From assembly GCA_039707465.1 (NCBI GenBank), contig CM077649.1, forward strand, positions 17,813,001 to 17,877,000: a DNA stretch of 64,000 nt, given 5' to 3'. Of the stretch, positions 1-64,000 are shown in pieces. The position numbers and the translations under genes are program-made. A model generated the notes under the pieces. The model was not told the origin of the DNA, ran no database searches, and saw nothing but the letters and a program-made list of their open reading frames with translations. Source of the stretch: Rhabdophis nuchalis. Its lineage: Eukaryota > Chordata > Lepidosauria > Squamata > Natricidae. Numbering within the stretch: the stretch's first letter is position 1; the number at the start of each line of letters is the position of its first letter.

Positions 1-1533
1 GGCCAGTTGTTCGCCCCCAATGGCCAGTGTTGGACTTATCTGGCTGAACCGGGGTGCCGGAAACCACAGCCACTCGGTCTTCGCCGGGTTGAGCCTGAGT
101 TTGTTACTACCCATCCAGATCCGTACGGCCTCCAGACACCAGGATAGCACCTCGACGGCATCGTTGGGGTGGTTTGGGGTGGATATGTACAACTGAGTGT
201 CATCAGCATATAGATGGTATTCCACCCCAAAACCGCGGATGATCTCACCCAGCGGCTTCATGTAGGTGTTGAACAGGAGCGGCGAGAGGACCGACCCCTG
301 AGGAACCCCACATGTGAGGAGCCTCGGGGACGACCTCTGCCCTCCTGCCAACACCCATTGCGACCGACCAGAGAGGTAGGACGAGAACCACCGTAAAATG
401 GTGCCTCTCAGCCCCAACCCCCCCAATCGGTGCAATAAGATACCATGGTCGATGGTATCAAAAGCCGCTGAGAGATCTAATAGGACAAGGATAGAGGAAC
501 AACCTCTATCCCGTGTCCTCCAGAGATCATCCACCAACGCGACCAATGCTGTCTCGGTACTGTGACTGGGCCGGAAGCCGGACTGGCGTGGGTCTAGATA
601 ATCAACTTCCTCCAGATGTCAGGGAAACTGTTGAGCCACCACACTCTCAACAACCTTCACTAAAAAGTGAAGGTTGCAGACGGGACGATAGCTCTCTAAT
701 AAAGCTGGGTCCAGGGATGGCTTCTTGAGGAGGGGCCTCACCACCGCCTCTTTCAAGGCGGTGGGCAAGGACCCCTCACTCAGAGATGAATTCACAATAC
801 CCTGGAGCCAGCCTCGTGTCACCTCCCAGGATGCCAGTACAAGCCAGGAAGGGCACGGGTCCAATAAACATGTGGTGGCTCTAAGGTTCCTCCTCAACCT
901 GTCCATATCCTCGGTAGTAACAAAGTCAAACTCCTCCCAAGGTGTTATCTCAAGACCAGCACCGGACACCTCGACCGGATCACTAGTGGAGGGCATCTCG
1001 TTCCGAATCTGAGTGATTTTGTCCTGCAGAAAAACTCCAAATTCCTCTGCTCGACCCTGCAGAGGGGCTTCCCGCAGCCTCAAATGCAAGAGGTAGCGGG
1101 TCACCCCAAACAGGGCGGCAGGGCGGTTTTCCGCGGATGCGATAAGGGTGGCACAATACTCACGTTTGGCCACTCTTAGCGCCACTAAATAAGTCCTAAT
1201 ATGGTCTCTCACTAGTGTTCGGTCAGATTCGGATCGAGAAGATCTCCACCTACTCTCTAGGCGTCTCTTACGGCGTTTCATCTCCCGAAGCTCCTCGGTA
1301 AACCAAGGAGCCTGGGTGACTCGATGCCGCATGAGAGGCCGCAAGGGCGCGACTCGGTCCAAGGCCCCCGTGGCCGCACTATACCATGCGGCCACTAGAT
1401 CCTCAGTCGAGCCGTGGGACAGGGACACAGGTACTGGCCCAAGCTCCCTCTGGAACCTTTCTGGGTCCATCAGGCGCCTGGGGCGGAACCAACTCGGTGT
1501 CTCCGGTTCCGCCTCCCCGCGGTGGGGTGTGAC
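1..1533 (-). mobile_element. L2/CR1-group LINE, reverse transcriptase region, cut by window edge
   Basis: Read on the minus strand, one frame runs from about 1533 to base 1 with a single in-frame TGA at 619-621. It covers the linker between endonuclease and reverse transcriptase (WFTEELREMKRRKRRLE), the RT entry (RPLLKKPSLDP, ESYRPVCNL), the DPRQSGFRP and [10 protein letters not shown] blocks, [14 protein letters not shown], and the catalytic YADD encoded at 199-210. These are the hallmarks of the L2/CR1 group of non-LTR retrotransposons. The 5' side ends at a TC/TG microsatellite and the 3' side lies beyond the window. The frame is far better preserved than other LINE copies here, suggesting a fairly young insertion. 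The exact family name (L2 or CR1-L3) needs a library search. Confidence 0.88.
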
Positions 1534-1591
<58 letters not shown>

Positions 1592-1597
1592 TGTGTG
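1534..1597. repeat. (TC)n(TG)n microsatellite
   Basis: A TC run passes directly into a TG run at the 5' boundary of the antisense LINE. Long Arg/Glu or Ser/Leu open frames here are translations of this repeat. Confidence 0.95.
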
Positions 1598-1682
1598 ATA
1601 TCAAAGCACTTGGTCTGCTCAAATATGGGAGGGAGCATACTGCTTCCCTCCCATATTTGGGCATATCAGGTGCTTTGATATA
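1597..1682. repeat. Imperfect palindrome, about 40-bp arms
   Basis: The arms begin GATATCAAAGCAC and end GTGCTTTGATATA and meet around GGGAGGGAGCATACTGCTTCCCTCCC, written here as two halves GGGAGGGAGCA and TGCTTCCCTCCC. The fold has a few mismatches. No clear target duplication is visible, so it could be a short hairpin MITE or a local inversion duplicate. Confidence 0.7.
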
Positions 1683-1718
1683 ACACTTACTTATTTCTTT
1701 GGCTCAGATGATAAAGGA

Positions 1719-1870
1719 GGAGAGCTTGTGGCTTAGTGGCTAATACAGCTGCCTAGCATGTAAAAACAGCCCAGGTTCAAATCCCAGTAAGGGTATGGCT
1801 AGCTGATGAGAGCTAAATAGCTTGAAATAGATCTATACTAATCTCCCTTTATATAGTTATCAGCACAAAT
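1719..1870 (+). mobile_element. tRNA-derived SINE carrying a hammerhead ribozyme motif
   Basis: The head has Pol III-like boxes: an A-box-like TGGCTTAGTGGC near 1729 and a B-box GGTTCAAATCC near 1774. It is followed by the body CCCAGTAAGGGTATGGC and then a 47-nt hammerhead fold (1797-1843). The same family occurs three more times between 55.3 and 56.1 kb. The 3' side runs into an AC/TG array. Related ribozyme-bearing SINE-like elements are known in schistosomes (Sm-alpha); the family here is identified only by its structure. Confidence 0.7.
1797..1843 (+). ncRNA. Hammerhead ribozyme-like fold, copy 1
   Basis: Stem I is GGCTAG (1797-1802) with CTAATC (1838-1843), one mismatch and one wobble. 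The conserved core CTGATGA is at 1803-1809 and GAAA at 1824-1827. Stem II is GAGCT/AGCTT around an AAAT loop; stem III is ATAG/CTAT around AT. The predicted cleavage position is after A1837. All invariant core bases of the CUGANGA/GAAA consensus are present, but the two-base stem III loop and the stem I mismatch mean activity is doubtful for this copy. Confidence 0.6.
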
Positions 1871-1922
1871 GCAACACACACACACACACAAACACAGTGT
1901 GTGTGTGTGTGTGTGTGTGTGT
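1871..1922. repeat. (AC)n then (TG)n microsatellite
   Basis: CA repeats followed by TG repeats, forming a small potential hairpin next to the SINE 3' end. Confidence 0.9.
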
Positions 1923-3060
1923 CTAAAATTACTCCAATACATTGTCTGTATCTATCTAAATTTACACCCTTATTTTATCTGCATATCTCTCTCTCTCTGC
2001 TTCATCACATGCACAGTCACATGGACTCACAATATTATCCTGTATGAGTACAGGAGATAACCCAACATTTTCTGACCTCTTTTCTGGAAAAAATGTTGAA
2101 TACCATGTTAGACTTTCACTTCAAAATTAAATAGGCACAGGGAAAAACACTGATCTTGTTTATTTCGTATAAATGTCAGCTCACACATGCAAAAAGCCTG
2201 GAAAGGGTAGGAAGCTGATTAAATGCATCAGAGGCTACAATATGATAATGTAAAGCTTTCACTAGTGGTAACTTTTCAAGACTGAGTTTAAATAACAGCT
2301 AAATAAATGGTTCTTTTAAAATATGATATAAACATCAAAATGTATCTCAATACTTCTTTTTCTTATAAGAATAAACATAAAGTGTTAATCATTTTTGGGA
2401 TGAATCACAAACTCGGTCTGCGATAATCCAACTTCAAAAATGTTAAGATATACGATAATTGAACATCAAACTTTCTCTTTATGAAGGCCAGAGCTATGAG
2501 TCCAGAAGACTACTTTTTAAAATAATCTTTAAATAGAGAATAAAATCAGAGTTTTCTGTAAAAGTCATTTGACAGATGGTGTAAAAATGAATTTAGAGCT
2601 AGTGGTATTTTTTCTTATATTGGTTTATCTTATGCATTTAGAAGTATGCATTTGTTCTGCATTTTAGTTGCCATGGCACTAAGGTGAACTTTAGTTCACT
2701 ACAGAAGTAGAAAAAACAATTGTGGAATCTTTGATTATCGTAACGTCTTAAATCCTCCACTCATCCCCAAAATAACTGAGTTTTGGCAACAAGAATTATT
2801 TTCATGACTTCTATTCTAAAAGCAGAAGACATGGATTTTAATAGATATTGTGAAGGTATAGAAAGTTGGTAGAGCTGACAGTAATATTTAAAAAGTAATC
2901 TAGAAGGAGAATATCCTGACTTTTTCTGCAGACAATGGCCCTATCTCTTTCATGCACTTAAAACATCAGTATGCATGTTCCTTGATGTTTGTTCTTATGC
3001 TGGATCTAGATGGATGGCATGATACCACATGCCTATTCCATCATATTTATTATCATCCTG
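1923..3060. other. AT-rich sequence, nothing recognised
   Basis: No repeat family, long open frame or convincing splice-bounded exon was seen. Confidence 0.5.
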
Positions 3061-3069
3061 GGTCTAGAT

Positions 3070-3267
3070 CAGGGGTCTCAAACTCAATTTACCTGGGGGC
3101 CGCTGGAGGCAGAGTCTGGGTGAGGCTGGGCCGCATAAGGGATTCCACAGAGGTTCTCTCCCCCTGCGGGCTGCACTAATATTATACTTTCATATCATGG
3201 TGGGGGCCACAAGATACCATCCTGCGGGCCGCAAATTGGCCTGCGGGCCGCGAGAATGAGACCTCTG
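3070..3267. mobile_element. Nonautonomous hAT element with exact 8-bp TSD
   Basis: The termini CAGGGGTCTCAAACTC and GAGACCTCTG are imperfect inverted repeats. The flanking duplication GTCTAGAT at 3062-3069 and 3268-3275 is exact and fits the nTCTAGAn preference of hAT-Ac transposons. The interior is rich in GGGCCGC motifs and has no coding capacity. Confidence 0.9.
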
Positions 3268-3585
3268 GTCTAGATAGATGGCATGATTGTTTGGAGAGGC
3301 AAAACAACTGCTCTTAATTCATGCAGACTTGATTTCATACAACTGATTAATGTTTTTATTCTTTTCGCAGCAATTTATTGCAACATGGATAAATGAAAAT
3401 ATATCTAAATTAGTATATATCACAGGCTGTGTATAAAAAAGGTTCATAGAGGTGATAAGAACAATCACAATACACCATTTTCAAATAAGTCAAAACCCCA
3501 GTGCAAATAAAACCCCAAAGGAACTTTACTTCAAAAGGAAATAGGAAATAAGACAAAATCTTTAATGATCACCATAGTATTTAAT

Positions 3586-4137
3586 GAGTTGTGATGGCGT
3601 AGTGGTTAGAATATAGTATTGCAGGCATCTTCTGCTGACTGCTGGCTGCCAGCAGTTTAGCAGTTCAATCATGACTGGCTCAAGGTTGACTCAGTCTTCC
3701 ATCCTTCTGAGTAAATTGTGGCAGGCCCCGCCCTCTGGAATTACCTGCCCCCCCGACCTTCGTACAATCACGGACCTACGCCTCTTTCGCCGGGCATTAA
3801 AAACACACTTTTTTCATGTGGCTGGCCTGGCATAGTTTTTTATTGTTGATTTTTAGTCAGGGTTTTAATTATGAATTTTAGCACGGGTCTCAAAATTGAT
3901 TTAATCTATTTTTAACTATGTTTGACTGTATTTATTGTCTCTGTTTTTATTATTCCTGTGCGCCGCCCTGAGTCCCGTTGGGGAGGTATAGAAATATAAT
4001 AAAAGTAAAAGTAAAGTAAAGTAAATTGAGGATCCAGATTCTTGGGGCAAATATGCTGACTTTGACTAAGTGCTTAGAGAGGGCTGCAAAGCACTGTGAA
4101 GCGGTGTATGAATATAATGCTATTGCTACTGCTTTTT
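3586..4137 (+). mobile_element. Sauria-type tRNA SINE, split by a LINE insertion
   Basis: The head (GTTGTGATGGCGTAGTGG) and middle (GGCTCAAGGTTGACTCAG) lie before 3718. The tail (GAGGATCCAGATTCTTGGGG, then AGAGAGGGCTGCAAAGCACTG and a GCTATTGCTACTGCT end) resumes at about 4021. This is the standard squamate Sauria SINE layout, whose 3' end resembles BovB and is probably mobilised by it. A 300-bp LINE tail interrupts it. Confidence 0.88.
3719..4020 (+). mobile_element. L2/CR1-group LINE 3' end nested in the SINE
   Basis: Encodes the last codons (a GGCAGGCCCCGCCCTCTGG start, then LFRRALKT-like) and the 3' UTR ending GCCGCCCTGAGTCCC with a GTAAA-type tail. GTAAATTG occurs on both sides (3711-3718 and 4021-4028) as a probable target duplication, although the GTAAA tail makes the exact border uncertain. 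Confidence 0.85.
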
Positions 4138-4282
4138 GGGTGCTAAGTAGCTTTTGATCGTGGACATAAAATGGATTTAATTAGATTTAATTAAATATTT
4201 TCACTTTGGTGAGCATCTAAGATAGCAATGAAAATATAAAGATACAAACAGACTTAAAATAGATTAATATTAAATATTAAGG

Positions 4283-4585
4283 CACATTTGTCCTTGGCTT
4301 ATAACTGTCTTATTGACTGCAGCATACATTTACAATGTTTGCAGTGTCCTGGGGTCATGTGATCATCATTTGTGACCTTCTCAGCTGCTTCCACAAGTCA
4401 AATCAATGAAGAAAGCTGGATATGGTTAATAATTGTGTGATTTACTTAAAAACTTCATAGATTTTCTTAACAACTGTGGCAAATAGGTCACAAAATAGGG
4501 CATAACCTATTTAGCAACCATGTTGCTTGGCAACAGAAATCCTGGCCCCATCTGTGGTCAAAAATTGAGGACTATGTTTACTGGC
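4283..4585. mobile_element. Degenerate DNA transposon (TCCTTGGCTTATAAC / GTCAAAAATTGAGGAC ends)
   Basis: Contains TGGGGTCATGTGATCATCAT, AACAACTGTGGCAAA and AGCAACCATGTTGCTTGGC blocks typical of a common reptile element whose ends read like AGTCCTCGACTTACGACC. The copy is old and its terminal repeats are eroded. The superfamily (Tigger-like) is a guess. Confidence 0.5.
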
Positions 4586-5167
4586 ATTTATAAAGCAGAC
4601 ATTTGCAGTATAGTGAAAAACTTTCAGCTGATGACAGATATATAACATTTACTTCTACAAGCAATCATGAAAAAATTAGCACTGAAAAATTTTAAATTTA
4701 ATTATAAGTTCATGAAATGAGTTATAGCAAAGATCTATCTGCTGTACAAATGGATCAGAAGATTAAAAAAAAATTGATAGGAAAGAAAATAGATTGCAGG
4801 GAAGTTTTGAAAGAATTTCTGCAAAAGGCAAAAGATGACATTTATAGAATGGCAAGGAAACTATATACGAGAAAGAATGGGTGACATTCATTGGTGAGTT
4901 TTGTTTCTTGCTTTCAATTACACAGAATATCATGTACATTTATTTTCTTCACCCTGAAATCCCTCCCATATTTTGGGCTCTCTTGTACTTATACTTTTTC
5001 TTGCCCTTCATTTTTTTCTTTAGATAGCTGGTTACGACTTTTCAGCAACGAAGTCTGTCAGTGGTTTGCATATTTTTCATCCCTCCAGAGACCTTGGATT
5101 TCTGTCCCCATCTTCAATCTTATTTTTTTCCTATGGCCGAGTTCCCAAGGACTGGGGGCTTGTGATC

Positions 5168-5168
<1 letters not shown>

Positions 5169-5248
<80 letters not shown>

Positions 5249-5260
5249 GGGGGGGGGGGA
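5169..5260. repeat. (TCTA)n microsatellite ending in a G run
   Basis: About 19 tetranucleotide units and a run of nine or ten G. TCTA/ATAG arrays are abundant in snake genomes. Confidence 0.97.
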
Positions 5261-5429
5261 GAGATGGTTTTGTTAATTATAGTCCAATCACACACAGAGA
5301 AGAATAATGTCTTCCGAGATTTAGAATTATCCTTTGTTGATGTTGCCTAAAACTGTATTCCTTTATTTGAAAGCATAACATTGTGCTAATATTTAGTTTA
5401 TGATCAACTACTTTCCCAAGTAAAAGTTC

Positions 5430-6190
5430 CTCAAGTACATTATAATCCTTTATCTTTTATTTATATATTCGTTTCATAAGTGAGGAACTTTGTACTTGTC
5501 TCTGCTAAATTTCATTTTTTCCACTCCTCCCAGCTACAAAATTGTTTTGAATTTTTCTTTTTGGACAACTATCTTAGCAATTGTGTATTAATTGCAAATT
5601 TGATAAAGATTCTTTCTACTTCAAATACTGAAAATATTAGGGCTGATCCTTGGTGGAGACTCTCATATCTTTTTCCAATTTGATGAGAGACCATTAATAA
5701 ATACTATTTAGGATGCTATTCACTTATTTAGCTTTCTAATCAACAGGCCATAGAATATTTTATTAAAATGTTTGCCAAAGCTTTATCTAGTATGTATTTG
5801 TGTATATACATATCTAACATGTATATATTATCTACTATGTAAATACCTTTCCAACAATTAATTAAAGAAATTGACTACACAAATAATGACATAAGAATGG
5901 AGCAAAATTTGTTCTTGAGAAATCCATGCTGACATCTGGTTTAGAGACCAACCTATAGTTTGCTTAGTCTTCCTCCCCCTCCCCTTTTGAAGATAAGAAT
6001 AGCATTTGCCCTCCTCCAGTCATCTCACCCATCACTAATATTTCAGGGTTTTTCAAAGATACAAGCCAATATATTGAGTAACCTAAAATGTATTTCATCC
6101 AATCCAAGAGATGTGAAGATAGGTATTCTGTTTCAAATTTCTACTAATATGAAAACTCATTCTGACCTTTTTACAATTCCCTGGTGGAAC
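5430..6190 (-). mobile_element. Old, degenerate CR1 LINE in antisense
   Basis: Scattered blocks match the antisense of CR1 reverse transcriptase: AATTGCAAATTTGATAAAG, TTCTTGAGAAATCCATGCTG, and GCATTTGCCCTCCTCCAGTC. The intervals are eroded and no frame remains open. Confidence 0.65.
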
Positions 6191-6199
6191 ACTTGATTT

Positions 6200-7040
6200 A
6201 TTATTATTGTTAGAGCACTGATATATATATTCACATACAGACATACATACATCTACATCTGTATTTAGTCTATGTTTATATGTGTGTTCACGTGTTCTGG
6301 GTCAGGAAAAATAACCCATTAAATAATGAATAAGAACAGCCTGAGATATTTTACCTTTCCATTGTATGTCAAACAGCCCTAACATATCCCATTTCATAAC
6401 TTTTTGCCAAGCTTTGCTTCTGTTCATGCAATAACAGCTTCTAGAAAGTGATGCAAAAATGGTTGCATAAAATACTTTGGAGGGTGGTAAACAATCCGTT
6501 CAGCCTCTCCTCAGAATGATTTTTAGTCCACACTTAGTCAAAGATCAAAATATGGTAGGCCTCATTCAAAGATTACCAGAAGCGTGTGAAGACTGAAACA
6601 ACCTGAACAAATCTTGCTTTGGTCAAAATACAAAAAAGAATATAGTAAAAACCATCTATAATTCAGAGTACTTCCACAGGTAGCCATTACATGGCTAAGA
6701 ATAATATATGTTCCACTTGGATGATCTTATTCCATCCTTTAGTGCTGGCAGTTGAATCAATTTATTTCCAGATCAGTGTACTATATCTGAAATAATATTA
6801 AAGGTGATCTTTAATTTGAAATGCTCAGTTACCATAGAGCTTCTGGGTAAGCCAATTCCCATTGGATAAATGTAAAATTTCTCTTTCTTCATAACTTCTG
6901 GACTTAAGCCAAGGTCTCTCTCTCCCCCTCCATCCCAGGGATGTTCAGCTGTAGTATATATGCCAAGATATTATCATTTCATAGATCTTTATATTCAGTA
7001 GGAGAACAAAGGTTAATTTTGCTGCTTTTTCTTATATTAG
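6200..7040. other. AT-rich sequence, no gene seen
   Basis: No recognisable repeat. It ends with a strong pyrimidine tract (GCTGCTTTTTCTTATATTAG) in front of the candidate exon at 7041. Confidence 0.5.
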
Positions 7041-7092
7041 CTGGGGTTATTTTTTCTTCAAATACAACCAAAATGAACAAAAATCTCGGATG
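7041..7092 (+). CDS. Candidate internal coding exon A (unidentified protein)
   Basis: A 52-bp segment is preceded by a good pyrimidine tract and TTATATTAG acceptor and followed by GTAAGC, a near-consensus donor. In the frame entered with two bases it reads GVIFSSNTTKMNKNLG and leaves two bases (TG). Candidate exon B at 34321 begins with the one base needed to complete that codon. A second frame (WGYFFFKYNQNEQKSRM) is also open, so the reading is not forced by this exon alone. I do not recognise the protein. Conservation of the segment in another reptile would settle it. Confidence 0.4.
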
Positions 7093-7387
7093 GTAAGCAA
7101 AGCAGGATAAAGTACTGATTTAGTGACATCTTTTGTGCTGATTGTCTGCTACCTAGCTAAGCAGTGATTGGCTGTAGTGTCCTCAGTATTTCAGCAGTGA
7201 GGACGATACCACTGGAAAATGAAACCTCTGGATGTGCTCTCAGAGTAAGGGTTGTGATCTTTTTTGGAAAAATAAATTGAGCAAACAAAATTATAATTAT
7301 ACCCTTTTCCTCATCTTTTAGATATCATCAGGGTCAAGCCACAGTTTATTTCTTTGCCTAATTCTAGACATACATATTGTATCACAG

Positions 7388-7985
7388 TTGTTGTTGTTGT
7401 TAGTTGCGAAGTCACGTCCAACCCATCGCGACCCCATAGACAAGTTCCTCCAAGCCTTCCTATCCTCTACCATTCCCAGGAGTTCTTCCTTCTCATTAGG
7501 TGGCCAAAGTATTTGAGTTTCATTTTGAGGATCTGGCCTTCTAAAGAGCAGTCAGGGTTGATTTCCTCTAGGACTGACTGGTTTGATCACCTTGCAATCC
7601 AAGGGATTCGCATGAATCTTCTCCAGCACCATAGTTCAAAGGCCTCTATTCTTTGGTGCTCAGCTTTTCTTATGGTCCAACTTTCACAACCATATATTGC
7701 AACTAGGAAAACCATAGCCTTGACTATACACACTTTTGTTGGCAGGGTGATGTCTCTGCTTTTTAGCATGCTGTCTAAATTTGCCATAGCTTTCCTCCCC
7801 AGGAGCAAGCGTCTTTTAATTTCTTAGTTGCAGTCCCCATCTGCGGTGACCTTGGAGCTTAGGAAAATAAAATCTCACTACCTCCATTTCTTCCCCATCT
7901 AATTGCCAGAAATTGAGAGGGCCGGGTGCCAAGATCTTAGTTTTCTTAATGTTGAGTTTCAAGCCAACTTTTGCACTTAGCCACG
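7388..7985 (-). mobile_element. RTE/BovB LINE fragment, antisense
   Basis: The plus strand starts GTTGTTGTTGTTAGTTGCGA, the reverse complement of the BovB 3' end. The minus strand 7808-7587 encodes GRKAMANLDSMLKSRDITL, followed by YGCESWTIRKAEHQRIEAFE and LWCWRRFMRIPWI, the C-terminal part of BovB reverse transcriptase. The copy is 5' truncated near 7985 and has a few lesions. BovB is the classic horizontally transferred retroelement shared by squamates and ruminants. Confidence 0.93.
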
Positions 7986-7989
7986 GTCC

Positions 7990-9060
7990 CATTTCTCAGA
8001 TAAAAGACAGAGGTGGGAAATACAAATAAATACAGCTTTTTAATAATTCAAGAAGCAGCTTCCCTGCAAGAATGAATTCTGTTTTTCCAAATCATATTCT
8101 AGAAGAAGAAATTGAAGGTCTATCCTGGGTGGGTTATTTCTAGATCCCTGCTAAACTATGCAGGCTCTGCTCTTGTCCCTTCCTTTCATCCTGCAACCAA
8201 AAGGTCACAGGTGAAACATATTCATCTTCGGTCTCCTATGCTGCTCTTATATCTGTTCTGGATTGTTGCGGAACCCTCTTCAAAAAATTTGGGTATGTGG
8301 ATAAACTGGATGAGAAAGAACATAAATCCCATTGCACAAATACTTCTTCAGTTCACTGATAGATAAATAAATTCTTTAATCCAAACACATTGTTCAACTC
8401 AGACGACCCAGTTTAGCACCAGTTTCTGGTTCAAAAACCCATGGATACTTTTAGATGATGTGATTTTTATATTTCTATGTATCATTTCAATGTGTGGAAA
8501 GCTTTGAAACAAAATATGATTTCTTGTGTACTTTTTCTCCTTATCCTTTTAGCAGATTCTAAAAGAATTAGCATGCTTGTTATGCATATATTGTTTCTAT
8601 TTTCCTTCAATGATAGTTAATGCTAGAAGAGGAAGTAAAAAGGAGAGCAGAGGCGCAATACAGATTATCTAAATATGAATACTGATCTGACGATATGCAA
8701 GCAGGTGCACGCTCAGACAATCAGACGGGCTCTCTAGCGAACTGCTTTAGATCAAATTTTATGATTTGAGTTTAGTACAAGACAGTGATAGGTAAGGGAT
8801 GTTTTGTAACAATTTAATACATAAATAGGTATGGCCATTTTTCTTTTCAGACAGCATGTGTCTGCAAGCACTAATATCACTGATGTCTTCTTTGGGTGAT
8901 TTGAAATTGTTATGAATTTATCAAAACTCTTTATCTAATTTTTCTTTTAAAACTTGTAAGTTGCCAAACATTAAAAAAAAAGTTTCCAAGGAGACTTTAA
9001 CTTTTAAATCATCTGAGTCTCATCTCTCTTGTTTATCTCTTTAGGGGGGCCTTGTAGAGA
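7990..9060. other. No recognised feature
   Basis: AT-rich sequence with no repeat family or exon that I can support. Confidence 0.45.
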
Positions 9061-9069
9061 ATATATAAT

Positions 9070-9206
9070 CAGTGGTGGGATTCAGCCTGTTCGCACCACT
9101 TCAGGAGAACTGGTGGTTAACTTTCCGAGCAGTTTGATGAACTAGTTGTTGGAAGAAATCATTAGGGCAGAGAACTAGTTGTTAAATTATTTGAATCCCA
9201 CCACTT
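9070..9206. mobile_element. Nonautonomous hAT element (CAGTGGTGGGATTCA family)
   Basis: The termini CAGTGGTGGGATTCAG and GAATCCCACCACTT are inverted repeats. The duplication TATATAAT at 9062-9069 and 9207-9214 is exact and 8 bp long. Confidence 0.9.
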
Positions 9207-9261
9207 TATATAATGTGTAATCAGTGTACTTAATTTATTATTAACAGTTAATTTAAGGTCA

Positions 9262-9800
9262 CAGCACTCTGTGATATACAATACAATACAATAGCAGAGT
9301 TGGAAGGGACCTTGTAGGTCTTCTAGTCCAACCCCCTGCGTGGGCAGGAACCTTATACCATTTTAGACAAATGGCTATCTAACATCTTTTTAAAGACTTC
9401 CAGGGTTGGGGCATTCACAACTTCTGGAGGCAAGCTGTTCCAGAGGTTAATTGTTCTAACTGTCAGGAAATTTCTCCTTAGTTCTAAGTTGCTTCTCTCC
9501 TTGATTAGTTTCCACCCATTGCTTCTTGTCCTGCCCCAGGTGCCTTGGAGAATAGTTTGACTCCCTCTTCTTTGTGGCATCCTCTGAGATATCGGAACAC
9601 TGCTATCATGTCTCCCCTGGTCCTTCTCTTCATCAAACTAGACATACCCAGCTCCTGCAGCCGTTCTTCATATGTTTTAGTCTCCAGTCCCCTAATCATC
9701 TTGGTTGCTCTTCTCTGCACTCTTTCCAGAGTCTCCACGTCTTTTCTACATCGTGGCGACCAAAACTGTATGCAGTATTCCAAGTGTGGCCTTACCAGCC
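9262..9800 (-). mobile_element. CR1 LINE 3' part, antisense
   Basis: Begins on the plus strand with an AATAC-type tail and AGAGTTGGAAGGGACCTTG, the reverse complement of the CR1 3' end. The minus strand encodes [19 protein letters not shown] and [17 protein letters not shown], the end of CR1 reverse transcriptase, in two overlapping broken frames. CR1 is the dominant LINE of sauropsids. Confidence 0.93.
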
Positions 9801-9804
9801 TTAC

Positions 9805-9950
9805 CATATCATGCTGGCCACATGACCACAGAAACTTCTTTTGACAGTGCTGGCTCAAAATGAAATGGAGATGATCATTAGCCCCTATAGTTGGCAATGA
9901 CTAGCGGAGAAAATCCATAGGGACTCCTTTACCTTCCCTGAAATTTATTG
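9805..9950 (+). mobile_element. 3' half of a tRNA-derived SINE
   Basis: GGCCACATGACCACAGAAAC and GACTCCTTTACCTT match the 3' half of the complete SINE at 26811-27148 (GGCCACATGACAACGGAGAC ... GGGGAACCTTTATC). It abuts the antisense CR1. Confidence 0.7.
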
Positions 9951-10953
9951 TTGCTTTGATTTTAAAATGGTCTCTCTTATAGCCAAGCTTTCACAGTATA
10001 GTGTAAACAATTCTTTTTCAAGGACAGGCAGAGCAGATATTCTATAACAGAATAACCACAGAAGCAGCTGAGATAATAATTCTCACAGCAGAAATAAAAT
10101 GAAAAATTCCTGTCCCTTTTAAAATAAAAATAAAATAGAAAAGGTACATAAAAAATGAAACGGAGCAACGAAGTTCTTTTAGAACAACTAACGAAATGGG
10201 AAATCCTTAGTCAAAAGCCAGCATAATCAGATCACTTTCACTGCAAAAATAACCGTCATGTCACCGAAATGTGGCGAAAAAGTAAATGTTTTAAAACTTC
10301 AAAGTAAAACAATGAAAGTTTACATTTGTGATCCAGCAAAGGGGTATAGAGCAAATCAGTGTTTAGCCCAGCTGTTAACAAATTTCAAAAAGTGATGTTA
10401 AAAACAGAATTCCCCTAAAAAAGCACCAACTAGAAAAGATGGAGACCCAAACTTCCAGCTGCTTTTACCAAGAATTGCAATCCTCTAGATTTTTCTTGCC
10501 AAGCAAGTATATAGTTATTCAAGAGTTGTCATGGGCATTCCTATTTGCTTCCGTTCAAATCTGGGGACCATGTTCCCAAAGAACCCATTTTGGCAGCAAA
10601 ATCAGCTGTTTGTTGGCAAGGGAGAAAAAAAACCCTTGTTGTTCAGCATGCCATTTTCTGGGGATCCCAGACAACTAGTTTTCTATCTAACAAATAGTGG
10701 TTTGATGTCAGATTCCTTTAGCCTCTAAATGAAATGATCTTCCCTTCTCCTTGTGGAAAGGGAAACACTAAAAAGGTTTAGAGATAGTAAGATGATTTGT
10801 GAACTGTATTTTGAAGAGATCTTCAGATAGTTTGTAGAAGCCCCATAAATATTATTGCCTGCCTTAGAAAGTGTAACTAGTATTTTTCTTGTAGGGAAAT
10901 TGATAGTAATAAAAAAAATCTATTAAGAAAAATTACATTCAATGGCAGTTTTG
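9951..10953. other. No recognised feature
   Basis: Unique-looking AT-rich sequence without a supported gene or repeat. Confidence 0.45.
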
Positions 10954-10961
10954 CTGTAATG

Positions 10962-11308
10962 CAGGGGTCCCCAACCCCAGGGCTGCGGACCGGTGCCGGT
11001 TCGTGGCTTGATAAGAACCGGGCCGCAGTGAGCAGTGCAACTCTTAGAAAGGGCCGGAGAGGAGGAGGAGGAGGGAGGAGGGGGTAGCCCCCTGAGCAGA
11101 GCGCGCACCGGGGGCAGGAGAGCACAGGCGTGGCAGCTCACGCCGTTGGCTCGAGAGGGGCGAGTGAGCCAACTCACGCACACCCACGTGTGCGCATGCG
11201 CTGCCTGTTCCCGCTCCCTCGCTACGCCGGCCGAGCCGTGGCCACCAGTCCGTGGAATTTTTTTAACAAGATACCTGTGCCTGGTGCCAAAAAGGTTGGG
11301 GATCGCTG
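10962..11308. mobile_element. Nonautonomous hAT element with exact 8-bp TSD
   Basis: The termini CAGGGGTCCCCAACC and GGTTGGGGATCGCTG are inverted repeats. CTGTAATG is duplicated exactly at 10954-10961 and 11309-11316. The GC-rich interior with GGACCGG/GGGCCGC motifs belongs to the same family as the much longer element at 28660-30392. Confidence 0.93.
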
Positions 11309-11316
11309 CTGTAATG

Positions 11317-11784
11317 CAATGCTTCTGTGTGTATAACTCTGTGCAATAAATTTTGGCCAACCTTTCCTTCATATCCATCACAATTGTGCATTACGCTACA
11401 TTATTTTGTTTCAGTGAATCTGCAGATGCCTTAAAAGAGTCTTTGTAATGATCAAGGACTTCAATTAGCAGTCTGGTAAGAAATTTGATGATCACACCCA
11501 ACGTTTTCTCCACCTGCGTCATCATCTGCCTTTAATTTTCATTCCCTCTTTCCCTACTTCAGCTTTACAGAGTCATCCAATCCTTTGTAGAAACATTGAT
11601 TTATATGCCTGGGTGATCATTGACAAGTGATTGTAATGGGAGGAGAGATCCATTCCAGTTGTGAATGGACTTCCTTGAAAATAATTTTGAATTTTTAGAG
11701 TACAGTTAAACCTTTATGAATTATGGTCATTGTTCTTTTAAGAAGGTAAAGGATCTTTGTTTGGAACTCATATTGTATTATTTA
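11317..11784. other. No recognised feature
   Basis: Nothing supported here. Confidence 0.4.
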
Positions 11785-12559
11785 TTATTTATTTTTCAAA
11801 TTTATAAGCTGCACCCATCTCACCACAGAGGGACTCGGGGCGGCACACAGGGAATATAAAATATAAATACATAGATATACAAAATAAAACGTTCATTAAA
11901 ACTCAATTAAATTAATCCACCCTGCGCTAAAAACCCATATTAAAACCCCTGAATTAAAACTTTGGTACCTAAAGGCAGTACAGTGTCGAGTAAAATCATG
12001 CCAGGCCGGCTTGTTGGAAGAAGTGCGTTTTTAACCGCTAGCGGAACAGGCGGAGGTCCAAGATGACACGGAGTTCAGGGGGGAGAGCGTTCCAGAGGGT
12101 TGGGCCCATCACAGAGAAGGCTCTACCCCTGGGCGTCGCCAACCGGCATTGCCTGGTTGACGGCACCCAGAGTAGACCCTCTGTGCGAGTGTATCAGTCG
12201 TAGGGACGTATGGGGCAGTAGACGGTCTCGTAGGTAGCTAGGCCCCGAGCCATGGAGCACCTTGAAGATGGTCATCACAACCTTGTAACGTACCCGGAAG
12301 GTCACAGGCAGCCAGTGCAGCTCACGCAGGAGCGGTGTTATGTGGGATTGCCTTGAGGCACCCGTAATCACCCACGCGGCCACATTCTGGACCAACTGCA
12401 ACCTCTGAATGCATCTCAAGGGGAGCCCCATGTAGAGAGCGTTACAGTAGTCCAGACAAGAGGTCACGACTACTTGTGTGACTGTGCGAAGGGCCTCCCG
12501 GTCAAGTAAGGGACGCAATTGGTGGACCAGGCGAACCTGGTCGGTAGATAGTAGTTGTT
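11785..12559 (-). mobile_element. L2/CR1-group LINE, 3' 775 bp, antisense
   Basis: The minus strand 12518-12123 is open and encodes LDYCNALYMGLPLRC, ITPLLRELHWLPVTFRVRYK and HGSGPSYLRDRLLPHTSLR, the conserved C-terminal segment of this LINE. The 3' UTR (antisense GACTCGGGGCGGC) and an AAAT-type tail follow at 11785-11850. It is 5' truncated near 12559. Confidence 0.92.
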
Positions 12560-14925
12560 CAGCCTGTAGTTAGGAAAAAAAGATGAAACACATAATGGAA
12601 TTGGTTTTCTTTGGCCATGGGAGTTTTGATTTTATTAGGGCTATTGGCTTTTGTTGTGTTTACATCCATTATTATTGTAAACCACGTGGAGTTTTTGGAA
12701 CTAGTTAGTACTGGAATACATGAAATGAAAATATTTTGTTTGCTGTGCTGCTCTTCATTCAATTTGATGATACCGTGGAATTTTTCATGTGCAAGACTGA
12801 ATAGTTATTACTGTTAACAATATCAACAATAAGCACAACAACAAAAGCAGAATTTTAACAAGATATGGATTGCAATAAATTTATTTACTTCATATACTAG
12901 TTACGGACTGAAGATAAAAGGGAGAGAGGAGTGGAAAAAAATCCACAACTCCAGCAGGGGGCAGTAGGCTTCCATAGGCCGAAAAGCTTATATTGTAGGA
13001 GTCATACATTATTTTGTACCCTCAGTTTAGTGTTAAGCTTGGAAACATCATAAAATTCATGCTTTTTATCTTCTCTATAGAAGGCTGTTTGTCTGTTTTA
13101 ACCCCAAATGTACAAGTTCATTTAGCTATTTCCATTTAAGCAGGTAATGAATAAAACTTTTTGAAATTCTACAGTCCTCGTGTGCATTTTAGCTTACATC
13201 CCAATACAGTATTCAAATGGAATTCCATTTTTTTTTCTTTTTCGGAGTAATTAAGCTTTTCTATAGAGAAGCAATTATCTAATAAATGACCTGAACAGTG
13301 CTGGATTAAAATGAAGAGATACTCTCTGTCTAGTTGGTGGCCCAACAATAATTTGTAAGGACAAAGACAGATTTTGAATAGCTAATAAAGTCTAATCAGT
13401 TTTGAAACCATGGAAGCATTTAATAATAACATAGTCCAGGTCCTAATAATTTTTAGCAGCCACAGCCATATTCAAACCGCTATGACTGAAAGCATTCCAG
13501 ACTGCCAGTCTATTCGTTTCTAAAACATGTACAATGAATATTTATATGTAATTTGAATACTTTTTCCTTGTTTTTCTCTTTTTGGAATATATCCGTAATA
13601 CTATAATCATTGATATGTTTATATTAATGTGAACTGAGAGAACTTTTGGAGAACATTGTCCAATCTTTGTGCATTAAGCTGCCTTCACGCTGTCAAGGGA
13701 TAAATATCCTTTGAAGCAGATTGCACTTCCATGAAAAATAGAGTTTGTTTATTTGATTATTTATTCATTCATTTCAATCTTGAGAATGCCAATTGCTTGA
13801 TAGGAGCTTCTGGAAAGCTTTCATATAAAAGAAGAAAAATAAAGGTGAATTTTAAAACTTTGAGTCTTTTAATTTGTAAATTTTTAATTTTATTTTTAAC
13901 TGTACATTTAGTCAGGGAGAAGCTGCAGAAATCTATAGAACAAATTAATTATTATTAATAATTAATAATAAAGTCAAACAAAGCATGGGAGGGAAGAAAA
14001 CTACCCTTTCTAAGATGGAAATTGAATGCAAATAAGGATTAAAAAAAAAAGAGCAGAGACGAATACAGCACATGTAAACTGAATGCAGTACAAATAATTG
14101 TATTGATCAAGTGAGAAATACATGAAGTATGGTCTCTCATACAGTGTTTATATTAACAAAATAATTATTGAGTGCATAGAACATTTCTGTATTATGACTT
14201 CGTATGATAGGTTTACCCAGAGCATGTTAAAATTGTGTCTGAGTTAATCCAGTATAATTTTAATTTTGAGTCAACCTCCATGATTGAGTTTGTGGAAACA
14301 ATCAAATTTAAATCATAATACTAAAACTAAATGCTGACGCTAGTATAACGTGAAGATTTGGTGAATGCTGGAGAGGGCAAACTAGCCTACATGAAAGATC
14401 AAATGAAGAACAGAAATAAAGGCATGGTAAGACAAAGTATTGCATTGCCAGTACTTTAAAAAACAGCAGGCAAAGCAGATTAGAACAAGACCTAACAATG
14501 TCTGAGAACAGGAAAATTGAAGAAAGAGACCGAGGGGCTAATTCTGGCTGAACAAGGCAAAGCCTTAAGGACAAAAAGTTATAAAGTCAGAATTGAGAAG
14601 ATGGCAACAGGCAAAATATGTTGTCTCTGCAAAGAAACTGAACAAATAGAGACTACCTAGTTAATTCCAGCGAGAACAGACTGACAGTAAAAACAGCATA
14701 GCAAAATAGCAGCAATGGTGCTTTGGAACCTCTGCAGGAAACACCATTGGCCTGCAAGTGAGAACTAGTGGGACCACAAAATAGACAAAGTAATATAAAA
14801 TGAAGGAGCTAAACTGTTCTTCAACTTCTCTTTCTCTCTTATATGCTCTCTTATATATCTTGCGGGGGGGGGGGGATCACTTGTGACAGAGAGGATTCAA
14901 ACTGTTTCTGCTTCAGTGATCTTGA
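12560..14925. other. AT-rich sequence; weak LINE-like trace at 14400-14800
   Basis: Mostly unrecognised. Between about 14440 and 14800 the plus strand in broken frames resembles the post-RT region of a non-LTR element (a KAKQIRTR-like start, then Lys/Cys-rich words), but too weakly to classify. A ten-base G run lies at 14864-14874. Confidence 0.35.
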
Positions 14926-14929
14926 TTAT

Positions 14930-15722
14930 TTTGTCACTGATTTTGTCACTGCCGTGGCCAGGGAGGCCTTCTATCAGGTTCACCTGATACGCCACTTGCG
15001 CCCGTTTCTGGATCGTGGCGCCCTACATACAGTCACTCAAGCTCTTGTCATTTCTCGCCTGGACTATTGCAATGCTCTCTACATGGGGCTTCCCTTGAGA
15101 TGCACCCAGAGGCTCCAGTTGGTGCAGAATGCGGCCGCGTGGGGGATCTTGGGAGTTTCAAAATACTCCCATGTAACACCTCTCCTGCGCGAGCTGCACT
15201 GGCTGCCGGTAGCCTTCCGGGTGCGTTTCAAGGTTTTAGTGACCATATTTAAAGCGCTCCATGGCAGCTGGCCTGGTTATCTGTAGGACCACCTACTACC
15301 ACATACCTCCATTCGACCTGTCCGCTCCCACAGGGAGGGCCTCCTTAGGGTGCCGTCTGCCGGTCAATGCCGGTTGGCGATGCCCATGGGAAGAGTCTTC
15401 TCTGTGGCAGGCCCTGCCCTCTGGAATGACCTCCCCCGAGACATTCGCACTATCACCGACCTTCACCTCTTCCGCCGGACACTGAAAACATATTTCTTCC
15501 ATATGGCCGGCCCGGCATTGCTGCTATAGCTATGCTATTTTTAGAGTTGGGTTTTAAATTAAATTGGTCTTTTAGCACGGGCTAAATTATTTAATTTTAG
15601 TTTTAACTTTTGTAGAATTTTGTATTGTTTGTATTTTTGTATTTTTAAATTCCTGTGCGCCGCCCTGAGTCCCATTTTGGGAGGTAGGGCGGGATAGAAA
15701 TCTAATAAAGTAAAGTAAAGTA
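14930..15722 (+). mobile_element. L2/CR1-group LINE, 3' 790 bp
   Basis: The plus strand encodes FLDRGALHTVTQALVISRLD, YCNALYMGLPLRCTQRLQLV and TPLLRELHWLPVAFRVRFK in one frame up to a stop at 15284-15286; the remaining codons continue in another frame. The 3' UTR ends GCCGCCCTGAGTCCC and a GTAAA repeat tail. Confidence 0.93.
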
Positions 15723-15921
15723 TAAGAACTGTGGGAAAAGCAGCAAACCTGACTATGTAGAATCCTGAAGAAAGAGTGTGGAGACTCATGCTTGTAATGT
15801 TTAAGATCAAGATTACTACTACCAGTCAGGAAGCAGCCTTCGGCAATCTGCCTGTTCCTCACTTAACTTTTTGATTTTGTTTTCTGGTTCAATCTCAATC
15901 CATATAAGGAATATTGACTCT

Positions 15922-16866
15922 TGTTGTTAGTTGCGAAGTCGTGTCCGACCCATTGCGACCCCATGGACAATGCTCGTCCAGGCCTTTCTGTCCTCTACCA
16001 TCCTCTGGAGTCCATTTAAGCTCATGCCTACTGCTTCGGTGACTCCATCCAGCCACCTCATTCTCTGTCATTCCCAAGTACTTGAGTTTCCTCTTCAGGA
16101 TCTGGCCTTCTAAAAAGCTGTCAGGGTTGATCTCCTCTAGGACTGACCAGTTTGATCGCCTTGCAGTCCAATGGACTCACAGGAATCTTCTCTAGTATCA
16201 TATTCAAAGGCTGCAACTTGGAAAACCATAGCCTTGACTATATGCACTTATGTTGGCAGGGTGATGTCTCTGCTTTTTAGTATGCTGTCTAGATTTGCCA
16301 TAGCTTTCCTCCCCAGGAGCAAGCATCTTTTGATTTCTGGGCTGCAGTCTCCATCTGCAGTGATCTTGGAGCCCAGGAAAATAAAATCTGTCACTACATA
16401 TATTTGCCAGGAATTGAGAGGGCTGGATGCTATGATCTTAGTTTTCTTAATGTTGAGTTTCAAGCCGACTTTTGCACTCTCCTCCTTCACCCGCATCAAG
16501 AGGCTCTTTAGTTCCTCTTCACTTTCTGCCATTAAACTGGTATCATCTGTATATCTGAGGTTGTTGATATTTCTCCCGGCAATCTAAATTCCAACTTTTT
16601 TGATTCATCTAGCCCCGTCTTTGTCATGATGTTCTCTGCGTATAAGTTAAATAGGCAGGGCAACAATATACAGCCTTGTTGGATTCCTTTTTAAATTTTG
16701 AACCAATCAGTGGTCCCATGTCCAGTTCTCACTGTTAATTCTTGACAAAGAGACACATAAGGTGGTCTGGTACTTGTCTCGTTCTCAGTGTTATTTTTGA
16801 CAAAGAGACAAATAAGATGGTCTGGTACTCCCATCTCTTTAAGAACTTGCCACAGTTCATAAATGT
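15922..16866 (-). mobile_element. RTE/BovB LINE fragment with internal deletion, antisense
   Basis: Starts TTGTTGTTAGTTGCGAAGTC. The minus strand 16532-16248 encodes MAESEEELKSLLMRVKEESA, KVGLKLNIKKTKIIASSPL and FLGSKITADGDCSPEIKR of BovB reverse transcriptase. About 60 bp typical of the family are missing near 16070, and a 35-bp unit is repeated near the 5' end (16742-16776 and 16798-16830). Confidence 0.93.
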
Positions 16867-17883
16867 TCTTAAATTCTTATGGACTCTATGACCCTTCAAA
16901 TGTTGAGAACCATTCTCAGCAGCCTCAGCTAATAAGGAGATGGAGGATTTTCGTTTTGCAATATACTGTATGAAAAAAACCCAACTGGTTTCCAAACCTG
17001 GATTCAGATTCTCTTCCATAATTTGCATAATTATCTATCCATATTGCTTGCTTTAATATAAATGTTCTGATCCCAGAGCCATATAAAGCAATTTTCCATG
17101 TGTTCATCTATCTATAAATATGTTCCAAGGAACAAGAAGACAACAAATAATAAATATTCTAATTAATTATGAGAATATAGTGTTAAAACAACATTCATTC
17201 TTTTAGAATATAGCTCCAAGAAAATAAATTTGCAATTGAGAATAGACAACCAAGAATCAACTTAATAAAATAATTGTTAATTTAATAACACTAACTTTTC
17301 TTTACCAAATTAATTTAATTTAATTTCTAATGTTGCCCTAGGAAATACGTTATATGAATGTTAACTTGTCAGATTTTTTTTATGTCTATTTTTAATTTAG
17401 TATAAACAGAATGTGTCTTATCAAAGCCTTGTGTTATCACTAAACTTAAAATTAGAAAAATGTATGTGTATTTTTAAAAGAATATTCTAGGAAAGAAATA
17501 TCAGAGTTCATTGCCCAATTACTCTAATTTACTATGGACTCCAATTTATTCTTCAGTTTATTTAAAGCTTTCTAATTTTAAATCAGTTCTTTTCTGGTTT
17601 ACACCTAAGCTTAGTATTCCCCCTCCCTCGTTCCAATTAAGGTAGCATATTAATGTAGAAACGATTGAGCCATGAAAGGTTACGGAAATGCCATCTTATC
17701 CTAGATAATGTTTTTTGCTATTCTAAAGTTACTGGTTATGTTTCATATCTTTGTGTGTGCACTTGATGATAGCTATATGTTCACTTCCTGTGCGCCAAAA
17801 TGTCACCTTTCTTTTTCTAACAGCTCCATATACTTATTGTATATTAGTAAATTAGCAATTTAAACGTGCACAGAACAAGAGAA
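16867..17883. other. No recognised feature
   Basis: AT-rich with no supported gene or repeat. Confidence 0.45.
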
Positions 17884-18056
17884 TAATAATAATAATAATA
17901 AAATTTAATTTATAGACCGCTCCCTCTCCCCATGGGGACTCGGAGCGGTGCACAGGGAAGATAAAAGACAATAAATATACATACATAATTAAAAGGCAGA
18001 TTAAACATTATTCCTGTGCTAAAATTCCCAGTTAAAGTTCACTAAAGCTCCCCTGG
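17884..18056 (-). mobile_element. L2/CR1-group LINE 3' tip, antisense
   Basis: AATAAT repeats are followed by ATAGACCGCTCCCTCTCCCC and GGACTCGGAGCGGTGCACAG, the antisense 3' UTR of the family. Confidence 0.85.
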
Positions 18057-18468
18057 TGTAATGATCACAGTAATGCTTCCAAAACAGTGGCAACGGAGCC
18101 TGAATCCTGATTATTTTGTTTTAATAATAGGGTCTGATAATTTACATACCTTTTTTTATTTAAATACATTTATTTGGCCAGCTATCCTGCAAATTTAATT
18201 CCTGACAACTAACCAAGATTTTAAAAAATGTAATATAATTACCATGTGTATATAATAATACATTTCTCAAACAACTAAAGTCGCCCCTGAAGACTGTGTC
18301 ACCAGTAGTGAGTGTGTGCTTATTACTCTCTTGGCTCTGTTGGCTGGGAGAATATAGTGGGGGTGCTAGATTTTTCATCTCATATGCACAGGTTGAAAGT
18401 ATATCTGTTTGTACTTTTCCAATGTAGAAAAAACTTACATAATATGAACATGGATCTGTGCCCTAGGA

Positions 18469-18744
18469 CGGGGGTCTGCAAAGTCGGCTCTTTTAAGACT
18501 GGTGGACTTCAACTCACAGAAGTGCACATTCTAAGCAAATTATGCATAGTTGCCATCAAATAATCTCTGTGGTATTTTTGTTTGAAAAAAGCCAGCCTCG
18601 TTTGTTCTAACTCAGGGCCCTGCAAAGTCGGCTCTTTTAAGACTGGTGGACTTCAACTCCCAGAATTCCCCAGCCAGCAATTCCACAGCCATTCTGGGAG
18701 TTGAAGTCCACCAGTCTTAAAAGAGCCGACTTTGCAGACCTCTG
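18469..18744. mobile_element. Composite hairpin hAT MITE carrying 99 bp of the 62-kb locus
   Basis: TSD CCCTAGGA is exact at 18461-18468 and 18745-18752. The outer ends are CGGGGGTCTGCAAAG and CTTTGCAGACCTCTG. Inside, only the first 45 bp of a left arm is present. Then come 99 bp (18514-18612) that match 62243-62341 with one difference, including that site's TSD copy TTCTAACT, and then a second, nearly whole MITE from 18613. The element is therefore a mosaic of two MITE copies with a captured piece of host DNA. Confidence 0.88.
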
Positions 18745-18906
18745 CCCTAGGACTACTAAGCACATCTGCAAAGACCCAGACGTATTCAGACGATGATGTC
18801 CTTAATCTTGGCCCAATGACAAGTTTATGGTCAGAACAAAGTATGTTACGGTAAGATAGAAAAGGCAGTAAGAGATATTTGCCTTTTTGACAGCTTTGGC
18901 ATAGAC

Positions 18907-19245
18907 CCATGATGGCGAACCCATGGCATGAATGCCATAGGTGGCAGGCAGCACCCTCTCTATGGGCACACGAGCCATTGCCCCAGTTCAGTTCTGCTGC
19001 ACATATGTGTGCACCTCCCACCGGCCAGCTGATCATCGGGTCTCTGCTGCACATGTCCTGGAGTGGGGCGTGTGCAGGGGAGACCATGCACACATGCATG
19101 AGGGAATGTGTGGGGGACATGGGCATGTATGTGGGGTGGCGCATGTGGGGGCATGCACACACATTGCATTTTGGGGCGTCAGGCACATGCATTCGTGCAC
19201 GCGCATGCTTTGATCATTCAATCTGGAAAAGGTTAGCCATTACTG
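18907..19245. mobile_element. Nonautonomous hAT element with exact 8-bp TSD
   Basis: The ends are CCATGATGGCGAACCCATGG and GGTTAGCCATTACTG. GCATAGAC is repeated exactly at 18899-18906 and 19246-19253. The interior is rich in alternating CATGCACAC, which explains the many spurious His/Cys open frames on both strands. Confidence 0.9.
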
Positions 19246-19334
19246 GCATAGACCAACCAATGCTTACTATCCTCTATCAGACCAGCTGGAGTGTTGTCTG
19301 CGGTCTTGAAGGAACCTCTGGCAGCAGAACCAAT

Positions 19335-19812
19335 GTATATTTATATTATTTACTATTTATTATTTATTTTATTAGATTTCTAGACCGCCCCCTCTCCCCG
19401 AAGAGACTCGGGGCGGTGTACAGGTAAAAATTAAAACTACAAAAACCATAACAATACATATAAAGTTAAAATCAAATTAAATAGTCTCCTGTACAAATTT
19501 ATAAAAGTTAAAACTAGACCCATAAAACCAAATAAAATAATTTAAAATTATAGACTGGGGCGAGAAGCATGGAGTTAGTTAGGCCAAGCCGGCTAGATGG
19601 AACAGGTAGGTTTTGAGTTTCTGGCGGAAGGAGCGGAGGTCCGTGGTTGTTCTGATATCAGGGGGAAGGTCATTCCAAAGGGTCGGGCCCATCGCAGAGA
19701 AGGCCCTTCCCCTGGGCGTCTCCCGCTGGCATTGCCTAGTGGACGGCACCCGGAGAAGTGCCTCTCTGTGAAAGCGAATCGGCCGAAGGGATGTATGGGG
19801 CAGGATATAATA
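19335..19812 (-). mobile_element. L2/CR1-group LINE 3' end, antisense
   Basis: AT-rich tail, then AGACCGCCCCCTCTCCCC and GACTCGGGGCGGTG, then the antisense of the last coding segment (GGGCCCATCGCAGAGAAGGC). Confidence 0.9.
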
Positions 19813-20430
19813 TCTCTTATGCTTCTTATTGTACTTTAAACTGTATAGCTATAGCAAATAAACTTATTACATCACCCATACAAAAGCCATACTAAGTATG
19901 ATTATTGCCTCCCAATCCTAAACTCTTGGCTCAGCTGACCACTGCTGCCATGACAACCCAGATGCAATAAATCATAAACCTCTAACTGCAAAAGAAACCA
20001 GATGATAGAAAGTTAGGCGGAGATGGACATATTCACTAGTCCTCTGTCACATAAGTAAGAAAAAGAAACTATGCTTTGTTCTCTGTATCCAACCAACAAA
20101 ATATAAGTTTTGTTTTCAAAGATTGCTAGAGCATTTTGTAAATAGTTTATTTCTCTGGATTTCAGATGAGAAATATGAAATTTAAATATCAAAGCCAATC
20201 AGACAGAAAGGCAACTATTGTTCCTCACAGTGCTGAAAGCAAGTTAAATGCTACAAGAGTTCTATGGGTGGCCAATTTAAAATGGTAACAGTAATGTTTC
20301 CTATTCAGTGTCCCTTCTAGATCTCATATTCAAAATTAGGCATGTTGGATCTATGTAAAAACCCAGACTCCAGTGGGTAGCCATTGGCAGCTTTTGGACC
20401 CTGTTTTCCTTCCTCTCTGATGTTTCACTC

Positions 20431-20899
<469 letters not shown>

Positions 20900-20907
20900 T
20901 TTCACTC

Positions 20908-21867
20908 CATACCTTGTTCTGTTCATTGAAAAATAATTCGCCTTGTGCTGTCTTTTAAGATAAGATGTAATTTTGGCCGAAAGGAAAAAAAGCAATTAAA
21001 TGGATAATGATTTGTCGATAAGAGAAGCTATATTAAGAATCTAAAGCTATATTCTACTTTACTCATTATTGATAACAAAAGAGTGATGAACTTATACAAG
21101 AGTGTAAGAGAGGAAGCAAACAGATAGCAAATTATTACACGATTTAGCCCCAGTTTTGCCTACGATCTTTCATTCTGATTATTCTTATTTTTATCTGCTT
21201 TCAGACTGGTTTTGTTTGGCCTCCCATGATTTCTGAGCAAAACCAATGGCAGTTTCTCCCCCCAGTGAGGTAAATTCTGTTGCTCTCTTATTTTTTCAGT
21301 ACAGACTAAATGGTGCTCATTTTATAGTTCTTAAATCCCTCCCCTACCTTTTTTGTGGGGTGGAGGGAGGGCAAGAAGGCATGTTTGTTCTCCCATAGTT
21401 CATTCTGGATCACTTGAAAGGACATTATCTCGAGATGGATTGAGATGGTTCAGTGAGCTTTTGTAGCCTATTGGATCCTGGATACACTTTATTCTGAAGT
21501 CAGGTTGTAAAGCTGCTACGGCTAAGAAACTATTTCTTTCGTGTTCGCTAAAACCATATTGCATTGATACAAATGAAGTTCATTGCACTTTGAAGGCTGC
21601 TTTTTTCATTCATTATCTATTTATTATTCATTCATTATTAAGTCTTTCAGCAGCTTTGTTTTGTTTCCTAAGCTCCCCCCCCCCCTTTTCTAACATATCT
21701 TATTAACAAAAATATTCCATTTGCTTTTGTATCTTATATTTGTGTTCTTTGGAAACTAGATTATGAATCTATCTGCACCACAATTACTGACTCTATAAAA
21801 TAGTCAATTTATGCAAGCAAGGCTTGTAGATAGAAGGCAGTGTAAATACAAGATATACTATGTTATC
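20908..21867. other. No recognised feature
   Basis: No supported gene or repeat. Confidence 0.4.
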
Positions 21868-22260
<393 letters not shown>

Positions 22261-22511
22261 TATTGTGATGCTAGCCAGAATAATTTCTGGTATTCTTTGA
22301 TTAAACTGTGATTGACAACTCTTCACAGTGCGCTTATTTCAGATGGATACATTTTTCTCTAAATATTTTGTCTTGAAGTCATATTTACTTTAGGGCAAGT
22401 TAACGTTGCCCTAAATGTTATTAACATTGTTGATAGGGAGTGAGAGATCCAGTTCATGGTTGCAATACTGAGACCTGCAGGGATCAATAGTCTCCTTTTT
22501 AACGTCTATAT

Positions 22512-22926
22512 CAGGGCTTTTATGTTTATGTTTATTATTAAATTTGTATACCGCCCTTCTCCCTTGCGGGACTCAGGGCGGTGAACAGGCATCAATAAAA
22601 ACATACAAAAGACATCGATACATAAAATACTTTAAAAAAATATTAAATTGGGGCCCGTTCTAAAATCTAGATAAAAGCTCTTAAATAAAACCAATTAAAC
22701 CAATTAAAAGCTACTACACCAGGCTGGCCACATGGAATAAATGTGTTTTCAAGGCCCGACGGAAGAGGCGCAGGTCAGTGGTCATATGAAGGTCAGGCTG
22801 TCAAACTCCCGGGCTGCAAGCCAGATGCGTCACACACTGGCCATGTCCATGCCTGGTTTAGTGAAGGGGGAAAAAGTCCTGATACGTCACATGATGCCAC
22901 CATAACGACATCAGTTTGATACCTTG
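22512..22926. mobile_element. hAT element interrupted by a LINE tail in its own terminus
   Basis: CAGGGCT at 22512 is the left tip. A LINE tail (22519-22795) intervenes, and the hAT resumes at 22796 with GGCTGTCAAACTCCCGGGC and ends TTTGATACCTTG. The flanks GTCTATAT and ATCTACAG are degenerate 8-mers of the family's TCTA-type target. Confidence 0.65.
22519..22795 (-). mobile_element. L2/CR1-group LINE 3' end, antisense, nested in hAT tip
   Basis: TATACCGCCCTTCTCCCTTG, GACTCAGGGCGGTGAACAGG, then the antisense of LFRRALKTHLFH (AAGGCCCGACGGAAGAGGCG). Confidence 0.9.
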
Positions 22927-22929
22927 ATC

Positions 22930-23606
22930 TACAGGAAGTCATTGGGTGAGATAATCTACCACCACAGGATGAGGTACCATTAGTATGCTGATGATACTCA
23001 ACTTTAAATCTCTATCCTCATGACCAAGCGATGCTGTCACTGTCCTCTCATGGTGTCTAGAGATGGTGGGGATCTATACAGAGGACAATAGACCATTAAT
23101 GAACCCTGGTAAGACCAAGTGGATTAGGGTGCATGGAGCCTCAGAAGCTAGGACTTTAATATCATTATATGTGGTTGCACCAACCCAGATAGAAAGTCCG
23201 TATAACTTGGGGGTTCTTCTGGGTTTACAACTCCTGCTTGAAGAGCAGGTGATAGACATGGCTAGGAGAGTCAGGCAACTTTGTGTTGTATACCAGTTAT
23301 GCTTCTTCATGGATTAGGAGTCCCGTGGTCATCTCATGCTTAGGCTATTGTGAATATATATGCTATACACGGGGCTACTCTTGAAGAGTATTAGGAAGCT
23401 TCAGCTGTATTCAGTGTAGAATGCAGCTGCTCAGGCAGTTCTTGAGGTCTCTAGCATGACTCATGTTACACTACTGTTTCACGAGCTGCATCAGTTTCTG
23501 GTTGCTGTTTCCAGGTCCAGTGCAAAGTGTTAGTTATTACCTTTAAAGTCCTTCATGGCAAAGATTCATGGTATCTGAGGAGCCATCTCAACCCAATGGG
23601 AGAGGT
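22930..23606 (+). mobile_element. Older L2/CR1-type LINE fragment
   Basis: GTATGCTGATGATACTCAAC encodes the YADDTQL motif. Further on are the KTKW, LGVLL and KVLHGK words of the RT C-terminal half in broken frames. It is much more diverged than the other copies of this group. Confidence 0.7.
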
Positions 23607-23710
23607 TGTTGTGAAATCCAAAACATTAAAATATAGAAATGCAAACATGCAACAACAATTTAGCTTTGAATCAAAAAGGTTTATTTTTCCATGGTTATTT
23701 CACACAAGTG

Positions 23711-24315
23711 GGCATGTGTCTAGGATTGATATGGAAAGAATGACATATTTTTTGAGATTTCAGAATGTTTTTGAGCAACCTGGTGAATGCCTCCCTGATC
23801 TTATGAGCACAATTTTAGCAGACTATTTACAAAAACCTAAGGATGAGATCAGGGGGGACATTGACCTAGCCTATAGAATTAACTCAGCATATGCCAGGAT
23901 AAATGAAGTGCCTAGAGAGATACATGTGAAATTTGTTAGAAGGTCAACCAGAGAGGAAATTTTGAAGGCGCAGAGAGGGAACCCCTTAATTTACCAACAA
24001 AAAACGGTCACTATCTTGAAGCAGATTCCTAGAAAGATTCGAGAAGCAAGACGGAAATTTTCCTTCTTGTCTAAAATTGTATTTGATCATGGGATTTGGT
24101 TCAAGTGGGTGACACCCGAAGGGATGCTGGTGTTCTGGGAAGGAGGAAGAGTGAGGATTAAAACAGTTGTTGAGGCGGAAGCCTTTCTTAAAAAACATTC
24201 CTCTATCCTGGGGGAAGATCCAGGGGGGACAGAGGGGGCCACGGCCCCGCCCGCTCGGGGCCAGGGAGGAGAAAAAGAAGATACAATAGCCAAGAGACTT
24301 AGATCTAAAAAATAA
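23711..24315 (+). pseudogene. L1 ORF1p-like RNA-binding protein, C-terminal two-thirds
   Basis: ORF1p of L1 is a trimeric RNA chaperone that coats LINE RNA. What is visible is the RRM-like core (NEVPREIHVKFVRRSTRE) and the C-terminal domain (QIPRKIREARRKFSFLSK; VRIKTVVEAEAFLKKHS). The frame is open to its natural stop but lacks the N-terminal coiled coil because of 5' truncation. By chance it is also continuous upstream with the last codons of the older LINE (23527-23606), giving a 262-codon chimeric frame that is not a real gene. Confidence 0.75.
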
Positions 24316-24597
24316 CTTTGCCTTGATTTTCCTGAACAATTTTGCATAATATTTTCTGGATTTTTTGTAAATGTCTGACAGCATGGAATTGAGAATTTAG
24401 GTATATGTACTTGCTTTTACCTTGTAGTGTTATGAAAAATGTTTTTTATTTTTTTATTTTTTTATTGTGTATTTTGAGGTCTCGGAAGGGCCGACGACTC
24501 TGACGTGAATGCTCTCAAAATTTCTTTGTATCCCTTACCCTACCCTACAGAAAAAATGTAAAACCAATAAAACTTTTTCAATATAAAAAAAAAAAAA
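23711..24597 (+). mobile_element. 5'-truncated ORF1-only L1-derived element (HAL1-like), copy 1
   Basis: From 23711 the DNA matches the element at 44432-46419. The ORF1 end (MERMTYFLRFQNVFEQPGEC, YRINSAYARINEVPREIHVK, RRSTREEILKA, GIWFKWVTPEGMLVFWEGGR) reaches a stop at 24313-24315. After about 280 bp of 3' UTR, with GGGCCGACGACTCTGACG and AATAAAA, comes a pure A tail at 24585-24597. No ORF2 lies between ORF1 and the tail. Confidence 0.85.
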
Positions 24598-25303
24598 TGC
24601 CAGAGTTTTATACTCGTACTTTAGTAAGACTGTACTTACTTGTGAGTATTGCAATACGGTCAGAAATAGCAGCTATGTCCTGTAAGGAACAGCTACCATC
24701 AATGGCCCCTACCTGATCTCAACCCGTCATTTTTATACCTTTTCGTCATTCCCCTTGTTCCTTCTGGAATATTATAGAATTAACTTCCTTCTTTTACAGG
24801 GTCCTCTCCTTTACCGCACTTTAATGTGTCCAGCTGAGATTTCCCATCCCTGTACTTTCACTTCCTCATTCACTTGATGTTCCAGACAGGCTATTTTTGA
24901 ATTATTTCAAAACCGATTATACTGCATTTCATAAAGCTTTCACAGTAAGGATTATATTTTTATATGCAAGCTACAACATACCAATGTATAAATCTCCTAA
25001 AAGGACACAGGCCTACAAGAGTATAAGTACATAAGTACAAATTCAAGCAATATGGACACAGGAGGACTCTTTCTTCTCACAAGGTCTACCCTATCTGTAC
25101 TAGCAGAAAGGGCATGCCGCAGTTCCCATTGGTCAAGGAATTCCAGTTACCAGAGCAGATCCTTTTGTGCTCTGGCTCCTGCTCTTTGGAACATTGTGTT
25201 CCAAGGGTGAGATCTGTACCCATCCTTTTGGCCTCCTGAAGATCTGGCCCTTCCAATTGGCCTGGAGCCCCAATGAGGAACATCATTCTGGAGGTGGTTA
25301 ATA
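24598..25303. other. No recognised feature
   Basis: No supported gene or repeat. Confidence 0.4.
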
Positions 25304-25311
25304 CACTAGAT

Positions 25312-25537
25312 CAAGGGTAGTCAACCTTTTTATACCTACCGGCCACTTTTGTATCTCTGTTCGTAGTAAAATTTTGTAACCTCCCACCGGGTCCACAGTA
25401 ATGGTGATTTATAAAGTAGAGAAGTCAATTAAATTTAAAAAAGGAAAGTGCTTCAGTATTGGATAAAATCCCTACCACCCACCATGAAAGCTGGAACGCC
25501 TACTAGTGGGTGGTAGGGACCAGGTTGACTACCACTG
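25312..25537. mobile_element. Nonautonomous hAT element
   Basis: The ends CAAGGGTAGTCAACC and GGTTGACTACCACTG are inverted repeats. The flanks CACTAGAT (25304-25311) and GACTAGAT (25538-25545) match in 7 of 8 positions. The interior contains ACCGGCC and a GGGTGGTAGGGAC block. Confidence 0.88.
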
Positions 25538-25545
25538 GACTAGAT

Positions 25546-26502
25546 AATAGACTAGACGCCACTTTTCACCCGTGTGCATCCTGCTCCCTTCCTCCTCATT
25601 TTTGCCAAGTTTAAGCTAATTTAATGGTATTATTCAGTTGAATGTTTTAATGTTTTTATGGTTTTTAATAATTGCCTAGAGTTGCTTCCAGGTGAGATAG
25701 GCAGCATATACGACAAATGAATTAATGAATAAATAAATAAATGACTGAAATAGCATTTTGCTGAAGAGATGAGTAGAGAAAATGAAACAGATTCAGATTA
25801 CTGTACTAATTTAAATTAGAGTTGTTAAATGTCTTATTGGTATATTTTCCATAGATGAATAGAAAATTGCATATATAATTTGAACTTTATACTGGGTATT
25901 TAAAACCATTTGTACTTTTCATTTCAGAATTTTCAAAATGCCAGTAAAAGATGAAGAAAGTCTACTTTGCCATGTAGTAGAGGGATAATATACAGACAAT
26001 GCATTTGAAGAAACTGAATTATCATCTGCATTGAATTTCTTGGTGGTATGCATCCTATTTAATTAACCTCTTTGGTTTCCTAAAGGGTATCACACATATA
26101 TGCCCACTTCCTTTCCAATTCCAGGTGCTAGTTCCAGTTTCCAAGTGTATTTCCAATTAAAATTAGTAAGCACTCACTTTTAGGAATTACTCATCAGTGT
26201 ACTTTTAGGTGCTTAATAAGCTCACACCAAATCGACAATAATTGTAATCATGTTTATTCAATTTTTTTCGATGCCATAATCTTGCTGTTGCCAGCAGAAT
26301 CATATTGAGATTTATATTTCTTCTAATAATTGGATGAAGCTATAATGCAAAATGTAATACATTATGTTTAAAATTAATGAGGTTTTTGATTACTAGCAGT
26401 CCAAATTTGCACCCATTTATGAAGAGCATCTTAATTATCTGACTAGAAGGGAACTAGAAAGAGCAGATCCTACAGAAGATTTCATGCAGTATAGCCTCCA
26501 AG
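25546..26502. other. No recognised feature
   Basis: AT-rich. A short AATA run at 25728-25742 may be an eroded LINE tail. Nothing else is supported. Confidence 0.4.
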
Positions 26503-26793
26503 TTGTTGTTAATTGCGTAGTCATGTCCAACCCATCACAACCCCATTCCTCCAGGCCTCTGTGTCCTCTATCATCCTCTGGAGTCCATTTCAGCTCACAC
26601 CTACTGCTTCAGTGACTGCATCAAGCCACCTCATTCTCTGTCATCCCTTTCTTCTTTTGCCCCCAATCTTTCCCAGCATTAGGCTGTTTTGCAGCAAGTC
26701 CTTTCTTCTCATTAGGTGGCCATACATTACAACTGGGAAAATCATAGCCTTGACTATGCACACTTTTGTTGGCAGGGTGATGTCTCTGTTAGT
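26503..26793 (-). mobile_element. RTE/BovB LINE fragment, antisense
   Basis: GTTGTTGTTAATTGCGTAGT starts the antisense 3' end. Middle blocks CTCATTAGGTGGCCATACAT and TTGTTGGCAGGGTGATGTCT match the other BovB copies with internal deletions. It is cut at 26793 just before a SINE. Confidence 0.9.
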
Positions 26794-26810
26794 AGTTTGT
26801 CCAAATGTGG

Positions 26811-27148
26811 CTCAGTGGATAAGACACTGAGCTTGTCAGTCAGAAAGGTTGGCAGTTTGGCGGTTCGAATCCCTAGTGCCGCATAACGGAGTGAGCTCCC
26901 GTTATTTGTCTCGGCTTCTGCCAACCTAGAAGTTTGAAAGCACGTAAAAAGTGCAAGTAGAAAAATAGGAACCACCTTTGGAGGGAAGATAACAGTGTTC
27001 TGTGCGCCTTCGGTGTTTAGTCATGCCGGCCACATGACAACGGAGACGTCTTTGGACAATGCTGGCTCTTTGGATTTAAAATGGAGATAAGCACTGCCCC
27101 CTAGAGTCGGGAACTACTAGCACATATGTGTGAGGGGAACCTTTATCA
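26811..27148 (+). mobile_element. Complete tRNA-derived SINE, about 340 bp
   Basis: A-box region TGGCTCAGTGGATAAGAC and B-box GGTTCGAATCC form a tRNA-like head. The body includes GTCATGCCGGCCACATGAC, AGACGTCTTTGGACAATGC and GTCGGGAACTACTAG, and it ends GGGGAACCTTTATC. This is a common snake SINE. Its 3' half recurs at 9805-9950 and its head in antisense at 50166-50212. Confidence 0.88.
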
Positions 27149-27151
27149 TAT

Positions 27152-27196
27152 ACATGTGTGTGTGTGTGTGTGTGTGTGCATGTATGTGTGTGTGTT
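27152..27196. repeat. (TG)n microsatellite
   Basis: Interrupted TG array just after the SINE. Confidence 0.95.
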
Positions 27197-27234
27197 ATTG
27201 AATACAATAAAAATTCTGGGATATATCACTAGAG

Positions 27235-27780
27235 AGATCACCAAAAAGAGATCTTAATCCCGCTATGTAGGCCTTCAGTCAGACCCCATTTGGAATACTG
27301 TGCCTGGTTCTGGAGACCTTACTTAAAAAAAAAAAGATTTTGGTAAGATTGAGAGAGTTCAGGTGGGCAACGAAAGTGGTGCATGGTCTGAGGTACAAAA
27401 CATACCTAGCAAAGTGACAGGCCTATCAAGACATCTGTTCAACTCTCAGTTCAAACTTGGAATTCATTAAGTAGCCTGAGTAAGCTGATGTTTTCCATCT
27501 CACTATCCTATCTGAGGAGAAATTGGAAGAACTGAATATGTATAACCTGGAGAACAATGGGGGACATCATTGAAACCTGTAGAACCCAATAAGGTTCTAC
27601 AAGGCCATATTTTCAATATTAAGCAAAAATCAAGGACATGGGGGCATGACAGGAGGGAAGTTCAAATAAAGTTAGAAAATATTACTTCACAGAAACAGCA
27701 GTGGAAACTTGGAACTAACTTCCAATGGAGGTAGTGTGTTTAAACATGCTTAAGATAAACACATGTCCAGTATCTGACAA
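27235..27780 (+). mobile_element. Degenerate CR1 LINE, sense
   Basis: CAGTCAGACCCCATTTGGAA encodes the [12 protein letters not shown] block and is followed by broken KKD..ERVQ words and later CR1-like text. Lesions are in every frame. Confidence 0.7.
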
Positions 27781-28454
27781 AAAATTTAAAATAAACAAAA
27801 AATTAAATAATAAATTAAAATCAATAAATTAAAAATAATTAAAAATAATTAAGCGATCGCCTTTTTAACAACCTTTTTTTTTTAAAAAGCTACAGTACTT
27901 TTTAAATAGACTCACAAAGTTTATTCTTTTATTGTTCTTGTCTGAAAATACAATCATCCACATGATTATTTTCTCTTCTAGTAGTTCTACAATGTCAGCA
28001 AATTTGTATAAAAATGTTTCTCTAAATTGGAATCATTCTGTATTTCAAATATCAGCCATACACTCAGTGCCTGCTGTAGAATTTATTTTTAAAACTTAAA
28101 AAAAAAAAGAAGAAACTTGGGGAAACTTTACATCTAATTATTTAGAGAAGAAACTTGAGATATTTTGGGTGGGGGAGGAGAGAAATTAATTAACTCTATC
28201 TTGCAAAATGAATTTCCACATGAAGAAATATAAGAGAAATGATTGAAGTAACAGTTTTCCTCTGGCACCACAGGGTGGGAAACTTTGTGATGGAAAGGTG
28301 AATCCAGATGATTTGACAGACAAATGTGTTTCTTTACCTCTTCTCACTTTTAAATTCATCTGCTTGACTTCTCATCTGTGTGGCTAAGAATAACAAGTTT
28401 TGAGAAGATGAGGGAAATGTATGCCAGGGACATAATTCTACAATTTTTAACATA
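27781..28454. other. No recognised feature
   Basis: AT-rich. No supported gene or repeat. Confidence 0.4.
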
Positions 28455-28652
28455 GAATATAGAATAATAAGAGTTGAAAGGGACCTTGGAGGTTTTCTAG
28501 TCCGACCCTCTGTTCAGGCAGGGAATCCTATACTATTTCAGACAAATGGTTGTCCAATCCTTCTTAGAAACTTTCAGTGTGGGAGCACCCACAACTTCTG
28601 GAGGCAATTTGTTCCACTGATTAATTTTTCTGACAGAAAATTTATCCTTAAA
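28455..28652 (-). mobile_element. CR1 3' part, antisense, first piece
   Basis: GAGTTGAAAGGGACCTTGGA begins the antisense CR1 3' end. The copy is interrupted at 28652-28660 by a hAT element and resumes at 30401. Confidence 0.9.
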
Positions 28653-29021
28653 TCTAGATCAGGGGTCCCCAACCTTTTGTGCACCAGGGACCGGTTTCAT
28701 TTTAAAGAAAATTCTGCGGACCGGCTGGCCTAGAGGGGGAGGGGGGAGGGGGAACAGGCGGTGCATGCGCACGCGGGGGGGGGTAGTTGGCTCACTTGGC
28801 CCTCTAGGGCAGTGGTGGGCAAACTTATTAGTCAATAGAGCCAAATATCAACAGTACCACTACTGAAATTTCTTTTGAGAGCCAAAAGGTGTGGCCTGTT
28901 TTGTGGGAGTGGCTCAGTGACCATGTGACCCGGTGAGCGTAGCCAACTTGGAAAATGTGGTGAAACTTACTTAACGGTCTTGCTTAGCAACCAAAATTTT
29001 GGGCTCAATTGTGGTCATAAG

Positions 29022-29129
<108 letters not shown>

Positions 29130-29348
29130 TGGCTGGTCTTTGGTCTTCTGAAGATGGTAAAAATGGATTTATGGGCACTCATTATATATAAAGGCAGCGC
29201 ATGACTCTTTGGGATGCTGGTTTGAATCCAGGAAATGACTCAGAGGATGTGATTTCTTTGAAATGACCACTGGGAGAAAAATAGATCTTTAACCTGGTTA
29301 ACCAAACAGGTAGCTTGAGGTGGAAGGAAATAGGAAAATAGATTTCTT

Positions 29349-29622
29349 CCTATCCTTTCCTTTCCTTTCCTTTCCTTTCCTTTCCTTTCCTTTCCTTTCC
29401 TTTCCTTTCCTTCCTTCCATTGCCTCCCTCCCCCTCCCTCCCTTCTTTCCTTTCCTCCCTCCTACCCTCCATCTCTCTTTCTTTTTCTTTCTTTCTTTCT
29501 TTCCTTCCTTCTTTCACCCCTCCCTTCCTCCTCCATCCCCCTTCTTTCCTTCACTCCCTCCCTCCCACCCTCCATTCATCTTTCTTTTTCTATTTTTCTT
29601 TCTTTCTTTCTCTTTCTCTGTT

Positions 29623-29659
<37 letters not shown>

Positions 29660-29825
29660 TTCTCTCCCTCTCCCTTTCTCTTTGTATCTGTCTCTCTCTC
29701 CTCCCTCCACCCATCTCTGTCACTTTGTGTGTGTGTGTCTGATTCCCTCCCTCCCTCCCTCTCTCTATTTCTGCCTCTTTAAGTCTGTCTCTCTGTGTGC
29801 CTGTCATTATCTCCCTCCCCCCCCA
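29349..29825. repeat. Pyrimidine-rich low-complexity tract
   Basis: (TTTCC)n, then mixed TCCC, TTTC, TC and a short TG run. The plus strand is almost purely C/T for about 450 bp, which suits triplex (H-DNA) structure. Long open frames here are artefacts. Confidence 0.95.
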
Positions 29826-29856
29826 GGAAGCAGCAGAGGGGCCGGCATGTCGGCTG

Positions 29857-30320
29857 GAGAGGAGGAGGAGGGAGCAGCCCCCTGGGCAGAGGATGGCCGA
29901 GTGCGCCTCCACCAGCTCCTTCTGACGGCCACCGCGGCGCACTTTCCTGGGCTTCCCGGAGGGGCCGGCATGTCATCTGAGGAGGTCACGGCTGCCTCAT
30001 CCCACAGCGAGCGAGCAGGTGGAGGACTCGAGCCTGCGGCTACCTTAAGCACTGCCGAAACCGTCTGGGCGCCACATGGGGCTGGAAGGGAGGTGGGCGT
30101 GTGGCGCCCAGATGGCCTCGGTGGTGCTTAAGGTAGCAGCAGGCTCGAGTCCTCCGCCCGCTCGCTCGCTGTGGGATGAGGAAGCCATTACCTCCTCAGC
30201 TGACATGCCAGCCCCTCCGGGAAGCCCCGGAAAGTGCACCACGGTGGCCGTCAGAAGGAGCTGGTGGAGGCGCACTTGGCCATCCTCTGCCCAGGGGGCT
30301 GCTCCCTCCTCCTCCTCTCT
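29857..30320. repeat. GC-rich palindrome with 222-bp arms
   Basis: Arm 29857-30078 is the reverse complement of 30099-30320 at roughly 90 percent identity with no net length change. The spacer is 20 bp. Both arms therefore encode the same reading frame outward on opposite strands (words RLHQLLLTAT, PGLPGGAGMS, SSHSERAGGGLEP). Confidence 0.88.
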
Positions 30321-30400
30321 AGCCCTGCGGCCCGCTTCCTATCAGGCTGCGGACCGTCACCAGTCTGCGGAACCGGGGGTTGGGGACCCCTGCTCTAGAT

Positions 30401-30900
30401 TGCTTTTCTCCTTGATTAGTTTCAATCTATTGCTTCATGGTGTGCCTTCAGGTGCTTTGGAGAATAGATTGATTCCCTCTTTGAGGCAACTCCTGAAATA
30501 TTGGAACACTGCTATCATGTTTCCCCTAGTCCTTCTTTTCATTAAACTAGTTGTACCAATTCCAGCAACCATTCTTTGTATGTTTTAGCCTCCAGTCCTC
30601 TAATCATCTTTGTTGCTCTTCTCTGCACTCTTTCTAGAGTCTCCCCATCTTTTCTACATCGTGGTGACCAAAACTGAATGCAGTATTCCAAGTGTGGCCT
30701 TACCAAGGCATTATAAAGTGATATTAACACTTCATGTGATCTTGATTCTATTCCTCTGTTAACACAGCCTAAAACTGTGTTGGCTTTTTTGGCAGCTGCT
30801 GCACACTGCTGGCTCATATTTAATTGATTGTCTACTAGGACTCCAAGATCCCTTTCACAGTTACTGCTATTGAACCAGGTAATATACTCAAACCCCAAAT
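30401..30900 (-). mobile_element. CR1 LINE, antisense, second piece
   Basis: Continues the copy at 28455-28652. The minus strand encodes [35 protein letters not shown] and [20 protein letters not shown] in one open frame of 118 codons. Confidence 0.93.
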
Positions 30901-31209
30901 ATTACCTGGATAATTCTACTTTGAGATTAGCCAATTAATGCACTCAATGTCAACATTTGCAAACTTGATTTTGCCTATTATTTTCCTTTGACTCTAAAAT
31001 CTATGGCTATAGATTTCTTCTACTGCAAATTTACTGGTTCTCTGAAAAGAATGTTAATTGGGCTTGTCCCTCTTATATTGAGGGTTGTCAAGTTACCAAT
31101 TTAACTCATGGATTTTGATAGGTTGACTCTACTGTTAGACACAGTTTAGTTTAGTTTTGTAAGGCAGTTATTTTTAGCTATTTGGTTAGCATATTTTTGT
31201 CTCCTATGA

Positions 31210-31340
31210 CAAGGGTCTCCAACCTTTGCAACTTTAAGTCTGAAGGAACTTCAGCTCCCAGAATTCTCCAGCCAGCTGGCTGGAGAAGTCTGGGAGCTGA
31301 AGTCCTTCAGACTTAAAGTTGCAAAGGTTGGAGACCCCTG
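31210..31340. mobile_element. Hairpin hAT MITE with exact TSD
   Basis: Arms run from CAAGGGTCTCCAACC to GGTTGGAGACCCCTG and pair almost fully around CCAGCCAGCTGGCTGG. TCCTATGA is duplicated at 31202-31209 and 31341-31348. Confidence 0.93.
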
Positions 31341-32049
31341 TCCTATGAGACAGTTGCTCATAGGATTTTATGTGCCAGAATAACCTGAATATTCCTTAGT
31401 AATATGTACTTTTCCTCAGGGTAATATATTTGCTGTCTCTCCTCAGGTGGCAAATGTTCAGTCCTGAATAGAGCTTCAGTTTTCAAATACATGAAAAATG
31501 ATGAATGGTCTTAATACTATTTATTTTCACAGTAGAAAGTTAATACCATCCTTGGCAACTGCATTTTTAGTCTATGGTGACTTTAGCCATTTTGTGATAC
31601 AATCATTTTTGTTTTAGAGACTTTTTTTATATATAGGTAATGATATCATTATGACTTATAAGTATAAATATAAAAGACTCATACAAACTAAAAGAAATAT
31701 AAAAGGTAAAGAAAATAAGAAATAAGAAGAAAAGATATATAAATGATGATTCTCCTTTTCAGCCAAAATACAGTATAAGCAACATGAGTAACTTAATATT
31801 CCATGCAGCAATATAGATGGTAAAATGTTATGCCTGACTTTGAAAAATGGTGTTCTTAGCTTGGAGAAAGTTAAGATTTGTATGTATTTTGCTGATTTCT
31901 AAGTTCTCTTATTTATCCAATTTCTGCCGTGTTGGAGCAATCTATGAGCTTAAACCTGGAATGAATAGGATTGTCAGTTAGTAGTTTACTATTATCCTCC
32001 AGTTCCTTACCTGGATTCAGGTAAGGATTCCTGGATTCCTGCCTCAACT

Positions 32050-32184
32050 CAGGGGCCTCCAACCTTTGCAACTTTAAGTCTGAAGGACTTCAGCTCCCAG
32101 ACTTCTCCAGCCAGCTTTGCTGGCTGGAGAATTCTGGGAGCTGAAGTCCTTCAGACTTAAAGTTGCAAAGGTTGGGGACCCCTG
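32050..32184. mobile_element. Hairpin hAT MITE
   Basis: Same family: CAGGGGCCTCCAACC ... GGTTGGGGACCCCTG around CCAGCCAGCTTTGCTGG. The flanks CCTCAACT and CCTTAACT match in 7 of 8 positions. Confidence 0.92.
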
Positions 32185-32790
32185 CCTTAACTGTTCCATT
32201 GTGTGTAGTAGGATTGGTCTCAAAAATGCTGTTTGCACTGATTCCACTGTATCCTTCTTTACATCAATTCCTTCTTATGCACTGTAAATCTGTAAAGAAC
32301 TTGGGCCAGTAATTTGGCCTTTAAAAGTTCTAATGCTGCAAGGATTAATTAATCTTTGCTTGTGTAAAAGAAGTGCTTAATAACACCTGTAGATCTAAAG
32401 GTAGCTCTATTGCAAGACTTTGATGTACATTCCAGGAAAATTACTCTAAGGTGTTTAAATGCGGTAATTTGCTCTAATGTGTGTCCTTCTACTGTCCAGG
32501 TTTGCTGGGTGGCTATCTTAGCAAAGATCAAAATTACAGCTATTTCAAAATTAAGTACTAAGTGATTTTTGTTCTGCACTACCAAAAGATTGCTGTCATT
32601 GCAATTTTTCAGTTCCTTAAGGGTTTGCGAAATGATGGTGGCATCACCAGTAATAGAGAAGTATATTTTGTACCTTGCTAATTTAGAAGGATAAATGTTA
32701 TGAAGAAGAGCCGCCATTGAATTGACATATAAGCTTAAAAGAAATAGGTCAAGATTATATCCTGTTGCACTCCTTTCTGAACATTTAGTG

Positions 32791-32926
32791 CAGGGGTGTC
32801 AAACTGGCAGCCCGCGAGCCAAGTGGATCACACACAGGCCATGTCCACCCCAGCTCCATGAAGAGAAAAAAACCATTGTGAAACATCATGTGATGGCAAT
32901 GTGACACCACAAGTTTCACACCTGTG
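32791..32926. mobile_element. Nonautonomous hAT element with exact TSD
   Basis: Ends CAGGGGTGTCAAACT and AGTTTCACACCTGTG (near), duplication ATTTAGTG at 32783-32790 and 32927-32934. The same family as 59453-59587 and 22512-22926 (CATGTCCACCCCAGC, GTGATGGCAATGTGACACC). Confidence 0.92.
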
Positions 32927-33147
32927 ATTTAGTGTGTCAGAGAGGGGTCCTTAGGGATAACACCTTACTCTTGGGTGTTGGAATATAATTTCTATCAGAA
33001 AAAGAGGCATCTGTTAACAGTTGTGTTTTGTGATTTTTTTTCCAAGGAGAATTTCTAGAAATTGAGTCAAAGGCATGTTATATATCTAGAAAGGCCATAA
33101 AAAGGGACAGTTTCTTTTTATGTCTGTATTTTGGTGCAAGATGGTAG

Positions 33148-33945
33148 AGTAGAGAGGGGGCGTTCTACCAGGTTCGCCTGGTACACCAGTTGCATCCCCT
33201 ATTGGACCGGGATGCCCTCCGCACGGTCACTCACGCCCTCGTGACATCCCGTCTAGACTACTGCAATGCTCTCTACATGGGGCTTCCCTTGAGGTGCACC
33301 CGAAGACTGCAGCTAGTTCAAAACGCGGCCGCGCGGCAATTCTGGGAGCCCCTGGCACTCCCACATAACACTGCTCCTGCGCGAGCTGCATTGGCTGCCT
33401 ATGGTCTTTCGGGTGTGCTTCAAGGTGTTGATCACCATCTTCAAAGCGCTCCATGGCACGGGACCTAGCTATCTGCGAGATCGCATCCTGTCCCATACAT
33501 CCCTTCGACCGATTCGCTCGCACAGAGAGGGACTTCTCCGGGTGCCGTCCACTAGGCAATGCCAGCGGGTGACCCCCAGGGGAAGGGCCTTCTCTGTCGC
33601 AGGCCCTATCCTATGGAACGACCTACCCCCCGACCTCAAAACTACTCCGGACCTCCGCTCCTTCCGCCGAAAGCTCAAAACATATTTCTTCCAACAGGCT
33701 GGCCTGGCCTAATCTATCTTTCCTGCCTCCAGTCTGTATATTTAAATTTTTAATTGGGTTTTTAGGGTTTTTTAGTATTTTAGGATCTTAGGTTTTAGCG
33801 CAGGGTGACTGTAGTTTAATTTGATTTTAGATATTTATATTGTTGTATGTTTTTATATTTTATAATTCCTTGTGCATCGCCCCGAGTCCCTTTGGGGAGA
33901 GGGAGCGGTATACAAATAAAATTTGATTGATTGATTGATTGAGTA
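33148..33945 (+). mobile_element. L2/CR1-group LINE, 3' 800 bp with (GATT)n tail
   Basis: Encodes LLDRDALRTVTHALVTSRLD, YCNALYMGLPLRCTRRLQLV and, after a frameshift, FKALHGTGPSYLRDRILSH, GRAFSVAGPILWNDLPPDL and SFRRKLKTYFFQQAGLA. The 3' UTR ends GCCCCGAGTCCC and the tail is TTGATTGATTGATTGA. Confidence 0.93.
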
Positions 33946-34320
33946 TTAGAATGTGGTCTGCTGCTCACTTCTCTGAATCCTGACTGCTCATCTTGGATTA
34001 TATGCCTTGCTTCCAACCAGTCTTGGTCCTTTGTTGTTTAAAAGTTTAGCATAACATTTGCTAATGATACTCAGAAATATGATTTGCATGGATTTTTATT
34101 CCCATTTTAAAAATTGTACTATTATTGCCTGCCCTCTATTTTTTGTACAATATATGATCGGTCTGATGTGTGAATTTAAACAGGGATGATCTATGATCTG
34201 GGATGGTCTATGTTCTATGAATAGAGTATATATAACCAATTTCATTGTAATTTTATTATTACAATGACAATAAAGATTATTATTATTATTAACAGCTGGG
34301 TTTCTTTTTGATTATTACAG

Positions 34321-34455
34321 GCAAAACATAACATCTGGAGCCTTGTTCACATTAAGTGATCCAATCAATTGTGTTACCTTTTACACAGAGACTGGAGGCC
34401 AATTTTACATCTGGTCCAGGTCAATCTCACTCTCATTTATGTTACTAGAATTCAG
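34321..34455 (+). CDS. Candidate internal coding exon B (unidentified protein)
   Basis: The 135-bp segment follows TTTCTTTTTGATTATTACAG and precedes GTAAAATTC. Entered with one base, it is open for 44 codons (QNITSGALFTLSDPINCVTF, YTETGGQFYIWSRSISLSFM, LLEF) and leaves AG; the other two frames contain stops. Its entry phase matches exon A and its exit phase matches exon C (AG plus A makes Arg). The N-x-T site, single Cys and alternating hydrophobics would suit a beta-rich extracellular domain, but that is inference. I do not recognise the gene. Confidence 0.5.
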
Positions 34456-34660
34456 GTAAAATTCAGAAGTATGCGTTTAGCTACAAAATACTCATGAAAG
34501 GAAAGTTAAATTCATTGAAATTTAAAGCTATGTTAATTTACATTTTAAACAAAAACCCAAACCATTCTAAATATTTCTAACCATCTTCCCTCAAAAAAAT
34601 GACAGAAAGAAGAAACTTCCAATAAGAAGAAACTAGCTGCACGAAGTATGCTCCTAGAGC

Positions 34661-34690
34661 ATTGCTACCTACCTACCTACCTACCTACCG
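34661..34690. repeat. (CTAC)n microsatellite
   Basis: Seven CTAC units ending in CTACCG, which also served as hAT target. Confidence 0.92.
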
Positions 34691-34731
34691 CAGTCCTTCA
34701 GACTTAAAGTTGCAAAGGTTGGAGACCCCTG
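34691..34731. mobile_element. Collapsed hairpin hAT MITE: one arm lost, TSD kept
   Basis: Only the terminal CAG of the left end remains, fused to the complete right arm (TCCTTCAGACTTAAAG ... GGAGACCCCTG). ACCTACCG is still exactly duplicated at 34683-34690 and 34732-34739, so the deletion was internal. Confidence 0.85.
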
Positions 34732-35339
34732 ACCTACCGTATATACTCTCTTTATTTTCATACCATCAGAAGGTCGAAGGGAAGAGAGGACATGGTATGC
34801 TTGATGATGTCATAGTATAAATCTTTGACTTATCTACTTGGCTCATACTTACATGATTATTACTGAGTACATATCATAATTGGGCATTATTAGGGTTTCC
34901 TGCAGTCACAGTAAATATATAGATATCAGCAGAAGATGTTTTGCTTTGAAGGTATTGTATAGTTGTATTCTACTTTATCTTTATATTTCATGCATATGGG
35001 TTACATTCATTTGTGCTCAATCTGGAGATAGTAATGCCTGTATCTGAAAAGCACCATTAAGAATGTATTGGTGCAGTTCAGTATAGTTACACCAAACTTC
35101 TTTATAAACAAGGTTGATCGGGGATTTGTTAATGATTGACAGTATTTTTAAAAGATTCCTTGAATTACCAATTCAAGATCATGTAATGTTGACTTCCTAA
35201 TAACATTTTATTTTATAAGGTATGATGTTTCACAATTCTACTATGCTGTTCTTGTAAATGATGATGAAGAAGGCAAGATATTTTGGAATCACCACAACAA
35301 ATATGAACTGCATGTTGTTTCAAAGAAACTATGCAAACA

Positions 35340-36240
35340 TGGAATAATGTTAAAAAAGACATACTAAGATGGGAGATACTACAACTGCCTTTGCTGGGGA
35401 GAATGTCTGTGGGGGAAAAAAGAACGTCTTTCCTAGAGTGATGTTTTTGTTTAAGACAATACGTTTTTGACAACTGATGTACCACTTAAACAATGGCAGA
35501 AGAATTTATCTAAATTTGTGTGGCAGGGAGAAAAAATAACCACATTAAATATAAGGTTTTACTAGATGCAAAGGAAAGAGGAAGATTGAGTCCACCTGAT
35601 TTGAAATTTTATTTTGCAGTGTACTATTTGGTTTTGATGAAAAAGTGGGTGCAGCTGGGAAATAAAAGGTCTTGGAGTGCCTTTTCTCAGGAGGACATGA
35701 TCTAATATTTGGGTAGCATGGATATTGGTGGTGCAACAAAGTTAAAGTTAATGTGGATTTAAAAAATCATTATCTTAGACGTGTCATATTGAGAATATGG
35801 AATACAGTAATCCCTCGTTTTTTGCGGTTAATGGGGACCGGAACCTTCCGCGGAAACTGAAAAACCGCGAAGTAGGATTCTGTATATCTATACCGGAAAC
35901 TTGAGTTGGTGGACATCGTTTAAAGCAAGCACTAGGGGGCGCTTGCCTCCTACCAATGCATTTTTTTCCCTATTCTGTATTTTTGAAAAACCCGTGACGC
36001 ACTGAAGCCGCGGAACATGAAGCCGCGAAAAACGAGGGATTACTGTAGTTACAAGTTTAGATTGTGCCCTAAAACACATTTTTGGGTCTCAGCATCAGAA
36101 GCATTTTATAGGTGAGAAATAATAGGCAAACATAAATGGCTAATTAATCATAAACTTTAAATTATTGACAAGGAGAATATAAAATAAAATCAAGAGAAGA
36201 ACTAGTGACAGAAAGATTATCAACTAGACAATCTGTGCCC
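35340..36240 (+). mobile_element. L1 LINE ORF2 C-terminal remnant, split by a Tigger-like element
   Basis: Broken plus-strand frames give WNNVKKDILRWEILQLPLLG, then WQGEKITTLNIRFY-like text, then YKVLLDAKERGRLSPPDLKF and MKKWVQLGNKRSWS, matching the C-terminal domain of L1 ORF2 (consensus like YKVLQDAKERGGL.LPDL). After the insertion at 35805-36045 it resumes with KFRLCPKTHFWVSASEAFYR. Confidence 0.75.
35805..36045. mobile_element. Tigger/pogo-like element with TA duplication
   Basis: The ends CAGTAATCCCTCGTTTTTTG and, reversed, CAGTAATCCCTCGTTTTTCG are nearly perfect inverted repeats, and TA flanks both sides (35803-35804, 36046-36047). At 241 bp it has no transposase. Removing it rejoins the L1 ORF2 remnant. 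Confidence 0.88.
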
Positions 36241-36761
36241 TGTTGGGTCATCATTTCAGAGATATTTCTTTACTTAAATAGAGAAATAGAATGACCAGAG
36301 GTGTACAAAAAGGCAGCAAGAGCAGGACTGACTTATGACTTTCTGCCAGCTTCCCCACTGTGTTTCTTGTGGAAATCTGGCAGAAAGTATCAGAAATCCC
36401 CTCTCCTTCCCTTTCAGCAAACAGGTAAATGGCTACTGCTGATACCATAATGGAACACTGAAAATGAAGATCCCATGCCTAAGGCAGCCCAGCATTATAG
36501 CAGTAGCCAATAGCACTAAAATATCCACAACTATCCCAAAATTTCATTCTCTTGAGAGTCATGGCCTCCAGATTTGGATCTATCTGTTGTCTAGCTTATT
36601 TCAGTGGACTGAGTCGGAAAACTGGGTATGAGGCCTCCGGAAGGGGCTTTTATTGGTGAATAATTAATATATAATCAGACTCAGTGCAATCAGAGTACGG
36701 ACAGTGTTAACCCATTCGTGGATGCTATCTTCCCCTTATTGGGAATGTATGATTTTTTAAA

Positions 36762-37161
36762 TTGAAATTTGAAAGAAGAACAGTCATATTGACTGAGGAA
36801 TTCTGAGAGTTGACCTTCACAACTCATAAAGTTGCCACGGTTGGAGCCCCTTGACCTAGACAATTGTATCTATGATAATGTTGGCTTTTATAATTTCAAA
36901 TGAAAAATATGTTTCCCCCTATTTGAATAGAAACTAAATGTAATATTTAGATACAGTATTATTATATTTTCATATTTTCACTGATGGTTTTAAAAACCAG
37001 CTGGTTTCAAAAAACTAGAAAACATATATACATTACCTCAATTTTACTATGTTTATTTAGAAAAAGACTCTATTTTACACTCACTAGTCATTTTTCTATT
37101 TATTTTATTTTATTTTATTTATTGGATTTATATACCGCCCTATTCTCCGTGGTAGGACTCA
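36762..37161. repeat. Source copy of a 400-bp segment also present at 40422-40821
   Basis: The two copies align without net gaps (constant offset 3660) at about 97 percent identity by eye. It contains an eroded half of a hairpin MITE (about 36797-36857) and the first 44 bp of the antisense LINE tail that begins at 37118. Confidence 0.92.
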
Positions 37162-37814
37162 GGGCAGTGCACAGAAAAATAAAAACCACAATACATACAT
37201 ATAATCTAAAATCAAATTAAATAATAAAATCTGTGCTAAGAAAATTAAGACCATTAAAATATTAACTCTAAAAACCCTTAATCTATGTCAGGCCGGCCAG
37301 ATGGAAGAAATGCGTTTTAAGCATCCGACGGAAGAGGCGTAGGTCAGTAGTGGTGCGAAGATCGGGGGGCAGGTCTTTCCAGAGAGTCGGACCCGCCACA
37401 GAGAAGGCTCTTCCCCTGGGAGTCACCAGCCGGCATTGACCAGACGGCACCCTGAGGAGGCCCGCCCTGTAGGAGCGGACAGGTCGAAGGGAGGTATGTG
37501 GTAGGAGGCGGTCTCGCAAGTAGCCAGGACCCGTGCCATGGAGTGCTTTGAAGATGGTAATTAACACCTTGAAGCGCACCTGGAAGACCACAGGTAGCCA
37601 GTGCAGCTCGCGCAGGAGAGGTGTTACCGGGGAGTACCGTAGGACTCCCAGAATCCCCCACGCGGCCGCATTCTGCACCAGCTGAAGTCTCTGGGTGCAT
37701 CTCAAGGGGAGCCCCATGTAGAGAGCATTGCAGTAGTCCAGGCGGGGCATAACGAGGGCTTGAGTGACCGTGCGTAGGGCGTCCCGATCTAGAAAGGGCG
37801 TCCCGATCTAGAAA
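37118..37814 (-). mobile_element. L2/CR1-group LINE, 3' 700 bp, antisense
   Basis: The minus strand 37750-37283 is one open frame of 155 codons: RLDYCNALYMGLPLRCTQRL, TPLLRELHWLPVVFQVRFK, GTGPGYLRDRLLPHTSLRPV, LFRRMLKTHFFHLAGLT. At the 5' truncation point a 19-bp unit is tandemly repeated (37777-37795 and 37796-37814). Confidence 0.93.
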
Positions 37815-37829
37815 GTCTAATTACCATAA

Positions 37830-39055
37830 ACATTTTAATCTTTCATTTAAGGCTTGTTTAGCATAATTTCTTTCATGCATTGAGAAAAAGGAAAATAACA
37901 TGAAATGAATATCACTTTTATGAATGAACATAGTCATGTCAAACCACTGATCAACCTATCAAAGCAAGCTATATTTTATGTAGCCCATAGTCTCAAATAA
38001 ATTACTAACACATTTAAGCAGATTGAATCTACTTTATCTTGTTTAAGAAACATTTAGAATCTTGTACTTTCTCGTGCAAAGCTTCACATAAATATGCCTA
38101 AAATGGGGGCAGAACAATACCCATTGTTGTCATCCCAAGAATAATGTTCCAACAGTTATCAGGAGCTTTGTGTTATGTTAGAAAATATTATGAAACATGT
38201 TTTCTCAATAAATTTTCCAAATTCTATGGGTTAACAGACAATAGATATTGCTTTCTATTTCAGTTTGATGAAGTGCTAATGCCATGATTTTTAGAGACTA
38301 TTTCTTTCTGAATTTATGTAGGACCCCAAATTTGGGCAGTTCTCTAAAGGAGATTGTAATTTTTTTCATCACTTTGAATCTCTGCATACATAGATAAACT
38401 TTCAAGTAAGTATCACAAGTGTTTTCAAACCATAGGGTAGATCAACAATGTAATATTACAATTTGAAAATATCTTAATTTTATAGTTACCAGCTGTTCAT
38501 TCTTTAAGTCTTTTGCAACTTTCTTTAGGAGTAACTTTAGGAGCTAATGTATTCTTTGTACCTTTTAGCTATTTAAATAGAAGTTAGCTAATTCTATTGC
38601 CAATTACAGGGAAAAATGAGGAGTGGATTATTAAGCTGAGAAACATCTAAAATGAGAATCCTAAATTTCATAGGACAAAGAGCCATAAAAAAAAGTCTTC
38701 ATGGTGAACATACTTTTAAAGCCTCTGTATATTTCATTGTATATCATATTGGTCAACATATTTATGATAGGATATGTTAAGAGAATAACAGATATTACTG
38801 AAAGAGGCAGAAACACATGGTCTTCCAATTTTACTTCTCCCTTCTTTTTTTAACATTCGTCATGATACTGTAATAAAAAACTATTTCAGCCAAGCTTGAC
38901 CAATCAAAGGATTTCATTTATGTAGCTCCAAACCTTCCTAATGGTTTTGTATTATTTTGCATTCAGTTCTTCTACTTTTTCTAGATGTACTTGACATAGT
39001 TTATGCAAAAAGAGCAAACAAATTTATTTGTTTTTCCCCCCCTTTTAAATCTGTA
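37830..39055. other. AT-rich sequence, nothing recognised
   Basis: No repeat family or exon that I can support. Confidence 0.45.
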
Positions 39056-39063
39056 GTTTAAAC

Positions 39064-39161
39064 CAGGGGTCTCCAACCTTTGCAACTTTAAGTCTGAAGG
39101 ACTTCAGCTCCCAGGAGCTGAAGTCCTTTCGACTTAAAGTTGCAAAGGTTGGAGACCCCTG
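39064..39161. mobile_element. Short hairpin hAT MITE with exact TSD
   Basis: 98 bp, essentially two arms with almost no loop (CAGGGGTCTCCAACC ... GGTTGGAGACCCCTG). The duplication GTTTAAAC at 39056-39063 and 39162-39169 is itself palindromic. Confidence 0.93.
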
Positions 39162-39184
39162 GTTTAAACCATTTGGAGCAGAAT

Positions 39185-39420
39185 TGACCAGGCTCAAATT
39201 ATCTTACTTCAGACGCATTATGCAAAGATCTAGATCTCTGGAAAAGGTTCTCATACTAGGAAATGTAGAAAGGAAAGAGAGGAAGGAAATGACCAGCAGC
39301 AAGGTGATTGGATACTGTTACTTGAAAGCATTGATAAGTGATAGTTCACCATGGAGAATCTATCTATGTAGTCCCTGGGAATTGAAAATGACTTGATGGT
39401 GTATAATCAATCAATCAAAT
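39185..39420 (+). mobile_element. RTE/BovB-like LINE C-terminus, old copy, sense
   Basis: LKLSYFRRIMQRSRSLEKVL, ILGNVERKERK match the last RTE block (consensus like LSYFGHIMRR.DSLEK.LMLG). A (AATC)n tail follows. Confidence 0.65.
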
Positions 39421-40322
39421 GGTGCCAAATACTATTATTTCCATGTAGAATTCATAAAGAACTTAATATTCTGCTGGCTGGTATTAGTATCCTAAAGCAA
39501 TATTTTACCTTGGAGGGTTATTAACTTAATCAATCAATCAAACTTGCAGTTTGCTCGATTTTCTTTCTGGCAAGTAAACCTTTAATATTCTCCTCACTCA
39601 TCTTCAACGCCACCAAAAGCTTTCTATGTTGAAAAGTCTTGTGACACTTCCAGTTGTTCAACATACTTCTTTGATTAGTGTCTGAACAATTATTTTCTCA
39701 TTGTTCTGACTTGCCCACAAACTAATCCAATGTGTATAGAATTTCACTAAATCAAAAACCCAACTTTAACAGCTAGTTGCTATCAAAGCCGATTTTAGTT
39801 ATTTTAGCTGCCAACCCTCATTCTCATTTCCAGTATTTTCCTCACAAGGTTTCTCCTTCCCAGATAGTGTTTATAACTCATTCTCTCATATCAGCATAGC
39901 AAATGGTATCTCCCTCTGATGAGACTTTTCTTATGGGAATTTAAGCTAACCCTTATGCTAAGCTCCTTATCAGCAAAACAAGTAAAATTTATTTTGTTTA
40001 GGTATCCACGTAGCTACATAGCTGTATGAAGTTCCATTGAGACCCTATGACAGAAAGCAGGTGCCTCACTGACATAAATGTAATTACAGTTCATTAAAAA
40101 ATAGTTGATAAGGTTGAGGTGACAAAACATTGTGAATTGTTTGGTTTGATCTTGTCCGAGAGACACAAAAGATGAAGTAAATGATGAAAGGGCTATGTTT
40201 TTATTGTAAATTCAGTGAAGGCTTCTATTCTCAGCACAAACATAGATATTATATTTTCTTGTGCTTTTGATTCAAGGATAAAATGGTGCTTCACAGTGTG
40301 CATAGCACCTGTTTACCTCACA

Positions 40323-40420
40323 CATTTTTTCTTGAATAGCGCTGCACTTTGTGAATGCAGCTGCTTGGTTTCCAAAACAGATGAGACTATTTTAATGAAT
40401 TGAAATGAGCTGTTATATGA
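40323..40420. repeat. 98-bp direct repeat, left copy, flanking the inserted 400-bp duplicate
   Basis: Matches 40838-40935 at a constant offset of 515 with four differences. It borders 40422-40821 on the left. Confidence 0.9.
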
Positions 40421-40421
40421 T

Positions 40422-40821
40422 TTGAAATTTGAAAGAAGAACAGTCATATTGACTGAGGAATTCTGGGAGTTGACCTTCACAACTCATAAAGTTGCCAAGT
40501 TTGGAGCTCCTTGACCTAGACAATTGTATCTATGATAATGTTGGCTTTTATAATTTCAAATGAAAAATATGTTTTCCCCTATTTGAATAGAAACTAAATG
40601 TAATATTTAGATACAGTATTATTATATTTTCATATTTTCACTGATGGTTTTAAAAACCAGCTGGTTTCAAAAAGCTAGAAAGCATATATACATTACCTCA
40701 ATTTTACTATGTTTATTTAGAAAAAGACTCTATTTTACACTCACTAGTCATTTTTCTATTTATTTTATTTTATTTAATTTAGCGGATTTATATACCGCCC
40801 TATTCTCCGTGGTAGGACTCA
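40422..40821. repeat. Inserted copy of 36762-37161
   Basis: Ends inside the LINE tail sequence (GGTAGGACTCA), so the LINE is truncated here and whole at 37118. The copy direction is therefore from 36.8 kb to 40.4 kb. Confidence 0.9.
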
Positions 40822-40837
40822 CGTGGTAAAACTACCT

Positions 40838-40935
40838 CATTTTTTCTTGAATAGCACTGCACTTAGTGAATGCAGCTGCTTGGTTTCCAAAACAGATGAG
40901 ACTGTTTTAATGAATTGAAATGAGCTGTTATGTGA
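40838..40935. repeat. 98-bp direct repeat, right copy
   Basis: Duplicate of 40323-40420; 16 bp of unassigned sequence separate it from the inserted segment. Confidence 0.9.
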
Positions 40936-41599
40936 ATGCTACTGCATGGTCCAAAGCATTTTGTTTTTGCATTTGAAAGTGAAGCAGTGTATAAATTCCT
41001 AAGATTTTCCACATAGTTTATCTACTTGTGGTAAATCCTCTACCCCAATAATTATAGTATTGTACTGTGTGAAGGCACACCATACTAGATTTTCCTTATC
41101 TTATTTACAGCAATGGCATTCATCAATGATACATTCATTAAAACATATAATAATGGGTCATTATAGTTCTGGTATAAGACTTTTTATAGGAGTCATCAGC
41201 AATGACAAAATAGTAGGTGCAGCCAGGTAACTATAGTTCTATTCCTTTTTAATATATATCATATGCTAGTAAAAAGTGGCAGGGAATCAATTGCCCAGTT
41301 ATGCCCCCATTCTGACATCATGCAAATGCCCCTGTATGTGTGGGAAATTTAGCAATATCTTGTAGCAAATGCTATGTTCAGGCATTTAGAATCAGGTTGC
41401 TGTACATAAGATGAATATTATATTACATCAACTCAAACTTTAAAATTTAAAAATGATGAATATTGTTGATGTTATTTGCTTACAGTAGAAAAAAATATTT
41501 TCCGTATTATTGAATGTAAACATGAAAAAAAATGAAAGTGAAGTTTGAAATAAAAGACTTTAAAGCTTCCAGGAAGTTCTACCTTTGAATTTCATGCAG

Positions 41600-41697
41600 A
41601 CGTCCAGTTGATATCACATTTGAAGGGGAAAAAGTCATTATACTTACAGACACTGTGTGTAGCTCTTCAGATAAATGGATCATATTAGCTCTGAAAG
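41600..41697 (+). CDS. Candidate internal coding exon C (unidentified protein)
   Basis: 98 bp between acceptor TTTGAATTTCATGCAG and donor GTATAC. Entered with one base it is open for 32 codons (RPVDITFEGEKVIILTDTVC, SSSDKWIILALK) and leaves one base; the other frames have stops. The entry phase fits the exit of exon B, giving ...LLEF-R-RPVDITFEG across the junction. Next exon not found. I do not recognise the protein. Confidence 0.5.
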
Positions 41698-41699
41698 GT

Positions 41700-42840
41700 A
41701 TACTCCTTCTTGCTTTTCATGGCCACGTAATATATTACAGCTTTAGATAGGCTGTACTTGAAAAGTAATTTAAGGTTCTGATTGTCATAAGTAAAAGAAG
41801 AGCAAGAAACTCAGATCTATTTGCAAAATGTGACATTTCAAAAGCCATACACATTAATACAACTAGATTTTTTTTAAAAACCCACAGCAAGGCTATTGTC
41901 CTTCCCAACCATACATCCCTTTTGAATTTTGCTTTTAAAATAATCACACTGTAGGTAGAATGAGGTTCTGAAAATCTTTTATATTTAACATTAAAACTTA
42001 TTCAGATTTGAAACATTTCAACTTCAGAATGTGGTCTTTGGTATAATTTTATTCAAGGCAGCCAAATTCTTGAGAAAATGTTATATATGTGAATGTCTCT
42101 GTGTAAATGTGTGTGTGTTTATGTGTAATGTTCTTATTCAAGGACTCTTTCGCAAGAACCAGAATACTTTAACCAAGAATATTTAAATATTTAAAAAATA
42201 TATATCCCAGAGAAAATTTGAACTTCAGTAATGGTGACCACAGACATATCAGAGAAAAAATTTGAATGTTATTGAGCGGCAATATATAAAATTGTGTAAA
42301 ACGATGTGTGAAAAACTGAAAGGGTTGGAAAAGATAGAAAATAATAGTACAAGGAAAAGAGGATTCAAAAGAGAATGTTATATTACATAGAAGTGATAGC
42401 ATTGTTTAGCTTTACAAAATGAAAATGGTTAAAAAAAAAGCAGATACAACGATCACAACACAATGATGTGCCAGTGAGTAAACCAGCTTTTTGTAATTCT
42501 TCTCCAAAAGAGGAGGGGACTTGAGGTTAGTCACAAGTGCTTCAAGCAGTTGCTGCTCTCAAGGAGACCACAAGACAGCAGTTTTCAGTAAGATTAGTTG
42601 TGTGGGAGATGAGGGAATAGCCATCTTATCCAAATTGTGGTTAGCACCTTTGCAAGGACTCTGTTTGCATACTTCCTTTTCTAATCACTTTCAAAATTGC
42701 TTGCTAACTGCTTTTCAGTCATTAGGAACCTTTAGATTGACAAGTTTAAAAACACCAGATGAGTTTCCCTCCATCCCTAGTGAAAACAACCTTTAAACAG
42801 GTTTATGGACTTCTTTAAAAAAGCAGTGAAAGGAAGAGTA
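41700..42840. other. No recognised feature
   Basis: No supported repeat or downstream exon was found. Confidence 0.4.
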
Positions 42841-42844
42841 TTGT

Positions 42845-43552
42845 ATTTTTCGGAGTATAAGACATTTTTCCCCATTAAAAGAGGGTGAAAATTTGCGTGC
42901 ATGTTATACACCATATGTAGCCCCATCCATCCACCCACCGGCCCCTACCCTTCAGCCATTTTCAGCCGCCGTTTGTCTTGTTTTAGACCTGTTCCAGGTT
43001 GCAGGGATTGCCACAGACCATCGCTGCCTCTGTGCCTCGCATTTTTGCCCTCTGTGCCTCACATTTTTGGCCTCTTGCCTCATATTATCAGCCTCTGAAT
43101 GCTCTGTTTCAGACCCATTTAAGGCTGCAGGGATCACCAGAGCACATTGCCGCCGATCACTGCCTCCGCGCATTGTGTTTTCAGCCTCTGCGCATTGCAT
43201 TTTCGGCATCTGCACACCCCATTTTTGATCTCTGCATGTCACGTTTTTGAGTGGTTTAGGGCAGTGGGGATCACTACCGCCACCGATCCCTGCAGCCTGG
43301 AACAGCTGATTGGGAATATTCAGGGAGACATATCCACCTGCAAATCAGTTGCTTGTGCTGAATCAGGCTGCAATAATTTGCTGAAGCGTAGCTGGCTGTG
43401 TGCTATTTGCTGCAAGGATGCTAGCCAGATGAATACCTATGGATGCTGGTAGGCAGAGGCAAAAAAATTTCTCCCTTGTTTTCCTCCCCAAAAACTAAGG
43501 TGCATCTTATACTCCAGAGCGTTTTATATTCTGAAAAATATAGTAGATCTTT
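42845..43552. mobile_element. DNA transposon with TATTTTTCGGAGTATAAGAC termini
   Basis: The left end TGTATTTTTCGGAGTATAAG and the right end TTATACTCCAGAGCG...CTGAAAAATATAGTA are inverted repeats. A subterminal GAGGGTGAAAATTTGCGTGC is shared with the copy starting at 63563. The interior is tandem-like CATTTTTGGCCTC/CCTCTGC text that gives spurious open frames. Superfamily not certain. Confidence 0.75.
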
Positions 43553-43559
43553 GATTTTA

Positions 43560-44335
43560 GAAAAGTTACAAACTGACTAAGAATCCAGATGGATTTGAAA
43601 TAAGGTTTCAGAATTAAATATATTTTTCTGATGGGAAAATGCTTTTGTTTGATATTTTTTTTTGAAAAATGTGATAGGATAGAACTTTGAAGATTGGACA
43701 CTAGAGGGAACTAGAAAGAAAGAAAGAAAGACTGCAATTAAAGGAGAAAAAATGCTTCACTTTGACTTACTAACATAGTATGAAGCAAACTATTTTAGCA
43801 GTGGACATATTAAAGGTATTTTTGAAGTATGGACCCAGAATTAATTTTAAGATTAGTATGTATCTATAATTATACTGTGTTTAAAGCTGTTATGGCAAAA
43901 GAATAAGTTTTATCATAAAAGACTGAGACTGATACGAAAGTCGATTTAAAAATGACAAACTCTAAACATAATATAGATAAACATATTATATTGGATGTAT
44001 AAAAGAACCTGTTGAATGTCTTAATAATTAAAAGGAATGTACAAATAACAAACCAGAAAAGTCATCTGGATAATTTTCCTATTTTGGTTTTATAACTGAG
44101 GCTTGTTATAGCTTTGAAGAATTATATGAAAAGGTATAAAGAAAACATGAAAAGAAATCAAGTTCTGGGATATTACTCAAAGGGACTAAAGATCAAGGTT
44201 ATTAAAAATAAAAGGACAGAATATAAAGTTGGTTTTGTCAAGGTTAAAATAGATACGTTATTATCTCTGGTAATTTTTAATGGACTTTTACTGATCAGAA
44301 CTAAAATGACAAAGTATTGATTTTTTTTTTACAGA
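43560..44335. other. No recognised feature
   Basis: AT-rich with a short AAAG run at 43713-43731. Confidence 0.4.
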
Positions 44336-44337
44336 TA

Positions 44338-44431
44338 ATCTTAATCTTAATCTTTATTGTATTTCTATACCGCCCTCTCTCCCAGATGGGACTCAGGGCG
44401 GTGCACAGGAACAATAAAAATATAAAAATAT
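44338..44431 (-). mobile_element. L2/CR1-group LINE 3' UTR, antisense, first piece
   Basis: CTATACCGCCCTCTCTCCC and GGACTCAGGGCGGTGCACAG. Interrupted at 44431 by the HAL1-like element and continued at 46431. Confidence 0.92.
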
Positions 44432-46419
44432 GGACTTCCTGTTCCGCTTCTGGCGGCAACGGACGAACTCTGGGGTTCGTCCGCCGCTTTGTACCTCTTT
44501 CTGCCCCCAACGGGGCGGGGCACCCCTTTTTTGGGGGGGGGGGCTCTGTAGGGCTGGCTTGCCTGGGCTGGTCTATCCTGGCGGTAGCTGGGAAGTGGCC
44601 CGGGTCCTCAGCCTAGGAGAAAGGGGTCATGCTGCGGGGGGCTTGGTTCCCTTCGCCAACGGAGGATGGTAACATTTCATCACCGGGAGAGAGCTGAAGG
44701 CGGATCGGAAGCCTTCCGGGGCTTTGGCGGCGAGAGGGAGAGTGAGTGCTTTTAAAACTATTTTTTTGCTGGCAGCCTGGATTGAAAGAACTGTGGAAGG
44801 GGGTGTTTGTTTGCTAAACCCCCCCTCGGATTAACAGCGGCGGTTAGAAATGGCTCCTCGTTGCGGGGAAGTTATTTTGTATCCGGCTTTTTTTCTTTCA
44901 AGCAAGTGAAAGTAATTTACGGCTTGCCTTTACACAATGTATCTAAGTCCGGCTGGCTTGAAACAATTGCTCTTTTGTCATTTTCTCCTGCTGGCTCTCA
45001 GACTGGGCGGTGGAAGATGGTTGCCCTTTGTTCCTGAATGACTATTTTTGTTTGTGGAAAAGTACCAACGTCTCTTTGTGATTTGGACTGCCTCTCTCTA
45101 TTAATGAAGAAATTCTTGGACTGATTGATTCCCTCTCTGAAGTGCCTTCTTTGTTTGAATAATTGATTCTGCAATTTGTTTCTCTTTGGGGGTTTGACCT
45201 GGACTTTGACCTGGACTCTGTCCTCCTGACTTGCTGCAGCAGCCCCACCCAAAAAGCGCCATTTTAGTGGCACGGATTTTAACAGCTCACCATGGCTTCT
45301 ATCACATCAGAACTGGCAGGATTGGAAAGAAGAATGACAACTTTGGAAGAAGTGTTACAAACCTTGGTGCAGGAAATTAAAGGTTTAAGACAAGATAATA
45401 AGGATTTCAAACAGGGACTTATGGAAACACAGAAACAACTGAAGGAGAATACACAGAAGACCGAGGAATTGGAGGGGGGGCTGGCTGGGGCAAAGGGAGA
45501 ACTTAAAAATGTTAAAACTGAAGTTGGAGAATTAACTGGGCATATGTCAAGGATGGATTTTGAAAGGATGTCATATTTTTTAAGATTTCAGAACGTTTCT
45601 GAGGTAGATGGTGAATGTCTTCCTGATCTCATGAGTACAATTTTAGCAGAATATTTGCATAAACCCAAAGATGATATTGACCTAGCCTACAGAATAAATT
45701 CTGCATATTTCAGGATAAATGAGGTACCCAGAGAGATACATATTAAATTTGTTAGGAGGTCAACCAGAGAGGGAATTTTGAAGGTGTAGAGAGGTGGTCC
45801 GTTAATTTACCAGCAAAAAGAAGTCGCTATCTTGAAGCAGATCCCTAAAAAAATTAGAGAGATGAGAAGGAAGTTTTCCTTCTTATCTAAAAAATTGTTT
45901 AACCACGGGATTTGGTTTAAGTGGGCGATGCCTGAAGGGATGTTGGTGTTCTGGGAAGGAGGAAGAGTTAGGATTAAAACAGTTGTTGAGGCAGAAGCCT
46001 TTCTTAAAAAACATTCCTCTATCCTGGGGGAAGATTCAGGAGGGGCAGGGGGGGCCACGGCCCCGCCCGCTGGGGGCCAAGAAGGAGCACAAGAAGATAC
46101 AATTGCCAAGAGACTTAGATCTAAAAAATGAATTTGTTTGTTTTTTATTAGCTCAATATAACTTTTTAGCTGGATGTTTGTATATGACTGCCAGCATAGA
46201 ATTTAGAATTTAGAATTTATGATGTATGCACTCACTTCCACCTTGTAGCATATTGGAGAATGTATTATCAATGTTTTATTAAGAGGCCCTGGAGGGGCCG
46301 ACGATTCCGACCTGAAAGTTCTCAAAATTTCTTTGTATCTCACCTTACCCTATTCCCTTTGGGTTTTTTTGGAAAAAATTGTAAAATCCAATAAAAAAAT
46401 TATTGATTAAAAAAATATA
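44432..46419 (+). mobile_element. Full-length ORF1-only L1-derived element (HAL1-like), copy 2
   Basis: Inserted in an L2/CR1 tail with the target duplication TATAAAAATAT at 44421-44431 and 46420-46430. From 5' to 3': a GC-rich leader of about 860 bp starting GGACTTCCTGTTCCGCTTC, ORF1 at 45292-46131, a roughly 260-bp 3' UTR with GGGGCCGACGATTCCGACC, AATAAA signals and an A-rich end. There is no ORF2. The 3' UTR matches the copy at 23.7-24.6 kb, so the architecture is that of a family, not one deletion. Mammalian HAL1 has the same plan. Confidence 0.85.
45292..46131 (+). pseudogene. L1 ORF1p-like RNA-binding protein with one nonsense codon
   Basis: 280 codons from ATG to TGA, interrupted by a single in-frame TAG at 45787-45789, where the sister copy has CAG. 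Residues 1-85 form a heptad-like coiled coil (LAGLERRMTTLEEVLQTLVQ; TQKTEELEGGLAGAKGEL). The RRM core follows (FERMSYFLRFQNVSEVDGEC; NEVPREIHIKFVRRSTREG) and then the C-terminal domain (IREMRRKFSFLSKK; GGRVRIKTVVEAEAFLKKHS), the order expected for L1 ORF1p. This start was chosen because it precedes the whole coiled coil and lies just after the GC-rich leader. ORF1p packages LINE RNA and needs an ORF2p from elsewhere to move. Confidence 0.85.
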
Positions 46420-46430
46420 TATAAAAATAT

Positions 46431-46797
46431 ATAGACAATCATGTAGTTAAAACTGAATTAAATAAAATTTGGACCCGTGCTAAAAACATAATTAAAACCC
46501 AACTAAAATCAGCCATAAAACAGCTATGCCAGGCTGGCTGCATGAAAGAAGTATGTTTTTAGTGCCCGACGAAAGAGGCGAAGGTCCGTGATTGTATGGA
46601 GGTCGGGGGGCAGGTCGTTCCAGAGGGCGGGGCCTGCCACAGAGAAGGCTCTTCCCCTGGGAATCGCCAGCCGGCATTGTCCGATGGACGGCACTCTAAG
46701 GAGGCCCTCCCTGTGGGAGCGGACAGGTCGAATGGAGGTATGTGGTAGGAGGCGGTCCTGCAAGTAACCAGGTCCCATGCCATAGAGCGCTTTGAAG
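46431..46797 (-). mobile_element. L2/CR1-group LINE, antisense, second piece
   Basis: The minus strand encodes GPGYLQDRLLPHTSIRPVRS, GRAFSVAGPALWNDLPPDL and LFRRALKTYFFHAASLA. It is contiguous with 44338-44431 once the insertion is removed. Confidence 0.92.
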
Positions 46798-47333
46798 ATA
46801 AGATATAGGATTGGAAGAAGAGATAATTTGCTGCATTTTACAAGAAAGTAATGTTACTAAAATTGTTTTTACTTGTTGAATTAAAGGTGGGAGTCATTTC
46901 TTAATATATATATATTTCTTTTTCTTTACTATAATTTACTCTACTTTCTTTACTATTACTTTCTATTTTCTCTTCCTTTCCTTTTTCTTTCATTTTTTAT
47001 ATTAGCTTTTATCATAGTAATTTTAATAAAATCACTATTAAAACAATTTAGGTAAAAGAACAAATAACCATTAAATACATTAACAATAGAGGGTTAAAAA
47101 AATCAAAATGTGAAAAGTATTCATGAAGCATACAGGGAGACGTAACAAAGGGGGGAAAAGGGTGAAGTAGCAAGGTAGAAATAGGAATCAATGAAAAAAT
47201 AATCTATATATAAAAGCAAAAACCACTCACTCTGCATCACGAAATCTCCAGAACTGTAAAGCCTACAAAATTGAAATTTGGCATGTATGTTCCTCTTGGC
47301 TTCTAGTTTGCTCGCTTACAAAGGATTTTTCGA

Positions 47334-47336
<3 letters not shown>

Positions 47337-47393
<57 letters not shown>

Positions 47394-47395
47394 CT
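47337..47395. repeat. (AAT)n microsatellite
   Basis: About 18 units; on the minus strand it is the ATT tail of the nested retroelement. Confidence 0.97.
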
Positions 47396-48155
47396 TTATT
47401 GTCATTGTAATACTATTGTAATAAAATTACAATGAAATTGGTTTGAGCGCCGTGCCAACACCTGCACCAGGTGGAATACAGACAGCAGTGACAGCCACAA
47501 CAGGAATCTCTCCAGGCAAACAAAAAGGCCGACAAATGACAGTTGAAAAGGATCAATTGTACTTTGTCTTTTATTATCCATTTCTTCAAATCTTCAAATC
47601 TGTTTCGCATTTTAGGAGTTGGTGGAAGAGGAGCACGTCTCTTTTTATTTTTTATTTTTTGTTGCAATGAACTTTGAGGAATCGCACTTGGCTTTTTTTT
47701 TTTCCTTCTCTCTCAGCTTTCCCAACAGAAAAGGATGGAATTACTGGTAGGAGTGGTGCTCTCCGCTTCTTCATTTCAATTCTTGCAGTTACCCCTTGTA
47801 TATTCCCAAGAGATAATAATGGTGCCACCGTTACAGAACATAAACTTTGTGAAGAATCTGCGATCATTGTTTCATCAAGGCTTTGTTTACGATACAACAT
47901 GGGTTTTAAAAATTCTCCACTACCCAGATCTAGGCTTCTTCTTGAGGATTTCTCTGCCTGAAACTTGTTTTTCTTACTTGTCCTAAAAAATCTGAGTAAT
48001 CCTTTTTTTTTCTTTAACTGATGTGTCACAACCAGTTGATATGTTTGTTTCTTTATAATTCACAGTAGGTTCAGAGCGAGTTTTTGATGGAAAAGTCTGC
48101 TGTGACACCAGGAGCTCAAAGCCGCTGCGCCTAAGCGCGCCGCCATCTTGATGAA
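47393..48155 (-). mobile_element. Short non-LTR retroelement with ORF1-like fragment, nested, antisense
   Basis: On the minus strand the 5' end reads CAAGATGGCGGCGCGCTTAG, a typical LINE leader. Broken frames contain KKRRAPLLPVIPSFSVGKAE and a near-repeat KKRRAPLPPTPKMRNRFEDL, then TTGTAATTTTATTACAAT and an ATT tail. A similar 3' end is on the plus strand at 34235-34295. Probably a nonautonomous derivative; parent clade unknown. Confidence 0.5.
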
Positions 48156-48554
48156 ATTATCATCAAATCATTACTATTTTTTCTATTATTATTAACATGC
48201 TCTGATACTAAGGAATTTGACACTCTACTCCCCTTCCCAACTTGAAAATAACTCTGTTCCAACTGCCACTTGGACGTAGGCATGACCAGCATGTGACTCC
48301 TTTGGTCAGTGGACTGGGAGTTTGGAGAGGAGCCTGAGGGAGAGAAGGGGATAGGATAGGAGAGGTCACTGTACAGCAAGTCTGAGGGAGAGAAGAGGAT
48401 AGGATAGGGGAGACTTTTGTGGGGAAAATCTGAAGGAGAGAAGGGGAGAGGAGAGGCCGATCATAACTACTCATTAATTTTCAAGCTGTAAGTGTCAATT
48501 TATCAACCCGATCACATAGTTTCGTAGCGGCGCATGGGTATTCAGCTAAGAAGC

Positions 48555-50090
48555 AGCATAGATAACAGCATACAATAGTCTGCATGGGGTGGCTAAGAAT
48601 CACTCCTAATATTTTGTGACCCAAGATCAGTACTCAAGATTTTTACAAATAATCTCGCAAATTAATGTAAGATTTGAAAAGTAACTAACTTCCTATGCAA
48701 CCATTACTAACTTCCTATGCAACCATTCAAATACATAAGCCTTTATTGTATAGACACTGTGTTTAAGTAACATATGTTTGGAAAACATAAAATGCAAAAG
48801 TTCATTGCTCTTTCAAGATTGTGATAAGAAAGATAATTACAGGGGGATGTGTTAGGAATCCCATTCTGTATATTACTCTTCTCTCCAATTATACCATACA
48901 TTTTCACATGTAAAATACATCATAAACATTTGAAGTTTCTGATTAATTAATATGTGGTTAATGAAATTCAAGTATTACAGATTGGTAAACTTTGAAAGTG
49001 ACTTATATTATTGGATTACATTTGTTAAAATTGAAATAACTGTAGAGGTATCTATTCAAACCTGGTTATGAAAACTATCAATCTATAATGAGTTCGTTAA
49101 TTCTATATTGGCTGACATTGCTTCCACTTGGAAAGCAATTATTTTAACTCTTATAACTGTTAAGACTCACATTAATATTTTTTGTGGATTTAAAGTTGCA
49201 ATAAAACAGACTAGTAAAATGAGGACATTGTCAGAATATCCACCCAACCAGATGACAGAATCAGCTTACAATTTGCAATATTGTATGCAATATTGCAAAT
49301 TGTAAGAGGCCCTTTTCAACATGGTGCCCACTTTTAGGAACATCCTCCTCCTTTAACATAGATTGGTCTTGTCCTTCTGACTTTCTGAATGGCTCTGAAA
49401 AACACACTGTTTGTACTGGAGAGCCTTTTCAGTGGTTCCATTGAATGTGATATATTGATTGCACTTGCCCATTTGTGTTAATATGCTTTTAATAATAGTT
49501 TCAGTGGGGTTGTATGTTTTTGTTGTTTTTTATTTGTATTGTTTATTGGTTTGTTATTCTTATGGTTATCAGCCAGTCAGTTAGAATCCAAACTCTTTAG
49601 GCTGGATGTGGCATTTTTATGCATCTTGAAATCTTTCCCAAGGACCCATGATAGGCAGATGTTGTTCAAAATTGTTAAAAGTATGATTGCAGGATGTAAG
49701 CTGTTCCAATTTTATGTTTTACAATTAATTATGATTTTGTTAATGCTGATGACATTAAAGTGTTTTTCCAGAAGTTCTGGAATTATACCAAGATACCTAT
49801 TATTATTCGTACTATCTTGGCTCCCCCCACCACCAATCATTATTCCAATTCTATTTGCAAAACTTTATATTTTGTGATTTTTTCCAGTTCTTTCTCTCCT
49901 CTCCTCTTTCTCTTTCTCTTTCTCTTTCTCATCTCTCCAGGTATTATAATGTCCACTAACCAGCCTTTTTTCCTCTTTCTTTTACACAAGACTGCCTATT
50001 TGGTGAAGTACTCATATAAATCTATTTTATTACAGCTGGTCTTGAGAGACAAATATTATTTCAGTTCCTTGAATATGGTAAAATAAACAG
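48555..50090. other. AT-rich sequence with one perfect small hairpin
   Basis: No gene or repeat family supported except the palindrome at 49265-49306. Confidence 0.45.
49265..49306. repeat. Perfect 19-bp inverted repeat
   Basis: CTTACAATTTGCAATATTG, TATG, then CAATATTGCAAATTGTAAG. No flanking duplication was noticed. Confidence 0.9.
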
Positions 50091-50092
50091 TA

Positions 50093-50212
50093 AACAGTAA
50101 CAGAGTTGGAAGGGACCTTGGAGGTCATCTAGTCCAACCCCTGCTCATGTAAGAGATCTGTACTAGGGATTCAAACTCCTGGACTGTGACCTTTCTGATC
50201 GACAAGCTCATT
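50093..50212 (-). mobile_element. CR1 3' tip joined to an antisense SINE head
   Basis: AGAGTTGGAAGGGACCTTGG is the antisense CR1 end. From about 50166 GATTCAAACTCCTGG...CTTTCTGATCGACAAGCTC is the reverse complement of the tRNA-like head of the SINE at 26811. It is cut by the next LINE tail. Confidence 0.8.
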
Positions 50213-50215
50213 TTT

Positions 50216-50562
50216 ATTTTCATTTTTTCATTCTATTAAATTTATATACCGCGCCATTCTCCCAAAAGGGACTCGGGGCGGTGCACAGGAGAAATAAAAC
50301 CACACATATACATAAATACAGATATGTCATAAATATTAAAAACTTATTAAATTAACCCAACCTGGGCTAAAACCAATTAAAGCCCCAATAAAATCTAATT
50401 CAATTTAAAACCAGTCGATAGTCTTGGAAGATTAAGCCAGGCCAGCTAAGCGAAAAAAGTGCATTTTTAATTGTTGACAGAAGAGGCGGAGGTCTGTGAT
50501 ATTCCTAAGATCGGGGGGTAGATCGTTCCAGAGGGCAGGGCCCGCCACAGAGATGCACCATC
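50216..50562 (-). mobile_element. L2/CR1-group LINE 3' end, antisense
   Basis: TATACCGCGCCATTCTCCC, GGACTCGGGGCGGTGCACAG, then the antisense of ALWNDLPPDLRNITDLRLF (near 50560-50500). Confidence 0.92.
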
Positions 50563-50699
50563 TTGATGTGGTTGTGGGGCTTGTGCGCTCTGAGAAAGAT
50601 GAGAGGTGTGCCAGAGGTTCAACCATACTGGATGGGCTCATTAGAAGAGCCAACATCTGCCTCTCCCATGTCCTTGGAAAGAACTTGATGGGTGGCTAG

Positions 50700-51670
50700 A
50701 AATGCAGAATCAAGGCTAAACCTATGCCTCACTGTGTAACCAATTATAACAATTTCAATCAGTAGTGAGGAAAGAATTTTGTAAAATATTCAGGTGTGAT
50801 TGGGGCAGGTTTATGGACTTTTAAGTTTTACTTGTTCTTGTTAAGAAGGGAGATTTAGAAATGTAAGTCATGAACCAAAACCATTCTAAATACCTTGTTG
50901 AGCTTCCTTTAGATTTTAAAAAAATATCTCCACGTATTTAATGAGTTTAGGTCAATTTTGTATTAAGATACATGTAATTTCTACTGCCTTCCTAGCTCTG
51001 TCCCTTGCATTTGAGACTATAATAAAATTTCAGCTTCAGGTTTGAGCACAGGGGGAGATAGAGGGAAAGTGTTCTTCATTTCATAAAATGCCTGAAGCAT
51101 AATCTCACTGTCACTATTTTTCATTGTAAATGATGAAGTTGAAAATAGAAGTTGTATTTAATATGAGGCTACTGACTCTATCTTTTTTACGTTTCAGTAA
51201 CTGGGTAAAATCTGCTTCCTCCAAGGTTTTTTTTTTAGGCTGTGAAAGTCATTATAAAATGTAAATGCATGCATTGTGAGCCAAATTTGAATTACAAATA
51301 CATTGTCTGGAGTGTTGTCTGAAAAGTATGCACATTCTGTTCATCCTTAACTAACATCCTATGGCTATGCATAAGATTTTGTCATAAAATGGTTTGCAAT
51401 ATTTCTGGTAGTTTTGTCGAACTGGAAACTAGAAAAAAGAAATATAATTTTTAACAACCATGCTCTAGGGTAAGCAAGTGTACCTTTATTTCAGAATTAC
51501 CCAAGTGTGAATATTAAAATTATACATTTAAACTACTACAACTCTTGAACATTCTGGATTATCATGGGTGTAAAGGCACCAGGAATGCAATAGTTTTTAC
51601 TCCACTTATATTATTGAAAGGTGCAAACTTTATTAGCTTTGATAATTAATTATTCTTGGCTAATCTCTCA
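50700..51670. other. No recognised feature
   Basis: No supported gene or repeat. Confidence 0.4.
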
Positions 51671-51675
51671 GCCAT

Positions 51676-52128
51676 TTGCAGAAGCGCCTCCTGCCACATA
51701 CCTCCATCCGACCTGTCCACTCCCACAAGGAGGGCCTCCTCAGGGTGCTGTCCACTGGACAATGCTGGGTGGTGACTCCCAGGGGAAGGGCCTTCTCTGT
51801 GGCGGGCCCAGCCCTCTGGAACGACCTGCCCCCCAACCTTCGTACTATCACGGACCTTCGCCTCTTCTGTTGAGCATTAAAGACCTACTTTTTTCATGCG
51901 ACCGGCCTGGCATAGTTTGTTTTTACTATCGCTTGTTTTTACCATCATTTTAATAGGTTTTCTTAATATTTTAGCACAGGTTAAATTTGTTTAATTTAGT
52001 TTTAAATTTATTTATTGATTGTATTATATGTATTTTATCTTTTTTATCTTTTATTATCCCTGTGCACCGCCCTGAGTCCCAACGGGAGAGAGGGCAGTAT
52101 ACAAATTAAATAAATAAATAAATAAATT
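51676..52128 (+). mobile_element. L2/CR1-group LINE 3' end with AAAT tail
   Basis: Encodes RLLPHTSIRPVHSHKEGLLR and GRAFSVAGPALWNDLPPNL, a stop where Arg/Arg is usual (CTTCTGTTGA), the 3' UTR CACCGCCCTGAGTCCC and AAATAAATAAATAAAT. Confidence 0.93.
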
Positions 52129-52129
52129 T

Positions 52130-52990
52130 CCAACAGAAATCATGCAGGTGACTGCTTTTAATATATGTTCATAAAATTACTTCAGTTTTGTAGCATATTT
52201 ATTTCATGTTGGCATCTAGCGAACAAAAGTGAAAACATATGGTGATTTTATGGTTATCCACTTCCTGTTAAGTGAGTCCAGGTAGCTTGTAAAGCAGGAT
52301 TGAATAACTTTTGTCCTGAGATATTTTAATTTATGACCCTTGGCAAATTCATGAATACTGAAGGGAGTTTAGAACTGTAGTTTGATGACATTGATGAGCA
52401 TTCTTATGTATTAAAAGATTGCTGTGGAAATAAATGTTTTGGGAAGAATTTGTTTGTTGCCAAACAAATATCAACTGCAGCTCCTATTAAAATATTGTGA
52501 AAACTTGTTATCAGTAGTTAATGATGAATATGTTAATGAATTCTGCAAACTTTATCTTTATTGCATTTGTAATTTCAATTTTAATTAAATCCTGCATATT
52601 TGGCAGTTGTTTTGACCTGTGAAGTTCATACATTTGCTTTAATCACAGAAGAGGGGGAACTGATTTTCTATTCTAGTCTTCTACCTTCTCATAGGATCCA
52701 ATCTCGATCAGGCACCAGGACCAATGGTTTTGTCTTCTGAGGTTTTGGACTTTTACTGGAGCCCATCTTCTAGGAACTTCTCTTTAGTGGAGTGTGTGCT
52801 TTGGGCTGTTCTGTGAATGGTATGTATATGGTCCCTATTGTATGTGGCTTTTTAGATGTGGATTGGGGTGTTGATGGCTGGCTATTAGGTTTTTGGCTGT
52901 TGTTTGCTTCTGCTGCCAAGCCCTTGCCTCCTAAGTACTTGATAGCTGATGGTAAATCAGCACTCCTATTGATTGATGAGGGGCCAGGTT
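52130..52990. other. No recognised feature
   Basis: No supported gene or repeat. Confidence 0.4.
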
Positions 52991-52997
52991 CACTTGA

Positions 52998-53175
52998 ATT
53001 GAATTTGAATTTGAATTTTATTCGATTTGTAAACCATCACCAATCTCCGTCGAGACGGACTCTGGGCGGTGCACAGGAAATTAAGACCACAATAAATAAA
53101 TAACAACAATACAAAAGTTAAAAAGAAATTAAATTGCAAACCTGTGCTAAAATTCCCATTAAAAAACCTGTCAAC
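52998..53175 (-). mobile_element. L2/CR1-group LINE 3' tip with (GAATTT)n tail, antisense
   Basis: GAATTGAATTTGAATTTGAA, then GGACTCTGGGCGGTGCACAG. Confidence 0.88.
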
Positions 53176-53278
53176 CATTTTCTAATTTAGCTGAAGCTCT
53201 ATCGTACCTGGCTGTTTTTATACCTGCTTGCCCAACAATCTTAGTAGCTGCAAAATTAAATATATGGCCTTGTTTTAC

Positions 53279-53476
53279 CTTCTCACTCAAGAGTGCTTGT
53301 GAATATGTCATATAGTGCATCAATATATCTCTGGAGATTTGGGGAAGGAAAAGGGTGGGCACATTTTCATTTTTCTCTGCAACTGTGTAAAAGAAATAGG
53401 GAACACCATTGAATAAGTCTCCATGTTTGTGGTGCTTGAAAAGACTTGAGTAACTAGTTTTCCATTCATCAACAAT
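53279..53476 (-). CDS. Candidate internal coding exon D (unidentified protein)
   Basis: On the minus strand TTAATTTGACTTTGCAG precedes and GTAAAACAAGG follows a 198-bp segment that is exactly 66 codons, phase 0/0, without a stop: IVDEWKTSYSSLFKHHKHGD, LFNGVPYFFYTVAEKNENVP, TLFLPQISRDILMHYMTYSQ, ALLSEK. Amino-acid composition is protein-like and not repetitive, and it overlaps no repeat I recognise. The frame stays open 36 codons past the donor, which weakens the case slightly. I cannot name the gene; it would lie on the strand opposite exons A-C. Confidence 0.45.
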
Positions 53477-53479
53477 CTG

Positions 53480-54364
53480 CAAAGTCAAATTAATCATTAT
53501 GATCATCATGGGACATTTCAAATTTGTAATTTATGTAAAGAGTATTTTGGAAGTGAGAAAGAAACTCAGGATTTGAAAGAACAGATACACTGCTGATTTT
53601 CAAGAACACATAAACAGCACACACATGACTTGAAGTATGGGACATTTTATAGTACAAAGAAAACATGTACAATAAAATTTTCACTGTCAAAATTCTGCTG
53701 CTCAATGGAATACATTGATTCCAAGGAGTTTTTGAATTGAAAGACAATGGGTATTTTATTTTCTATTGTTTCCTAAATCGATTTTACTATTATACTGGCC
53801 TCTGCATGGAAAAAAGCTGAACAGCTGGAACGTTTCATTTTTGGTTCACACAGTACATTGTGTGAGATAGGAACAGAAAAAAAAATGTCTTTGTGGAACA
53901 GATGAATTAATTTAGTAGTTTAGGATGTAAAATCATTAGTTAAGTTTTATGTACATTCACAAACAGGTAATCATCCCAATATCTATCTAGATCTCAGAGA
54001 TTGCACTGCCTTTGAATATTTACTGTGCCATAATATGTCAAGAAAAAAGTCTTATATAGTATATACAGTCTGATGCATTGTTGAATTATTCTTTTTCATT
54101 GCATTAAAGTATTTTGCATTTTCTATATTGAAAAAGTAAATAATTTCTCCATCATAATTTATGTCTCATTATTATTTCCTATATTTCTTCCCAACCAATT
54201 TCTTTCAAGGCAGACTTTCCCATATTGGTGCCACCTAGATGCCTGGAAGGTTGCAAGGGAAAGTCACAAGCAGAAAGGGGAATGGCTTTTATTCAATGTC
54301 AAAGGACATTCCACAACGATTCAACACGAGTGATTTAGAGCAGTATGAGCAATTTTAAGATATG
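53480..54364. other. No recognised feature
   Basis: No supported gene or repeat. Confidence 0.4.
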
Positions 54365-54365
54365 A

Positions 54366-54412
54366 AGACTTCAGCTCCCAGAATTCTTCAGCTTAAAGTT
54401 GCTGAGGTTGAC
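54366..54412. mobile_element. Eroded hairpin hAT MITE remnant
   Basis: GACTTCAGCTCCCAGAATTC and CTTAAAGTTGCTGAGGTTG are the two arms of the 31-39 kb MITE family with the loop deleted. Confidence 0.6.
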
Positions 54413-54499
54413 AAACATTCATTGTGCCTACAGAAATATTGTACCTGCAATAAAGATTGATTGCATTAAAAAAAAAAAAAGCCAAATCTTAGGAAAGAT

Positions 54500-54728
54500 A
54501 ATTTGGAGCAATTAAGGTGCTAATGTAGAAATCAGAAGATTGTGAGTTTTAGTCCTGCCTTGGGCATGAAAGTTAGCTGGGTAAATTTGGGCCCATCATA
54601 TTCTCTCAGCCCAACTCTCCACAGTATTGTTATTGTTTGTAAAAAAAATGAGGAGGAAGGAGTGTATGTATGTTCATTGTCTTGACTTCCTTGTACAATA
54701 ATAAAGCCTGGAAAATAATTAATAAATC
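54500..54728 (+). mobile_element. tRNA-derived SINE (second type)
   Basis: GATTGTGAGTTTTAGTCCTG, AGTTAGCTGGGTAAATTTGG and TCTCTCAGCCCAACTC match a widespread squamate tRNA SINE; it ends with AATAATAAAGCCTGG and an A/T tail. Confidence 0.7.
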
Positions 54729-54731
54729 AAT

Positions 54732-54895
54732 CCTGACCAGCTCAAGGTTTACTCAGTCTTCCCTCCTTCCAAGGTCGGTAAAATGAGGATCAGATTGTTG
54801 GGAGCAATATGGTGACTCTGTAAACTGCCTAGAGAGGATTGTAAAAGCACCGTGAAGTAGTATATACGTCTAAGAGCTAGAGTGAAGTGCTATAT
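54732..54895 (+). mobile_element. 5'-truncated Sauria SINE
   Basis: TGACCAGCTCAAGGTTTACT, GGTCGGTAAAATGAGGATCA and AGAGAGGATTGTAAAAGCAC match the 3' two-thirds of the family. Confidence 0.85.
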
Positions 54896-55106
54896 TTCCT
54901 GAACCTGAACAGGTATTACCCCAATGTTTGATCCATTTTCTATTTTCATCCCTTATGACTTCTGCTTAGGATCTGTCATTTTTATTTGTTTAATCCTTCT
55001 TATGCTACATTTCGGCTGGCTTATTATTGTTTTTTCGGCATAGCATTTCTAGATTTACATAAAAAATATTGCAGTATGAGTGCTTGGACATAAAAAAATC
55101 TAATAT

Positions 55107-55156
55107 ACATACATACATACATACATACATACATACATACATACATACATACATAC
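55107..55156. repeat. (CATA)n microsatellite
   Basis: About 12 perfect units. Confidence 0.97.
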
Positions 55157-55291
55157 GTGTTACAACACCCTGGTAAGCCCCAATTAAGGGAGGAAGCAAA
55201 GCTGCTTTCCTTTTCTGTCTTTCGGCTCATCACAAGAGACAGAAAGCTATTTGTTTCATTGCCTTTTGCTTACATTTGTGTTGTGTTTGTG

Positions 55292-55337
<46 letters not shown>

Positions 55338-55375
55338 TAGTTTTATGAGCTGATCAATAAATTAAATTAGAGAGA

Positions 55376-55422
55376 GACCAGGATAGATCTATTTCGAGCT
55401 TATTAGCTCTCATCAGCTGGCC
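55376..55422 (-). ncRNA. Hammerhead ribozyme-like fold, copy 2 (best copy)
   Basis: On the minus strand: stem I GGCCAG with CTGGTC (one G-U pair, six pairs), core CTGATGA, stem II GAGCT-AATA-AGCTC (five perfect pairs), GAAA, stem III ATAG-AT-CTAT, then C as cleavage base. The predicted cut is after the C complementary to G55382. Every conserved core position of a type I hammerhead is present. Stem III with a two-base loop is minimal, as in retroelement hammerheads thought to act best as dimers. Confidence 0.72.
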
Positions 55423-55590
55423 ATACCCCTTACTGGGATTCGAACCGGGGCTATGTTGCATGCAAGGCAACGTAATTCTTGGCTTGCTGTCTGGATGGTC
55501 TCTAGTGATGAGCCGATAGGCAGTAAGGGAAACAGTATGTCTCCTCCCTTAATTGGGGCCTAATAATAACAGGTTGTTGTGAAACAATTA

Positions 55591-55610
55591 CATATATATA
55601 TATATATATG
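55591..55610. repeat. (TA)n array
   Basis: Marks the border between two repeat units; similar TA seams are at 56064-56081, 56896-56929 and 57140-57156. Confidence 0.9.
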
Positions 55611-55787
55611 AGAGAGAATATTATCACAGCTCCTGTTCAGAGGTCCCTTTAAGGGGAGGAGACTTAACGTCATCCCTCTCTGCCCTTTGACTCAACCTAG
55701 AGATCATCCAGACAGAGAACCAAATAGATTACTGCTGTGTGACATTTTTTAGATATGTGTTATATTTTTAAGGGCTGAAAATAAAGA

Positions 55788-55834
55788 GACCAGGATGGAT
55801 CCATTTCAGGCTTATTAGCCTTCTTCAGCTGGCC
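55788..55834 (-). ncRNA. Hammerhead ribozyme-like fold, copy 3
   Basis: Minus strand: stem I GGCCAG/CTGGTC, core CTGAAGA (position 7 is variable in the consensus), stem II AGGCT-AATA-AGCCT, GAAA, stem III ATGG-AT-CCAT, cleavage base C opposite G55794. Stems II and III differ from copy 2 by paired changes that keep base pairing. Confidence 0.65.
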
Positions 55835-55987
55835 ATACTCCTTCTACTGGATTTGAACCGGTGCTTTCCAGCATTTGAGGCAAGCCTCTCTATGCCTTGA
55901 GCTAACACATATCTAAACAATGTCACACAGCAGTAATCTATTTGGTTTGCTGGAAAGCACCGGTTCAAATCCCAGTAGAAGGAGTAT

Positions 55988-56034
55988 GGCCAGCTGAAGA
56001 AGGCTAATAAGCCTGAAATGGATCCATCCTGGTC
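55988..56034 (+). ncRNA. Hammerhead ribozyme-like fold, copy 4
   Basis: Plus-strand counterpart of copy 3 with identical sequence: GGCCAG 55988-55993, CTGAAGA 55994-56000, stem II 56001-56014, GAAA 56015-56018, stem III to 56027, predicted cleavage after C56028, CTGGTC 56029-56034. Confidence 0.65.
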
Positions 56035-56081
56035 TCTTTATTTTCAGCCCTTAAAAATCTAACATATATATATATATATAT

Positions 56082-56279
56082 GCTGGCATAGCTGGCTTCG
56101 GGGATTTTCCCGTGTATAAGGAGCAACTGGAAGCACCAAGCCGGAAGCACCAGCCTGAAGATGATGAATGAGATTTCATCGAAACGTCGTGAAGATACTA
56201 CCAATTCTATGTGGGAGAAAACCCGAACAACCAAAGACCTACATACAAACACCTGCGAAAACCTCAGAAAACAAACATA
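56082..56279 (+). mobile_element. Penelope-like or SINE-like repeat unit with CTGAAGA...GAAAC motif
   Basis: Starts TGCTGGCATAGCTGGCTTCG after a TA array, contains GAAGCACCAGCCTGAAGATG, a small hairpin GATGAATGAGATTTCATC and GAAACGTCG. Its middle is repeated in inverted orientation at 57290-57395. Classification as Penelope-like is inference from the arrangement. Confidence 0.5.
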
Positions 56280-56440
56280 CAGTGGTACCTCGCTTCACGA
56301 ATGCCTCTCTTCATGACCAATTCGCTGTACGACCAGAAATTTTCCAAAAAATGTGCTCCGCTGCACGAACCCCGCCTCACTTCACGTACCGGAGCCGCGG
56401 ACATTTTATCTACGAACGAATGTTGTGAGGGGGACGGGTG

Positions 56441-56602
56441 TGTGTGTGGAAGCGAAGGCAGGGGGGAAGGAGCTGCCTTCCCGGCCGGGCTCCGCAGCTG
56501 AGGGGCGATGGAGCAGTTTGCGCGGTTTGCTCCATCGCCCCTCAGCTGCGGAGCCCGGCCGGGAAGGCAGCTCCTTCCCCCCTGCCTTCGCTTCCACACA
56601 CA
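56441..56602. repeat. Perfect palindrome, 75-bp arms, GC-rich
   Basis: 56441-56515 is the exact reverse complement of 56528-56602 with a 12-bp spacer (GTTTGCGCGGTT). Overlapping Ser/Pro/Gly-rich open frames on both strands are a consequence. Confidence 0.95.
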
Positions 56603-56617
56603 CCCCGCGCGCGGCTG

Positions 56618-56722
56618 CCAGCATGATTTTTGCCCGTCTCTTTCTGGGCTCCGTGCTTCTGGGAAGCGTCCCGACAAGCAGAAGTGCCGAGCCCAGAAAG
56701 AGACGGGCGAAAGTCATGCTGG
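56618..56722. repeat. Second palindrome, 34-bp arms
   Basis: 56618-56651 pairs with 56689-56722 with two mismatches (CCAGCATGA ... TCATGCTGG). Confidence 0.92.
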
Positions 56723-56890
56723 CTTGCTTCATCGCCCCTCAGCTGCTTTACATTGAACCCAAAAAACAAGGTCAGAACGGATTAACCGGATTTACATTGA
56801 ACCCTATGGGAAATTGTGCCTCGCTTCACGACCAATTCGCAACGCGAACAGAGTGAGTTCATGAATTAAGTTCGTGAAGCGAGGTACCAC

Positions 56891-56913
<23 letters not shown>

Positions 56914-56931
<18 letters not shown>

Positions 56932-57156
56932 TGGCATAGCTGGCTTCGGGGATTTTCCCATGTATAAGGCATAGAAAAGTTGTTGCAACGTTTTGACAAG
57001 ATCTCACTTGTCATCATCAGGCAGGCTTGTCATCATCAGGCAAGCCTGCCTGATGATGACAAGTGAGATCTTGTCGAAACGTTGCAACAACTTTTCTATG
57101 CCTTATACATGGGAAAATCCCCGAAGCCAGCTATGCCAGCATATATATATATATAT
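56914..57156. repeat. Near-perfect palindrome, about 116-bp arms, TA-tipped
   Basis: The left arm ends at 57029 and the right arm starts at 57041. One mismatch is seen outside the TA ends (GTTTTGACAAG against GTTTCGACAAG reversed). Each arm holds GCTGGCATAGCTGGCTTCGG, shared with the unit at 56082, and a CTGATGATGACAAG...GAAACGTTGC motif. Confidence 0.93.
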
Positions 57157-57159
57157 TTA

Positions 57160-57480
57160 TATGAGAATATTATCACAGCTCCTGTTCAGGGGTGCCTTTA
57201 AGGGAAGGAGACTTAACATATATATATGTTAGGATTTTTAAGGGCTGATTAATATATACATATATATATACACACATATATATATGTTCGGGTTTTCTCC
57301 CGCGTAGAATTGGAAGTATCTTCACGACGTTTCGATGAAATCTCATTCATCATCTTCAGGCTGGTGCTTCGGGCTTGGTGCTTCCAGGAGCAATATATAT
57401 ACTATATATATATTATATACTATTATATACTATATATATTATATATAGTATATAATATATATATAGTAAGGTGAGAAGAA
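57160..57480. mobile_element. Further fragments of the same repeat cluster
   Basis: 57161-57220 (ATTATCACAGCTCCTGTTCA) repeats 55618-55668. 57224-57250 is an antisense SINE tail (TTTTTAAGGGCTGATTAAT). 57290-57395 is the inverted copy of 56101-56225. It closes with a TA-rich self-complementary run (57395-57466). Confidence 0.75.
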
Positions 57481-57609
57481 AGAAGGATATATTTAGTGAA
57501 GGAATATGCTGACATGCTGATTTAGCTCCAAAGTCTGTTATTTTAAACAATGAGCCATGAATCGGAGACTAGACAGAAGTTAATTAATACTATTCATAAA
57601 ACTTTACAG

Positions 57610-57742
57610 CAGGGTGTCTAACATTGTCAACTTTTGACCAGTGGATTTCAACTCTCAGAATTCCCCAGCCAGTCACAGTGGCTGGGGAATTCTGGGAGTT
57701 CAGGTCCACAAGTCTTAAAGTTGTCAGGGTTGGATATCCCTG
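57610..57742. mobile_element. Hairpin hAT MITE with exact TSD
   Basis: CAGGGTGTCTAACATTGTCA ... GGTTGGATATCCCTG. CTTTACAG is duplicated at 57602-57609 and 57743-57750. Loop around CCAGCCAGTCACAGTGGCTGG, two halves of 10 bp. Confidence 0.92.
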
Positions 57743-57750
57743 CTTTACAG

Positions 57751-58635
57751 TATTTTTACAATAACTTCCCGCTATACTTGTCTTATATGAACCAAAGCCG
57801 CCTGCCAAATACATTAATATTTTATGAATTTAATAAGCCACTTTGCAACTCAGCGGCATAAATTTCTCAAGGGAACTATCTCCTTTTGGGTAATGATCCT
57901 TCTCTACTATGTTATTATTATTTTTAGTGTAACAATCATGTCACAACCATTGTAGGATATTTTATAATTGAGCTAATATATTTGCTGGAGTTTCTGTCCA
58001 CTGTAACTACATATTTTTAACTTGCTAGGTTTTTTCTACTGCTCTAATGAATTCCCCCCCCCCCCCAATCTACTGATTTCAGATTACTAATAAGCTGCTA
58101 GAGCCTTTTTTTTGTCTGTAATTTGGACTCAGTATTCCATTCTTAAGATGTCTTCTTCTACAGGATATATCAAGACATTATTTATTATATTGAAAAAAAT
58201 AGATTCACAAGCTTTACTAGTATTTTCAATATTTATTGGCAAAAACAATAAAATGTTCATGACAATTCTCAACTTCGAAAACTTTATACCAACATATATA
58301 GTTGATTTCTTGTGGTTTTTAAAAAATCCACCAGATATAACATTTTACATTTATATATGTGTGAATGTGTCACAGTTTTTTTTTTAAAACTGTACCCAGT
58401 TAGGCTGACCCAGACACAAGAGAGACATAAAAGCAATGGACTCTGGACAAGTGGTTTCTTTATACTTCCCTAAAAGAATTGGGGAGATGTATTATTTTGT
58501 AAAAACAAACATATAAAAGCAATATGTTTAATGTTTCATGCATTCTATTCTTTGTTCTATTACCATGATAATTACTCTTACAGTATACTATTGGTCTTCA
58601 AATATTATTACTATGGTAATGCTTATGCTATGGTC
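57751..58635. other. No recognised feature
   Basis: Contains a C run at 58055-58066; no gene or repeat supported. Confidence 0.4.
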
Positions 58636-58639
58636 TATA

Positions 58640-58868
58640 AAAGAGGTCCCCAATCCCCAGGCTGCGATGTGGAACTGGGCTGTGTGAATGACAGGAGAGC
58701 GTGCATGGGAAGCTCCATTTGTGCGAGGGGCTGGCACATGCTCCCACTGCTTGCAGAAATGGAACTGCACATGTACAAGCATTTCTTCGCAACTCATATG
58801 AAACCACCCCCTCCCCACCACTATTGCCACTGCCAGTCTGCAAAACTGGAAAGGTTGTGAACTACTAG
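58640..58868. mobile_element. Degenerate hAT element (GGTCCCCAATCCCC family)
   Basis: AAAGAGGTCCCCAATCCCCA at the left and AGGTTGTGAACTACTAG at the right are eroded termini. The flanks share GTCTATA. Confidence 0.6.
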
Positions 58869-58949
58869 TCTATACCAATTACTATTAAATATATTATACA
58901 TTATATATTCAATTACTATTACCTATTATTCTACTACAATTACCTATAT

Positions 58950-59440
58950 AGGAGCTGTGATGGTACAGTGGTTAGAATGCAGTATGGCAGGCTACTTCTG
59001 CTGATGCCAGCTGATTGCAATTTGGCAGTTCGAATCTCACCAGGCTCAAGGTTGACTCAGCTTTCCACCTGGGGTGAAATTCACCAGGTTCTGATAGGTT
59101 CTGGAGAACTGGTAGTGGAAATTTTGAGTAGTTCAGAGAACCGGCAAATATCACCTCTGGCTGGCCCCAGAGTGGGGTGGGAATGGAGATATTGCAATAT
59201 TCCTCCCCCTGGAGTGGGGTGGGAATGGAGATTTTGCAGTATCCTTCCCCTGCCATGCCCACCAAGCCACGCCCACAGAACCGGTAGTAAAACCTTTTGA
59301 ATTTCACCACTGCCTCCATCCATAAAATGAGGATCCAGATTATTGGGGGCAATATGTTGACTCAGTACACCGCTTAGAGAGGGCTGTAAAGCACTGTGAA
59401 GTGGTATATAAGTCTAAGTGCCATTGCTATTGCTATATAC
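58950..59440 (+). mobile_element. Sauria SINE with a hAT element nested inside
   Basis: Head GGAGCTGTGATGGTACAGTG and GGCTCAAGGTTGACTCAG before 59065. Tail AAAATGAGGATCCAGATTAT, AGAGAGGGCTGTAAAGCAC and GCTATTGCTAT after 59325. Confidence 0.9.
59066..59324. mobile_element. hAT element nested in the SINE
   Basis: The left end GGGGTGAAATTCACC and right end GAATTTCACCACTG are inverted repeats. A 56-bp unit (AGTGGGGTGGGAATGGAGAT) occurs twice inside. The target duplication is not clean. Confidence 0.75.
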
Positions 59441-59452
59441 CATGCTCTATAT

Positions 59453-59587
59453 CAGGGATGTAAAACATGTGGCCAGTTTGCTGGATGTGTCGTGTGCTGG
59501 CCATGCCCATGCCCAGTTTGGTGAAGGGGAAAAAAGTCATGATATGCCACGTGATGCTGCTGCGGTGACACGAGTTTGACACCCCTG
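59453..59587. mobile_element. hAT element (TGTCAAACT family)
   Basis: CAGGGATGTAAAACATG to GAGTTTGACACCCCTG. Flanks CTCTATAT and GTCTGTAG are degenerate TCTA-type 8-mers. Confidence 0.8.
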
Positions 59588-59599
59588 GTCTGTAGTATT

Positions 59600-60055
59600 A
59601 CTAGCATGTATAATGTTTCTTTCTTAACCTTTTCTAAGTCCCCTTTGTATGAGATTTCTTCTTTTTCTATTAATGGACAGCATATAGAGATCTCATACCT
59701 TTTCTATGTTGTGCTGTGCTGCTATCCTTCTTTTCCTCCCCATTGGACTGTCCACTTTTTCTGAAGAAAAGACAATTTTGTTCTGTTGCTAAACTTTGTT
59801 TGCCGGTTTGATTTGTCCAAACTATATATATCCTCCATTCTCCTTTCATCTCTCCAAAGCTTTTGTCAAGGTTGCAGCTTTATTGACAGCTTTGGCCTGC
59901 TGATGCTGGGGAGAAGGCTCAAATGGGAAGAAAAGAAGGGAGCACAGTGCCTGCAATCTTAATAAACAGCTTACCCTTCCACAGTATGTCTGCAAAATGA
60001 AAATATGTGTGGTCTGTATCTACACTTATAGCTATCTATCTACATATGTCACATT
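59600..60055. other. No recognised feature
   Basis: No supported gene or repeat. Confidence 0.4.
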
Positions 60056-60059
60056 AAAT

Positions 60060-60656
60060 GTGGGTGCACGGGAGCTCCTGGGAGCTCCTAAATGCTCCCA
60101 TGTGACACCTCTCCTGCGCGAGCTGCACTGGCTGCCTGTGGCTTTCTGGGTGCATTTCAAGGTACTAGTAACTACCTTTAAAGCGCTCCATGGCAAGGGA
60201 CCTGGTTACCTGCAAGACCGCCTCCTGCTACCAAATACCTCCCACCGACCAGTTCGCTCCCACAGAGAGGGCTCCTCAGGGTGCCGTCGGCCAGGCAATG
60301 TCGGCTGGTGACCCCTAGGGGGAGAGCCTTCTCTGTGGCGGCTCCTGCCCTCTGGAATGACCTACCCACCGAACTACGCATGATGATGGACCTGCACCTC
60401 TTCCGTCGGACCTCGAAGACCTATTTATTTTGTGCGGCCGGCCTGGTGTAGTTTTTAAATGGTTTTTAGTAGGGTTTTATTAAAGTTTTAGAATCAGGCC
60501 AACCATTTAATATATTTTTAAATGTATTTTATATTTTATATCAGTGATTTTTATTGTCGCCTGTACACCGCCCTGAGTCCCGGAAAGGAGAAGGGCGGTA
60601 TAAAAATTTAATAAATAATTTAATTAATAAATAAATAAAATAAATAAATAAATATG
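60060..60656 (+). mobile_element. L2/CR1-group LINE 3' 600 bp with AAAT tail
   Basis: Encodes SHVTPLLRELHWLPVAFWVH and FKALHGKGPGYLQDRLL, then, in another frame, RAFSVAAPALWNDLPTEL; the 3' UTR ends CACCGCCCTGAGTCCC. Confidence 0.93.
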
Positions 60657-60659
60657 CTA

Positions 60660-62240
60660 AATTGAATGCTGATTTGTTGATTAGAGTGGCTTTTTCTGCT
60701 TTTTCTGCAAAAGGGATACAAAGCACAGTTGTGGTAGAATTTTCCTTGATATGCAAAAAGCTCCATTGCATGTGAGAAAAGAAAATACAAATACTCTTTA
60801 ATATCAATATTGCACCTGTGTGTGGCTTAGTAATCATGATAAAGAACACATTCTCAGCGTCAAACTGCTGTTATGTATTCCATTTGGTGTTGATTTTCTA
60901 AGACCTGTTGATTTATTTATTGGTTGTAAAAGGCTGCTGTTCACTGTGAAAACACAATCCTGTTAAACTACTGCAAATCACTGCTGTCAGATCTTATCTA
61001 GCAAGTGAGTAGCCTTGACTATGGCTTTTTTATGACACTGTAAAAGCTGAGTCACAAGAAAAGCATGAGTTTATGGACTTTTCTCCATTAAAGGGAAAAT
61101 GTAGAGTTTTTATTGGTCTTTAGGCACAGATTATTAATGCCATAATGACATTAAGGAGTATTAAATGCAAATTTGCAAAGCTCCAAAGAGCTTTATTAGG
61201 GTAAGCAACACTTTTATTGAGCTAATCTTTTAATGAAAATCTGGCTAAGTAAATCTAGATGGAGGCCACCACAGATGTTGTCTCATGCTTTCTCAATGGG
61301 CAAAAGACATAATGATAGGGATGGTAGACAAACTTCAGTGCACCTCTTCTTCAAAGCTACCCCCTCCTCATTTATGGAATGTACAGGAAAGTTTCATTTC
61401 AGTCTTTCCTTGTGGAACTAAGAGCTATAATGTGATATACTGGTTATCCAAAAGCGCTCAAGGAAGAACTTTCCAGATACTGCAGATAAATATGATTCGA
61501 TTTAGTTTCAAATTGGATTTGAAACCAACAAAAGATTCGCTGAATATACTTTCTAATCAATGCTTACATCATTAAAACTATGATGTTTTGCCAGATATTC
61601 ACATTGGTAGCCTTCTGTTCAGGAAACCTGTGGGTTAGAAAAGTTTGTCATTTTAATTTCCATTATCTCTGCCTGCTACATAGTTAATTTCCTGTCACCC
61701 TCCTAAAATCTGCTGATTCCCAGAAGAAATAAACCATCGTGACATGTTTACATGGATGACATATATATTATTTATACCTGACAATCCCATCATGCACATT
61801 TAGTCTATTTGCTATTTTTAAACATACATAGAAAAAAGGCCAACTAGTATAGGGAAAACACACCATAAAAGGAAAGAAAGGAAAAATGAAAAGTGAGAAA
61901 GAACCTAATATACACTGAAATTATACAAATGCCCAAACTACTGCTTTATTGCTGAACAAAAACAAGGCATTTATACTTTTGAAAACAATCATTTAAAGAG
62001 AGTTTTGGTCTTTGCATATCTGTGCATAACATACCATGCAGAACGTTTACTTTAAGCAGTTTTCTCCGTCTCACTAGAGGCATCTGCATGCCTGAACAAT
62101 ATGAACTGAGGAGAGAAGAAACTCAGGAGCAATTTCTTTAAATAGGAAAGTATTTTGGGGATCATCGCTTCACCAATCACAGATGCTGTTTCCCACTGTA
62201 CTCTCTCTCACATCCACATCTGCAAATTCTCTTTTGATGG
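60660..62240. other. No recognised feature
   Basis: AT-rich sequence without a supported gene or repeat. Confidence 0.4.
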
Positions 62241-62242
62241 CA

Positions 62243-62341
62243 TCACAGAAGTGCACATTCTAAGCAAATTATGCATAGTTGCCATCAAATAATCTCTGTG
62301 GTATTTTTGTTTGAAAAAAGCCAGCCTCATTTGTTCTAACT
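62243..62341. other. Source segment of the 99-bp sequence captured at 18514-18612
   Basis: One difference in 99 bp. It ends in TTCTAACT, the left TSD of the MITE at 62342, and its left flank is not repetitive, which marks this site as the donor. Confidence 0.9.
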
Positions 62342-62464
62342 CAGGGGCCTGCAAAGTCGGCTCTTTTAAGACTGGTGGACTTCAACTCCCAGAATTCCCC
62401 AGCCAGCTATGCTGGCTGGGGAACTCTGGGAATTGAAGTCCACCAGTCTTAAAAGAGCCGACTG
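62342..62464. mobile_element. Hairpin hAT MITE with eroded right tip but exact TSD
   Basis: CAGGGGCCTGCAAAGTCGGC at the left; at the right AGAGCCGAC is followed directly by TG and the second TTCTAACT (62465-62472; left copy 62334-62341). About 12 bp of the right terminus are missing. Confidence 0.92.
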
Positions 62465-62474
62465 TTCTAACTGA

Positions 62475-63210
62475 TTGAAACTTGTACATCTGAATGATAG
62501 TGAGAAGAAATTTGTATACTTTTTTTTTGCTGTCTTACTACCAAGCAGGAAAAAAAAACGATGTTTGTTTTTTAAACTTATTTATATTAAGCATACATTG
62601 AAAATTTTCAGATAACTGGTAATTCTTGATGGATTCTTTCCTGCCTTATTTAGCAGAAATGAGATGGAAATGACTGTGCCAAGTAAAAGCAGCTACATAT
62701 TTAAGAACAAATATTAAAAAGAATTTGACATGAGCAGATATCTCAAGCCAATTCAGCAGCAGGAAATAAAAGAAAATGGGAAGATTGAACTCCTCATCAA
62801 AGACAAGAGAGAATAAAGTATCTTGTTCAGTACATCCTCAGTTTCTCAGTCACTCTGGCCTTCAGCTGCTGGGAAAAAAAGCTACAGTAGTTTAAAAAGG
62901 GTGACCTACAATTGCCAAAATGTTTTATGCCCTCTTCTAGGCATTCCTATTTGGCTTCTGTTTGTCCAAAGTGTTTGCTGAGCACTTATAGTACTTACTA
63001 GTACAAAACAATTTGAATGCTCTGCAGGTTTATCTTTTACTAGTGTGATCATTAGGGCTGGACCCTTAGGTTTAAACTCCTATCACAGAAGCTGGTAGAA
63101 GGCTTAATTGTAATTCACAGTTTGTAGTAATTAAATTATATTCTCCCGTTTTCTTAGTGCTGCAATGTAAAATTGTCTCAGCGCAGCATAGGTTTCTAGA
63201 ACTATTATTC
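62475..63210. other. No recognised feature
   Basis: No supported gene or repeat. Confidence 0.4.
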
Positions 63211-63214
63211 TATG

Positions 63215-63280
63215 TATAATTTATATAATTTATTCAATTTATATCCCGCCCTTCTCCGAATGGACCCAGGGCGGCGAAAG
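63215..63280 (-). mobile_element. L2/CR1-group LINE 3' tip, antisense
   Basis: TTTATATCCCGCCCTTCTCC and GGACCCAGGGCGGC. Confidence 0.8.
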
Positions 63281-63562
63281 CTTTCATTGTTTACTTTTGC
63301 AGAATAATAGGGAAGAAGGGGACTGAATCCCAGTATAACTGAAACAGGAGCATATCTTGCTAGAGGTAGAAGATAGATAACCAGCTCAGAATGAGAGGAT
63401 TAACAGAAACACCTTCCTGACTACTTTGGAATAGGATAAGTGTTTCTTTCACGTGGATATTGCTATTCTATTTATTCACTGTGATTAATATAGATCATAT
63501 AGACTCATTTGTTTGGCATTTTGCAATGGAAACTGAAGTGACACTTGCTTAGCTCAACAATA

Positions 63563-64000
63563 CCGTATTTTTCAGAGTATAAGACGCACCTTCCTCTCCC
63601 CCCCCCCCAAGAGAGGGTGAAAATCTGGGTGCGTCTTATACCCCAAATGTAGCCGCTTGGGTCATCTGGAGAAGGGGGAGGTAAAGCAGGCACTGCGCAG
63701 GAGGCAAGGCATAAGACAAGGTGGTTCACCACTTGGACTCCCGCTTACAACCCGGTCGGAGGGCAGTCGGCTTCTGCTCCTGGCCCAGGAGATGGATCTG
63801 GCCAGGAGGAATACAAGCCCCATTTTTGCAATCAGGGAGGAAAATGATTGCAGCCTGAAACCGCCCACTGCCACTCCTACCCGGTCATACAACCCCTCCC
63901 CCACAGCCATGCCTACCCAGGTGTCTCCCGGTATTTTCTTTTCTGGGAAACAGATCTCTCTTTCTCTCCCCCCTCCCTACCTCTGTCTCCCATCTCTCTC
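63563..64000. mobile_element. DNA transposon of the 42.8-kb family, left part, running off the window
   Basis: ACCGTATTTTTCAGAGTATA AGACGCACC (written in two parts) and GAGGGTGAAAATCTGGGTGC match the left end at 42847. No right terminus occurs before 64000. The last 45 bp are TC-rich. Confidence 0.65.

Follow-up and report, generated by a model that had tools for sequence, protein, structure and literature searches.

Between positions 55376 and 56034 of the window (the whole stretch of 64,000 nucleotides analysed here), the preliminary description had placed three complete type I hammerhead ribozymes, which raises the question of whether these motifs are genuine RNA structures and what kind of element carries them. 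A structural scan for the hammerhead layout, conducted on both strands of the whole window with limits looser than the three matches found, recovered exactly those three places and no other full type I layout; as a control, 100 dinucleotide-shuffled windows gave 3 matches. Each of the three (copies A, B and C) has a 6-bp stem I, CTGANGA, a 5-bp stem II, GAAA, a stem III and C17, and all, with their 15 pairs complete, display the features of the type I class, namely CUGANGA, GAAA, a U before a cuttable H17, and three stems, open at stem I. Their stem II and stem III sequences were as originally given. The copies, together with a decayed one (copy 1), are located as follows:

55376..55422, minus strand: hammerhead copy A, stem II GAGCT/AGCTC, stem III ATAGATCTAT (layout scan and Rfam HH9)
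between 55382 and 55381, minus strand: predicted cut of copy A
55788..55834, minus strand: hammerhead copy B, stem II AGGCT/AGCCT, stem III ATGGATCCAT (layout scan)
between 55794 and 55793, minus strand: predicted cut of copy B
55988..56034, plus strand: hammerhead copy C, identical to B, inverted (layout scan and Rfam HH9)
between 56028 and 56029, plus strand: predicted cut of copy C
1796..1842, plus strand: decayed hammerhead copy 1, with A at H17 and one C-A mismatch in stem I (Rfam HH9)

Since copies B and C are the same at 47/47 nucleotides and inverted relative to each other, they are not independent and the three copies amount to two distinct sequences. These two differ at 7/47 positions, one being N7 of CUGANGA and the other six making up three compensated pairs, of which stem II has two and stem III has one. 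When seven random changes were placed on the 35 stem, N7 and loop-II positions, an outcome with at least three pairs hit on both sides and all 15 still pairing occurred at a frequency of 3.6e-5. The claim that the stems of three copies had changed on both sides thus holds for three compensated pairs, and has to be reduced to two independent sequences.

The expectation that an Rfam hammerhead model would match above threshold was not borne out: no match reached the gathering score in the window or in 20 genomic loci. Wherever any hammerhead family matched, Hammerhead_HH9 (RF02275) scored best, at 24-35 bits against its gathering score of 52. The highest HH9 score was that of copy A (35.2 bits, E=8e-7, 1301 bases searched), followed by genomic locus L051 (28.6 bits, E=1.6e-5) and copy 1 (24.2 bits); copy C reached 24.0 bits only in a search confined to 111 bases, and the 1301-base search that gave copy A gave no HH9 match to B or C. 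Single-copy folds were no more stable than shuffles (z of -0.18, -0.27, 0.52 and 0.19), and single-copy stability is uninformative on the hammerhead. The strong evidence for the putative ribozyme is comparative.

We therefore turn to the genome (1.92 Gb, 348 contigs). A 70-base DNA query returned no match in a search that skips very common words, hence patterns were used. A core pattern that leaves stem II free and requires a palindromic stem III gave 8,564 exact genome matches and a pattern joining the end of the tRNA-like head to the hammerhead start gave 8,764, both with 0 control matches. Searches of viral and prokaryote collections, made with two patterns, had 0 matches. In the genome, 2/20 arbitrary 10-kb stretches contained part of the element. 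Among the core matches listed (about 100, tallied by eye), 6 contained a stem II mismatch, 9 a G-U end pair and 6 the AGGCT/AGCCT stem II.

For the analysis of covariation, 86 of 99 matches were used (11 partial ones and 2 in the overlap of L037 and L038 were left out), of which 74 were distinct; with two window rows these form an alignment (A2) of 76 rows from 37 loci and the window. Its loci carry a selection bias, in that L021-L050 came from a pattern fixing two G of stem I and the G of its outer part, and L051-L058 were picked because they are clustered. As many as 96.4% of the pair cells in the 76 rows pair, compared to 93.7% in shuffles, and slid structures reached 49.2% at most. Doubly changed, compensated cells numbered 41 versus 9.8 in shuffles, a value attained by 0/500 of them. 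Double changes occur in 5/15 pairs, a number that alone is not beyond shuffles (64/500), nor is the number of pair types (391/500). The alignment contains GAGCT/AGCTC, AGGCT/AGCCT and GGGCT/AGCCC in stem II, CTAG/CTAG, CCAG/CTGG and CCAA/TTGG in inner stem I, and ATAG/CTAT and ATGG/CCAT in stem III; stem I covaries too (pairs 23-63 and 25-61), and its outer part adds four more pairs past a UAU/U internal loop, 3/4 of them with double changes. On a tree of about 110 nt of flank, which is weak and whose rows are related copies, 15 pairing-to-pairing double changes were reconstructed, compared to 0-2 for slid pairs and to at most 8 in 200 random re-pairings (0/200 reached 15). The core is intact in 47/74 distinct rows (broken in 27/74), and 33/74 have the core and all 15 pairs; the catalytic letters are mostly kept, with A13 and A14 in 74/74 and G12 in 66/74. 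The proposed test of stem covariation thus came out in favour of the hammerhead, and, as judged from these comparisons, the predicted fold is real and under RNA-level constraint. A chance origin of the motif is ruled out by the covariation together with the genome counts.

In both window types, stem III and its two middle letters form a perfect 10-nt palindrome, and the best fold of two copies is a canonical double hammerhead with a 10-bp stem III (-35.0 and -39.2 kcal/mol). In the predicted 339-nt circle, stems I and II have probabilities of 0.79-0.99 and stem III does not form. Amphibian retrozymes are described as having a weak helix III with a palindromic loop and as cutting efficiently only as dimers (PMC7229834). 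On the modelling, the hammerhead of the present element is likewise of the dimer type.

The anatomy of the repeat unit was clearest in L051, which contains two tandem units, 339 nt from cut to cut; the unit is 343 nt in L055 and 318 nt in L052. Numbered from the cut, it consists of u1 to about u48 (ending CA-rich), a body, a tRNA-like head and the hammerhead. The Rfam tRNA model (RF00005) matched L051 immediately upstream of its hammerhead over its full length (positions 1-71; 21.2 bits, E=0.026, below the gathering score of 29), and ARAGORN called 0 tRNAs in the window. By eye, the following stretches resembling the A- or B-box consensus were seen in copies A, B, C and 1:

1729..1739, plus strand: A-box-like, copy 1, TGGCTTAGTGG
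1774..1784, plus strand: B-box-like, copy 1
55436..55446, minus strand: B-box-like, copy A, GGTTCGAATCC
55849..55859, minus strand: B-box-like, copy B, GGTTCAAATCC
55962..55972, plus strand: B-box-like, copy C, GGTTCAAATCC

A dimer pattern gave 927 genome matches and 0 in controls. On contig C1, a satellite array (218577902 to at least 218591329) contains at least 37 successive matches spaced 343-347 bp apart, with two gaps of 688, and among the matches listed a second tandem run of six, 347 bp apart, lies near 194.30 Mb. The element is therefore both a dispersed repeat and a satellite. Its tandem units run through the whole head and body, and a single 5' start at the head, as in a tRNA-derived SINE, was not found, with scattered 5' ends and the tandem arrangement speaking against it. 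Of the preliminary assignment to a tRNA-derived SINE, what stands is a covarying type I hammerhead beside a probably tRNA-derived head (RF00005, sub-gathering); the unit of 318-343 nt is more than a SINE and occurs in tandem and in inverted pairs. The suggestion of a retrozyme-like element agrees with this anatomy, that is, a non-coding unit within about 170-400 nt with a type I hammerhead, both tandem and dispersed. Separately, L023, L024, L025 and L033 are four near-identical copies with common flanks, in which the unit seems to be carried inside a larger repeat.

The ends of the dispersed pieces bear on how the element inserts. In the window, the unit pieces are:

1631..1878, plus strand: piece with copy 1, u126 to u46
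55153..55303, minus strand: piece from u17 to u188, 77.6% to the L052-type unit
55329..55474, minus strand: piece with copy A, u249 to u50, 93.8% to the L055-type unit
55468..55604, plus strand: piece from u65 to u196
55680..55874, minus strand: piece with copy B, u261 to u120
55953..56038, plus strand: piece with copy C, u267 to u9 (a looser alignment extends to 56071)

The piece at 55329..55474 abuts that at 55468..55604 by its 5' end, forming a 5'-5' pair with 3' ends at both preferred sites described below. We used 102/120 pieces for the analysis of ends, 12 having been dropped by locus (L038 below 1450, L024, L025, L033 and L034) and 6 for being under 50 nt. There were two preferred 3' ends: 47/98 fell in u40-55 (u48 itself accounting for 25) and in many cases continued into (CA)n, 20/98 fell in u175-200 (u189 accounting for 7) and in many cases continued into repeats of the TA, GATA or GTAT type, and 31/98 lay elsewhere. 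The 5' ends were scattered, with only 1/99 no more than five bases from the cut site. If cut linear RNA were the usual template, 5' ends would be expected at that site, and this idea was rejected on the count given; since 5' ends are not piled up there, the genome gives no sign that cutting happens.

Abutting pieces were joined 5'-to-5' in 24 cases, 3'-to-3' in 6 and on the same strand in 2. Both 3' ends lay in the preferred regions (here u40-66 and u166-204) in 12/24 of the 5'-5' pairs; in 9 of the others an end fell outside these regions, and in the remaining 3 an end was truncated at the edge of the locus. The two kinds of 3' end were combined in 11/12 fully classified pairs (p=0.003 against independence), a small sample in which some pairs share a locus and not all are independent; the copy A piece belongs to these mixed pairs. 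At the 12 pairs no target duplication was recognisable, and their outer 70-nt flanks had no common word of at least 7 letters (one 6-mer was shared). The simplest reading would be that both cut target strands prime reverse transcription, at two sites of the RNA, and that the cDNAs meet. Two further observations concern junctions. The same TA-repeat-ended sequence, GCTGGCATAGCTGGCTTCGGGG, adjoins insertions at window 56076-56110 and in the left flank of L029, as if TA repeats that terminate another repeat family were favoured for insertion. Directly upstream of copy 1, window 1603-1676 forms a perfect-looking hairpin (Rfam mir-4788-like, 46.6 bits, gathering score 91); it probably represents two unit pieces joined 5'-to-5', and not a microRNA.

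The motif, its covariation, the copy number, the tandem arrays, the two preferred 3' ends and the 5'-5' junctions are what we observed, and their best overall explanation, with a probability of roughly 0.8, is a non-autonomous retrozyme of the metazoan type with a tRNA-derived head and a dimer-type hammerhead. In the cycle that we infer for it, the tRNA-like internal promoter or read-through would drive transcription of genomic copies, with multimeric RNA coming from those in tandem; hammerheads would pair two by two via the palindromic stem III and cleave the multimers to a unit size of about 340 nt, and the units may be circularised by an RNA ligase of the host. Circular or uncut multimeric RNA would then be copied by a Penelope-like enzyme that starts internally, at the CA-rich site near u48 when primed from one strand of the cut target and near u189 when primed from the opposite strand, and the two cDNAs would be joined by their 5' ends. 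The core of this account, a hammerhead retrozyme with a tRNA-like head, we hold to be very likely, and Penelope-like, two-sided insertion is somewhat better than an even bet. A fuller version, in which an amniote tRNA-headed retrozyme related to the hammerheads of amniote introns inserts by Penelope-type two-strand priming at two RNA sites, leaving 5'-joined twins, is put forward tentatively and is on balance doubtful.

Penelope-like elements are named as candidate movers of metazoan retrozymes (PMC7229834), and a review states that metazoan retrozyme repeats contain no conserved motif revealing the mobilising enzyme (PMC7761336). The Anolis Penelope-like protein PAc cuts and extends both strands in vitro, prefers AT-rich DNA and begins reverse transcription within an AC-rich stem loop; its hammerhead is dispensable for insertion in vitro, and in that study no RNA reads were seen to end at the cut site (PMC11167929). 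The study also reports no difference in start site between the strands (PMC11167929); in our element the two sides differ, which weighs against carrying the mechanism over unchanged. The unit itself, at 318-343 nt, is too short for a Penelope-like coding region (reverse transcriptase and GIY-YIG endonuclease). A GIY-YIG search of the genome that scored 150/1267 candidates found no Penelope-like gene. Its one match is an SLX1-like exon. Together with the genome size, this exon indicates a vertebrate host and nothing narrower. Open frames of the window at 619-1638 (minus), 14843-15286 (plus), 37283-37750 (minus), 23527-24315 (plus) and 45292-45789 (plus) resemble decayed LINE protein sequences. 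A clue to the enzyme that moves metazoan retrozymes is given by the preference for two 3' ends and by the 5'-5' twins.

Three other accounts of these data were considered. Recombination could have made the arrangement, with arrays arising by unequal crossing-over and inverted pairs by later rearrangement instead of two-strand insertion; the C1 array, with its spacing of about 344 bp, is most easily made so, and copies B and C look like an inverted duplication. However, 5'-5' pairs at separate places in the genome have the same two unit positions as their ends (11/12, in a small sample of 24 pairs), and we consider this account unlikely. Still less probable is an ordinary tRNA-derived SINE moved by a LINE, in which the hammerhead, taken from the end of a retrozyme or Penelope-like element, would be a passenger that is now idle. 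The tRNA-like head and simple-repeat 3' ends are indeed SINE features, the 5' ends lack a cut-site signature and more than a third of the cores (27/74) are broken, whereas compensated changes recur between subfamilies, tandem units cross the whole head and body in a way that a SINE with one 5' end does not, and a SINE leaves the two preferred 3' ends and the 5'-5' pairs unaccounted for.

Finally, the paired changes might reflect DNA-level correction of short inverted repeats (template switching or gene conversion) and not selection on RNA. The element is rich in inverted copies and the stem III palindrome could be kept perfect in this manner, yet the arms of stem I covary across about 35 nt with the core between them, outer stem I does likewise, and the catalytic letters are kept in most rows, so that we give this origin very little credence. 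The retrozyme with a tRNA-derived head remains the reading that we prefer.

Among known systems, schistosome Sm-alpha, for which Pol III promoter boxes have been reported, comes from an invertebrate and is to our knowledge unrelated in sequence to the present element. The two are alike in being non-autonomous and in having a type I hammerhead (Sm-alpha is named in PMC6155905). The closest systems in design are the metazoan non-LTR retrozymes, above all those of amphibians (axolotl, with units of 331 and 353 nt, and newt satellite 2), whose tandem units are 330-350 nt and whose hammerheads are of the dimer type (PMC7229834). As described there, they share with our element the type I hammerhead, a non-coding unit of about 330-350 nt, the dispersed and tandem arrangement, and a weak stem III with a palindromic loop; in contrast, the tRNA-derived head, the 10-nt palindrome, the two preferred 3' ends and the 5'-5' pairs were seen here, their motifs number tens of thousands and ours thousands, and the axolotl retrozyme is supported by RNA evidence, the present element by DNA comparisons (PMC7229834). 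PAc (Poseidon) of Anolis is similar in its hammerhead, tandem arrangement, internal AC-rich starts and use of both strands, but is autonomous, with reverse transcriptase and GIY-YIG endonuclease, whereas our unit has no coding region (PMC11167929). The squamate tRNA SINEs Squam1, Squam2 and Squam3 have a tRNA-related head too, and Squam SINE-derived tandem satellites have 70-290-nt units (PMC10702118, PMC7983390); the hammerhead sets our element apart from Squam1-3 as described, a distinction drawn from published descriptions, and our element may be identical with a Squam family, Squam2 above all.

Animal retrozymes with type I hammerheads are known, with Penelope-like elements as their suspected movers, and, as judged from the text returned, none of the papers brought up by full-text literature searches on hammerheads, retrozymes and squamate SINEs dealt with a reptilian retrozyme or hammerhead SINE. 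What we call new is a putative hammerhead retrozyme of the dimer type that has a tRNA-derived head and inserts in a two-ended pattern. Should the host be a reptile, dimer-type hammerhead retroelements would extend from amphibians to amniotes and be joined to a tRNA-like promoter; if the proposed insertion is true, the 5'-joined twins would preserve in the genome the traces of target-primed reverse transcription from two sides. Thousands of copies in subfamilies that differ by compensated pairs provide natural mutants for asking what purpose hammerhead cleavage serves. Beyond the hammerhead block, window 56480-56600 contains a long GC-rich inverted repeat with a short centre, as far as seen unrelated to the unit.
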